Assembly (NCBI RefSeq): GCF_000003815.2
Contig: NC_049993.1
Span: 11,121,026-11,185,025, forward strand
Reading direction: 5' to 3'
DNA length: 64,000 bases
From: Branchiostoma floridae
Taxonomy: Eukaryota; Chordata; Leptocardii; Amphioxiformes; Branchiostomatidae
The notes below the pieces were generated by a model. The model saw only the letters and a list, made by a program, of their open reading frames with translations. It made no database searches and was not told where the DNA came from. This document shows, in pieces, positions 1 to 64,000 of this stretch (position 1 is its first letter; each line of letters opens with the position of its first letter). The position numbers and the translations under genes were made by a program.

Positions 1-1628
1 ACTTCAGAAATATTTGTAACACTGTTTCAACTTTATAAATATTTCCCTGGTCCTGTAAAACTTTGGAAATATTCATCGTGTGGAATTGGATACTTCTAAT
101 GGTTTCTAAATAATGATAACAGCATTCTACCATTATTTACCATTTTCTACCATTTTCTACTATCTTTTGTAAATGGTTCAGTGGGCTGGGAAGATAGCAA
201 TTCACACATTCTTGCAAAGTATGGTTGGGTGCCATGTAACAATGGCCCTCCACAAAGGATCCACCAGTGCCCAGCAGTGAAATCTAAAAATATACAGATG
301 CAACAATAGGGCTTACTTTTATGGGGGCAATAAACTAATTTAACCATTTGGCCAGGTTTACCATTTTTTGTAAATATTTGTAAATGTGAAATAATCACAC
401 AGAGGTTTCACAATAATTCTAAATAAAGATATTTTTGTACAGTAACTTTCAAAATGTTTCTAAAATATTCAAAGGAATTCAAATATATGCGTACTTTATC
501 AGTCAATTTTTCAAAAATAATTTAATTATTGTGGCTCAGATATTCTTTTATTCAAAATAATTCAGACTAATAACAAATATCGCCTAAAAACCCTCATGGT
601 GTCTTGGAATGGACTCTACAAAAAAAACTTTTTTTAATAATTTTGGACATACACATGGACAAAACGCTGACAAGAAATAAATTCTACCATCAAATAATAT
701 GCAATCCAACAATAATTTGACTGGTTCCTTCCTTGTTTGCAATGACTGCTAAAAGAAATCCTTAAGAACAATTGTTTCATATGAAATTCAGTTTACAAAC
801 TGAAGAATTAACCATGGTCATTGACAACCCCCATCCCAACTTTGGAACTGACTGGGCGTAGCAGCCAGAAATGTTTGCAAGTTTGGGCATGGCTTCCAAG
901 TAGGTCAGTCGACTTGTGGAGTGGCAATGTAAGAACATCTTTCCTGACACAACATGCACAGATGACTCATTCTTATCCTGCCTGTTTCCTCTCTGCCAGA
1001 AACAAACAGAGTGATACTGATAGTCACTCCACAGAGGAAAGCAGGGTCAGGAAACGCACACTCAGTGGTCTTCAGGAACTTGACTCTCCCTCCGCCCACA
1101 GTGTTCTTTAGTTAAACTGTTCTCAATATGTGAGGAACTTTTATTCTGAAGATCTAAACTTGCTTTTTAAAACAATTTCTTTGTGATACTATACCTTTGT
1201 ATACCTCTACATCCAGAATCTATAAAAATACGTCATAACAAGGGTTGATAAAAACATAGGCATGATAGCTATACCAAACGATTACTTGATAGTTGATACA
1301 GTCACTAGATTATTAATTTATTGAGACAAATTAAATGTATCTGTCTCAGACAGGAATGATTGGTGAACGTGCTTTGCATCCAGATTTGCAAATATTTGCT
1401 TGCATGTTGAGCTGTTGAACTTGGGATGCAAATATGTACAATAGTCAAGTTCAAGACTATGCAAATCATTACGTGATAAAATGCTGGATTAAAAAAGTAG
1501 TACAAAAAATTGTGCCCTTAGATTTCATAATAATACATGAAATACACTGATGCTTTTAAAGTTGTAGCTTGCAAAATGTCACCCAATATTGCTAAAAATA
1601 GATTTATGTTCTCCACTGAGGAAGATGA
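1..1628. other. AT-rich region, no gene recognised
   Basis: No open frame here resembles a known protein and none has convincing splice signals. Two octamer-type motifs (ATGCAAAT) lie near 1424 and 1458, and short T/C-rich direct repeats sit around 125-165. It may be intronic or 3' sequence of the nuclear factor I gene, which reads leftward from 22.3 kb, but I could not identify further exons of it. Confidence 0.5.
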
Positions 1629-2330
1629 TGATTGAAAATAGTGATCTTTCTATACAAAGAGCAGTCGTGCATGAAAGTTGCACACGTGTTTTCTAACAAG
1701 AATTGTTAATATTGACTTCAAATATAACTTTGAGCTTTGGATCCAAAGTAGCAAATTCAAACGTTACGGCCAAGTTCAAGAGTACCTAACCCAGATTGTA
1801 TGACATTATATTATGATAAAAAATAGTGACGTTTCTATACAAAGAACAGTTATGCACGTGTCTTCTAATAACAATTGCTAATATTGACTTCAAATATAAC
1901 TTTGAGCTTTGGATCCAAAGTAGCAAATTCAAACGTTACGGCCAAGTTCAAGAGTACCTAACCCAGATTGTATGACATTATATTATGATAAAAAAAAGTG
2001 ACTTTTCTATACAAAGAACAGTTATGCACGTGTCTTCTAATAACAATTGCTAATATTGACTTCAAATATAACTTTGAGCTTTGGATCCAAAGTAGCAAAT
2101 TCAAACGTTACGGCCAAGTTCAAGAGTACCTAACCCAGATTGTATGACATTATATTATGATAAAAAAAAGTGACTTTTCTATACAAAGAACAGTTATGCA
2201 CGTGTCTTCTAATAACAATTGCTAATATTGACTTCAAATATAACTTTGAGCTTGGGATCCAAAGTAGCAAGTTCAAACAACGGCCAAGTTCAAGAGTACC
2301 TAACCCAGATTGTGTGACAGAATACTGCAT
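1629..2330. repeat. Tandem repeat, ~172-bp unit, about four copies
   Basis: A unit of about 169-173 bp is repeated four times. The shared word GGCCAAGTTCAAGAGTACC starts near 1768, 1941, 2113 and 2283. Each unit also carries TTGACTTCAAATATAACTTT and TATACAAAGA. The first copy (about 1629-1768) is the most diverged and the middle two are nearly identical, as expected of recent unequal exchange. Open frames across the array are repeat artefacts. Confidence 0.9.
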
Positions 2331-5300
2331 TCAAAATCCCTTCTGTGCCTGAAATACCAGTACCACGGTAATGACCTTGGACATTCTTCCTCAGGGTCAT
2401 CTCTGCAGTGCCTGTGATGTCCACTCTCTATGGGGCTGCCCTACATAGTGGACAGTCTCTATACAAACATGTTTACTCACTATCTTGTCAAGTAACTCTT
2501 TAGTTTATCAACTACAATCAAGAAAAAAAGATATTCAAAGAAGCAAGAAAAAAAGAGAAAGAAAACTCCAAATGCATTTTGATTGAATATTCAGATTTTA
2601 TGGGTTCACTTGAAAAGCTAAATTGGCCATAGCTTATGTCAAAAGTCAGTTAAAAATATAGTTGAACTTGAAGTGTGGGCCTGGCCGTGTACTTTCACCC
2701 GTTCAATTCACTCCCCTTGACTACCACAAGCAGTGATAAATGTTTAACCAACACTGAAAATGCCATCTGTTGTTTCTGGCTCTGTGCTGTTGGAAGACTG
2801 GGATCACCCAGACTGGAGAAGAAAAATCATTTCTCTCCATCAGATGAACTGTTTATGCTTTATACTTTGTTCCATTTCCAGTGTACTTCCATGTACAGAT
2901 TTAAATTGTTCAACATTAATAAAAGTTTGTGGATTGTGTTATTTTTCAGATGGTTCCCCTTTTAAAATCAGTCTTGTTAGCATTTCAAGATGATTCAATT
3001 ATGTGCAATTGTCCTTTTTCCAATCTTTGTAAACTCAGCAACCAGAAAACAGTCTTACTACCATATCAGGTACTGTGGAATCAACAGACTCATTCTGCAT
3101 TCTGGACAAGTGCCAAGTGGGAGAAAGGTGACTAAGTGACTATAGGTGGCAGGTCGCCTTTATGCTTTAGTCACTCCCTCCAAACTTCACTATTCAGGAA
3201 AGGGGCTGGGTCTAAGTTTTCAACTGCCTTGAACCGTGGTAGTGTTTCTGTCAGCCTCAAATCTCAAGTTCATTGTGACACAGAGTTCTGGGATATATAA
3301 AATGGCTTAGGGTTTAGGGTCAGAGTGCTATAAATGAGAGATAATGAAATAAACTAAATTTTCATTAACACTTATTGTGTTTTGTAAATCTTTAAACTTT
3401 TCTGGTGGTCTAATTTTTGTTATAACCATTCCATTCACAACACGGTAGGTATGCGTTTCCAATGTACCAACCTTGCTACAGAATCAGTTCAATTAAACTG
3501 AAAACAGCATTAAAATCTCTCTTTTCCCTCACATATTTGACATCTTTGCTTTACCTAATCTAAACGGTTGAGTCAGATTCAGCTTGAGTCTCAATCAAAC
3601 TTTACCTCTGGCCAACCATGACTTTCACAGTTGTTCTGTGTGCTTCAGCAGGGCTCCACCCTCCATGAGGTCAAAGTTCATACTAACCATGAACATGAAC
3701 AGGAAGCCCCTACTGGGCATGCCTGGGGTTGACGACCTGTAGGGTGTGTGTGGATAAATGGAAGCACCACATGCTCCGCTATGTTGTCCACTTAACTCAA
3801 AGGCTGTTGACATGAAAGGGAAAATTCTACGTATACCTTCTTTCCGTTTCGTTCCTTCACGTAGAGCGCTAATAACGCTAAATTAGGTGTGAATCTACTT
3901 CTTTAGACAGGCTGAACCAGGGTAGCCAGCTCACAAACTCAGTGCCCAATGTTCATGTTCAAAAAGATTTCTCATATCATTATACCATATTAGAGACTGA
4001 TTAGTCAAACCATGTCACAGACTTTCCAAACACTATCCCTTTATTCACAATAAACCCTCACAATACTTGCCAGTACCAAGAATTCCTCCATAACATCTGA
4101 AATGTACAGTATAAACATCACAAAGTGGTTCATACCCAATGCAATAGGGCTGCCTATTTTTGAGTGCTTGAACTTCATTATATCCATTTGTATCTTATAT
4201 TCAGTCAGTTCAGTTCAGTTCTGTGAGTTCATCCTCAGAGAGGTGGCATCAGCATCTCCACCTGTTTCTGTCCAGCATGATTGAATTCAGTCAAATTTAA
4301 AAAAAAAAATGATAACTAAAATGTAGAAATGTGTATGGGCTTAACAGTAACCAGGCGAAAATCTGTTTATGCCTACAAGGCTTGTTTTATCCTTGACCCA
4401 AAAATATTTTCAGTGTCCCACAAAAATGCCCAATGACTGTGACAAACAAACCTACTTTGCTCTGACTATTGTATACAAAGGTAGGATTATGGGCGTGGAG
4501 TTTTGGAGGTGTTACCAAAACTTACCTTGCACACATTGCACTCACTGACTTTCATTGTGCATTTAACTATACATAATGAGTGTACATGGCTAACAGGTAG
4601 AACAATACTCAGTGGGCTGTCCCCAATTGTTTCCTCCTAAGAGTATATCGTCTGAACCAGCCCTTGCTTCTGGCTGCGGGGAGGATTATAGGAGATGAGT
4701 TCAGCTTGAGGCTAATATCAACAATAGTCCGTCTGGCTGGTACACATGAGCAGTGTTGATGTCTGGGCAAGATTGGCTTTGACTTGGGAATGGCGGCGCG
4801 TTCCTTCTGTAGTCCTCACAACCTTTCCATCACATTTTTTCCATAATCACTGGATCATTCCGATATGAGTTAGACTTAAATGACCAATGTGTCTATAGAA
4901 GTACTCCTTAAAAGAATATCTATCATATCTTTCGTCCAACATTTTCCTGAAGGGGTTCAAACTGTAGGAAATAAGTGACAGAAATCAAAGAAGCTGTTTT
5001 CAACCACCACATTTCAGACCTCAAAGTTCCCAAGGATTGCCATACTCTAGAGTGTCACTCTGGCTCTTGTGACTGGAGGCTGGCATGAATGACATAGAAG
5101 TCCCCCTGCCACCCTCCCCCATGAATTTTACCAGTACATTTAAGAGAAGCCCCCTCAGTGAGAGTTCTGCCGACCTCCAAGTTCCCATGGATTACATCAG
5201 TCTCCAGCGTCTGGCGCTTGTGACTTGGGGCTGGAATGTCGCCTCCTTATCTCTGACAAGTTCCTTATGGATAATGTGACCACATATATCGCCCTTGACC

Positions 5301-5414
5301 TATTTGCTGAAATTGCCAGCTGGCAGCAAGCATCATAGTGTTGAGCACTTCGAAAAAAGACAGCGTTAAGACCTAAGGTCCAGACCAAATCTGCCTGTTT
5401 CACAAAGAATCTTG
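2331..5414. other. Non-coding stretch, no gene recognised
   Basis: Several 60-96 codon frames exist on both strands, but none looks like a known family and none has flanking splice sites in phase. No structured repeat was noticed. Confidence 0.45.
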
Positions 5415-5725
5415 AAAGGTTTGTTAGTTTGTTTGTTTTGAATACCCGGTAAACCAAATTATGGCGTAGGACCCCTACTCTTTGCAAAAAGTGCGGTGGG
5501 TTCTTTAACATGCTTGGGGTGTGGCTCTTCTCAAACATGGGACCTCCATTTAACGTCCTATCTGAGGGATGACCCTAACTGTAAGTAGGCGCTCATGTTT
5601 ACCTGAGTGAAGTGAGGAAAGTGGTGTAATGTGCCTTTCCCAAGGGCACAACATCAGAGCCACATCAAAGGATTCGAACCCAGAACCTCTGCTACCCTGC
5701 AGATTGCGCCACCTGACACCAATTG
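5415..5725 (-). mobile_element. tRNA-derived SINE
   Basis: On the minus strand, starting near 5725, there is a tRNA-like head with an A-box-like segment (GTGGCGCAATCTGC) followed about 25 nt later by a near-perfect B box (GGTTCGAATCC). A tRNA-unrelated body follows, and the element ends in an AAAC-rich tail around 5415-5440. This is the standard layout of a tRNA-derived SINE. I did not look for target-site duplications in detail. Confidence 0.65.
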
Positions 5726-7095
5726 ACTTTCATTAAAAGGATAGGACCCTCATCTATGGCATATAAAATCTTGACTGTTTTTGCAGACTTAATAAAACTT
5801 TGGGGATCTTTGGCCAGCATTGTTTGAAGGTGTATGTGCTTTGTTGCACGTTCACTGTGCATAGTCAATGAACAGCCAGTACATATCGTGCCAGCGTCTG
5901 GGTTGGATGGGACAGAGGGCATTGTATAGATATTTGGGATACAGATGACATCATCACAACAGGTTACTGACCTTAGCCAGTCACAACCAATACAAGATCT
6001 CATTTTTCAACCAACAAAACTGTCTCCATCCAAATGAAGTGAGAGAGATGATTCCTGAATACAGCTGTGTGCTTCCATTCAACTTGGTTAGAAGTTTTAC
6101 TGCAGGGGAGGCACCCATGAATAATGTAAACCTATTTCCGCCAACATCACGTGACGCTATAAAACTTTTACTCCCATCTTTATAATTCCCTTTTATAAGA
6201 TGAGACCATAAATAACTGTCCTAGACAAGATTAGTTAGCATTGATACCACACCCAACCCCTTATGCAATGTGGCCCTACTTAATTACTACCAATGGCATG
6301 ATAACTGACCTATATCCCACAGTGGAATGAACTGTCAGGCATATCCTCCCAACACTGAGTACAACTAGAAGTGCCACAAACCACATTGGACCTCTGCCCA
6401 AGAGAAAAAGTTGGCAGAAACCTCTCTCAGGGAAGCCCCTCATAACACAGTGTCTCAGGCAACAGTAAATAAATTCTTTGTCTAAAACCGCAGAGGACGT
6501 ACAACAATACATTCCTTGGCACCCTGCCTGGAACAATACCTACACACCTGAGCCCACAGGTGACAAAGGAATGCAGCTTAACATTGTAGACATTTCTCCT
6601 GCAGTGAAAAATGCAGAACTTCAGCAGCAATCTTTTAAATCTTTTTACTACAGGTTATGTAAATGATCAATACTAGCGAACACTAACATATAACATCTTA
6701 AAAGTACCCCTACTCTCTGTACATCTCATATTTATGACTGGATGTTTTTGGCACCCCAATCCATTCATACATGGTGTCAGACTTGGACATAGGCCTAGAA
6801 ATACACAACTGGGACTTGGAATAGCCCTGGAACATTCTGGCACTGAAAAGGCGGGAAATCCCCCTAAATTCTGGCACTTAGGTGGTAATGTGGAGGTAAC
6901 ATAAACAGTTCATAACAATATATAGTGCAAAATTCATAGAACAAATTTTGTGCTATCTCTTTTTTAGCAAAATAGCCCTTGAAGGAAATAGAGGTGAGCA
7001 AAAATATTGTTATATTTTTTGTCTTATAAACTGAACTATGTTATACAAAAGACATCTTTTTATCTTAAATTATGATCAATTAAGTACAATGTAAG
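5726..7095. other. Non-coding stretch, no gene recognised
   Basis: Short unrelated frames only; nothing that can be supported as an exon or structured repeat. Confidence 0.4.
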
Positions 7096-7234
7096 TGAAT
7101 GAGAGTGAACGAGTGAGTGAGTGAATGAGGGACTAAGTGAATGAGAGAATGAAAAAGTGATGAGTGAGTAAGAGTGATTAGGAGTGAGTGAGTGAGTGAG
7201 TGAGTGAGTGAGTGAGTGAGTGAGTGAGTGAGTG
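7096..7234. repeat. GAGT/GAAT microsatellite
   Basis: An imperfect GAGT array interrupted by GAAT, GAAC and AAGT variants. It ends in an uninterrupted GAGT run at about 7184-7233. Confidence 0.95.
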
Positions 7235-8017
7235 TGCCAGCAAGTGGCTTCAAATTAAACTAAGGAAATGATATAAATCTAGACTGTTCTCTGTGAAGTC
7301 TAACACTAAAAGACATATCCTGTTTTGATAAATTGTCTGTGTTATTTCAGTAACAGTGGGTTCCTGTTTCTTTACAACACAAACTGTCCATCAAAACATC
7401 CCCACGGTTTATGTTCTTTCCACTCTATAAATTTCAGTATAAAAACTTGACTGAGCAAACTTACTTTCAAGAGTAACCACAAGAACCTAAGTCTAACATT
7501 TGTCTCACAAGAAGCTAAGTCTAACATTTACCTGAATCTCTCATAGAGTATGAGTTTGCCTGCATCCACATCTACTTCCTAGATGTTATCATCTAATTGG
7601 TCAAAACTTTGCTGAGGAACATATTCAAATTGCATGCTTATCTGCCCCATGTCTTTTTTTCTCTTTACCACAGGATCTAAATTATACAAAATTCACAATT
7701 TATCATAGCTAGGATTGTTCAGGTTTCTCCTTGAAATTAAATGAAAGGTCTTCCAAATTTTTCAAAGACTTTCCATCGGAATATCGTGGATTTTAGAAAG
7801 CTCAGTGGTTTTTGGTAACATGCTGTGGAATCAGTTGGGACCAGATAGGAGGTTTCCTTCAGCAGGTAGGTACAAGTTTCAGTCATGATAAATCCTCACT
7901 TTGCTTGATTGGAATCGATACCTAATCCAGTCTACCATCAACTTGACTTTCAGCGGCTGTTCCATCCACTGTTCTTCCTCCCCTGGATGTACCAACAATC
8001 CAAACATGTCATGATAT

Positions 8018-8186
8018 ACTGTAAATGCATTTAAGTTCACTGTGGTTTTAATTTCGCGGTAGCACCATGCACTTTAGTCTCTTACTGCCAAGGAGAAATG
8101 TTCGTGGTAGTTTTAATTTCGCGGTGAAGCAGCCACCGCAAAAACTGCGAACATTAAACCACCGCAAAAGTTTCTGCATTTACAGT
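8018..8186. mobile_element. MITE with ACTGTAAATGCA termini
   Basis: A 169-bp inverted-repeat element. The left end reads ACTGTAAATGCATTTAAGTT and the right end is its approximate complement, finishing TGCATTTACAGT. Inside, GTGGTTTTAATTTCGCGGT occurs twice, opposed by a run on the other arm around 8145-8168. There is no coding capacity. It is probably a non-autonomous DNA transposon, and a diverged relative lies 1 kb downstream. Confidence 0.75.
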
Positions 8187-9055
8187 GACCAACTTTTCAC
8201 TGTCTTTTCAAATTTTCATGGCAAGGCCAGTACGTCAAAACATGTAATATAGTTGGAACTTAACAACTGTAGATATCTATTCCATTGTAAGGAGCAATCA
8301 ACACAGTCCTTAGCTTACAGTAGCTAGCAAAATATGGGAATTTCATTCAGCTATTGTCTAAAATTCTCTTGGGGACTTAAGGGAAGATTTAGCTAGCTAA
8401 CGAACGTGCAACTTTCTGTCCGTGTTATAACTGGTGCTGTTTTGAGTTCCATACAGGCATCAATGCAACAGATTATCCAACTAGCACTGTTGAGTAAGCC
8501 ATGAGAGACCAAATTAACCTCAGCCGACCCTACCTTCGTCATAACAAAGGTATGAATTAATGGGACTGCCAAAATAACTGCTTTGTCTCTCACAACTTTC
8601 ACCCTGCCCTGCTGCAAACAATTCAAGTCTGGTACATCCAGTGAAAACACAGCAGAGAAGGGTTACAACTTGTCATAATGAATGTGAGAAATGATTGTAA
8701 ATCTTTAGCAATCTTTTAGCCATAATCAATTAGGAAAATCCCATGCTCTATAAATTATGTGTCCTCCTGCTGAGGCCCCCTCCTGACACCTTTCGGGGTC
8801 TGAATTGAATTGGGTTTTATCATCCACCCTACCAGTGGGACTCCCGGGCATAATTTATTTATGTTGCTGAGGGAACAATCAATAAATCTACCCAGTCCTA
8901 TCAACCTTGACCTTGGTTGCCATTCCTGTCACTCTACTCACCCCCCATTGGAACTGTCAGCTTCTCATCATTATAACTTCTCTGGTATGGACCATTTTTT
9001 ATAATCAGGGTTGAAATAAAGATCTGATTAGGACAATTTCAGTAAGTAGGAGGAT

Positions 9056-9245
9056 ACTGTAAATGCATTCATTTTTGTAGGGATCTGCAGAAGGAAGGGA
9101 AAGGATTTTTGCAGGAGAAAATAGTAATGTAGTGGTTTAAATTCATACAAAATAGTAATGTAGTGGTTTCATACAATATTTGTGGTTTCATAATTTCATG
9201 GTGAGGTAGTCACTGCCAAAATAAAACCACCAAGAACATTTCAAG
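9056..9245. mobile_element. Diverged second copy of the ACTGTAAATGCA MITE
   Basis: It starts with ACTGTAAATGCATTC, as the element at 8018 does. It then carries a duplicated AATAGTAATGTAGTGGTTT segment and ends near AAAACCACCAAGAACATTTC, which corresponds to the inner part of the first copy's right arm. The distal right terminus is degraded. Confidence 0.5.
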
Positions 9246-12200
9246 ATATACAATAGTCATGACAAATAACTGGGAGGTTATCAAATTAAAAGGTAAGAAA
9301 AAGATCGATTCAAGACATATACAGGGCTGCCTACTTCTGAGCTTGCTATATATGAAATAGCCCCCAGGCCACAGACACACAGACACATTAATTCTTCATC
9401 ATGCAAAACTGTAAAGCAGAAAGCTGCTGGACCGACTCATTAAAATGCACACATTTCAGGCATATTTCATACTGACCATCCCATTTACTAAGCAAATACA
9501 AAAGAAACTTTTAGTATGCTCATAATTTTGACTAATTGAGACAACTGCATACAAGGCAGCTGCCACCCATGCAACTGTCTAGTACTGAAAGTATTAGACC
9601 AGTAAAAGATTATGACTAGCATAACTTCACCTCTGGACAGAATGACGAAGCCAAGAAAATTAAATGTTTTGACATTTCTACTGTAATATCTTGTGAAGAC
9701 TGAGAACTCTCCAATGCTGGCATATGAGTTGTTCATGGATGATCAGCCAAGACCACAACCACCTGTTCACATGTGACTTAAACTGTTACACCTCCTTTTT
9801 AACCAGAGGCTGTGACCAAAGAGCGACCACCAAATATTTGACAGGTTGCTCAACAAATTATATAGGCAAATAACAGTTCCTTCACATTTTGTATATTTTG
9901 TTGTCTTTCAAACCATACTTTTGCACATAATGTTCCAATGTACATCAATCACCATCCAGTTGAAATTAGGCCTTTCTAAGTTTCTTAGTGATGGTAACTT
10001 TGCCTCAAACTTTCAAATACACCAGAGATGCCCTGCGGGTGAAGCCTTTGAGCTCGCAAGTCACAAAAACAATCATAATTGGCCATTATTATATGCAATC
10101 CTAATTGGTACTTTTGAAATGCTATCATAATTGGTAGTTCAGAAATGTGTATGTCTAAAACTTTTGTTGGTGTGACTTGTGGATCAGCGGGCAATCTCGA
10201 TCAAAGCCACGAGCACGGAATTAGCGGAATCCTGCTTCGCGGCAGACGGATCAATAACCGACTTTCCACCTGGCTCTCTCTCACCATTAAATCAGCAAAT
10301 TGTACAATCAAAGCTTGCAGTCTAGACATGCTAACTTTGCTACTAGTTTTCTCGCTCTTCCAACAATATTCCCCACCCCACCCCTGTTCTTTATGAGCTG
10401 TATCTAATCCATATTCCATTTGTCATATCAGCAGTGGGAGCAGTGATGTAGCTGATGTTAGGTGAAGCATGCAGCCGGTGAATGGAAGAGCCCATCTGTA
10501 TTCCACATACATACCAGACAGACAGAGCAGGTCTATCTGTATTCCAGGCTGCGCTTTCCCTCCACGTCTCAGACTGCCACGTCTGCTCCGCTACCTGCTT
10601 GTTCAGAAAAATCTTTACCTACGCATCTGTTGGAGAGATTGGGTACCTATTAGGGAGCTCAACTTCTCTGTCTGCATTACGCCACTGCATTAGATTAGAA
10701 GCACAGTCTGACCTGCTTAGCACTTGAGAACGTGAGCATAAGTACGAACGTCAGCTTTCAACTTGAGAGAAACTTCTTCAGAGTGAACTTTGAAACTTTT
10801 GTGTAACCATACAAAAGTTGAGCAGAAAGTTATGACGATAGTACACGCACTACTTTTCTCCTGTGGCATACATCAGTGAAGTCTCTGTACTTTGTGAAAG
10901 TTTGTAGAAAAACTTTAAATGTATTGTCACTTGTTTCCTTGATTCACCAGTGATGAACATTACAATCATGGCAAATTAGGACTAAGATTAAGAATGACAT
11001 TTGTCTGTCTGTCCACCACTCATTTTGTCTGCAAGTCATATTTCTCAAGATTCAGGTGAGACCCTGACAAACACATGTTGATTTGGTGTCCTTGGATAAC
11101 CTACAGTTAAAAATGTCATCACTGACAGTTTGGGCTGTACCATTTAAGCCTTCCTTGGGGGATAGTCAGGAGAATATGTCCCTTTTTATTTCATTTAAAG
11201 CTACATCGTTTTATCATATCCTGATTGGTTCAAACATTCCTTAAGGTTACGTTAGCTTAGGGCAAAACTTAAAATTGAATGGTAGCCAATATCTTAATTT
11301 TTTTCCATTCCATACTGCCGCTTATGCCATTACTAGAAATGGTATACAACTTCAAACAACTTTGCTCCCACCACACACACACATACACAAAAGAATTTTT
11401 CTCCTTAGTAATATTCCCTCTTTGACAAGCATCTGGTTTTCTGCACTACCCCACCTCATCATACATCTGTTACAGGGCTTTGGTGTCCTCCGGACGACTA
11501 TTAAATATCTGAAGAGTACGGACAAATTGAACGATCTGTGACCTCCCCGCCATCGCTATTGTTCCCAGGTATTTTCCACGACATTTGTCTTCCATCGTCC
11601 AACCCCTGGTGACGCAAGAGTCCAATCAAACAACAGCGAGGCATAAGCCCCTGAGCCTCTCCAGAAGTCATTAACAGCAGACTTTCATTAAGTGTGCGGG
11701 CTGACATCTAACCCACTAGCCTACAGAGTCTGCGATAAACAAAACCGTAATAGGCAAAGTGGACGAGCTACGTGACGAGACATTCGTCTGCGACAATTGT
11801 CCCGCGCACGCAGATCCATGCGACACCTTGGTGACCTATCAGTGGGACAGAAGTTTGGAAGAAATTGTGACTGGGTGTTGCATAACAGAAGTACTGAACT
11901 TGACGGCATTGCCTATTAACTTTCAAGAAACACATGTAGCTGTTGGTCTTCACCTCCCTCACATGTTCTGAACAGCCAATTAACACAAAGTACACAACCT
12001 CCTTTGGTCGTTCAAGTACAACAAAGATGCAGTTGACTAGCAACTTTGTGCCTTGACACTGCTTAGCTATACACTTAAAGTGAAGAAAGTCCATGTGGCA
12101 ACAAAGATATAAATCAAACAGTTTTGCAGCTTTTCTTAGCTTTATTTCCTGTGAATACATCTGAAAGTCTCCTAACATTGTCAAAGCAAAGGAATAAACA

Positions 12201-15200
12201 AATCTTGCTTAATACTAGATTATAAACCCCTGATAATTTAAAAGCATCCATAAATTTTCAGAGATTAAACTGATCCATTTGGTCCATAACATGATTTAAA
12301 TCTATGCATTTATATTCCCACAACTGCTGATGTACCAAAATACAAAAAAAATAGATAAACGTTAAGAGGGATTTAATAAATGAATAAGATTGAATGTAAG
12401 GTTAACGCCTCTTGAAAATTATTGCCAGTTAAGCTGACAGTGAGTAAATTAACTGCGTTAAGAATCCATTCTGTTCAGCTGCAGTCAGACGTTTTTATTG
12501 CTTTCACCTGGGGCGACCTGAGATCTTCATACATTCGAGATTCTTCCAGCTGAGCTGGCCTTCCATTCATCTATCAGGGCAGCGCAGCCGCGGTGCGTAC
12601 CTCCAGTAATCATCCCGTGCACTTGATCACAATTACATCTCCCAGGCTCCCAATAGATGTCTGGCCGCTATGCTAAACAGCCGGGAATGCTGGGATTATT
12701 ATGGATGACATGACAATGCTGTCTGCATGAGAACGAGGCAGTGGCCTTCATTCCATCACCAAACCAGGCAAGACTGGACCATCGCAGGGCAGAATCTTAA
12801 ACTTCAAAGTCAGATCTCAATGGGAGATCCTTTTGTAATCTCAAACCTCTCAAATCTCATCAGACCACATATTTTCTGCTGTTGCTGTAGAAAATGTAAG
12901 AAAGCCCACTCTAAGAACCAGTGATAGAAACTGTTCAAGTTCAAAACCACAGCCAGCTTATTTTAGGACTGCAGTAGAATCTATTTTTTGCCCACATAAA
13001 TCATTAATTATTAAGTCATTTATCAAGAGGTGTCTATAGGGTGGTGCCTCTGGCGCTATGCCCATCTGAATAGATGGAGATAAAATCCAGCAGCTGAAAA
13101 TTGATTTCAACAGCTCTGATTAAATCAGTATCCCCAGGGAATATGGGTCCAACTGAGCTATCAAGTCTCCAAAGTATACTTCATATTTTTCTCATTTTGT
13201 GGAGATCAGTATCTTTGAAAATAATATTATCAATTCTGTATTGGTGATATTTTCGCATTTGCCATTCCTTCAATTCTGTATGAAAACTATTTTCCAAAAG
13301 GCAAGTATATGTATTAAGCCAGTTCTGATTTTAAAATTTTGGCTCCAAATCATGAAACAATTTTGCTTCCATCTCTCCAGAATATTTCCAGAATACCCTT
13401 TTCTGCCCTCAGCTGGGAAATATTTGACCTGTTAGGCCTACTGAAATATACAGATGTGTATTCCAATGTGTATTCCATACAGATTTCTGAACCATGACTT
13501 ATCATTCACACCTCTGATGGTCTCTCACAGCAAGAAGTTTCAAACAACCTCACGTCTTACAGCCATATACCTATAATATATGTACGACATGAGATAGCAT
13601 ATACTAGGCTTGTTATATAGGATCAAGGGGGTTAACACTTTAACCTATTTGATGGAAGGCAGACATTCATGTACATGTATAAGGTGAAGGATTCTGCCTC
13701 TCAATTTTTGTGGGTGAGACTAATAAAATCTATGGGGCAATGAAAAAATAGGACAAGAACGAACAATCATGTGTAAGAAACTTGGCAGACATAAATGAGG
13801 AAAAATATGGGAAATGTGTTGAGTGCATACTAAAAAAGAAATGCATGAATATTTCCATACCCTTGATGGTACTGTCTGTTTAGTATTCCCTACACATGAC
13901 TTTGAAGTTCAAGGGCGGCAGACATGACCGTAGTTTATGACATCATTACGCACTGGGACTTCTCCCTGTTCCACCTGGCCACATTCCAAAGCAGGTAGAC
14001 AAAACCTTCTTCAAGATTCCAACCAACTAAGACAGAAGGGCACACAAACAGCTGAACTTTGTTAATACCTCTTAAAATTTTAAGTTGGTCATCAGTTGGA
14101 ACAACTGTGCCTCGCTTGCTTTGACTTTCTCCAGAAAAAACAGCAAGATCCCCACAGGTTCCCTCAATCCTTGACCTTCTTAAGTTCCTTGAAGTTTAAT
14201 GTGAAGGTTATTTTCTTTTCTAATCAAGCTTTGGAAGGTTCCAGCCAGTAACAGGGGACTAGGATAAAATAAGTGTTGGTGTTTCAAATCCCTGATGTTT
14301 ATATCTCTGAATAGATGAGACAGGAATCTTCTCCACTGTAGTGCTTGGATCACAACCATCTTCTCTGTCATCATTAGAAACATTTACCAGTACTCAAAGG
14401 GTGCATAGTAACCATATTTTGTGAGCACAATTCCTGACAAAACCTGACATTCTTTCTGAACTTAAGCTTCTCTGTTTTTTCACTGTTTGACATATGAATC
14501 AAACAGGAATGTTTCTTAACGTCTCCTAATGGTGTGTCATGTCTTAGTTTCTTCTGACAGTTAGTGAGCACGCCTGCCACACCCCCAGGCCCGTTAGCGC
14601 CACACCCACCACTCCCTCCCAGCTAAAACAACCCTAAATGTCAGGGATGACTCACTCTCCAAATGTACTACATGTGGTGCAAAAACACTTTTCTCAGAAG
14701 GGACCGGGAAGGAAGGGTACCATCAGTCAATGTTAGCAAATCACCCATTTCCTCCCAACCCTGCTTCTAATCAGTGGATCCCTTAGGGGTTAGGTGTACA
14801 CAATACTGGACTTTCACTCCTCTTTTTACATCCTGCACACGCCCTCAGGTTCAAGGGCATCAGGTCCTGAGGGGTCACTAACTATCAGATTCTTCTCTGC
14901 TGATAAAACATAGACACTCCTACTGGGACAAAAGTTTGGGATGAATTCTTTCAACCTGAAGGAATTATTTCCTAATTAGGCTTATCTAAATTGGCAAAAT
15001 AAAGTATGGTACCTATTCTTCCTGTTTTTTCCTGATTTCTGCAGCCCCAGATGTGACAAAAAACAAGTGAAAGGAAAATGAACAGTGCTAATACCTTTGC
15101 TTTCACACCTAATTACTCATTATTGACTACCTTTGTTGTGCAAATTTCTGGAGAAAATAATGAGGTACTACAGGTAGAGAAGTCATTGTGGAGGGTCACT

Positions 15201-18200
15201 GGAAACAACTAAAATTAGAGTTTTTTACTATCCACTATACTTGTAGACTTTCTCTATACTTCTTATCTCGACTGTATCTTCCACTGCTATAAAATTAATC
15301 TGTTCCACACTGTTCCACCATGGCACAGTGAACTGTATGACTCAGACATTGGTCTTAATAAACTTCACATTCACCAAATGAAAAGCAGCTTTACAAAACC
15401 TCTCAGGACGCCAGAACATCTATCAATGACTACTCTTTTTTCACTGCCAAGTCTGACATCTGGTTACCCCATTCCATAGAGTGTATCACTGTCAAAGGTC
15501 CATCAGGGTATGGGGTACATGGACAATAGGCAATGGGGTTATCAGAGGTCGTGGTGGTTTGAAAACTGACATGTTTGTAAACATCCAAATTGGCAGGAAA
15601 CCAAGGAAGGGGGCTTGGCACAGACAAACTGATTTTGTGCCAAAGTAACAAAAGGTTATCAAACACAAAGAGACAACAAATCCGCTAAAGCTTGCATTTA
15701 CTTGAAAACTTCACGATGTATGTCCAAAAGCAAACATGTGCCAAACACTGCTGCTAAAGGCTATCTAATCTGGCATTCATAACTGTGGTCACAAATGATA
15801 TGTAGTCTATGAGTGATATCCTGTCCTGCAGGAAAAGTAAAAGTTCCAGAAACTTACAATAAGTTTTCCCCACAAGTTACAAGTTTCTACATCTTCTATT
15901 CATCTTGTTAAAATGTTCTCACCACAGCATATGTCCCAGCTCTATGGAGTAGCATCTAATCTTCCAGTTGAGTAGATATTTTATCAGCAGTACAAAAGGG
16001 CTATAGGGGATGATGCCTCAGCGTCAAGACAGAATAATGGATCCATTCTTTTCTTTTATCATAGTTTGCCAAAAAAACAGATTGAGAGATTTACCTGATA
16101 AGTAATTGGATTTGTCTGGCCTAATGACTACCTGTCAAGATCCATGCTTGTCCCTGTCACTGAGGGGAGAAGGACCCGAGGTGGGATCACTTCCCCAGAC
16201 TTGGGTTAGAAGGTAAGAAGGTTACTCCAGTTTTTTGTGACAGAAACGTTACTCTGAAGAAAACTTCCATTACTTGGCAAGGCAGCGACCAGAAGGGTAG
16301 GGTTACACTTCTGTGTGGTGAAACTTGCCAAGAGTTCTTTTCTCTGTTAAAACTCTGGCAGAGAACGCAGTCTGTTTCTCCATAGGGTTAAAACCAAGGT
16401 GGTTAAGGGTACATCATTTCTGGAACTTTATATGCCAAAGGGAGGAGATAGTCTGGCAATTTAATATGTTGCAGGCACTCGCTTTAAAACCTAGACATTA
16501 AGCTGTCAGAAATGGGAACACTTTCTTCACTAAGAGACTGTCTGGAAATTTGTGATGGAACAACAAGAAAAGTAGTTCCTTAAAAAAATTGCATTAGCTA
16601 GGCAGTCATTTAAAGCAATGTACTTTTGACTCTATCTTAGATTAAGGTACAATTCAAGTATATCTTGAGCAAATCCACTTTGTCAGACACTTGGCATAAA
16701 AGGCTTTGTGGAGAGGTATTTTTACAAAGTCTGTATTCGTCCTAATTCAGGCTGTCTGCTGTGTCTGGCTCGGGCAGCCCCCTGCTGTAACCCACCACCA
16801 CCTGAATACTGATCAACACCTGCGGGATTCTTCCTCCAACTTCCAGTCTGGAAGACTGGTCTTCTTACTTCAGTGTCTTGACCTTCCTTATATAACTGTC
16901 TTGCACGAAGTCTACGTTCACCAAGGGATTCGCCTGGCACTTCTAATAAGACTATGCATCAAGTTTCTGAACATGAAATTGAAAAAAAAAATCCAATGGT
17001 TGTGTTAAGGGACAAGCTGTGCTGTCTACAAGTAGACATCACAAGACTAATTTCCAGACAAATCTCTCAATCAATAAATATGCAAAAATTGTTGGGATAA
17101 ATCAAAATTATTGATTTCAATATGACTACCAGTCTATTTTGAACCTCCCTTACTTTCTCAGCCGATGAATTCACTTATATTATGTAACTAGTGCACATGG
17201 ATACATATCAAACATATCCAACCTGTAAATAATCATAAAATGGGTACACAAACTTGCATTTTTTTTAATCATTCTAGACTGCTATCAGCCTATCTGGCCT
17301 CACATTTCATATTTCAGTCATATTTTCAACTGTAGACTCTGCATCAATGGATTCTTTTTTAACCTTGGAAAATACATAAATCAGATATTCTTGGTAAATC
17401 TCATAAAAGAATCTTTTTGAGATTTATCTTGTTGACTTCTTGTGGTAGACATGTATGAATTGCTTAAGACAAACAGAATGTAGATTAATGTTCATCTTTC
17501 AATGTCACAGCGGCAAACTTCTTATTTACTTCCCTTCCAGCATGTCAGCATGCCTACAATCATCAGAACCTCCAGGAACCAACCTTCCATTGGACAAACA
17601 GATCCTGCCATTAGCAGACAACCCAGAAATGAGTCAAAATGGTCATTAATCACTCTTCAAGTACACAAGGGTTATGGGAGGTTACCCCTTTTGTTGTAGG
17701 GGGTTACGCCTTTTTCACAGACACCACTGTCCTTTTTCTGAGACCAATAAATGTTGGTGACGGAATCTATCTTACCATAAGCTGCACCTAGAAACCAGCT
17801 GGGTTTGAAAAGGGAAGAAATACCACCATGCTATTTGACTGGGTCAAGGCCTCGCATGGCCTTATCAATCCACAGCCAGAGAAACTAGGCCAGGGCGAAA
17901 CACAACCCACATGTTCCAAACCAGCAAGAATATCATGCTCCGCCTAAAGCCATATATGTGCTTCACTAACCTTTGACAGTCCTGTCCAACAAGTCACATC
18001 AACTATAAAATCTCTCAAAAAAAGATATGAAAAATACGAGAAAACTTGAATAACTTAATAAGGCAAAATAAGCTCTTACAAGAACTAAAATGAATACCAC
18101 AAGGCAGAGTTACTGGTCAAACAAGTCAGTTAAAATTGTCTATCATTCAATGAAACCTTGAGACTGTACTGTATAGAACCAGACAGATAATACATAGATA

Positions 18201-18597
18201 TTATCTATCATATCCATTTCTGTGATTTTCTAAAAGTTGCAGTTTAACAGCCTCACACTGCATACATGGACTGAGAGGAAACTTCCACTATCTCTAGGAA
18301 CTTACAGACAATGCCTTAGAATAGTAACATTCTCAGTTTTAACTTAAGCCCAGTGACTTTGGTCCCAAATTGTTGCATGTCAGTCAACACATGCCATCTG
18401 CAACAAGCAGATATCTACTGATAACCTAAAAGAAAACCATTGACCTTCATGGACTCAAGAATGTAAAAGGCAGTCCAGCCAGTTTGGTCTGTCACCCACA
18501 ACATCGTGACACATGTCAAATTGCTGTCTTCCAAGCTAGTGTTGAACATGGTATTTCACTGTCAAATGGGAAATGCAACAAATTTCAGTTATCACTT
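9246..18597. other. Long non-coding region, possible NFI intron or intergenic sequence
   Basis: More than 9 kb without an exon I can support. More GC-rich islands lie at about 10,180-10,680, 11,480-11,850 and 12,480-12,740, and a GC-richer patch without a supportable exon lies at 16,740-16,960. I searched by eye for later NFI exons on the minus strand (the transactivation-domain segments) and found none. They may be too diverged, may sit in the gap at 18,890, or may lie left of the window. Confidence 0.4.
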
Positions 18598-18680
18598 ATC
18601 TCATACGTATCTAAAATGTCAAGGTGACAAAATCATCTCATATGTATTTAAAATGTCAAGGTGACAAAATCATATATAAC
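18598..18680. repeat. Direct duplication of a ~41-bp segment
   Basis: The segment containing AAAATGTCAAGGTGACAAAA followed by ATCATAT/ATCATCT occurs twice in tandem. Confidence 0.8.
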
Positions 18681-18889
18681 AACATCAGATATGCAAAAAT
18701 GTTGACACACACGTGTGCACACACACCATACCTCTGAAGACTACAGTTGTAGAGATGGTGAGGGGGTGGGGGTAGATTATCATCATGCCTAGAAAAAATT
18801 GTAAGACTAACAGACACAGAATGGCCTTACAGTGGAAGAAAATTGTCAAATGAAAATGCTGGACTGCCCCTTCAAAATTTTACCTAACG

Positions 18890-18989
18890 NNNNNNNNNNN
18901 NNNNNNNNNNNNNNNNNNNNNNNNNNNNNNNNNNNNNNNNNNNNNNNNNNNNNNNNNNNNNNNNNNNNNNNNNNNNNNNNNNNNNNNNN
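18890..18989. other. Assembly gap (100 Ns)
   Basis: Exactly 100 undetermined bases, the conventional placeholder for a gap of unknown size. It lies 145 bp downstream, in gene orientation, of the NFI DNA-binding-domain exon and so falls inside the second intron of that gene. The true distance between flanks is unknown. Confidence 0.97.
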
Positions 18990-19133
18990 TCGTACATTAC
19001 ACACACATCCAGACTTCCAACTTTCTACACTGTCAGCCATTCCAACTATCACACCCGGCGAGCCCTGTCCAGACACGCCTGCACACCTGCGTGGGCACTG
19101 TCACTTTCACACAGACTGAGCAGGACGTCCTAC

Positions 19134-22100
19134 CGTGCTGCTGCATGTATCCGGCCACAAACAGGTCCAGCTCCCGCACCGATATGCTGATGTGGTGGGG
19201 CTGGACGCAGATGGTGGGGTGCGTGCAGTTGGCCGACTTGACCAGCCGCTCCCCGTCCGTGCTCTCCAGCGGGATGCCCTTGAACAGGATGACCATCACC
19301 AGGTCCAGCCGCCACACCTTGTCGGCCTGGCGCAGGCAGTCGATCCTCCGCATCTTCCCCTTCTGGTCGGGGTTGGACATGACGCAGCTCGGCGGCTTTT
19401 TTCCCGTCACGCTCAAGACAAAGTCCTCTCGGTACTCGGGCCGGATGTCCTTCCGCAGCTTGGCCAGGAGCCGCGACGCCCACTTCTGCTTCACCTCCGG
19501 CTTCTCGCTCAGGAGCTCCTCCTTGACTTGACGCTCCTCCTCGGGGGTCATCCTCTTCTCGTGCTTCTTGTAGTACTTGCGTTTGCGCGCCTGCAGGTTG
19601 AACCAGGTGTACGCAAACGACTTGACGTGAGGCAGCGGAGCCTCAATGAAGGGATGGAACTCGTCCTGAACAAGCAAAAGGAAGAAAAAAAGACAAAACG
19701 TCAGCCATATGTCTACATCCCTGACATGAGACACACAAGGGATTGAAATCAATATCTGTCTGAAAGACTCTTTGGTAGAGGGAAGGCGGACCTTCAGTTT
19801 GAGTTTGTGTATCCTTTGGCCATTAAGGGACCTAAACTTCCTTGCCATAAACATATCATAGAAACCTATGGATGATAAAAGCACAGGTATTTGTGTAGGA
19901 TCACCATACTCATCTGTGATAATAAATTACAGTACATGTATCACCATATACATACACTACTAAGTATATAAGTACATGAGTTTGTTTTGTTAGTTTGTAT
20001 TAGTGCAAGTTGATAGGTAGGTTCTCAAGAACAGGATTGGGCATATATCGGCCAGGACACATATAAAGAACTAAGTCATTAATGAGTAGGTTACCACAGA
20101 ATTAAGGAATTGCAAGAGAAAGTTATTTGAGTAAAAAAATACCACTGAGCGCTTATTTTCATGACATATATCGACTTCTAAAAAATGTAATAGTTTTGCA
20201 GCTATTATGCTTTTATTTGAAATCAGGATGGCGCCATATGTGATATTGATCAGTAGTACATAATCAGGACCCAGTCTAAGGCTTGACTGACTGATATTTC
20301 TGGAGTTCTTTTCTCTGCACAACATATGGGGGAAAACAATGTGGGGTCGTGCCACGTACTCAAGAGTTCCCAAAACATCCAAATTCCAAGGCGTCCCCAA
20401 GTCGTTCAAGTTACCTAAGAGGTGCTGGCATCTCGTTTAACATTTTGTGCCTCATATTTTCTGTGATCCGTGATGGCCGCGCGGGGAGGGGGCGTGTCCC
20501 GCTTTTCTCTCGCACGAGACACTTGCGATCATCTCCGGAGACAATGCTGTCTGAGTCACCGGCCGCGGGATCGCGTTACGCTTCTGGTACGGCACAGAAC
20601 CGCAGGAATTTGAGAAAATAGGAGGATGGCAGGAAGCTGGGAGGAGATGGCACCAGGGGACGGCAAACAACACAGGAAGTTTCTGAACTTGACACTGGGA
20701 GGAAACTCAACAAACGTAGGTTGAGCCACATGCCTCACTCAACAAACGTCAGTGTCGCTACGGCAACGAACAGGTTGCCATGACAGTGGAGACATGGTAG
20801 AACGTGGTACATGCATGGTTGCATCAGATTCAGGAATGGTGGATTAAGGTATAACTGTTACTTACGTAGCAGCCTGCAAGGCAAAAACTGCTTTAACTTT
20901 TCCCAGGTTTAAACGGAGTAAAAGAATATGAACATGCAAATACGATAAAGTTTAAAAAATTAGTGCTTTTCCCCTTCTCGAAAAATATGCAGGTAAGGAA
21001 TTTGTAGACTTTTCCGTACAAAGAGAAATATGCCACAAAATAATACAGATCTATAGCAGTCTTGACACACTTTCAATTTTGTAAGTAATAAATTTTTCAC
21101 ATGCGGGAGAATTGTCCCATGGGACACATTCCACTTGACACAGTGTCTGCAGTTACATCATAATGTGCCACACTTTCACTTTCAGCGTAGCTATGGCAAT
21201 CTTCCCTCTGGTTTGGAGGTCGGCCAGGTCAAGATAACTACTATGGTAAGACAGTAAACCGGGTCCTTTTGGGCTAAGGTTAGCCAAGCAGTCCAACCAA
21301 CCATGGATCCAACCCAGCATTCTGGTGACAGGAAACAATGAATAATATGCCAGAAAATCATTCTCATAATTTTGACATTTTGTGAGTTCATATTTACAGC
21401 TGCAGATTTGACATGGGCACAACTTGAAATTTTTCCCTTCAGTTTTTTTACAAATATAATTTTAAGTTGCTAACGCTACTTGTCTCAAAAAATTATTACT
21501 TCAAAATCATGCTGATGGTAAATATTTTCGACTGGTGTTTTCCTTTCATCTGTTGCTCCATTTGTATTGTATGAAGAATGACAACTGATCCTAAAGGTAG
21601 CCAATAAACAAAAACAGCTGAAAGTAAAAGGACTACACCTTAATAATTTGTTTTCATATAATATTAAACTAGAAAGTCATGATCAAGCGAATTAAGAATA
21701 TTAACGTAAACAACTTCAGAACGTAGCGTTACGTATAATCCCACAACATATAGAGCTCGATCTAAGCCTTTGCCGGTCTTCAAGGCAGAGGAAAACCGCT
21801 GACATATCGCGAGGCAGTGAAAGTAATTTTGCCCAATGAGTCAGACGCACGTCGCATTAAATGTTAGTGGTGGGGAGGGGGGCGTTGTCTCGTCACGTAC
21901 AAACCGTCGCCTACAAAAATGGCCGGTTAACACCGGGACGGTAGCACGGGACAGTCCTTGTCACGGCAGTTTCGTACCAAAAATTCACGAAAGATGACAC
22001 GCTAGACAACACATGAAGTACATATGATACGTATGGGGGTGGGGTGGGGGGTGACATGCCCACACGTAAACAACAGCACGTCGCACTGCGCACTGGTGCC

Positions 22101-22286
22101 AAGGACGAAGTTGGGCTGATCCAGCGGGACGTGCCAAGAAAGCACCGGCCTCCCCCTGCCAGTCCCATCGATCGCCGGCGCTATCGATGAAGCCCGCCGT
22201 CCTCGCCAGCGGGAAACTTTCCAACCAAAAAACACACAAAGCTTGGCCGAAATTCCACCCACTATTAGAAAACTTACCATAGTCAT
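19134..22286 (-). CDS. NFI: Nuclear factor I (CTF/NFI) transcription factor, first two coding exons (partial)
   Basis: This is a DNA-binding transcription factor that recognises TTGGC-type palindromes as a dimer. The coding exons seen are 22286-22278 (ATG ACT ATG, then the donor gtaag) and 19665-19134 (532 nt, starting GAC). They join in phase 0 to give [19 protein letters not shown]. The second exon holds essentially the whole NFI DNA-binding/dimerisation domain: [60 protein letters not shown] and [20 protein letters not shown] are near-identical to the vertebrate proteins. Exon 2 of vertebrate NFI genes is also 532 nt. It ends in phase 1 (CAC G, then gtagg). No in-frame ATG lies upstream of 22286 in the visible exon, so this start is chosen; the region upstream is probably GC-rich 5' UTR. 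Vertebrates begin with other short first exons. The transactivation-domain exons were not found. The family assignment is secure; the N-terminus is inferred. Confidence 0.95.
19666..22277 (-). other. NFI intron 1
   Basis: A 2.6-kb intron bounded by gtaag (after 22278) and ttgttcag (before 19665). It contains a GC-rich patch at about 20,450-20,760 (up to GCCGCGCGGGGAGGGGGCG), which could be an alternative promoter or first exon, since vertebrate NFI genes use several. No start codon with an in-phase donor was confirmed there. Confidence 0.7.
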
Positions 22287-22660
22287 GGTCTTGGATTTGG
22301 CGCCCGTTTTGGCTAACGGACCTGCAGTCGCATGCCGTGCTGCTGTCGCTCTCTGCTCGGGTTTACCCCAGCTCCTGCCGCAGCGATCGCGGTGCAGACC
22401 GTCTGGGAAGTCAGCTGAGCGAGGCCTCAGCCGATCGATTCTGAAGGAAACCCACGATAATGCCCCAGTTGAGGACTCGTTGGTTCTGGATTCTCCCAAA
22501 CTTGTGCTGTGGCGTAGTAAAAATACTGATTCTGTGTTGTGCAATCTGTTTTGCCACCACAACGCTGTTTATTTCCGTGTCGCCACTGCTGCGCCGCCTG
22601 TCAATCAAGCTGGCATCCCGCCAATTAACGCTGAAGCGGTTTAATAGGAGGAAAGATCTA
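22287..22660 (-). promoter_or_regulatory. GC-rich NFI 5' UTR / promoter region
   Basis: This is the GC- and CpG-rich sequence directly upstream of the NFI start on the minus strand, contrasting with AT-rich flanks. The frame in phase with the start stays open to about 22562 but has no ATG, which fits a 5' leader. No TATA box was seen; a CpG-island-type promoter is inferred. Confidence 0.55.
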
Positions 22661-25600
22661 TCAAACCAGAAAAATGATTAACTTTACGGGATGGATTATC
22701 AACGATTATATTGCATGCAGATTAGTATGATTCATGTACTGCTTACTGATCGCATATTCTATGCGGCAAAAATTCTAATATGCACCTATGGTGCGCAAAT
22801 AATGCGGGTTTAAAAACTATCTGAAAAGTTTTAAGACAGGTAATTTACATATCTCTTGCCTCCTAATACATCAACTTGAGGCGTATCCTTTCACTTTTTG
22901 GCTCCGCCTGCTTCTTCCTTATTGGAACAGAGCCAAAATTACTGACCAATCAGAGACCGTAAAAGGCGACTCACCCCCTAGGGTGATTGACATGAAGGAT
23001 GGGTGACGTTTGTCGATTCTCTGGCGAGAATACCTACTTTGATCAAAACTGTAAACATAACTTCTTTCTAGAAGTTTCGTAGCTGTGCGAAAGTAATACC
23101 AAATGATGAGGCGGGGGCCAATAGAAAATTTTTCGAGCTACTTTTTGTCCGAGGTACGTGATGTTAGCTCTAACTTTTTGACAGTAATTCCGCCCTGGGC
23201 CTTGTGACGCAGTTTCAAAGTTAGTGGCAAATCCCCCAATAGACTTGTGACGAACTTTATAAGTCGTGTGGCGACTTCTCGGACGTGACCAGAGTTGGAC
23301 ACATAAACAATCCGGTGCGGTTAGCTGAAATGGCTGTAAAGCTTAAGCGGCACCGTGAGACAATGGGCATTAAAAGTAAAAGGGCAAGACAAAGTTTTTA
23401 GGAAACGTTTACTTTTGTGGCGGGAAGTACTGCCAAAGCAGGAACTACGGTATTTTACAGTGACATCCCACATAATAAGCGCCATATGAAATCGAAAAGG
23501 TTATAGTCAAATGAAACCTCCTTGAAGCAAGTCCTTGCTTGAAGAAACCAACAGAAAGCCAAAATTGCTAATAAAACAAGATATTTTTGACAACACTGAC
23601 GCACATTTTCGGCCATTTCCGTGTCGTATTTTCAGTGACAAATTAAAACAAGCTGTCAAAGGCCATCAGTTAATTTGCCTAAATGCCAGCCGACAGAAAA
23701 TAAGACGCTCGGAAATATAAAAGTGCATTGCTTGTTTATACATTGCGTAATGGTGCATGAGACCTTCCACCCTGTTTACACATTGTTGCCATGCATTGCA
23801 CGTGCTGGCATTAGTCCAGTTTCCCGCCAAATCAACACCGCTGGCCACGCCCCTGCAATCAGTGGCCGCAAGCCGCTTTCAGCTGGTCAGTATTGGACAG
23901 TGCCAGTACGGAAAAATTGTAAGAGGAGCCTCGGGATTTCTACTATGTAACTGTTACCTAACGTTCATACTCATACGAAAGTTAGCTATAAACATGCCTA
24001 TCCTTATCATAAGTCTACAAGGAGAAATGAATGGATGTAACGTTATGTGCTGAGTGTTATCATTCAATAAACTGCATAGCTCGACAACAAAACAACCAAA
24101 AGCTTGCCTCTCGAAAAACACATTCCTTTACTCAACGTTTAAACTTGTAAAAACATGTTTACGGGTCATAAAACAAGAACGTAGTCCATTTCTACTTAAT
24201 CTATTAGCTTCTCATACATGTTCCAACTGTCACTGCTTTTAAACGGTCTATTTATATATAACGTTAACTATTTTATTCAGAAATTTAATGTTATGTGCTG
24301 TCATCATTTGATTGTATTAATGGTTTGTTCCTGTATATGTATAGCGTTATGTATATGTATTTGGTCACAATATCAGCTAGTTAGCTGCCTAGTGTACACT
24401 TTGTATTGACCCTGTTGCAACTTGAATAATTCGAATGAAAGTCAAATTTAAGTCTACTTCATGAATTTGCAACGGAGTAAACACAACGGTTAGCGAAATT
24501 GTGAGACATGTAGCTGTAGTAGCTTTGACTTTCGTATAAAGGACAATAACGTCTGCCCTCTGAGGGAAATTTACGACTAGCAAAAAACCTGCCCACGGAC
24601 ACAGAGTAAAGAAAAGCCAAGCAAGCCTGAGAAAGTCACCGGGAAATCCAAGATTGACCCTTCCCAGAAAACCGGATTTCAACGTTCTCAAACTTCCACG
24701 AAAAACGATACTTCCGCTCGCTTCGAGTGCCGCATACTACACCCTTGGAGGATGCAGATGTTTTCATTTGACAAGAGTTGGGAAACATCTGGAAGTTTTC
24801 CATTCGCATTGCGGTGACGGAGCGAACTGTAGTGCAGCTCTGGTGAACTTGAAAAAGTCAAGCTTACAGGTTTTCCGGATTCCGTTCACGTACAAGCCAC
24901 ATGCTTAGTCGGCGGCTTGTTTGCCGGAATGGTGATTTGTTTCTTCTCGTTCACCTCAATGACACAAACGTTTGTTGCAGTACCAAGGAAGTAAATTTAA
25001 CATGGATAGCATCATGATTATATGGATGAATGCAGCATATGGCCTCTAGCGACGGTGCGGTAGAATTATCATATGATTGTTACATAAACGATTTGCTAAA
25101 GTCTATATGACGTTATATAAGCTTAAGTTATGTTGTGTGTTAACGTTATCGTTCTAAAATTGGCTTTAATCGTAAACGCGTTACCATCATGCCATACATA
25201 TGCAATTCATTGTTGGTAAGTCTAGTCATTTACAATCCGATTGCGATTACATACCGGGTATGTTTAGGAAAGGTAAACTGGTGCGATAATTCAAATGAGG
25301 TTTCCTGCCTTTTCGCCCTGCATGTCATCTTTAACTCTTTTATCTATCGAAAAATGGGACTTTGTGAACAAAATGTCCCACAAAACACACACCCCTTGGT
25401 TTATGGAATGCCCTTCGTTCAAGTGTATTTTTGTGGGGAGAAAATTGCGAACAGACCGCGCGCCTTGACTTCGCCCCACGGGGCACTGTTGACGTGTATC
25501 ACCGTTTCAGTCGGTGACAGGTTGACCTAGATCTCACCTGGCCACCTGCCAACCGTACACACCTGTCCTTCAGCAACACAACACGACACGTCAGGCAACA

Positions 25601-28170
25601 AAAGTACTCGCCCCACCATCACGCCACGTTTGTTACCTTTGTAATTTACTACCCCTTCCACAACCCTAGCCTACGAAAAGGGCTTCCACAGTGGAAAGAA
25701 TACATACCATACGGATTCTGTCAATCGAGTTCGAGTTGAAAATAAGGCCTAGGCAAAATCTTGACCTACTCGATAATTGAAGACATCTGTGAGTGTCGTA
25801 CTTTTTGGACCACGTTTTGGCTTGGAATTTTGGCGGGATAAAATACCAAATCAAAACACAGTTTGATATCATGAGTGAAAATGGATATTGTTGTATGATC
25901 ACGGTAGTGCCATGCTTTCCCGTCTTTTTTTTAAATAGCATTGACTTTATGACATTTGTATTAGTTTATATGCATATGCATTGTAATAATTGACTGCATA
26001 GAGAATGTTCTGTTGTTTGCCTGATATTCTAGTGTCACAAGCCCACGTCAGTCGTCTCGGCAGAAATTATTCTACAATTTCTAGGTGTCCTGAAAGTGAC
26101 TGAACCTATACAGAAAAGCAAAAACTTGAAAACTAAATAATGAAAAATAAAACTTGTTAAACAGTCAAAAATTTGTAAAAAAAAAACCTCTGTCATGATG
26201 GATACTAGCGAGCTTACTTTAAAACCACTGTTTTTCAACTACAAATGTATTTGGAAATGCATATTTCATTATTTGTGTACACTTAAAGTTCTAAAAGTAA
26301 AATGGTAAATTTTTTCTGTTTTGATTTTCGTGTTTTTAGTCTTTGATGCAGCACGGCCCTGGAATGTCACGCGTGTGTTGTCTGTCTCTCACTGGAGCAA
26401 TGGAAGCAATACATATAAAGACTGGCTCCACTATAGTATACTAAACGGCGCGAATCATCCCATACATTATTACATAGCTGTCCTTCTTCCCAACAGCAAC
26501 TGCTCTGTTCTTCACCGTGCAGATAAAACACGCCACCGTTTGGGGCGTCACTGCCATCACAGTCGGGGAATGTCAGCTATCTCTCCCTCTCTCAACTTCG
26601 ACTCGGTTAGAGACACACAACCGTCGCTTCTTCAAGCTATCCGTCTGTTTCTCAGGCATGTCAGCACATTACTACAACCCGCTGGTTGACTTAACCAATG
26701 CTTGATTGAAGTGAAGGGAATTTCGCTTTCACTGTTGCTTATTTTGCAAGTAGTGAAACCATTTGTGGTATTCTCTCATTTCCACAGTTCGGAATGCAAG
26801 CAAAAACCACTGACAGTGCAACAAGTAAGTGGGCGTTATTATTTACACAGGCGGTAATGTATAAGCGCCGCCTAGCAGACATAATTCCAACTGCACCGAT
26901 GTATACGCGCGTGATATGTACTATTCAGTTCCATTCACTTGCTTTATCAAGCATGTCATCAATTCAACGGAGATTTGTAATGAGTCTGAGAAAGATATGA
27001 AAGCAACAGCAAGTTCATGCCTGCTGGCCGATTTGAGCTTCTCATGAATAAACTAGAGTTCCACGACCCCATACCTTCGCCAAATGATTTGATCTTTTAC
27101 TCAACTAGCAAATTGCACGCATGAACAAAGCTATTTAAGGCAATCACTTAACACCAACACGTTATACTGAAAATCAAAATACATGCATTTCATGCTCATC
27201 TTTTACAAAGTGCATTGCTCTCAATAATCTATACAATTAATTCTCCTGTAAATTTGAAGCAAATTCTATAAATTGGAAACTCAAGATAGAAAGTTAACGT
27301 TTGCTTGAAACTCAGAATTTCTTCACAGCGCATGTGCTCCACTATTATATTACAATGGTACATGATACACATCATGATTGCTGTAGTTAAATGTCCATTT
27401 CAAATATGCAAACATACAAAGATGTACCACAAGTGCAAAAATACAAAAGACCTTGTCATACTTCACCAAGAAGACTTGGCAAGAAGAGGCACAATCGCAA
27501 CCAGCTTTTCATTATTCATAATCACTTGGTAGTACCAAGTGTGCAATTAGGCCTATCACTTTCTCTTACACAGTCAGTAGTCTGAAGAAAAAAAACTGTA
27601 ACGTTACTTCTTACAAAATGACATGTCATTCTTCAAATCTCAAAAAACAATATTTCATGGTAGGACAAGAAATAAACAAAATCATTCTTTCTTAAAATTC
27701 TTCATTCTGTAGTCAAACTTCTTCTTAATAACTTATTCAACTCATAATGTAACTCTTTCCTATTTTCATGTCCTCTCATAGAGCTCTTATTCTTACTGAT
27801 TCATTTCTTCTTATATATACACCAAAGGTTTTTTTTTTACCAGTGGTAATAAATACACCCTGTTGTCCTCACACCACATTATCCTATAGTTATATATTAG
27901 CTCTTCAACTTGATTTTTATGATTGCATCAATTATAAGGAAGTGATATCCAGCAATAACAGCTTTTACAGAATATAATAGCTTCTACTTTTTTAACATAA
28001 ATGTATCAATACCTCTGTCTTATGACTATGAAAAAAGGAGCCATTCATTGTCTTATGAGAAAGAAATAGTGCAGGTAGCTTAGCTATTCTTCTATGCAGA
28101 GCCTCGCCCTCTCCCACGACCAATACAATAATGTGCTGTGTGCTGCAGAAGACTGCTGAACTGGACTTCA
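22661..28170. other. Intergenic region between NFI and ZDHHC21, no gene recognised
   Basis: About 5.5 kb separating the NFI 5' end from the 3' region of ZDHHC21. Frames of up to 122 codons (for example 26,321-26,689) show no family resemblance and no splice context. As the upstream flank of a developmental transcription factor gene it is a reasonable place for regulatory DNA, but I see no specific site to defend. Confidence 0.45.
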
Positions 28171-28299
28171 GTTTCCACTTTTGTGGGTGTGGCTACTAAA
28201 CAGCTGTCAGCCAATCAGAGAATGAGCTTTAGAAAACATTTAGGTTATTCTCTGATTGGCTGACAGATGGTTAGAGGCCACACCCCCAAAGGCGGAAAC
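28171..28299. mobile_element. Fold-back MITE, ~52-bp arms
   Basis: The arms are nearly perfect complements: the left contains GTTTCCACTTTTGTGGGTGT and CTGTCAGCCAATCAGAGAA, the right TTCTCTGATTGGCTGACAG and ACACCCCCAAAGGCGGAAAC. About 20 nt separate them. It is non-coding and 129 bp long. Confidence 0.85.
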
Positions 28300-28935
28300 C
28301 TCAGCCCAGGGCCTCCCAAAGGTATATTGTATACACCAAAGCCGATGCTGCATAGGAGCAAGTGCTACCACAGTCTGTGGTCATGGCTGTATGGCAGTCA
28401 AGTATGGCTGGTAAACTTTTACATCTATCTATCCCCATAATGTAACCAACCTGACTTTCCATTGTCCTTAAGACCTTAATTTTGAAAAGTTATCTTGTGA
28501 CAACACTGTCTGTACAACAGCTTCATCAAGTCATTCTCTATTCTACATAATTTTTTAATGGCTAAATTGAAAAATGCATATACCCCAGTACAGCACATTC
28601 AAAAGTGTAGTATCATTAAGAAATGTAGATACAATGTTAGAGCCGTATACACACAGCCATAGTGGTCTAGTTCTGCAACTGTAGTTCATATTGCTGACAG
28701 TAATTTTCACATTTATACACATGTACGTAGTCATAGTACATTGATTACAATTAGATTAGGAAAGTCAGATTGCAAGAAAGTTTGTAGGAAAATCAGCTCC
28801 ATTTGTCTGTAGTAGGTGCACTAGTCAGGTGCACCAATAAGCTAAAATGTTGAAGTCCCTCCTGAAAACGAGGCATAGCTATAAGATTTTTTGATTCCTA
28901 GCAGCCATGGCTTCTTTATGATTAATAATTCCATC

Positions 28936-29507
28936 TACATGTGCCTGTAGTAAGAGCCCCTACGTGTGCCTGTAGTAAGAGCCCCTACATGTGCCTGTAG
29001 TAAGAGCCCCTACATGTGCCTGTAGTAAGAGCCCCTAAATGTGCCTGTAGTAAGAGCCCTTACATGTGCCTGTAGTAAGAGCCCTTACATGTGCCTGTAG
29101 TAAGAGCCCTACATGTGCCTGTAGTAAGAGCCCTACATGTGCCTGTAGTAAGAGCCCCTACATGTGCCTGTAGTAAGAGCCCCTACATGTGCCTGTAGTA
29201 AGAGCCCCTACATGTGCCTGTAGTAAGAGCCCCTACATGTGCCTGTAGTAAGAGCCCCTACATGTGCCTGTAGTAAGAGCCCCTACATGTGCCTGTAGTA
29301 AGAGCCCTTACATGTGCCTGTAGTAAGAGCCCTTACATGTGCCTGTAGTAAGAGCCCTACATGTGCCTGTAGTAAGAGCCCTACATGTGCCTGTAGTAAG
29401 AGCCCCTACATGTGCCTGTAGTAAGAGCCCCTACATGTGCCTGTAGTAAGAGCCCCTACATGTGCCTGTAGTAAGAGCCCCTAAATGTGCCTGTAGTAAG
29501 AGCCCCC
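28936..29507 (-). repeat. 25-bp minisatellite overlapping the ZDHHC21 stop codon
   Basis: Twenty-three head-to-tail copies of a 24-25-bp unit (plus strand TGTGCCTGTAGTAAGAGCCC, then CTACA). Unit ends vary: CCCCTACA, CCCCTAAA, CCCTTACA and CCCTACA. The variants are ordered, with two copies of CCCTTACA followed by two of CCCTACA occurring twice, ten units apart. The rightmost copy encodes the last residues and stop of ZDHHC21 on the minus strand; the rest should be 3' UTR. Confidence 0.95.
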
Positions 29508-32500
29508 AGCCTGTGCTGTTATTGCCCGTCTCCTGCGCAGCGGCCACAGCCAGCACAGCACATTCTTGGTCCCACAGATATCCGAGAAGGCCTCGTGGAT
29601 TGCACGTGGACTGGGTCTATGGGTAAAAAAAAAGGCCAGCTATAAAAGTTACCCAAATGTTCGACTGAACAGCTCCAGTCCAATTTTAGTGTTGGAAATT
29701 GCAATCTAACTTTTCCAGAATGTTTCCTACCAACACAGATGAACTTTCAAGTTAAGGTATAAAAGTTGATAACCAGGCTTAATCAATGTTGATCTACTGT
29801 TAATTTCATGATTTTTTTCTATTCATTTTACCACATTTGTGGAAGGATTGACAAAGCAGGTGACCATCACCTATTGGAGAATGAATGAATGAATATTTAA
29901 CTTGATATACCAGCAATGTTTAACTTAACTCTTTGCTGTAACATTGCAATACTATATGTGGAAAAACAATGCAAGTCGATGCAGTTTGTGGAATCATAAA
30001 AAGACAGTGACTACTTACATTCCTGATCTGAAGTAAGGGTCTGCCAAGTTTTCCAGTGTTGTTCTATCCTGGAGTAGGAGAGAGAAATGTGATACGTTTA
30101 CTACTGACTGGATGAGAGGAACTATCCTCTAGATGTCCCTCGTAGGAGTGGTTATCGTATAGGTAGTATTCAGCATTTGATTATACTGCTGCTGGGATCC
30201 CTGACACAGGGGTAGGCAGCAGTCGGCTAGTCTTCACACCATGCTTTCTTGTGGCCCTGCTCTAATAAATTTCCCTCAGATCCTTTTTTGGGAAGCATTT
30301 GAGATGGCCATATGACTGAAAGTAACATATGATTTGCCTCACTGCATACACCACCAGACTTAAACAATGTTTTACTACATAAGTTGCCTGTGTTCAAAGG
30401 ACAAATTATCTATAAAAAGGTACTAAGAGTAACTAAGATGAGTAAATTTATATTTCTGCTGCTACTTACATGTATAAAAACTAGGAAAATACACATTTTT
30501 AAAATGTAACCAAAGTCCTAAACACCACAAGTCTACAATTAACTCACTATGAGGATGTTGAAGGTTTGTCCGAATACAAGACCAATAGCTGCAGGGAAGA
30601 AGAGCACACCCTGTCCGCAGGTGAACCATAGCAGGGGGCGGGTGTAACTGTACGGGAAAATGTCCTGCAATAAAAACATGATTTTTGTTGTTTAACTGTG
30701 CATTAATTATGTAAATAAGGTTTTTAACATGTGATCATTATATGTGGTCATTGATAACATCCTGCCACTCAACTGTGGACCTTCATATGGAAAAACATAA
30801 CTGCAAGACAGACCCAAAACAAAACCTCCCCGTGAATTAGTAGCCTCCTCCATTGACCCTGTGACCTGTCATGTCTGATACCTCCTGTCACTCGCGCAAG
30901 TCCGACCTTTGCAGTGGCACCTCGGACACAGGCAACAAACCATTTAAAGGGTTTGATCTGTTTTACTGGCGCATTTCCATATTACATTTCCATGGGTTCC
31001 GATATGTACTAAGTACATCATGTTTCATCAATATTTGTGTAGTTTTCATTGAAGAGGTTTATAGTTCTGTTTTTCTCCATTCAATGTTTCTTTACCTTTT
31101 TGCAGCAAACAAGATTGTTAACAAGTTTGAGAGTACTTTTTGTCCCATCCATGACAGAAAAATTAACTATAAACAAACAATGAGGTAAACATCCTAAAAG
31201 GTGACTACCGTATTGCAGTAGCTGCACGGCGGTGAGTAGTAGAGATGGAGCACTGCAAGTGCAATACTCATGGAGACCAGTATTAGGGTGTAATACAGGA
31301 GCTGCATGAAGAGCCAGTGGTTTTCCTCCCCTACACAGTTGTTAATCCTGCAAAACACAACATATGCATAAACATGACACAAATATTGAGCTAGAGAACA
31401 TTTCTTTTAAATGTTTGTCCCACAATGATATTTGGAATGGCACATGTATTTTCAATGGTTCTGAAGGATATCATTGATCACATACTCAAGAAAAGAAAAC
31501 TGAAGGAGTACGACCATGCACTGGGACCAAACTATCATACAAGGAACCGTCGAGGGAGGAAGAAAGATGGATAGACAACAAAAAATATGGGAGGATGATA
31601 TCACAGAATGGATAGGCACACGACTAAGTGAAATATTAGATAAAACAGAAAACTGGTTGCCCCAACAGTGACAAAGTTACACTAAGGGATAGATGAGATG
31701 ATGAGATGTGTACTTACCATGGACAGTGATGGTCCATTTTCCGGACACACTGCTGACATCTCCTGCAGTGGTGGGAACGGGGTGGTCTCCTGATCTGACA
31801 CACTTTGCAGATCGTCCAATCAGCAGCCTCTGTTTCAAAGACACATTTAGTTAAACACTTCCCAATTGCAGCAAACATGATTTCATTTGTGAATGGGTGA
31901 AGGAGAGGAGAAAGAAAGAGAGACAGAGAGAATGAACTGATTACATTTAGGCTCCTACATGCCATTTTGTAGTAGTAGTAGTACATAAATGTACCATTGA
32001 GAATGTGCAACACAACTCACCAATGTCTTCACCATTTTCATCATCTTTGCAAGAATAATAAGTTTGGAAAAAGAAGCAGTCAGAATAAAACCGTAGTTTG
32101 AAAGGCAGCAACCATGGAAAAGAAGACCTAAGCTAAAAATGGACTATGCCAAACTAACTGTTACATGATTACAGTACTAGTACCTTGACCATCAATAGTA
32201 ATCATACATTCCTCATCTTGAACTGTACATACACATCTAATGTCACAATTACGGATGAATGTTGTATTCTTACTAAGATGTTGTATCCACAGGAAAGGTT
32301 CTCCATAGACATTGTTATTAGGGTAAATGTTTTTTTCTTTGTTTTTTTCGCTGCTCTACTGACCAACAGCGGATGGCTGGATGTCCAGTGGCACAGTTCC
32401 AGGGTTGGTGGTCACTGATAGGTACAGACACACCACCGTCATGATGGACATCAGGAAGTAGACTAGAGATGGGACAACAAAAATTCTGTTAGTATGACTA

Positions 32501-33368
32501 TAAAGACAAGGGTTTGAAAAAATTGAAACATAGAAATACTTACATTTGTGCAGTTTATACCTGTGCAAATGTTGTGATATGTTAAGATAGAAAAGCTTAC
32601 TTTTTGACTCCTAGCTAAAACATTCAGAGTTATACAGGGCTCTAGCCAGCTCAAATTTTTTTTCCGTCAGCCAATTCCCATTGTCGCGAAAACACTATTC
32701 CAGGAGTTAGAAAGAGTCTGAACTGAGACCTTGAAAAACTGGTTTTAATGAGATTATCGTATGCGAAAGGGCGCCGACACACATCGTCAACAATAATAAC
32801 AATAGAAAAACAAACAGTGTGTGGCTTTTACGGCCATGGACAGCGTCCCCAAGCCGCCTGTAGCTTCCACCAAGGATTTTTGTCCGTCAAGGTTGACGGA
32901 TTGGTTTTAAAATTTTTCCGTCACACGCAGCAAATTTCCATCAATTGACGGAAAAACGGACGCTGGCTAGAGCCCTGGAGTTATATGTAGTATGTGTAGG
33001 TGGTTTGTATGAGGGTAGGAAGCTTGACTATCCTATATGCCAAGTTTTCTAAATGTAATGTGAAATTTTCAATAACATTTTGCATTACAATTTACATAGC
33101 AGTTACTTATAAGTTATAATTACAAATTATGCAGAATCAAAATGGCAGCTATTGGAAAAATAAGGAAAAGGTCTGCAAACTTACAGATAAGGGTTCCTAA
33201 CGGCAGCTTGCCATCATAGTACATGGGCACGATAACGAGGCTGGGGATGAACGCGGTGTTGTACGCCCAGATGAAGGAGATGACTCCGAGCGCGCACCAC
33301 CCCTGGGGGTCGTACAGGAAACGTACGCGGACCCCGCACGGCAAGCGAAGCCTGGACCCCTCCCACAT
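29481..33368 (-). CDS. ZDHHC21: ZDHHC21-type palmitoyltransferase (DHHC), complete
   Basis: A membrane S-acyltransferase that attaches palmitate to cysteines of target proteins, probably at Golgi or plasma membrane. The exons are 33368-33185, 32462-32364, 32044-32021, 31829-31718, 31347-31209, 30664-30548, 30068-30019 and 29616-29481. All junctions are GT-AG and in phase; the total is 861 nt, 286 aa (human protein 265 aa). Membrane segments fall at about residues 24-47, 58-80, 152-178 and 203-230. The cysteine-rich domain reads [18 protein letters not shown], then the catalytic DHHC at 135-138 (Cys138 takes the acyl group) and [13 protein letters not shown]. The DPQGWC start and the [18 protein letters not shown] tail match the ZDHHC21 subfamily rather than other DHHC enzymes. 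The start is the first ATG before [13 protein letters not shown]; the frame is open further upstream, so a longer N-terminus is possible. Oddity: the last codons and stop lie in a minisatellite. Confidence 0.93.
31480..31710 (+). mobile_element. 3' end of a non-LTR retrotransposon (LINE), decayed
   Basis: The plus strand encodes, with stops and frameshifts, the kind of C-terminal tail found in many LINE ORF2 proteins (RRGRKK in one frame, then [20 protein letters not shown] in another). A GATGAGATG-rich 3' terminus follows. It lies in a ZDHHC21 intron, opposite to the gene. The exact clade is unclear. Confidence 0.6.
32635..32977. mobile_element. hAT-like MITE with 8-bp target-site duplication
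   Basis: A 343-bp element with terminal inverted repeats CAGGGCTCTAGCCAGC and GCTGGCTAGAGCCCTG. It is flanked on both sides by the same 8 bp, GAGTTATA (32627-32634 and 32978-32985). The CAGGG ends and 8-bp duplication are hallmarks of the hAT superfamily. There is no transposase. It sits in the first intron of the ZDHHC21 coding region. Confidence 0.92.
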
Positions 33369-33769
33369 GGTTCCTGGACACTCACACAGTGTAAGGAGGT
33401 TAGACAGGGAACCTGCTGGCATGGAGGCAGCCCAACCCACCTGCAGATGATACGGGCACTGAGAGAGATAAAGAAGATTGAGGTTACAAGGTAGTCTTGT
33501 GGTTAGGATCAACCTACAATCTAAAGGTTAACGTTGTAATAGTAAGTATCATTATACATTTGCATCCTATTTCACTGCTGTGCCCTTGGGAAACACCTAT
33601 GCCCTCACTCCATTCAGGTGAAAATAAGTTACATTACCTAGCTCCATCAGGAATGTCCTCTCATATGAGACATAATAATAAAGTCAGAAGCCCTTGTTTG
33701 AGGACAGTCACATCTCAAGCACGTTTAAGAACCCAAGAGAAGGGGTCAATTAATGCACACTGCACATGA

Positions 33770-33866
33770 CATTAAAAGTAGCCGCGTACGACTGTTGGTT
33801 ATCGATGTTGGTCGGAAGCTATATCATAAAGCGATAACCAACAGTCGTCCGCGGCTACTTTTAATG
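33770..33866. mobile_element. Short palindromic MITE
   Basis: A 97-bp fold-back. Left arm: CATTAAAAGTAGCCGCGTAC, then GACTGTTGGTTATCG. Right arm: CGATAACCAACAGTCG, then CCGCGGCTACTTTTAATG. The arms are about 35 bp with one or two mismatches. Confidence 0.85.
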
Positions 33867-34446
33867 CACAGTAACTGTTGCAGTGCAAAATTGGTGTGTT
33901 ATGCCTACTTACTTGTCATGCGGTTTAAAAGTTATACACACAAAAACAAACAGATGACGGCAACATGCAACAGGACGTGATAAAGCAATAACAATAATAA
34001 TGTAAATGCACGTTAGACTGCGACTAGACTAGGTGCCGGTGCCCCCCTCCCACACCGTTACAAGATTTCAAAACATCTCATACGGTCTAGATTCTCTTAC
34101 AGTACAATTCACTGGTTTTATAGACCTTAAAGTAGAGAATTTTGCACTGAAATCGAACACTATCTTACCTTTATAACAGTTCAACAAGAGCGTTGAGGAC
34201 TTTATTGCAAGTATCAAAATTTCTTGCGGTATTTGTCCGCCATCTTTGTTTTGGTTAGTAACAATCAGCGCATCCAAACGCACATAATCTATATACATGT
34301 AACATACTGCATAGAATAAACATTTCGTGCAATATATTAAATTGTTTGGTGATGACCAATTAGACATATTATCAAAATTGGCGGAAAGTAGTCGCCCTAT
34401 TTTTATCTCACACAAAGCCAAGCATTTATTTATCTATATCACCACG

Positions 34447-34517
34447 ATGTGATGCTTTCATCATTAACTAGTTCAGTTAGTTCAGGAAGCTAGTTAATAA
34501 AGTTGAAAGCATCACAT
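34447..34517. repeat. Inverted repeat
   Basis: ATGTGATGCTTTCA with CATTAACTAG is matched by CTAGTTAATAAAG with TGAAAGCATCACAT. A 71-bp fold-back, probably a small transposon relic. Confidence 0.75.
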
Positions 34518-35059
34518 TGTTCTTCGTAGTCATATAGTTATGGATTTTGTAAGGTGTCAGATAAAGATAGCGGGACGTATTTTCCACATATGTAAAATTG
34601 ATTATATGGATGACATCCGCGTGCGCATCAATTTTCTGCCGTTTCCAAATTTCAAAACTAAAAAAAGTTTTCAACCATTTTGCAACTCGTAGAAAGCAGC
34701 AAAACAAGCAAATATATACCGAGGATTTCGACAAAAAAAATCAAAAACGTATACTAATGTCATACAATATTTCAAGGTCAAAGAAGAAAAATGAAGAATC
34801 TATTGCATGATTGTTCGGTATTACTAATCCTGTGCGCTCAGTCATATGTCCAACTCCCTGACCACTTAGATTTTATAATGAAGGCAACTTTTTGGCGAGT
34901 TAAACTCTTTTATTCGCACTCTTGCTCAGGTTTTGGGGTCCCAACAGATGCCATCCATATAATCAAATCAACATGGCCTTATAAGCGTAAATATAGTCAA
35001 AGAGCCATTGTCAACCTTGTGTTTCTTTATTTAAAAGCCTACGATTGCCTTTCGACTGA

Positions 35060-35400
35060 CTACTAGTAGCGTTATCAAGTTTACATATGGGTGGTCCATT
35101 TGAGATCGGCTTGCAGGATCACGCATAGAACTTAAACTGAACTTTTTGGTTTGTCCCTGACTGTGCTTCCTAGGACGTAATTGTGAGGTAATTAGTAGTA
35201 GATTTCCCCTTAAGGGATTCATATTGGCGATAATCAATCATGGGTAACATGCCCTGCATGCACCAGTCGGCAATGCATCCTTCACAGGTTTTTGAGTAAA
35301 TGGGGGTGAGGGAGATTGTTCTGAGGTTCTGTGGGCGGGGCGGATTCTCCTTTGGGATCGGCACAAAGTAGGCTTTCTTACAAACTACAGGAGACGCATA
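35060..35400 (-). mobile_element. Non-LTR retrotransposon reverse-transcriptase fragment
   Basis: The minus strand encodes VPIPKENPPRPQNLRTISLT, then YSKTCEGCIADW, then DYRQYESLKGKSTTNYL. This corresponds to the first conserved blocks of non-LTR reverse transcriptases (P-K, LRPISLTP, SK-EK, D-QFG-KGxST). The remaining domains are missing and the frame breaks near 35170. It is a dead, 5'- and 3'-truncated insertion. Confidence 0.75.
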
Positions 35401-36755
35401 CTAGTATGGGTGTAGTATATATTGATATGGGTCCCTTGCTGCAACTCCTGGTTAATAATTGATATGTATATAGATATGGACTTGTTTTCTTTAGTCGATG
35501 TGTCAATTCCACATGCTAATATAGAACATTTTTCCGCCAAAATATGGTCATTCTGCGGTTGACATATTTAACGTTATATCCCGAAGGGCGCATGTCATCT
35601 TTTTTTTTCGAAATCATTAAGAAACAAAACTGACGAATCCAACTGAAAGAGCAAATTAAGTATTTATTTGGTGACATTGTGGACATGTGGTGTGAATCGA
35701 AAATTTTAGATATTTGATCAGTGTGGCCACTAATAACTCCATACAAAAACTAAAAATAATAGGCCTGTACGATATTCTATGGTATGTACGTGAGCGGCAG
35801 AAAGTAGTTTCATTGTCTTCGGTGTAAAGGTATTCTGTACGCGATGTTTGTCTTTTATTGTACATAGAGCTTCATAGATATTAGAGAACAACGTTGCTTC
35901 TGATTACGACAGAGGAATCACATATCCCATGCATGTATCCTACTACAACGCATGCGTAATTAAGGCACTGGCATGACAACCACCACGGAGGTATTGTTGA
36001 GAATCTCCCTGCTCAACCGTCACTGTCTTTGGTACAAGAATATTGAATGATACATTGATACAGAAATGTATCTTAGAATAATAACATTCGCATGGCTCAA
36101 AGTGAAGCAAACTTTGAAAATATGTACCAACTAGCTAAACGTTTAAGGCTCCTGAGAAGTTACTAACAAGGCGGTGTCATCCTGAGATAAGTGCTTAACG
36201 CAATATTGCTTAGAGATAAGCCTAATTACAAACTTAAGATCATACCTAAAAATAACCCTGCCGAGTATATAGCTTCATCGCTAAACATGTGCATTTCATG
36301 CACTGACATTATCGTCTACACAATGGAATATATATTAATAAAAAGTTTCTTGAAACTTTATGAAAGAAGTCTTCTCCTTTTTTTTCATCCTTTCACACAA
36401 ACTAGATTCAGTGTTCAATGTGACCAATAACAGCGACAGCCCTTGCTTTACAAGCAAATAGGACAAAATTCGTGCTACAAATTCCCATTTCGTCAGAATG
36501 GCTCATTTATACCCATTCCACTAGGGCAGCGACCAAGGCTGAACGAATTTCAAAGATACAAAATCAAATCTGTTTTTCACTTTCTGTGTTTTCCTGTCTT
36601 TTTATACTTTTATTGCATGACAATGTTCAGATCGTAAAATCATGGGTTACGCAGCGCGATCGCCGTCTAGTGGACTGGGTATTTCCATAGTGAGAAGTAT
36701 TTCATGCTGATTGCTGGAAGGTGCTATTTCTTCTTGAGGGGTGGTCAGGTGGTGT

Positions 36756-39700
36756 TCACAAACACCCACACGCCTCTGCACGCATGCTGTTCATCTTCTG
36801 TACGACGTACGCGCCTGTCTTCTCCCGGTACAGCACCGAGATGGGCGACAGCTTGGTCGGGGTACAGCACGGCTTGGGCACAGAATGGTGCTTTGAGGGT
36901 TTGGCCTGAAAACAAAATAAAAAATAACGAAAATTAATGAACGCACTGTAGAGTTAATTTGTCTTGTCTGTTTCAAAATACCAATGGCATTATAAATCAG
37001 GTTCTCTTTTCAATATAGTTCAGTGAAAAGATATAGTTTTCAGACATTCAGGAGTTTGCTCAGAAAGTAATTGTATTTAAAGATAAAGTATAGGACGTTC
37101 CCCTGTAGTGCCAACGGAAGTCGCTAGGTTAGCTCAAAATCAAACTCGATCTTTGTCTTCCCAAGACCATACCCACGTACCAACTATCGTCTCAATCCAG
37201 CCATGACTTATATGCTAAGTACTAAGTAAGCGGAAACAAGAAAACTGATACATACAAACACAGAGACCCAAATGCACACTGACACATCAAAGGCAGATTT
37301 AACTACATGCAGATGTACAGAGTAATGCTGACGTACCTGTCGGATGAGGTTGCGGAGGAAGGCGTGGTTACTGGCGTTGAGATGCTTGGAGATGAGTGGG
37401 GTGGGGCATGTGCCTGCGCAGTAGTTAGCTTTGTAACCGGTAGGGTGGACAATCCAACCATTCCATTGCAGGTCCGCAAAATCCACCTGCCTGCATGGAA
37501 AGAAATGTTATAATCACTTAGTGTTGAAAAAATTATTGTGCGTTTTGATCATACTCTATAATACAAACACATCACAAGCTACATTTTCAACATCACTAAA
37601 AGACGAGAAGAAGCCGAAGAAATGTATTAGAGTAGTTTTAGAACCCATGTTTTAGATTAGTACTAGAAGCCATCTCAATGTTATCATTTGTACTGTATTA
37701 CGACCTCTGTATCTACATGCCTGTATTTAGTCCGATATGTATGAATGTACAATAAATGCCTACATTATTGTTATCATTATCAAACACAATTAATAGAACA
37801 AATCTGATATCAGGCCAAATAGATCTGACTTAGAGGCTAAGGAAATGGCAGTTGTGTTACCATTCTCGCAGTCTACAGTCTCCTCTTGCGTCCCTCCTGG
37901 TCCGATGAGCGGCGTCTTTACCAGGCGTGTCCTGTCCGGTAATCTTCCCGACGTGGGGAGGGGAGTCGTCAGTAGCTGTTGGCAAGAAACAAAAGTCATG
38001 ATGTAAACTTAAAGTTCTTTTGGTGATATCGACGTAGAACTGAAAACGATTTCTCGTAAAGGATGACCAATAGAAACTGCACCAATAGCCATTGCGTGGA
38101 AGACTAAAACATCCCACGGTTTCTAATTCAAGCATCGTGACATGCATTCTAGTAAAGTCGGCAAGCCAAGTTCTGCTGTCCTATCTTTCTTTCAATAAAC
38201 AAGTAGACAATTTTATCATTAAGCTAGTCCTTCGTACAAAGAGCTTTCATTGTTCCCTTCCGCTGAAGTTCGCTGTCAACAACCCAGAAAAGGGCGTCTC
38301 CTGTCCTTGGGCGTCCATTTTAGGCAACACATAACCAAAAATATGAAATGTAAACAAATATTACTGACGGATGCAGACACGGCTTATCTTACATAGATAA
38401 TACAACTGTCTGTTTATCGTAAGTTTCATCAGCAAGTCGCCAAGAGAACCGCTGGCAGTGTACAGAGAACAAGCGATCGAGTGTAACATTGACAACAATT
38501 ATTATCGCCCATGACAAACAGACGACGTGAGACCACCCAAGCTAAGTCTGGGAATGGACAGGCCATGGTCATCCGCCACCTCTTCCGGTAAGAGCCGGAT
38601 GTTTGGAACACATGCGAGGACAAACACCTGTTGTTAGGGTTATAACGCCCAAGCGAACATCTTCCAACATGTTTTGATCTGCGTCAGAAGATTTTGTGTT
38701 TGCCCGACTTCTTCTTCTTTTGTTGTAAATGTATGTTGTTGTAGAAAAACATGTTCCTGTCCCACGGCCTCAAATTCAAAGATTCAGATACATTGTAAAT
38801 TAGTATCTAATTTTGTTTTAGGTCTACATCTAATTACATTCTAAACAGAGCCACAAAATTATTGTATCGCAGGTCACGGAGAGGGCTAGGGGTTGGGAAA
38901 ATCTGGATTCATAGACTTGAGCGTATATTCTGTGTCTTCCAGCACGGGGTTTTGTTCTTTTGTACTTTGTAAAGACGTGTTTTTATCTAATCAAAAATAG
39001 ATATGCCTGTCCTTGGTGTTGCTGACAGATGTTTTAGGCATGATGACTTTGCGTATGTCCATTTGAGCTTTCTAACTGGCGACTTGCTTGCCTCGAATTA
39101 TGCTACTGAATGCACCAAGAACTTAGTTCCCCATATGCATAATGTTACATATCAAGTCTCAATGATACATGTATATCAGTTGATGTTTAACATTATGTAC
39201 CTGTATGCAGAACTGTTTTGTATTCTATCTTGTGTTTGATGGTTCACTTGTGATTGATAGCTTAAACGGCGTTATTGTCGGAATCATCTTACCTGTAGAT
39301 GTATCTTCAAGGTGCGCCTCTGCTCCAGATGTCTGCGTTTCAGGTGTACTCCTTTCATCCCGTGAGTCCTTCTGCTTCCGGTCCTTAGACTTGCGGCGAT
39401 GCAGCAGCTCGGGTCGGTCCAGCCCGAAGTACAGCATGAGTGCCGGGCCGCGGCTGCCGGGGGACAGCTGGTACAGATCCCGCAGGACGTGCGGACCCAG
39501 GTCGCTACCGTGCCTCGTCTGTTGAACAAGAAACAACAACGTTATCATATCTGTCTTTATGTGTACAAGATTACAGACACAACAAGAGGTACTGTGTTAA
39601 TCTTGCAAGAATACAGTTGGAGGACCTGTCCTGCCGGGCCCGTATATATACGGGTTGCACATATATAAAGTATGTATTTGGTTACACTGTCTGTGTAACA

Positions 39701-40687
39701 TAAATTCTACTATTCCAATAACTAAAAAAATCAAGGATACGTCCATAGTGACTCACCGTGACTCTGATTTGAAAGCCGATGTCACTGACTTCCTGCGCAT
39801 GCGTTCTTGTCAGCCAGGTCTTGACGGACTTGGCGACTCGAAACACGTCGTAGCCGCGTTTCTTCAGCTTGGACGCTCGGAGAATCTTCCACTCAAGGGC
39901 CTGGAAAACAATACAAGGGAGTGAGGGAGGGGAAATAGATTCGAGATTTTGATCTTCAAGGTAGACCTTCCTAACGAAGGAGGAGACATAGTTGAGGTAG
40001 TAGGGGGGTTGGGGGTAGGGGCGTAATACCCTCTGATTTTAGAATTGATCTCGGAAGAATTCCTAATTTCGAAGGTTATTGAGTGAAAGTGCGATTAAAA
40101 GTAAAGGAAAGTGACTTTAATCAATGCACAATCCATATACATGTGCCGTAGCGAAGAAGCAAAGCTAAAAACACAGCGTCCACGAAAATTAGTTAACAGA
40201 TCAACGGTTGAAATTCTTTACCAGGGAAGCTAGAAATGTCCAATTTTACAAATTTCCCATCATACCAAACTGTTGTGCACAAGGCAATACCAATAGTGAG
40301 CGCTGATACTTAAAAGAAACGCTCTAGAAACTTTTGTTACCTCTTCTCTGACCTTTCCGTCCTTGTCTATTTCGTGTACAGCGACACGAAGTGGGTAATC
40401 AGGCGAACTGCGGCTGCGCCGGGTCAGCACAAGTTCAACGTAGGTCGGCATCTCTTCCAGGTCAGCCAGTCGGAAGTTCAGAAACCCGGTTTGAACCTTG
40501 GAAGTTCCTGTAAACAATAAATATCATCAGTATAATGATCTGTGCCTATAAACACTCTAATGCAAGAAGAGAGGGTTAGAAAACTATTTGCAGACTTTTG
40601 TGTTTATGTGTCGAATGAAATGTGGACATAATTCGGCTGATCTCAACAGAATGAAATCGACTCATTATTGCCAACGGACTAGTTTGC

Positions 40688-40726
<39 letters not shown>

Positions 40727-42433
40727 GTAAGAAGAAATGAAGTATCTAAACACCCTCTCTCACGCGTGATGGATTATTTTCCAAACGACACAAAACAGGC
40801 GAAGTCTCTCCTGGGACAGCTGGTATCACAGACAGGTGTACATGTGCGTGCACTTCAAGTGTCAACTATTTCCCCCCACACTGAGACAATGACATGCCTG
40901 TCGTTATCACCGGCCGGAATAGCCGCTATGGTCCCCTGAGGATGAGATAAACTTGAGCTTTGACAGACATGATGGAGTGAATCTCTGCCCCATCCTTGAT
41001 CTCCGACTGTCTAGCTAACACACAGAAAACAGCACATCGCTCGGCAACAGGTGGTTATCGTCAGGGCTCAAGACTTGTTGGTTTTTTTCGTTTTTAAAAG
41101 TTAACGCGGGACTCTCAATTTGCACAAAATGCCTTTAATTTATGAATTGTGTATACAATGATAATTTATCACAGGAGAATAATAACATAATAACATAATC
41201 GTCTGCGTATAGCAGACAGGATATTACCAAGCTATGTAAAAGTTCTGTATATATGATTGTATACATTGTATACTATAGGTGGCTGCGGGTATTATTGAGC
41301 ACTTACCGTTATCTTCCTCATTAACAATATCGTTGGTGGATGGATTAAATTGTAGGGCTTTGATTACAACACTAATACGCTTATCCATGACAAGGGTATT
41401 ATTATCATTATTGCTTACTTTTAAGAGGGGTAAGTGTAATGGTTGCCTATGATGTATACATGGCTGAGGTATCAGTAAACTGCATAAAAGCAGGTGCTGA
41501 GTAATGTTCTCAAACTTTCAGCTTCTATGCCAAATAGAAAACGGGCGGTAATATTATTAGTGCTGGGTCGCTCCTTTGTCCATGTAGCACCGACTACGAT
41601 CAAAATGTACAATTCAGACCGCGCATCCGTGACTACCATGGGCTTCAAAATACAGCGAAGAAAGTACACATGTACATCCTTCAAAGTATGACGTTCACAG
41701 TTCAAATCTTCAGAATGCTTATCGCTGATCAGATTTCTCACAAAAATGCCAAGGAAACGACTTATGATTCGACCTTATAATTCCCGGTGGTCTACACTGA
41801 TTAAAACTTCCATTAGATCATATGTGGTTTACGGGTTACGCGCGCACATTTTTCCGACGCTTTTTGTCAGCAGGATTTGCCAAATCTCCAGCTACGCAGG
41901 TTGAAAGACATTCTTTTAGACATATCAAACTAAAACAACGTCTCAAAACGTGCCCAGTATGTAATACCGTATGGCAGGTCAAAACCTCGTCAAAACACGG
42001 TACAGCCAATATAAAAAGAGTAAACTCTAACCCTTATTATAGAAAGGTACAAGCACAAATCAATGCTGAAATGTGGAGTTCTCTTACCGGGATCTGGACT
42101 GAAGGTCCGTATTCTGAAGATCGTCTGGGCGCCTTCAATGCCGGGCTGGTCGGGCTGCGGGTCGCTCTGGTCCGCCTGCAGCTCGGAGTCCTCCTCGAGC
42201 CTCTTCTCGAAGTTCTTGTAGACGTACAGCAGGTACCTCGGCGGGTTGGTGCTCCTTCTCTCCCTCGCTGGTGACTGACGGGAATTCAGATTCAAGATCT
42301 GCTCGAAGACTTGTCTCCCGTCGCCGTGGGCCAGGGCCGTAGCGACATCAGGTGCCGCCCGGGCGGTGCAAACGGCAAGGAGGGAGAAGAGCGGGAAAGC
42401 GGCGAGGAGCATTCTCCTGGTGAGTCCATACAT
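36756..42433 (-). CDS. Secreted TGF-beta superfamily ligand (BMP/GDF-like), complete
   Basis: A secreted dimeric growth factor made as a proprotein. The exons are 42433-42088, 40507-40341, 39900-39757, 39518-39293, 37975-37861, 37490-37337 and 36905-36756. All junctions are in phase; the total is 1302 nt, 433 aa. It has a signal peptide (MLLAAFPLFSLLAVCTARA from residue 8), a prodomain, and a furin-type site RTRR (319-322). The 111-aa mature domain has all seven canonical cysteines (328, 357, 361, 397, 398, 430, 432), including the one for the inter-chain bond, and ends CGCL. Asn371 (NAS) sits where BMPs carry their N-glycan. Three-way resemblance (VDFADL-, GYKANYC-, KPCCTPTKLSPISVLY) favours the BMP/GDF side, but I cannot name the orthologue. 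The seven-exon layout recalls BMP5-8. RGD directly precedes the first cysteine. The start is the first in-frame ATG after a TATA box. Confidence 0.9.
40685..40726. repeat. TTG trinucleotide microsatellite
   Basis: About fourteen TTG/TGT units in an intron of the TGF-beta ligand gene. Confidence 0.95.
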
Positions 42434-42542
42434 GCTGACACGGTCAGGTAAGAGCGTTTTGGCGATCACACGGGACAAGACAAGCTGTGCTTGCAAACAC
42501 TGCTGTCCGAGTTATGACTGCTGACTGCGACAACAAGCCGAG

Positions 42543-42549
42543 TTATATA
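42543..42549 (-). promoter_or_regulatory. TATA box of the TGF-beta ligand gene
   Basis: TATATAA on the minus strand, about 110 nt before the chosen ATG (42433). This would place transcription start near 42515 and leave a leader of about 80 nt. The frame upstream of 42433 is open but contains no ATG. Confidence 0.6.
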
Positions 42550-43036
42550 ATCAGCCATTCTCACCCCCCGTGCTAAAGCACGCGGTGTCACCATCCATTC
42601 ACCATTGTACAAGGTCACCCCGTGTTTTGTGTGCCACTCTACGTTGAGCTTGCCCACGCGCGCGTTGGACGCCATGAAAGCTGAGGCCAAGCGCTTAACT
42701 GCGGCACTCGTAAAAGAACCAAACGCTGACTAAAACAATAGTGCCCTAATTAGCTTTGTTCAAAAGAAAATATGCAAGAAAAAGAAAAGAATTTACAAAC
42801 TGGATGAGCTTGTTGTGTGAATTTATCAGTTAATCCTTGAGGGACAAATAGTTGAAGATCGTGGTAACGCCAGGTGACTAGGACACGGAAGTGTCGGTCT
42901 TATCTTCAAAGCTATAAACTATGCTTGGCGACATTCCTTAGCGATAGACCCGATTAGATAGCTGGATTACATGAAACGTTTCAGTGCAAGAGTTTAGGGA
43001 ATCAACATTCTCATAGCATTACACATAAAAATAAAA

Positions 43037-43065
43037 CATACATACATACATACATACATACATAC
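43037..43065. repeat. CATA tetranucleotide microsatellite
   Basis: Seven perfect CATA/TACA units. Confidence 0.95.
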
Positions 43066-43239
43066 GTTTTACTGATCTTTACAATGCTATTTTGATATTC
43101 TAACATGCTTTATAGTTGACAGGCTATTTTTCAAGTTAATCACAAGATGTTTACCCGCTGCCGCTGGGATGAGATTATCAGAAATAAAATTAGAAAAATT
43201 GTATCTGTTCCTATAATGGCTTTTTACAAGACGCCTTCG

Positions 43240-43362
43240 CAAATTTTCCGCAGCGCTGGCTTTTATTTTGGGGGAGGAGCGCTGATTTGTGATTTGTAAT
43301 ATGGGCAATGGTTCTCTAATGCCAGGAGGGGGGGGGGGGGGGTAGCCAGCGCAGAAAACTCT
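43240..43362. mobile_element. Partial copy of a G-tract fold-back element
   Basis: GGCTTTTATTTTGGGGGAGG, then TTCTCTAATGCCAGG and a 15-G run, parallel the left arm of the complete fold-back element at 59453. One arm only is present. Confidence 0.55.
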
Positions 43363-45530
43363 CAATTGATACCTTTTGACCAACATGCACACAAAAACGT
43401 TGTGAAATTAAAACATGGTGTAATAAAGTATATCTATCCTAACAGATAGTTTGCTAGTGCTGCTAATTTTGCCATGGCTATGAAGAAACCGAACCAATGT
43501 TCTGGGCCCAATGTGTTGAGCGCTACCATTTATTTCTAACAAATAGTCGATGGCGCGCATATATGTAACTTTTATCTGAAACTCTCAACAACAGTCATTT
43601 TCTACTCAGTTGTGTCCATTTTCTTGACTTATGTAAATCATAACATTGAAAAAAAAGACAAAAAGATTGCCTCTCGGGAAAAATCCCGGTTATCGCGCAG
43701 CTAGACCAGAGTAAAACTTGATCTTATAGGCTACGGTATACGGTAGGTAACAAACCGAGCGGAATAAAATAATGATCTAGTGACCAATCATTTGATATCT
43801 CACATTGGTCTATTGGTCAGCGGTTAAAAGACATACTTTCAAACGTTTTAAAAAGAAATGTACATGTTTGTATAATGACAACAAAGGAGGGGCTACTAGA
43901 AATAACAAGATCGTTCAGATTATCTAAAACCACATACCATGAAGTAAAAATGTCCAAGTAATGAAAATATGAGGGACAGGAATGCTGTCACAAGGATTAG
44001 GATTAGCTACCACAAACTACACATTGAACCCGGAAGACATCCGCATTATGTAAATAAATGTATTTGTAGTTCAAAGAGAATAGAGGACGTATGTTTTTTG
44101 CAATATAATCATATTATATAGCGAAGAGAGTTGAACGGTATAAGATTGTACAAAACCTATTTCCCCATTTCATTCACTTATGTTCTGTTTATAATTTCAA
44201 ATCCCTAATGCAACTAGACAAACCATCGTTCATAAAACATATGCACTATATAGCAGAAAAGTAAGGAGAAGTTTTATTTTGTTAACTGTATTTCTTTCAA
44301 CACGATTTTTGTGACCTGTACTAAGCCCTGTGTGGCAAAAATACTAGTATGCAATAAAAGCCTTTATAATTGAAAAGGTGTATGTTCATTTGTCTTTCTA
44401 TTCTAACTCAAAACGTACATAATCATTTGTGGCGGACTACATTTACATGCATGTAACAAACAACGTTGGAGCGGAAGGAGGTGGGAGGGGGGTAAGAGAA
44501 ATATTTCATGTACGCTCGTATGTATTGCACCTGTGTAGGGCAACAGTGTGAACCGACAGTTTGGTGACTCGGGTCGCTACAGGCTAGGGGGTGGTGAACT
44601 AGACAGATTTCGGATGTCCCTTTCACCCTGCTATCAAGGTCACGGCGATAACATGAGACTGACGTAACGTGACATGAAAGAAAAAAAGTTAAAAGTGACA
44701 ATACCGCAAACAGAACACTTTGTGGACGTTTGGTAACATGCATTTGATTTTCGGTAAAAAAATGATCAAGACCATGGCCAGGAAAGTACAGTAATTTGTG
44801 TAAATACGTATGGCATATGGTGAGAATACCTCCATCTAACATATATTTTGTACATGGATACTTTAACTAGGAGATATCATAATTGTATTAAATGTGGTTC
44901 TTAGTTATTTTTGACGTGGGGTTGACACAGTATGCTTCTATCCGTCTTTTTAGTATGAAATTCAGACAAAGAAGACAACTTCCGAATTGACTTATTCAAT
45001 GCAGGGCCGTTTGGCCTCTTAATTCTCGCGGTCGGCATTAAATAATATTGATGAGAGGTGGAAATTAATGTGCTACGAAATAGTGGTGAAAACTTGCAGA
45101 TTTTATACAAGAGGGAAACAGCTGTTATCAAGAAAGTCCTTTTAGATTATCCTTTTTCGGACCATTGACTTGCTTCATACATTCCACATGGTGGTATCTA
45201 AGTATTGTCTCAAAAGTAGGCGTTTTCAACACGTTTGAAGGCCGTACAAGTAAAATAGATCGCACGCCTTCCCCAAATAGCCTCCATGTTTATTATGCTC
45301 ATTCTTATTCAACATTTTCCTCACGTACTTTCCGTGACCGCATCCAAATGTTGTGAATTTTCTCGGGACATATTGACGTTCTCGCCGGATGTACTCTTTG
45401 ATACTAGAATGGTGGGAAAGTTTCATGTTTGGAGCTTACGAAGGTTAAAACATCCGGAACAAGAGTTTGTTTGAACAACATGGAAGTTTTTACTTCTGTG
45501 GTACATGCCAACATCATGTCCAACACGTGA

Positions 45531-45577
45531 TGATCACGCAGGGATACATGTAGGCTACATGTATCCCTGCGTGATCA
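45531..45577. repeat. Perfect 23-bp palindrome
   Basis: TGATCACGCAGGGATACATG plus TAG, one spacer base, then the exact reverse complement. No mismatches. Confidence 0.95.
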
Positions 45578-47431
45578 TATGATGTAGGACAAGAATTCCT
45601 CTGCGTGTAGCATACGAAACAGAAACCCTAAGAGAACACGTGTTAAAGTGACGCTGTTTCATAAGTTGTAAAACTTTTACGCGTATCAAACGTTCATCTG
45701 AGCAAACTACAAATGTGCATTTTCAAAATATGTAATAGAATCTACATGAAATGTTTACGTCCCGAAATACCATGTACTCCCGGCAAAACAATATCTGTCA
45801 GGTTTTGTTGACATCAATTTTAGATAGTGGACAATAGCTATCTACGTTTCATGGAATATTTAGTCTCGTGTTGGACATGATAGTCATGAAGAACTGATGT
45901 GTTGATGGCCAATGTAGCATGTCGCATCTGTATTGACGCTTTCTCTGGAACCCTATTATGGCCAATCAAACTATAACCTAACATGTGTCGTACATATCGG
46001 GTTCCGTAAGGCATCATCTTGGGCCCACTGCTACACATTTTAGATCCAGATGCTTAGGACACTCACAACTTAAGATGCCTATGGAAAGTACAAGAGTACT
46101 AAATTGTACTTTTATGCATTGACTATTATTTTATGATCTTTAGTGAACTCCCACACGTAGTTTCGCCATATTGTTGGACATTTCAACGATCCCAAACGCT
46201 TCAAGGTTTAGCGTAATACAGCTCCGGGCTGAATCTCCACTTCAGGTGCAGCCGCTATGCATCAGACTATGATGCCTGCGAATGATTGATTGATTGGTTG
46301 GTTGGTTGGTCTCTCACAGCCTAGCTTCACCTTCCTTATTTTATTTTTTTTCTAAGTGTAGCTAGCTAGAAAGGAGAGTACACGATGAGTGATAAGATTA
46401 TATGCACGGCAACGATTCCTCGCTGTGGAACGAACGACTGGAAACATTCCGCACACAATCAGCAAGGTCCTGGCACCATCAACTTGGAGACAAGCCCATC
46501 AGCCCGTACCATAACGTGAACTCAATGCTGGGCACGCCCCAGGCACGATCTGGGAACGCTACAGACATCACTGGACCTTATCTGGCGGTTCAGTTTTGGG
46601 TGCATTACGGGTGATGTCAATTGTGTAGTGTCAAAATCGATTATCCTAAAAATATACAAATTCTAGATTTTGCCACATCTTCTTTCCACATTGAAAGTAA
46701 ACTAGGTGTTCGTGATTTCCGACTGCTGTTAGCTAAGATGATTGCTTGAGTACCATTCTCCGAAGTGACCACTGGCTAAATCCTTTCGCTTGCTAACCAC
46801 GTCCTAAGATGAAGGCGACACGTGAAGAAAACCCGGTTTCCTTCACAAAAGATACATACTCGTAATTTCACAATGGTACATGTACTATCCTTAACAATCA
46901 ATGCTTTGTTTTATTGTTCCGCAAAGACATTAGATGTATTGTCTTCACATCTTTACTCCATGTTGCTCCCTATAGCTAAGAATTGTGTTGTGTCACTATG
47001 TTGTTATCAATGACCTGTTGTGTTGATGTACTCTTTTAAGATACACTGTAATGTAGTGTCGCGATATTAAACTTTTGCACTTTTGAAGAGAACAAAACAG
47101 CGCTAACACTTATAGTGGGTGTGGAGGTCAACAGTGCAAAGTCAAGGCAAGTACTTGTGCGTGGAAAACTTAGTATCACAGAGTTCAGTAGGAACAAGTG
47201 TCACAGACTCCAGGTGGTGTTACCTTAATGACTGTCCTCACCAGAGGTTGCCAAGAATTCTGGTTTCAAGAACAAATTACAAGATCTTGGAAACACCTTG
47301 TTGATTATGATAGTATGCTAAAATAGAACGGAGGACCGAAATGATTAATCCCTTGATAAACCTGTATATGAAAATATAGAGATTAACAAGCTTTTAAGCT
47401 TATTGATGAGTGGTGATATGTAGCCTTTTTT

Positions 47432-47600
47432 TTCGCAGACTTCAAGCGAGATTGGCTTTTATTTGGAGGGGAGGGGAGTTTCGCGGAGTTTTGCATTCCA
47501 AGACAAACTCATTTTCTAGACAAACTCCCTCTCCCGAAATGAGAACGAAATTGGTTCCTATTAAAGCCAACTTCGAAACTAGCGAATCAGCTCGGTGATA
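47432..47600. mobile_element. Diverged copy of the G-tract fold-back element
   Basis: It begins AGCGAGATTGGCTTTTATTT, then GGAGGGGAGGGGAG, matching the outer right arm (read in reverse) of the element at 59453. A weaker complementary arm ends near CTATTAAAGCCAACTTCG. Confidence 0.5.
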
Positions 47601-47734
47601 CGCCCGGCGTGAGTAGGTCAAAACTAAAACACAGCCTGTACTCATACATGTTAAAAGAGAAAACTGGTGATTTTCATCTAAGAAACTGATGCAGTATAAG
47701 ATGAGCACGTTTGTCTGAAGCCAAGGCTGAAGAT

Positions 47735-47800
47735 AACATGAGAGCAGGTTTGAACCGGCGCGCAGCTGGCAAGACGCACTATCAGCTAAACGTCGATTGG
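47735..47800 (-). mobile_element. tRNA-like SINE head
   Basis: On the minus strand, TTTAGCTGATAGTGCG (A-box-like) is followed by GCGCCGGTTCAAACCTGC (B-box GGTTCAAAC). The spacing is tRNA-like but the sequence does not fold as a clean tRNA. It is probably the promoter part of a tRNA-derived SINE. Confidence 0.5.
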
Positions 47801-47904
47801 AAATACTTTGTTGACATGGCGTGACGTTAACGAGATGCTCGAAGGACGCAGGTGTAACCAGGGGGATCCCGTGCGAAGACAGAGGACAGCACTTTAACGG
47901 GGCT

Positions 47905-48112
47905 ATCCCTTTTGGCACAACGGTTTAGCGCGCTGTGTTTGTGATATGGCGGCCCGGGTTCGGCGCGGGTTTGAATCCTGGGAGCCAGGAGACTTTTTCT
48001 TCTCGCCTCTTGTGTTACATTGGTTCCCATGCCGACCCTGTGAGTAATAGGCTAGAAAATGTTTGTGATCTGACGTGGCGGCCTGGGTTCGGCGCGGTTT
48101 TTACTCCTTTCG
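47905..48112 (+). mobile_element. tRNA-derived SINE head with partial duplication
   Basis: TGGCACAACGGTTTAGCGCG (A-box type) is followed by GGGTTTGAATCCTGGGAG (B-box type) at about 47965-47985. A second, imperfect copy of the GGCGGCC-GGGTTCGGCGCGG segment lies about 115 bp downstream. No intact tRNA is formed. Confidence 0.5.
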
Positions 48113-48223
48113 GAATACATACGTACTACATAAGGGTCAATGTTGTATAAAGACTTTACCAGACTGCTCGGGAGAGTGACAGAAAAACACGATTTGTGCT
48201 AGGGTCATACCTCCAGGATGTGT

Positions 48224-48229
48224 TTTATT
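48224..48229 (-). terminator. Polyadenylation signal, IFI44-like gene
   Basis: AATAAA on the minus strand, 513 nt after the stop at 48742. It is the nearest plausible signal found and implies a roughly 0.5-kb 3' UTR. Confidence 0.45.
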
Positions 48230-48741
48230 ATACTTCGTTAATTTGTCTACTCATTCTGTTTGCTAAAAACTGAGAGATTCATATATGACATATGATAACA
48301 AATGATGTAATATAAGATCACTTACAGGTCTACAATTAAAAAAAAGGCAAAGTACACAAGTCAACAAAAGTATAGAACGTACTATATCTACATCTACAAC
48401 ATGGATTAATCAGAGTGCGCCGCATGGTTTCTTATAACTACACTCTTTCGTGCAGGGGCAAATTGTACAAGTGTAAGTAAATTAGCTAGTCGCAACAAGT
48501 GAGTTAGTTTAGTGGAGAAAGAACGTTATTATATATTAGCTGTAATGTGGTACATTACGAATTAATCGATTATGTCTAATATCTCCAAATGCTACTAAAG
48601 AAGACAAACCCATTTGTTGATACTGACTGACAAGTAGCAGCTTGACCACCAGACTAACCGGCCAATCAGATTGTACAGATTGTTAAAATACATTGTACTG
48701 AGTAGCCAGTCCTGTGTGGATTTCTGCATCTACGCTTCACG

Positions 48742-51700
48742 TTACTCCTTGACGTTGAGTTTCTCCAGGTTCTCTGTGGCCAGGGCTTCGTAATGCTCGT
48801 CCAGATAGTCATCTGCGAAGCCGAGAATCTGCGCCAGGGCTGACAGGGCCAGGATGTCGATCTGGTTGTCCAGGCAAGTCTGCTTAGAGTAGTTCTGCAC
48901 GGGGAAGATGTGGTACTCCGGTAGGCCCAGCTTCTCACTCACCTCTTGTACCTAGGGTCAAACAACATCGTGTTAGAGCCTCGGAGCTATAAAGTATCAG
49001 AGAATACAAACAATTTCAGCCACCCCTATACCCCTACAGAATCACAATGGACTAACCCACCTTCTCTAAGATGAACCTGCTTCGGTAAACCAAGGTGAGG
49101 TCATCGGCGACAAATTCACAAGCTTTGTCGACCTTGGTCAGCAGGACCACCGAAGGAATACCTGTGTGACAAAAAACAATGAAAAACCAATATTCAGGAA
49201 GTAAAGTTTATAAGAGAAGGCCCATTAAGGTCCCAACCGGGCAGTTCACGGGCAGTTTTTTTGGCACTTTCGGGTGTGACCTCTACGTGGCCCCGTGGAA
49301 CACCTTGCGGCTCACGGATATTTTGGGACCCGGTGGGGCACTGGTTGAATTTAAGTCGGACTTAAAATAAGCCCGGGACCCCGTCACAAATAGACACCGT
49401 GACTTACCCGTGCGAAACACCGAGGGGTACCCCCGGTATCCGACAGTCCACCGGGACATATTTGTGGCTTCGGAGCCCGACCGGGGCTACATCCCTGCCG
49501 TTCACCGGTGCACCTAAACCTAAGATAGTATATCAGGATCGTGGACTATCAAAAAGGCACATGACCTAGGCGAATTTCTCGAGAAGGTTGGTAGTCATGT
49601 CCTCTTCGCTTCTGGATAACACAAAACTGGAAAACAACATTTGCACTCATTTAACCTCCTTGCACTGACACTTCTTCTACTTCAGACATGTAATGCCACC
49701 CAGGAATATACCTATAGACCTTACCCCTCTTGAGTGCTTTGTTGTAGATGGTTTTGATCTTGTCCATGGCGCCCTGCGGCATGACGCTGATGTTACAGGT
49801 GTCCAGGGCCAGCGCCACACAGTGGGTACGGTCCTTCATACCGGCCATGTTTTTAAACCCGGGTGTGGCCGGGGAGATGTTGACGGCTGCATTGAACTGT
49901 AGAAAGCACATTTTCTTTCGTTATTCAAGCGCTTTAATACTAATTATTTCTAGTCGAAGAACCAACACAATTAGCTGCTATTTAGACTTTTTTGACCCAG
50001 ATGTAATGTTAAGAAATTGCTGCAGTGCTGATCCTAGGGGTAACGGGACAACGCTAATTTCTCGTTAACTGCAGTCGCCGTTTGAAACGATCGATGCCAT
50101 GACACATCGCAAAACGGTACCGTTGGCATAGGCCAGTCCGCAATATTGCATCGACCGTTTCAAATGGCATCGACCGTTAACGAGACGGAAACGCGCTGCG
50201 TCGACGTGCGGCAAAACCCACTGATCTACATTATACCTACCTACACTACCTTGGCCTGACCCCGATTGAACACTCCTGACATAACTTCCTACCAGAAGTC
50301 CTCTACAGTCCGCAATATAGTTGCACACTGACATTGTAGAATATCAGCTATATAAAATATCTCCCCACCTGGTACCTATCGGGCACGTTGCCGTCCAGCA
50401 GGTAGGGCAGATCGTCCAGGTCCAGCCCGGTGTTGGCGTCCTCCAGCCCCATGGTGTCACACAGGCGGAAACACAGGGTCTCACCACCGCGTTCTCCACG
50501 CACCTCGTACGTTCGGTACTAATTTAAAAATACACTTAAATTATCAAAATGTATTATTAATATTAAACATTTCACTGATGTCGATTCCCAACATTGCTTC
50601 TTCAATACTTCTTTTATAAAGCCACAGGGATACTGATATAGTTCTGAAGGAACATTTTATTACTCTCCAAGCAGAGGTTAGGCTCCGGCTGCATTTAACG
50701 CCTTGGCCGAGGCATCAACAAAATGGTACAAAATAGAAAGCCCAATAAAAACGCCTAAAATCGTCAAAATAGCCGAGGCCTAACCCCTGCTTGGAGAGTA
50801 ACGTTTAATCGCTTAAAATATCTGGAGAAATGATTTCTTTTACAATTCATATTATATTCCCCCCTTGTCCATAACTTATTTTTACTTTTCTGTTATCGTG
50901 GACAAACCAGACAAGATGTTGTACTTAATGTGAATGTATTATAGTATGCATTTGGTCTAGGATTCTAACGGAAATTTCCTAACATTTGTCAGCCTGGAAT
51001 TGCTCTTCCTGGTAGTTGAAACTGACCGTACCCTTGTAGTGAGGCTGTGCGGTTGGCTGCCCGCCATGGCCTGGCTGGACACACGGCCCTTGTAGATGGA
51101 GTTGATGGTGTTGAAGAAGCTGGATTTCCCAGAACCCACCTGGCCGACCAGCAGGACGTTGACCTGGCTAACGGACATACCGGGCCGCGGCTTGTACCCA
51201 GCCACCTGTTGCTTTAGCCGCTCTCGTTCCCTGCGTGAGCAATAACACTGAAGCACGCGTACTTAATGCAACATGAACAGGGGTCACGTTAGAAATGCCG
51301 CCATCAGCCCCAAAATCCAATCCTTACAGTTTTCTCAAAATTTGTCCGCAGCATCAACGATAATCAACTATCTAAGCGATCACACCATGCGAGAAAGATG
51401 TGCTCAATGCCAGCCACCAACACCAACAGAATAACTTTTGAAAATACTACGCAACCGGTACAGCCAAGGAAATGCTTGCACCTTTCCTGTTTTTCTTGCA
51501 AACCGCGCACAATACATAAGACTCACTACCCGAGAGTGTCACAAACATGACAAAATAATATGCAACAAAACATTGAGCAAGGTATTATACAATTAATTAA
51601 GAAAATATTTAGATCACAGCAAAAGGCTAATTATGCATGTTGAGAAATTGGAAATGAACGTACTCGTCACTCCAATGGACCTTCCTCCACTCTTTTCCTT

Positions 51701-52649
51701 CCTGCAGCATTTTGTTCTCAATGGACTCTTCTTTTGCTTCTCTCTCTGAAGAACAAGAAGTATCGAAAGAAAATGAGTCACTGCTGTGTGAGTGCTGTCT
51801 CTTCCGTATCGAATGTTTCCGCCGGAGGACATCCAACCGTTGAATCTTCTGTGAATCCCCTAATTCTTTTGATGAACAGGGTGTACATTCTACGCAATAA
51901 CGTATTCAGAACTAAATTCTAGATGTTTTCTATCCTTACTTGTCACATGAGGTAACACGCTCTGACTCTTGAGTTGATAAATGGTTGATTATCTTTATTG
52001 TATGTTCAGAAACATACATAAGGCCAATATGATCGATGTGGCTGTCACCCAATATTGTAGGCAATTATTTATCTGACAATAACTGACAATAACAGCATAC
52101 ATACTCACTTCCAATGGAGTACACCTCTACGTCGAGGTAGGTGAGATTTCCTCCACAAAAACTGTTGATGTTGTGGCCCATCCCAACGCCGTAAGTGTTA
52201 CCAATGTTGCCCTGTCCGTTTGCACTGACAAAATTGCCATTATTCGCTGGGCTCGTACCAGTGAAGGCCAGGAAGTCGTGACCAGCACCGAACATAGGGC
52301 CATAACCTTGATGGTTATACAAACAATGAGCCATGTTACCGTTAGCTGGAAACTTCAAAGGATCGAATTTGTTGGCGTTTGAAAGTCGGAAGAGAAAAGA
52401 ATCCGGGGCTTGAACCCAGTCACCCTGGCTGGCCCACGACTGGCTGGCGTACCCCCCAAAGACCCAGCCGATGGCGTTGTATGCGACCGTGACGGTGGGG
52501 CCCTTGTTGTCACAGAGCTGGTGGAAGGTGGCAGGATTGTAGCCCTGTGTGGAGGCCTTAAACAAGAGCTCAAACCCTGCGTCAGGCTTCCCCAGCCACT
52601 CCCGCAGCTGATCCTCGTCTTGTTCAGTCATTCGCTTCCTCAGAGCCAT
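48742..52649 (-). CDS. IFI44/IFI44L-like protein: TLDc domain plus GTPase, complete
   Basis: It belongs to the interferon-induced protein 44 family, linked in vertebrates to antiviral responses; its activity here is inferred. The exons are 52649-52109, 51745-51664, 51230-51032, 50518-50369, 49896-49725, 49161-49061 and 48951-48742. All junctions are in phase; the total is 1455 nt, 484 aa. Residues 8-180 form a TLDc domain (FHQLCDNKGPTVTV, GWVFGGYASQSW, TYLDVEVYSIG). A linker with WRKVHWSDEERERL follows, then the GTPase: P-loop GQVGSGKS (237-244), G3 DTMG (295-298), GNVPDRYQF and G4-like TKVD (390-393). The C-terminus keeps the family's ILALSALAQILGFADDYLDE. A non-coding first exon ends at 53186 (CAG, gtaagt) and splices to 52662. 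Human IFI44L has the same TLDc-GTPase order in a slightly shorter protein. Confidence 0.93.
49205..49515. other. GC-rich non-coding block in an IFI44-like intron
   Basis: A roughly 300-bp block with strings such as GGGACCCGGTGGGGCACTGG and CCGAGGGGTACCCCCGG contrasts with AT-rich intron sequence on both sides. It includes a local palindrome TTTAAGTCGGACTTAAA. It may be part of an inserted element; no termini were identified. Confidence 0.4.
50061..50185. mobile_element. Fold-back MITE
   Basis: CTCGTTAAC, CGTTTGAAACG and ATCGATGCCAT on the left are matched by GCATCGACCGTTTCAAATGG and CGTTAACGAG on the right. It sits in an intron of the IFI44-like gene. Confidence 0.7.
50660..50801. mobile_element. 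MITE with TTACTCTCCAAGCAG termini
   Basis: A 142-bp element. The left end is TTACTCTCCAAGCAGAGGTT, AGGCTCCGGCT; the right end is AGCCGAGGCCTAACCCC, TGCTTGGAGAGTAA. It lies in an intron of the IFI44-like gene. It is comparable in size and layout to the LanceleTn MITEs described from amphioxus; identity with any of them is not claimed. Confidence 0.85.
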
Positions 52650-53186
52650 GCTGCCTATAGACCTGCTCAATGAAGGAAACAAGTCTAACGTTAGTGTCAA
52701 TAACTTAACAATTACTAAGCGGTCACGACAAGAGATCACAAGAGGTTGCTCATCAAGCAATCAAGGCCACCAACAAGGCAGCACAGATATGAAGAGCTAC
52801 GATCAGTTAAACGAATGGCGTCTGTGAAACTTGTAACTTTTTATTATTAGAGGATACCGTACCAGACAAACTGAGGACGAGGCTCAGTTTCAATCAATCC
52901 TTATAGGTTGTTCCGTTACATTTACTGAGCACGCAACTGAGGACGAAAATCCGATAGTATACCGGTATAAAATATATTTGTTACCAATAGAGGGAAATAT
53001 CGTTCGAAAATTTCACGAAGAATTAACTAAGCTTGTGTATTAGCTGCGACCAATGCACACAGAAGCATAAGTTCAACGCCCAACTGTACTTAAAAAAATA
53101 AAGCAGTTAAGGATCCTTGTTGGAAAAGCCTAATGTCAGATCCGTTACGGTCCATTGTCTGTATCTGATGATGCGCACTACTTACC

Positions 53187-53713
53187 TGATCTTTGTTCGA
53201 TTGTGTAAAGAATTCTTGACTACCAAAGCTCGACTGAGATATGAAACTCTGTGTAGAATATCGCAAGACAGCAATATACAAACGTGGAACTGAAGCGCTC
53301 CCTTTAGTTTCGATGACGTAGCAGGAAATTGTGACCTCCGCCTCAAGGCAGGGCATCATGGGACGGTGAACCCGGAAGTTAGTGGAAAGAGAGTTCTGAA
53401 GACGACACCAACTGGTGGTTTCTGCAGGGGAAAGTGGTTGGAGTCCGAAATTGTTTTTCAAAAGCCAACATACGAATCTCAATAGAACTATTTTCTTTTA
53501 CTTCTTTATTATTCTTAATATGCAATATCTAACACTTGCACTATAGGAAAATGAGTGTATACCCAATTACATGCAACATTTACTGTACATCACTCCCTGC
53601 GCCTAAATGGGATGGTATAGTCGTCAGGTTTTCGGATTTGTGTAGTTGAAAAAAGCAAGTGGTTGCCAAACTTACGTTACACGTTACAACACGAGGGATT
53701 GGAGATAGCGATC
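53187..53713. promoter_or_regulatory. Divergent promoter region
   Basis: This is the interval between the donor of the IFI44-like non-coding exon (53186, minus strand) and the ATG of the plus-strand gene (53714). Both genes start here in opposite directions. No TATA box or interferon-response-type element stood out to me. Confidence 0.55.
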
Positions 53714-55627
53714 ATGAGTTTTTCAGGTCTCTTCCGATGGTCCAACCATCCCAACACACGTACGGTGGCGCCGGAACGTCAGCCGTCGCCGCCAACGGGT
53801 GACGACTTGGAAGGAACACTACAGAAACTACAGGTAAGGTCTCACCTATTAAAATGAGTGTGAATATCTGCAGTGTATCATGTTCGGCCTTGCTGACTTT
53901 GAGACTAATGATCACGTGGTGAGAACACCTCACCTGTCTCAAACATTTTGGGAACATGATATTTTCATACGGGATCGGGAACTGCTCACGGTAGGGTTAG
54001 TCTTTTTCAGTTACATGCAGTCTTATACATCAGCCCTATCAATGATAGGGAACTGATTATGGTTTCAAACAGACAATGAAGATGTGAGAAAATCCTACTA
54101 ACTGGTTGATTTCGAGGGAAGATGATACTATGATGAGACGGAGACATTCACGATCACGATTTTGTTCTCATGTCTTTTTAGAAATGCAGGCATCCTAGTG
54201 AACACTTGAAGGCACTTGAAGACAGCTTCCAGCTTCAGTCCGATGCTATAGGACAGCTTTGTACAGAAAAGCAGCGTCTTGAGACGGAGAACTGCGAACT
54301 TCAGCGGCTTCTACACGACATCAAGGAATTTGTAGAGTGGAAATGTCCCTGTCCACAGACAAAACCATACCCTACAGTACCGCGACTTACCAACAGGGGG
54401 CGTTCGAGGAAAGAAACTCATGAAAGTTTTGGCGAGTCCAACTGCCCTGTTGATGGAGGGGAGCCCAGGGTTAGTGTTGAAACATGGAGGGACTGGTTTG
54501 ACTCAGTGACTCGGGAACATAGATCTCCTTGGTATCATCCTCATCCACAGGCAGTACCACAACAGCAAGAACCACGCAAAAGTAGGTACCTGATTTATAT
54601 AAAGGTTAAGAAACCAGGGTGTACAATTTTTAAAAAGATTTTATGCATTCTTGGCTGTTTTAAGTACATCCTCACAGTTAAGTCCAAGGGCAGTTATAAA
54701 GTTGATATATGTCTACATCACTTAAACTTTAAGAGTGAACCAATCAATACGTGAATCTACCATGAGGTAGGGCTGACTTCAAGCTTACCGTTTCATTGTT
54801 TCCTTCAGTAATCTGCTACCTAAAAGCCGAAGGTCCATTCCATGGCTCGGATGGACAGCTTCTGGCCAAGTTGAATGAAAGACTAGGGAAGAATAATGTT
54901 GCTATGGAAACCAGGCCATGGCAACCGTCACCACGCATCATCTCTGAACCCACCCTTGTCTTCTGTCTCAACGCCTCACGGTTGGGCACAGATGTGGACA
55001 ATGCCTTGAGGGGAACTGAAGGTAGGACAAGATAATCCTCAAAGAATTGTCCCATATGATCCAATACATTACTGTGGTAGCTGTACCATGTCTATAAATT
55101 GAGAAACATTGATATCTACTTAATCAATTTGAGGTGTTAATTTTCTAATAGATGTGGAGAAGGATTTTACAGTCTCTCTCAAAGTTTGCAAACGAAAATC
55201 TAGATTTCTTTTAAAACATAACATCTACAGTGCTGCTGCAGGTTGCATATGGCATTCAGGTATAACATGTATCATTATTTTTTGTATGATCATTATATTT
55301 GAGGCACTGTTTTGTTGCACACATGTACATGTATCTACAGAACAAAAATCACAGCTGCCACATTCAAAGACGAATGAGGATATTTGCTGTAGTGGAACTG
55401 TGATTATGATTCTTTTCTGTTCTGCAGGAAACAATATTGTTCTTATCGTGATGCATCATCGTCCTCCCCACAATGCTCGGATCTCCGTCCAATCACGGTC
55501 TGTGCTCAGAGAAGGAAACACTAAACTTATCGTTGATGCTTTATTCTTTGAGCGAGAGGGAATGTACGACTGTGACGTGAACACTGAGGCTGTGAAAGAC
55601 CTGGCTTCTTACCTGCAAGGCTGTTGA
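53714..55627 (+). CDS. Unrecognised 310-aa protein: coiled coil plus small alpha/beta domain
   Basis: I do not recognise a named family. The exons are 53714-53833, 54182-54581, 54809-55021 and 55428-55627. All junctions are GT-AG and in phase; the total is 933 nt. The N-terminus (1-40) is polar. Residues about 45-90 are a likely coiled coil (LETENCELQRLLHDIKEFVE). A low-complexity Pro/Gln/His linker follows. The C-terminal part (about 174-310) alternates hydrophobic strands and helices: PTLVFCLNASRLGTDVDNAL, then NNIVLIVMHHRPP, LIVDALFFEREGMYDCDV and a final helix. The S-R-x-G-x-D and VMHH motifs recall an unnamed Rossmann/TIR-like domain I associate, from memory and unverified, with uncharacterised fish and lancelet proteins. 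There is no signal peptide or membrane segment. It is head-to-head with the IFI44-like gene and tail-to-tail with ASNSD1. Gene reality is well supported; function is unknown. Confidence 0.8.
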
Positions 55628-56116
55628 ATATGATGAATATGAAAAAAAGCACCACACTAGTATGGTACATTTTATAAGGAAAAAAAATGTATACTATCCA
55701 GTTTAGCCTTGGGATTCATTGGATAAGCAGCTTATCTTTCATTGGTAGCGTGTCATTCATCCGTCAGTCAACAAGGACCGCTCTGTCACCAATGTCATGA
55801 CAGAGTGTTAACAAGAAAGATATACACTATCTACAGTATGCACCATTGCATACATGCACACCATACCATCCTCAAATAACTGCAGCACTTTGTAAATGCA
55901 ACTTGGATGGGTCACAACTCTCAACCTTCTGGTGCAGAAGTAGGCTGTACCAAAAATGCTGCCACATTATGAGAAAGTTTCCTTTACAATGATCATTATT
56001 ACATAAAATCTGTACATCCCATTAAAATGTTCCAGATGCATGAGATGAGTATATTGAAAATATTTTGTGGAGGGTACCAATGTGATATCAAGAAATGTGA
56101 TGTCCAGGTCTGTATG

Positions 56117-57777
56117 TTACTCTGTTGTCAGTCTGTTGCATCTGTCTGAAGCCTTCTCTGCAGAGTTCTCCATCTTGGCTATCCTGGAGCCAAACTGAAT
56201 GGCTCTTTTTGGTAACACAGCAGCAGAGCTCAACCCAAGTTCTCTCACTGCAACTCGCAACAACAGCTTCTCCCCGATTCCTCTGGGTAGGGTTAGGTTT
56301 GCCTGGAATGCAAAAAATGATATACAAAAAAATAATACAATACATTGTAAGTATCTCAAATGTTTTAAAATTTCTGACAGCTTCTCTCTCTAGCTGATCA
56401 TGATACATGTACACCTTATTCCTCTTGGTTGGGGTAAATTCTAACAATATATATTTAAATATTCCCAAACCTTTAGATCCTCTGCATTCGTTTTGCATGT
56501 TGTACTGCTTGTAAAACAATTTTAAATATTGACTATTGAGACTTTGAGAGACAAGAAACTTCTATCTGTAACAAACCTTGTACTGAATGGGAACAGAACT
56601 GAGGAAGGAGACCACATCTTCATCAAGAAACGGGAAGCGGGATTCCTTCCCGTGGTCGGAGATGATCCTACATAAAAACAGTCAATGTGACAATCCTGTT
56701 GGTACAATAACATACACTTGGTAGAAGCAGTAGTGTTGTATCCAGTATTCATGTTATACATGTACATGTACGTACTCTGACATGGGTGGACAGCAGTCAG
56801 CATTCAAATATAAATATATACTGTACAAAAAGTGGAGAATTTTTTGTAAGACTTGAATTACATTTGTACAATTTTGTTGTGCATATTATCAGTTACCAAT
56901 TTTCTGTGGCCAAGGAGCAAAACTGAGTCAGCAAATATAATACATTTTAAAATTTGCTCTATCATAAAAGAATGATATAATTCAAACAGGTAGAAAGCCA
57001 AAATTTGGAGTCCTTCCTGCAGACATGTTCTGAGACAAGTCAGTGAGACATCAGCAAACCCCCTGTCCATGAGCTGTCCATGTAAGTAGTTCCCCACCCC
57101 GTACAGACCTGTCATCCCTGCCCAGGTTCCTGGAGGAGATCCTGTCTACCTCCATCTCCACTTCCTCCAGCAGACCTCTCCAGCCTTCTGACCTGCAGTC
57201 ATCAACACAAGGTCATTGTAAATTAAGGAACTAAACCTTACACTTTCACACATTTTCCATACAAAACATGAATAGGTTACATACACAGAACTGAATCCGT
57301 TAGAGCAAAGGCCTGACATTTGAACTAGGATCTAGGAATGAACAATTCAATTCACAAAAAGCTGTCAGTGATACAAAGGACAGTTAAGGTGGCAATTCAC
57401 TCCTGACTAGACAGGTGGTGCTGCCAGCTCATATAAGTACAACCAAGGCTGATAAAAGCTCCTTTGTACTAGCCTGGTACATGTATATAGCTCGTATTAT
57501 AGCTCCTGAGTCTCTTCTGTACTTTCCGCAAACTGAAGAGACTCTGGAGCTATAATATGGCTGGATACCAGGCTACCTTGGTACAACATACATGCTTTTT
57601 CTCTACACTGGCAGAATGTTTTGGATACTTCAAGACAAGATAAAGCAGTACAGTACATGTATGATGTTATTGAAGACTAAGGTTGAGTGTGCTGAGATCT
57701 CGTACTCACTTGAATCTGCTCCTGTGTCTGGAGTATCCTGCCAGCTGTTCATCTGCTCCCATGCCCACCAACAACAC
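56117..57777 (-). CDS. ASNSD1: ASNSD1 (asparagine synthetase domain-containing 1), C-terminal part
   Basis: A glutamine-dependent asparagine-synthetase-like protein; the enzymatic role of ASNSD1 is not established. Four coding exons are visible: 57777-57710, 57192-57109, 56667-56577 and 56302-56117, together 142 residues plus stop, in phase throughout. They encode [72 protein letters not shown] and [14 protein letters not shown], aligning block by block with the human ASNSD1 C-terminus. That includes the GADE motif of the synthetase domain. The protein stops shortly after the family's KASD-C-RL motif, about 20 residues earlier than in human. The N-terminal glutamine-amidotransferase part and the SGG-DS nucleotide loop are not visible in 57.8-64 kb, so the gene is partial here. 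Confidence 0.93.
57470..57575. mobile_element. Fold-back MITE in an ASNSD1 intron
   Basis: TAGCCTGGTAC, TATTATAGCTCC and GAGTCTCTT are matched in reverse by GAAGAGACTC, GGAGCTATAATA and TACCAGGCTA. A 106-bp element. Confidence 0.8.
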
Positions 57778-58372
57778 CTGGGAACAACAAGAATAAACCT
57801 ATGATATAGACTCCATTCAAACTCAAAAAAAGTTGATCGGACTAACGTTACACTCCTCAGCAAGGCCAAACACATATGTAGCATCATAGAATTTTCAAAA
57901 GCTTTTATCTGATAACCAGTGTCTTGGACTTGAGATACATTGTATACAGTACTATATCTGCTAATACTATTCTGTGGCCACCCTTGGATATGCCTGTTTA
58001 AGGGGTTACTCAGGAGTGACCTGTCCTGCTTATCCACTTACCAAGGTAATACACAGTCACTCTGGTTGGTGGTTGTCTTCAGATTACCCCTGGTTCATCA
58101 AGTCTCTACAGACTTTTATGTCATACCTGTGATGTGAAAACGTTTCATACGGGTGTTCCGGACCGTGTGATAACTTTCCGTATCACACATGTACAGGTTC
58201 GAAAGTTGTATCACACAGACTTTCTTCAAGTAAATCGAACTATTTCGAACGGGCCGAATACGGCACGGTTGAAAATTCGAATACCGGATTCGGACGTTAG
58301 AATTGCTGTTGTTAGAATCTATCTTTTTGTTCAAGGACACAACATTTTCTCAACTTCTGGTGCATTTCTGTC

Positions 58373-58436
58373 CCAGCCCTCCCGCGGGTCGGATCACCCT
58401 CCAGCCGTCAGACGATCCGACCCACGGTCGGGCTGG
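58373..58436. repeat. GC-rich inverted repeat
   Basis: CCAGCCC, GGGTCGGATC is mirrored by GATCCGACCC and GGGCTGG across about 20 nt. Confidence 0.7.
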
Positions 58437-59452
58437 TACCTGGGGTAATACAGAATACACCGCGTTGTATTCTATATATACATGTGTAGTACATTTCGGC
58501 ATTACTGTCTTTGGTTTTGCCAAGTGCGTCAAAAAATGGACAAAATCATTTTTGCCAGTTATTCTGCAAACAAATCAGAGACTATGGAATTCACATCATG
58601 TTACTTTAGCCAAGGTCGTGCATCAAATCCCCTCCAGCTGGAATATGGAGCAATGGGCCAGTTGCTCTTGTTCTGACCATGTTTTGTCCAAATGAGAGTC
58701 TGGCATCCTATTTTACTACTATTTTTAGTCTTGGTTGTGAAACTTGAGAATGTTTCTCCAAAACAAGTAGGTGTTTTGCTCCCACCAGTGACACAGATAC
58801 AGCACGAAATGCACGGAGCAAATCAGAAGATGTTACACTTTGCCTGACTCAGGCAGATGGTGTTGACATTCCTTTAGCATTTGCAGGTGTCTATTTACTA
58901 GGCCTTAGGAATGAAGATGAGCAAGGTTGTGGGTGGGGAAGGGAGTTGCCCAAGGATAAGGTCAAGGGAAACATCCTAAATATGTCCAACAAGTGTATCA
59001 GACATCACACCTGCGTGCGTCAGATAGGGACCTCGGTAAGTAAGGAGAAGCATTGACCCTGACATGGTAACTCTTCAGGAGTTCAAACATGACTTCAGTA
59101 AAGCATAGCCCCCCTCACCCTTTCTGTTTCTATAACCTTTCAACTAGTATAGCTTTGCAGGTGGTTAACAGTTTACAGAACTATGTGGGCATGTCGGAAA
59201 TGTTTCTGTTAAGATGCTCCAGTAACAAGCAGTGGCCTCTTTCAGAAGGTTTCGTATCTACCTCCTCTAAGTCTGGAAGTGAAAATGCCACGCGCCGCGG
59301 GAACTCAAACGCAGCCGTCTATCTCATCACCAAGGACGAAAATAGCTCCCATTGCCAGTGGGAACATCACAGAGCTTGATGGGAATAGTGAGGTCATGGC
59401 CTCTGATTCACTGTTTCTTAGGGAAGGCTTGACATTTGGCAATACTTTGAGC

Positions 59453-59697
59453 AGGGATGGCTTTTTTTTGGGGGGGGGGGCGTCTGCTGGTTTGCGATTT
59501 TCAACGTTGGCTCGATTCTCTTATGCCAGGGAAGGGAGTTTGCCGAGGAAGGGAATTTGCCGAGACGGCCCGGGGCAAACTCCTTTCCACGGCAAATTCC
59601 CTTCCTCTGCAAACTCGGCAAAGGCATAAGAGAACCTACCCCATGTTGAAAATAGCGCACTAGCCCCTCCCCCTCTAAAATAAAAGGCAGCCTCGCT
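59453..59697. mobile_element. Large fold-back element with G-tract
   Basis: Arms of about 110 bp. The left has AGGGATGGCTTTTTTTTGGG, GATTTTCAACG, TTCTCTTATGCC and GGAAGGGAATTTGCCG. The right has the complements ending AAAATAAAAGGCAGCCTCGCT. It is nearly a full palindrome. Partial relatives lie at 43240 and 47432. Confidence 0.85.
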
Positions 59698-60913
59698 TGA
59701 TGTCTGCAACGGAGGCTAGCAGAGAAGGAGCTGTGAGGCAGGACGAAGGTAGGGCAGTAACTACCCCCATGGTTGGGTATATAATACACTACTCACAGAC
59801 CCCATCTTGACCCCTCTACTGCAGTGAACACAAGAGGCAACTAAAAATACCAAAGTACCCCTGAAGGACAGAGGTTGGAAGATTTGTTACTTGGCCCTAA
59901 CTCAAAGTTCTAGGACCAACTTATCTAACAAGGAGTGAAGTACGGGCAAGGCCTTCTAAGAAATATGGATGTAAAATTTAGAAAGTAGGAACCATAGGAA
60001 CTTGACAACTTATTGTCAACATTATACATGTTTTCTGGTACTTTGCCTCAACTGAAAACTGTGAGTAACTGAAAACTATGCAAAAACACTCACTGGTAAA
60101 GCTGGAGTAGCCTTACTTGATATGCCAATTTGGAAATGAAATCTGCCAAATAAGATGAAGTGTGTCGATGAAGGTTAGACATCCAGGATATATAAACCTG
60201 CTCTCCAACGAGATCTCTTTAGTGTCACTGACAAAAGGTAGTGGATTCTGCCTGTAATGTCTGACCGTTTCCAAAATCACATCCAGTTGCTTGTCGGGTA
60301 ACTTCTATTTGGCGTAAGATGAAAAGTGATCTCTACAAGCAACTGTAGTCTCTGTTTTGCCATATGGAAGTAACACATGGACACTGAAGATCTGACACAT
60401 TGAAGATCTGCCCAAGGCTATGGAGGTTAGGGATGGATGAAGGGAGAGAATCATTTTCATCCATGCAACCAGCACGACCGGACGATGATGATACATCTAT
60501 AGAATTTGCTTGTAAAACAACATGTAGTGATCTTTTAAGACCTTTGTGTCGAGAACAGTGGTTTCAGCCAAGACTGTACTTGCAGCCTTAAGGCTGAAGG
60601 ACATTGAAATTACAGGCAGTAACATACATAAAGATGAAAAGTAAAGTTGCAAGATAGTCCAGACTACAGAAATTAACAGACTTTTAAAAGAGACAAACAT
60701 TCATTTCCCCATCAGAAAGTCAGGATGACAGCCAGTCAATTCGGTTTAATTGCCTTGACTGCTAGGGCCTGAACACTACCCTTGGACAGGAGCCAGTGTC
60801 ACAGTCAGAATGTTTATTGATGAAACTTAGTTTCAACAGTCACCATGTCCCCCTAAAGTCAACAGAGGATAAAAATAGCCCTGTAAAAGTGCTGACAGGG
60901 CTGTGAAACCCAC

Positions 60914-61395
60914 GCCCTGTAGGACCTGTTGCATCATGCTTGGCCGGTCTTGGGCAGTTGTCATCTAGGAGAGGGCTTTTTAATATCAGTCATGTATCTG
61001 GTTCGTACCTAGCTTCTCAACTTCATCATGCATAAGATGAGACACTTAATTTACCGCACTTCTGACATTAATGCCCTGTAGGACCTGTTGCATCATGTTC
61101 TCCAAGTCTCAAGCAGCCGTTATCTTAAAGAGTCCTCTTTTTGACAGGTGGTTGTCTGGGTCGAACCTAGCTTCTCAACTTCAACAACATAAAGATAAAC
61201 GGCCTGCACTTTTCTCAAGTGCTTTTGACAGGAACGCCCTGTAGGACTTGTTGCATCATGCTCTCGATCCGAGTCTCAGGTTGCTGTCATCTTGAAGGGG
61301 TCCTCTTCTTGACAGATGGTCGTCTGGGTCGAACCTGGTGTCTCACCTTCAAAACGTGCATCAAACACTATATAAATGGCCTGTGCACCAGTGGT
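60914..61395. repeat. Tandem repeat, ~160-bp unit, three copies
   Basis: GCCCTGTAGGACCTGTTGCA begins copies near 60914 and 61073, and a one-base variant begins the third at 61236. Each copy also contains a TGG-TCG-ACCT-G-TTCTCA segment and a conserved spacer. Confidence 0.85.
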
Positions 61396-62933
61396 TTATT
61401 AGAAGTTAATAAAAAGATGGCCTGGTGAATCCCATTTCCTAAATAGCCTAACCATACTAAGTAGTTGAGTGCATAAGATTAGCCCTCAGCAGAAACTGTG
61501 TAAATTTTGTAGCGGCTAAATTTTCTGAGATAACATTATTTCCGGTGTTGTTGGCAGAGGTCAACCTCTGTGCATAAAGTTATGTTTGAAAACTTGAACT
61601 TAAAAACAACAAGTGGCTGAAGGTGGATTTTGAGCATTAGGGACCAACTTTTGCTTCAAATGCAGCTTTCTTGTGCAGTACCTCTGCATCCTGCTAGAAG
61701 TCTCTTTTAAGATCAACATAATTCATGTGAGATTACTTCATCAAAGGCTTTTTATTAACAGAAAAGAGATTTTCAAAATCGTTCACATTTTGGAGGGTAA
61801 AACCAATTAATTTTTGGATGGTAAATTGATTGATTATAATCAAAGGTTTTAATTAATGAAAAAATACTGCAATGATGAAATGTGCCCCCAAAATTAAGGC
61901 ATTTAGACCACTTTCCGTGCTAGATGGACCAGATCAGACTGGATAGTGCTGGTACTGCAGCTGATATACATGTATGGAGCAGACTTCTAGTCTCTGACTG
62001 ACAGCTGTAACACAGCAGATGTAAAGTAAGACAGCCAGGGTGAATAGTTCTAGATTGTTTACAACTGTTCACACAGTGTCACAAAGACCAGTTTGGCTTC
62101 TTCGGTGCAGGATCAGATAAACACAGTACACTATGTTCACACATACAATGTAACGTTACATACCTTTCAAGTGCAAACTGCCCTGGTAATCTAATACACT
62201 GTAGTTCTGATAATGGTTTAGCAAATGTTGATTCAACAGAAGAAAAGAATGCACAGGTGCCAGAAACTGCTGAAGAAGACTACTCAGGCAACCGATAAAA
62301 TCTGGTCCATGTGGACAGGTAGTCACTCTTGACAGGATTATCAATTTGTTTGAACCTTTGTTTATTCATTAAAGCTCAAATTGGCCTGCAGGCTGTTTTC
62401 CATTGAGGTCACGAGGGAAGAGGCAAGGGTCAGACAACAGAGATTGCTTGTGTCAATGGGAAAAATTGTCCAAGGGACTACCAAAAAGTGGTCACATTGG
62501 CCAGGTGATTTTCATGTCAAGGTAATCACTTGTGTTGTAGTAGTTATACAGGTCCAACTGCACACATAATCTATGAGGATGTACCTTTTTCTCAGCCATC
62601 ATGACTCCACTGAACCAGGTTTCTGGCACTGCTCATAAGTCGTCACACTTAAGTTGTCACCCCTGCACCACAACGTTTGTTTAGAATAAAAGTGGCTGTC
62701 AGTCTAGCACTCTATCAATGTCTGCATCTACACGGCAGGCACTGGACCGAAAATGCTGACTAAACTACTGCCCATCATCAACTGAGTGAATCTTGTCGAG
62801 TGGTTTCAAAAGCTGGTCTTCATTGTTTAAACAGAGAAGTGAAAGCTCTTACAAAGACAGAAGGGAAAGCTCTTTCGAGAAGCCAACAAGTTGGTGGTTG
62901 GAGTTACATGTAGTCATGACATGCAAGTGTTTT

Positions 62934-63185
62934 CAGGGTTGGACAAGTTTTCTAACATTCACTTGTTCTGTGGGGCAAGTCCATTAAAAAATTGCTTGCC
63001 CAAACCAACTATTCACTTGCCCAAAATTTAAATGACATTTTCTATGTATTGTCACTTCCAGCAATGGAATTCTTTTATTATTGGCTGTTTTATTATTGGC
63101 AATATTCTGTGTTGACAGGATGCCTACTACTGTGTTGACCCATGCTTGATGCCATGACTGTATAATGTAGACATGTCCAACCCTG
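62934..63185. mobile_element. MITE with CAGGGTTGGAC termini
   Basis: A 252-bp element with ends CAGGGTTGGAC and GTCCAACCCTG. Internal CACTTGCCC/GGGGCAAGT words also form inverted pairs. The termini suggest a hAT-type element, but an exact 8-bp duplication is not seen; only GTTTT is shared by both flanks. Confidence 0.7.
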
Positions 63186-64000
63186 GTTTTAATGCAATGA
63201 AGGAAACAAAAGTGAAAGAAATTTTGACAAAATATTGAATGAATTCTTCACATAGAAACATGCTTTAGGTAAGTTACAACATGTGTAAAATAGATTGTTA
63301 TACTTCAATTCCTTTAAGTATATATGTGTTGAAGCCATGCATGTTTCTCTATTTTTGGTGTCCTTTCTCAGAAAACAGAAGAACTCCTTCAACCAAGAAC
63401 ACAAACTCTTTAAGGGTATGCCAATGTTTCTTCTCACCTCTTGAAGATAAAGCCTTGTCTCAAGGAGTGAGGTTTCCCAATGGAGGGTGCTTGTATCTAA
63501 GAATACAGTTGTACCTTGAACCCAACAAGGGACTCTTTTTTTTCTTCCATACTAGTCATTTGCCCTGTTACTACTTTTAGGCAATATTGTTTATGCTAGG
63601 CAACTTTTCTGCATTGTTTCTGTGTCTCTTTGTATTGTCTTTCTCCTTGTATTGTCTTTCTAGACAAAGTATTGAATTCCTCACCAAATTTATAAATCAT
63701 AATTACATCCTTTTTTTTAATGACAGCTAAAATACTATCTATCAGTCCTTAGAGACGTATAGAATCATTATTCCTAGATTTTGCCTTCAAAAGAATAACC
63801 AGTTCTACAGTATGACCCCTCTATATCAACAAACTTCAGAGGCTACTACTCAGATATTTTCAACCGTTTTCTGGGGAATTCGATGATGTTTACTGATGTT
63901 AGTGGAAGACCACTAAGTTGTGTCACAGGAAGTGAGGAAAGCCTGGTTTACAAATTGGGAGCTGATGAAATAACACAGGTTGGCTTCCCTCAAGCCAAGG

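Follow-up and report, generated by a model that had tools for sequence, protein, structure and literature searches.

The coding sequence of a ZDHHC21-like gene in the lancelet Branchiostoma floridae ends within a minisatellite, one copy of which forms the last seven codons and the stop codon, with 22 further copies following beyond. We read this repeat as a mirage-like array at the edge between coding sequence and 3′ UTR that resembles the known gene-edge repeats of lancelets. It is fairly likely (probability of about 0.6) that the array was founded at the coding end and multiplied by slippage and exchange, as a coding/UTR counterpart of the mirages. The window analysed, that is, the whole stretch of 64,000 nucleotides, corresponds to bases 11121026-11185025 of contig 15 in an assembly of 513,431,437 bases and 431 contigs, all of which was searched.

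The gene occupies the minus strand from 33368 to 29481 and comprises seven coding exons, with limits picked by eye from open frames, that are joined across six GT-AG introns into 278 open codons plus a stop. The coding exons are listed below.

33185..33368, minus strand: coding exon 1, with the ATG at 33368 (open frame, GT-AG joins)
32364..32462, minus strand: coding exon 2 (open frame, GT-AG joins)
31718..31829, minus strand: coding exon 3, DHHC cysteine-rich domain (open frame, Pfam)
31209..31347, minus strand: coding exon 4, with a weak donor, GTAGTC (open frame, GT-AG joins)
30548..30664, minus strand: coding exon 5 (open frame, GT-AG joins)
30019..30068, minus strand: coding exon 6, contains TTLE (open frame, GT-AG joins)
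29481..29616, minus strand: coding exon 7, the last (open frame; the acceptor TTTTTTTTTACCCATAG ends at 29617)

The predicted protein contains a DHHC domain (Pfam PF01529, E 2.1e-32), its best relative of solved structure is human DHHC20 (PDB, E 3.5e-20), and the TTLE encoded by exon 6 is presumably the TTxE motif of the family. The protein can be aligned globally, from end to end, with human ZDHHC21 (an approximate human sequence). Past the shared GT[K/R], 27 residues remain in the lancelet protein compared to 25 in the human one (approximate sequence); because the two proteins thus end within two residues of each other, the lancelet stop codon sits where a homologue stops. Downstream of the gene and on the same strand, the minus frame 19033-19926 represents an exon of the NFI family (pre-N and MH1 domains in Pfam; best E 6.9e-103 against the NFI chains of PDB). 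In human 9p22.3, NFIB and ZDHHC21 lie within one 0.65-Mb interval, according to one report (PMC3169541). The gene name ZDHHC21, which was part of the original prediction, therefore appears well supported by the DHHC domain, the end-to-end likeness to the approximate human sequence and the NFI neighbour, and on these grounds, together with the six GT-AG introns and the 278 open codons, we consider the gene model sound. Two other protein-coding signatures in the window are a partial TGF-beta domain in the minus frame 37208-37507, upstream of the ZDHHC21-like gene, and a TLDc domain in the minus frame 52065-52760. No paper that treats ZDHHC21 together with amphioxus was found in the open-licence literature searched.

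The array itself and its coding copy are located as follows.

28935..29506, minus strand: minisatellite, 23 copies of GGGGCTCTTACTACAGGCACATGTA (minus-strand unit; Tandem Repeats Finder, direct parsing, pattern count)
29481..29506, minus strand: copy 1, the coding end, GSYYRHI and the stop TAG at 29483-29481 (in-frame reading)

Tandem Repeats Finder reports a period of 25, with 23.0 copies and 97% matches, along with a higher-order period of 248 bp (2.3 copies) over the same interval. Direct parsing likewise resolves 23 copies, namely, 18 of 25 bp, four of 24 bp and one, the last, merging with the flank. The unit matches the window 23 times at up to 3 mismatches, compared to none in each of 100 shuffles. 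With head-to-tail units of 25 bp in 23 copies, the array falls squarely among minisatellites, in which many units of ~10-100 bp follow head to tail. The 23-copy, 25-bp array that had been predicted is thus confirmed by both methods; the range given for it, 28936-29616, starts one base late and consists of the array plus the remainder of the last coding exon.

The copies are differentiated by just four distinct variant events, all of which, as parsed, fall in the final seven positions of the 25-bp unit. This clustering is not significant (~0.09), and accordingly, an invariant 18-nt core as a mark of selection on the unit was rejected. The variant of copy 1 (ATTTAG) is seen again in copy 19, and the order of copies 2-8 reappears as copies 12-18, in agreement with the 248-bp higher-order period; an equally long repeat of copy order occurred in 408 of 20,000 shuffled orders (2%) and is, then, only moderately unlikely. 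Both recurrences are signs of block duplication inside the array.

The junction between gene and array is sharp. In the frame of the last exon, copy 1 (29506-29481, minus strand) reads GGC TCT TAC TAC AGG CAC ATT TAG, which bears out the prediction that the rightmost copy supplies GSYYRHI and the TAG. The acceptor of exon 7 sits 110 bp upstream of the array, and there is no sign of more of the unit inside exon 7 beyond copy 1 (p 0.69), so that a coding "copy 0" suspected by eye upstream of copy 1 is attributable to chance. Hence, exactly one copy is coding, the array has a sharp edge at the coding end, and the other copies (2-23) extend into the DNA beyond. All 23 copies retain SYYRH and an in-phase stop: read in the phase of copy 1, the five kinds of unit each give GSYYRH followed by I, M or T and a stop, and readthrough of the copy 1 stop would reach the next one after 24 more codons. 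Because the stop is in phase in every copy, the protein does not suffer when copies are gained or lost, apart perhaps from its last residue, and exchange between copies could alter only that residue, among I, M and T. Two arguments of the original prediction are affected. The first, that a unit whose length is not a multiple of three could persist only downstream of a stop, is unnecessary, given that with an in-phase stop in every copy the period is irrelevant once one stop precedes the remaining copies. The second, that length changes could alter the C-terminal tail, has to be narrowed, with the tail staying as it is and only its last residue being exchangeable.

Beyond the coding end, the minus strand contains no AATAAA from 29506 to 25000 (4.5 kb), and the array itself is free of all 11 poly(A) hexamers tried. 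The same hexamer scan detects TATAAA at 28717 on the minus strand, beyond the array, in addition to the following two features.

28915..28920, minus strand: CATAAA, the first tried poly(A)-like hexamer beyond the array, weak and possibly there by chance
28554..28559, minus strand: ATTAAA, a candidate poly(A) signal, which we take to be the nearest of the two commonest ones

Provided that no exon follows exon 7, the transcript most likely passes through the whole array, since no tried hexamer lies within it; the array is probably the start of the 3′ UTR, and, from the distribution of these signals, its earlier assignment to the 3′ UTR is probable. Some copies also resemble splice sites when scored with approximate splice weights: a donor-like CAT|GTAAGG is present in 4 copies of the array and an acceptor-like CTACAG|G in the 22 copies scanned. 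Cryptic splicing within the UTR via these motifs is possible.

Lancelet "mirages" are described, in two reports (PMC3087553, PMC3902484), as minisatellite-like arrays that span exon-intron boundaries, with examples in Adh3, the globins BflGb6 and BflGb9, and TnC. The same reports give units of 10-72 bp and somatic instability for the Adh3 mirage and contain a comparison of the repeats of PGBD5 to lancelet mirages (PMC3087553, PMC3902484). Judged by these descriptions, the ZDHHC21 array resembles the mirages in being a lancelet minisatellite that repeats the boundary of a coding exon, with a 25-bp unit within the Adh3 range, and in overlapping a coding exon while extending into non-coding DNA. 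Unlike the mirages, which span an exon-intron boundary and whose repeats in many cases contain splice signals, it spans the boundary between coding sequence and 3′ UTR and repeats the stop codon. Given that the splice boundary that defines a mirage is absent, the ZDHHC21 array is best termed mirage-like.

An apparent mirage was encountered in a genome sample of 20 stretches of 10 kb each, spaced by hand over 19 contigs. The first copy of this array (L023, 6075-7455, G000:C2, minus strand, 26.4 copies of 50 bp) includes the donor, CAG|GTAAGG, that belongs to an open exon (read by eye at ~7638-7448). In the region there are 16 occurrences of CAGGTAAGG and 10 of CATGTAAGG; Pfam detected no domain in this exon or in one further frame of the locus. 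Thus, one of the four sampled arrays appears to repeat the donor site at an exon end, and the ZDHHC21 array is one-sided in the same way, with a stop codon in place of the donor site.

Two human genes provide further points of comparison. SLC6A3/DAT1 carries a 40-bp VNTR in its 3′ UTR, past the stop. Like it, the ZDHHC21 array is a minisatellite that belongs to a membrane-protein gene and probably lies in its 3′ UTR; unlike in DAT1, one copy of the ZDHHC21 array forms the coding end and the stop. The last-exon VNTR of CEL, in contrast, is translated into part of the protein, which changes with the length of the VNTR; the ZDHHC21 array shares the location in the last exon, but only its copy 1 is translated. 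No lancelet array located at a stop codon was found in the open-licence literature searched.

The unit is private to this locus. Across the whole genome, it has 23 matches at up to 3 mismatches, all of them in the ZDHHC21 array, compared to 0 for the reversed control, and a DNA search with the array and its exon (skipping simple repeats and very common words) hits one place in the assembly, namely, this locus. At this stringency, a dispersed element as the seed is rejected, and the array therefore grew locally, as originally proposed. An array with a 25-bp period at 37622-37673 looked related, but the unit does not match it when up to 3 mismatches are allowed. A paralogue with the same end was rejected as well: a protein search of the genome gave 19 matches with E no higher than 0.001 (only the best candidates scored), namely, six of the gene's own exons and 13 matches elsewhere, none of which extends past residue 261 of 278.

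Under the preferred reading, the last seven codons and the stop of the ZDHHC21-like gene, a stretch of 25 bp, would have been duplicated in tandem and multiplied to 23 copies via slippage and unequal exchange, with copy 1 remaining the coding end and copies 2-23 becoming the beginning of the 3′ UTR. As each copy would be a whole boundary, with its codons and an in-phase stop, exchange between copies would restore an intact coding end. Growth would then be nearly invisible to selection on the protein, because every copy is a whole boundary, and this near-invisibility would have allowed the array to grow as large as it is. The array is most likely nearly neutral and self-buffering. What the sequence shows is the array, its frame, its uniqueness and a stop in each copy; that the array is transcribed as 3′ UTR, was founded by the coding end, spread by slippage and is neutral are points that we infer.

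Possible, if somewhat unlikely, is a chance overlap between an ordinary minisatellite and a stop codon, without any special link to gene ends, an explanation that is compatible with founding at the coding end. Its basis is the abundance of arrays. In the window and the small genome sample taken together, Tandem Repeats Finder reported 46 arrays with a period of at least 10, of which 37 are in the sample and 8 have at least 5 copies; arrays with a period of 10-100 and at least 5 copies number four in the 200-kb sample and one in the window. The four sampled arrays cover 2,377 of ~196,400 known bases, or ~1.2% (summed by hand), from which it follows that about one stop in 80 is expected inside an array by position alone. 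In this genome, it is thus no rare event for an array to cover a stop codon. This account, however, names no mechanism, and the edge copy, being identical with the last codons, must have been founded or rebuilt where it is; the privacy of the unit to the site also argues against it. Among the other sampled arrays, L026 7352-7718, which has 5 copies and a period of 72 bp, equal to 24 codons, may code for a repeat protein, and two further ones look non-coding (all judged by eye). The window also includes a tandem array of a 172-bp unit at 1683-2319 (3.7 copies, 97% matches).

The converse course of events appears unlikely: here the array would have arisen within the 3′ UTR, and gene conversion or slippage would later have carried it across the coding end, where one of its own copies took the place of the last codons and stop present originally. 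One feature on the distal side of the array is relevant here.

28783..28814, minus strand: possible degenerate copy of the unit in the phase of the array, 24 of 32 bases, suggestive only (flank test)

This candidate lies ~120 bp past the distal end of the array (28814-28783). Of eight overlapping tests made on the flanks, two gave it p values of 0.008 and 0.006, the latter being the best of the eight. Among 416 overlapping tiles from the rest of the window, none equals its score of 24, although the best comes to 23. The candidate may be left over from a once longer array on the UTR side, or be due to chance, and as a remnant it is equally compatible with an older UTR array, which detracts from founding at the coding end. 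The variant common to copy 1 and copy 19 also fits a UTR-first origin, in that the coding copy may exchange with the rest of the array. Against it, the protein ends near the homologous place, two residues beyond the human end (approximate sequence), and exactly one copy lies in the exon, at the array edge; invasion from the UTR need not have produced either arrangement.

Retention of the array for a regulatory use, as 22 near-identical sites or a long stem acting on mRNA stability, nuclear retention or RNA-binding proteins, is very improbable. The number of near-identical sites speaks for it, as does the predicted fold of the sense array, at -239.1 kcal/mol compared to -158.1 for whole-array shuffles (z -14.5), with z values of -5.4 for the sense and -2.7 for the antisense strand when five copies are folded. 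Yet the z of -14.5 disappears against tandem arrays of shuffled units, so that RNA structure as a function was rejected: the fold of six consensus units is ordinary, being equalled in stability by 35 of 400 arrays of six dinucleotide-shuffled units and 81 of 400 mononucleotide-shuffled ones, and the sense-antisense difference of six units was matched by 71 of 400 shuffled-unit arrays. Rfam assigned the array to no family at the gathering threshold, and youth or turnover accounts for the near-identity of the copies. Even less probable is an artefact of the assembly or the gene model, with a wrong copy number or a gene that ends elsewhere, for which the difficulty of assembling a 248-bp higher-order repeat could be cited but against which stand the specific variant copies and their order, a gene model that is complete and homologous to its end (approximate human sequence) and the single locus matching array and exon.

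With founding at the coding end as the preferred reading, it can be proposed, although as a generalization this is doubtful, that lancelets hold a class of "stop-codon mirages" that are founded by the coding end and built of units each serving as a full gene end that can replace any other. If this is the case, the 3′ UTR could lengthen through such arrays, and exchange between copies could switch the last residue (I, M or T), while the reading frame would never be broken; the arrays would represent a general route to new, fast-changing 3′ UTRs. Mirages in lancelets would thereby be a phenomenon of coding-sequence ends as well as of splice boundaries, and the fact that each unit is a whole working boundary suggests why arrays of this kind are tolerated. 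In a single-locus array of near-identical copies, the turnover between the coding copy and the non-coding ones could be tracked directly.
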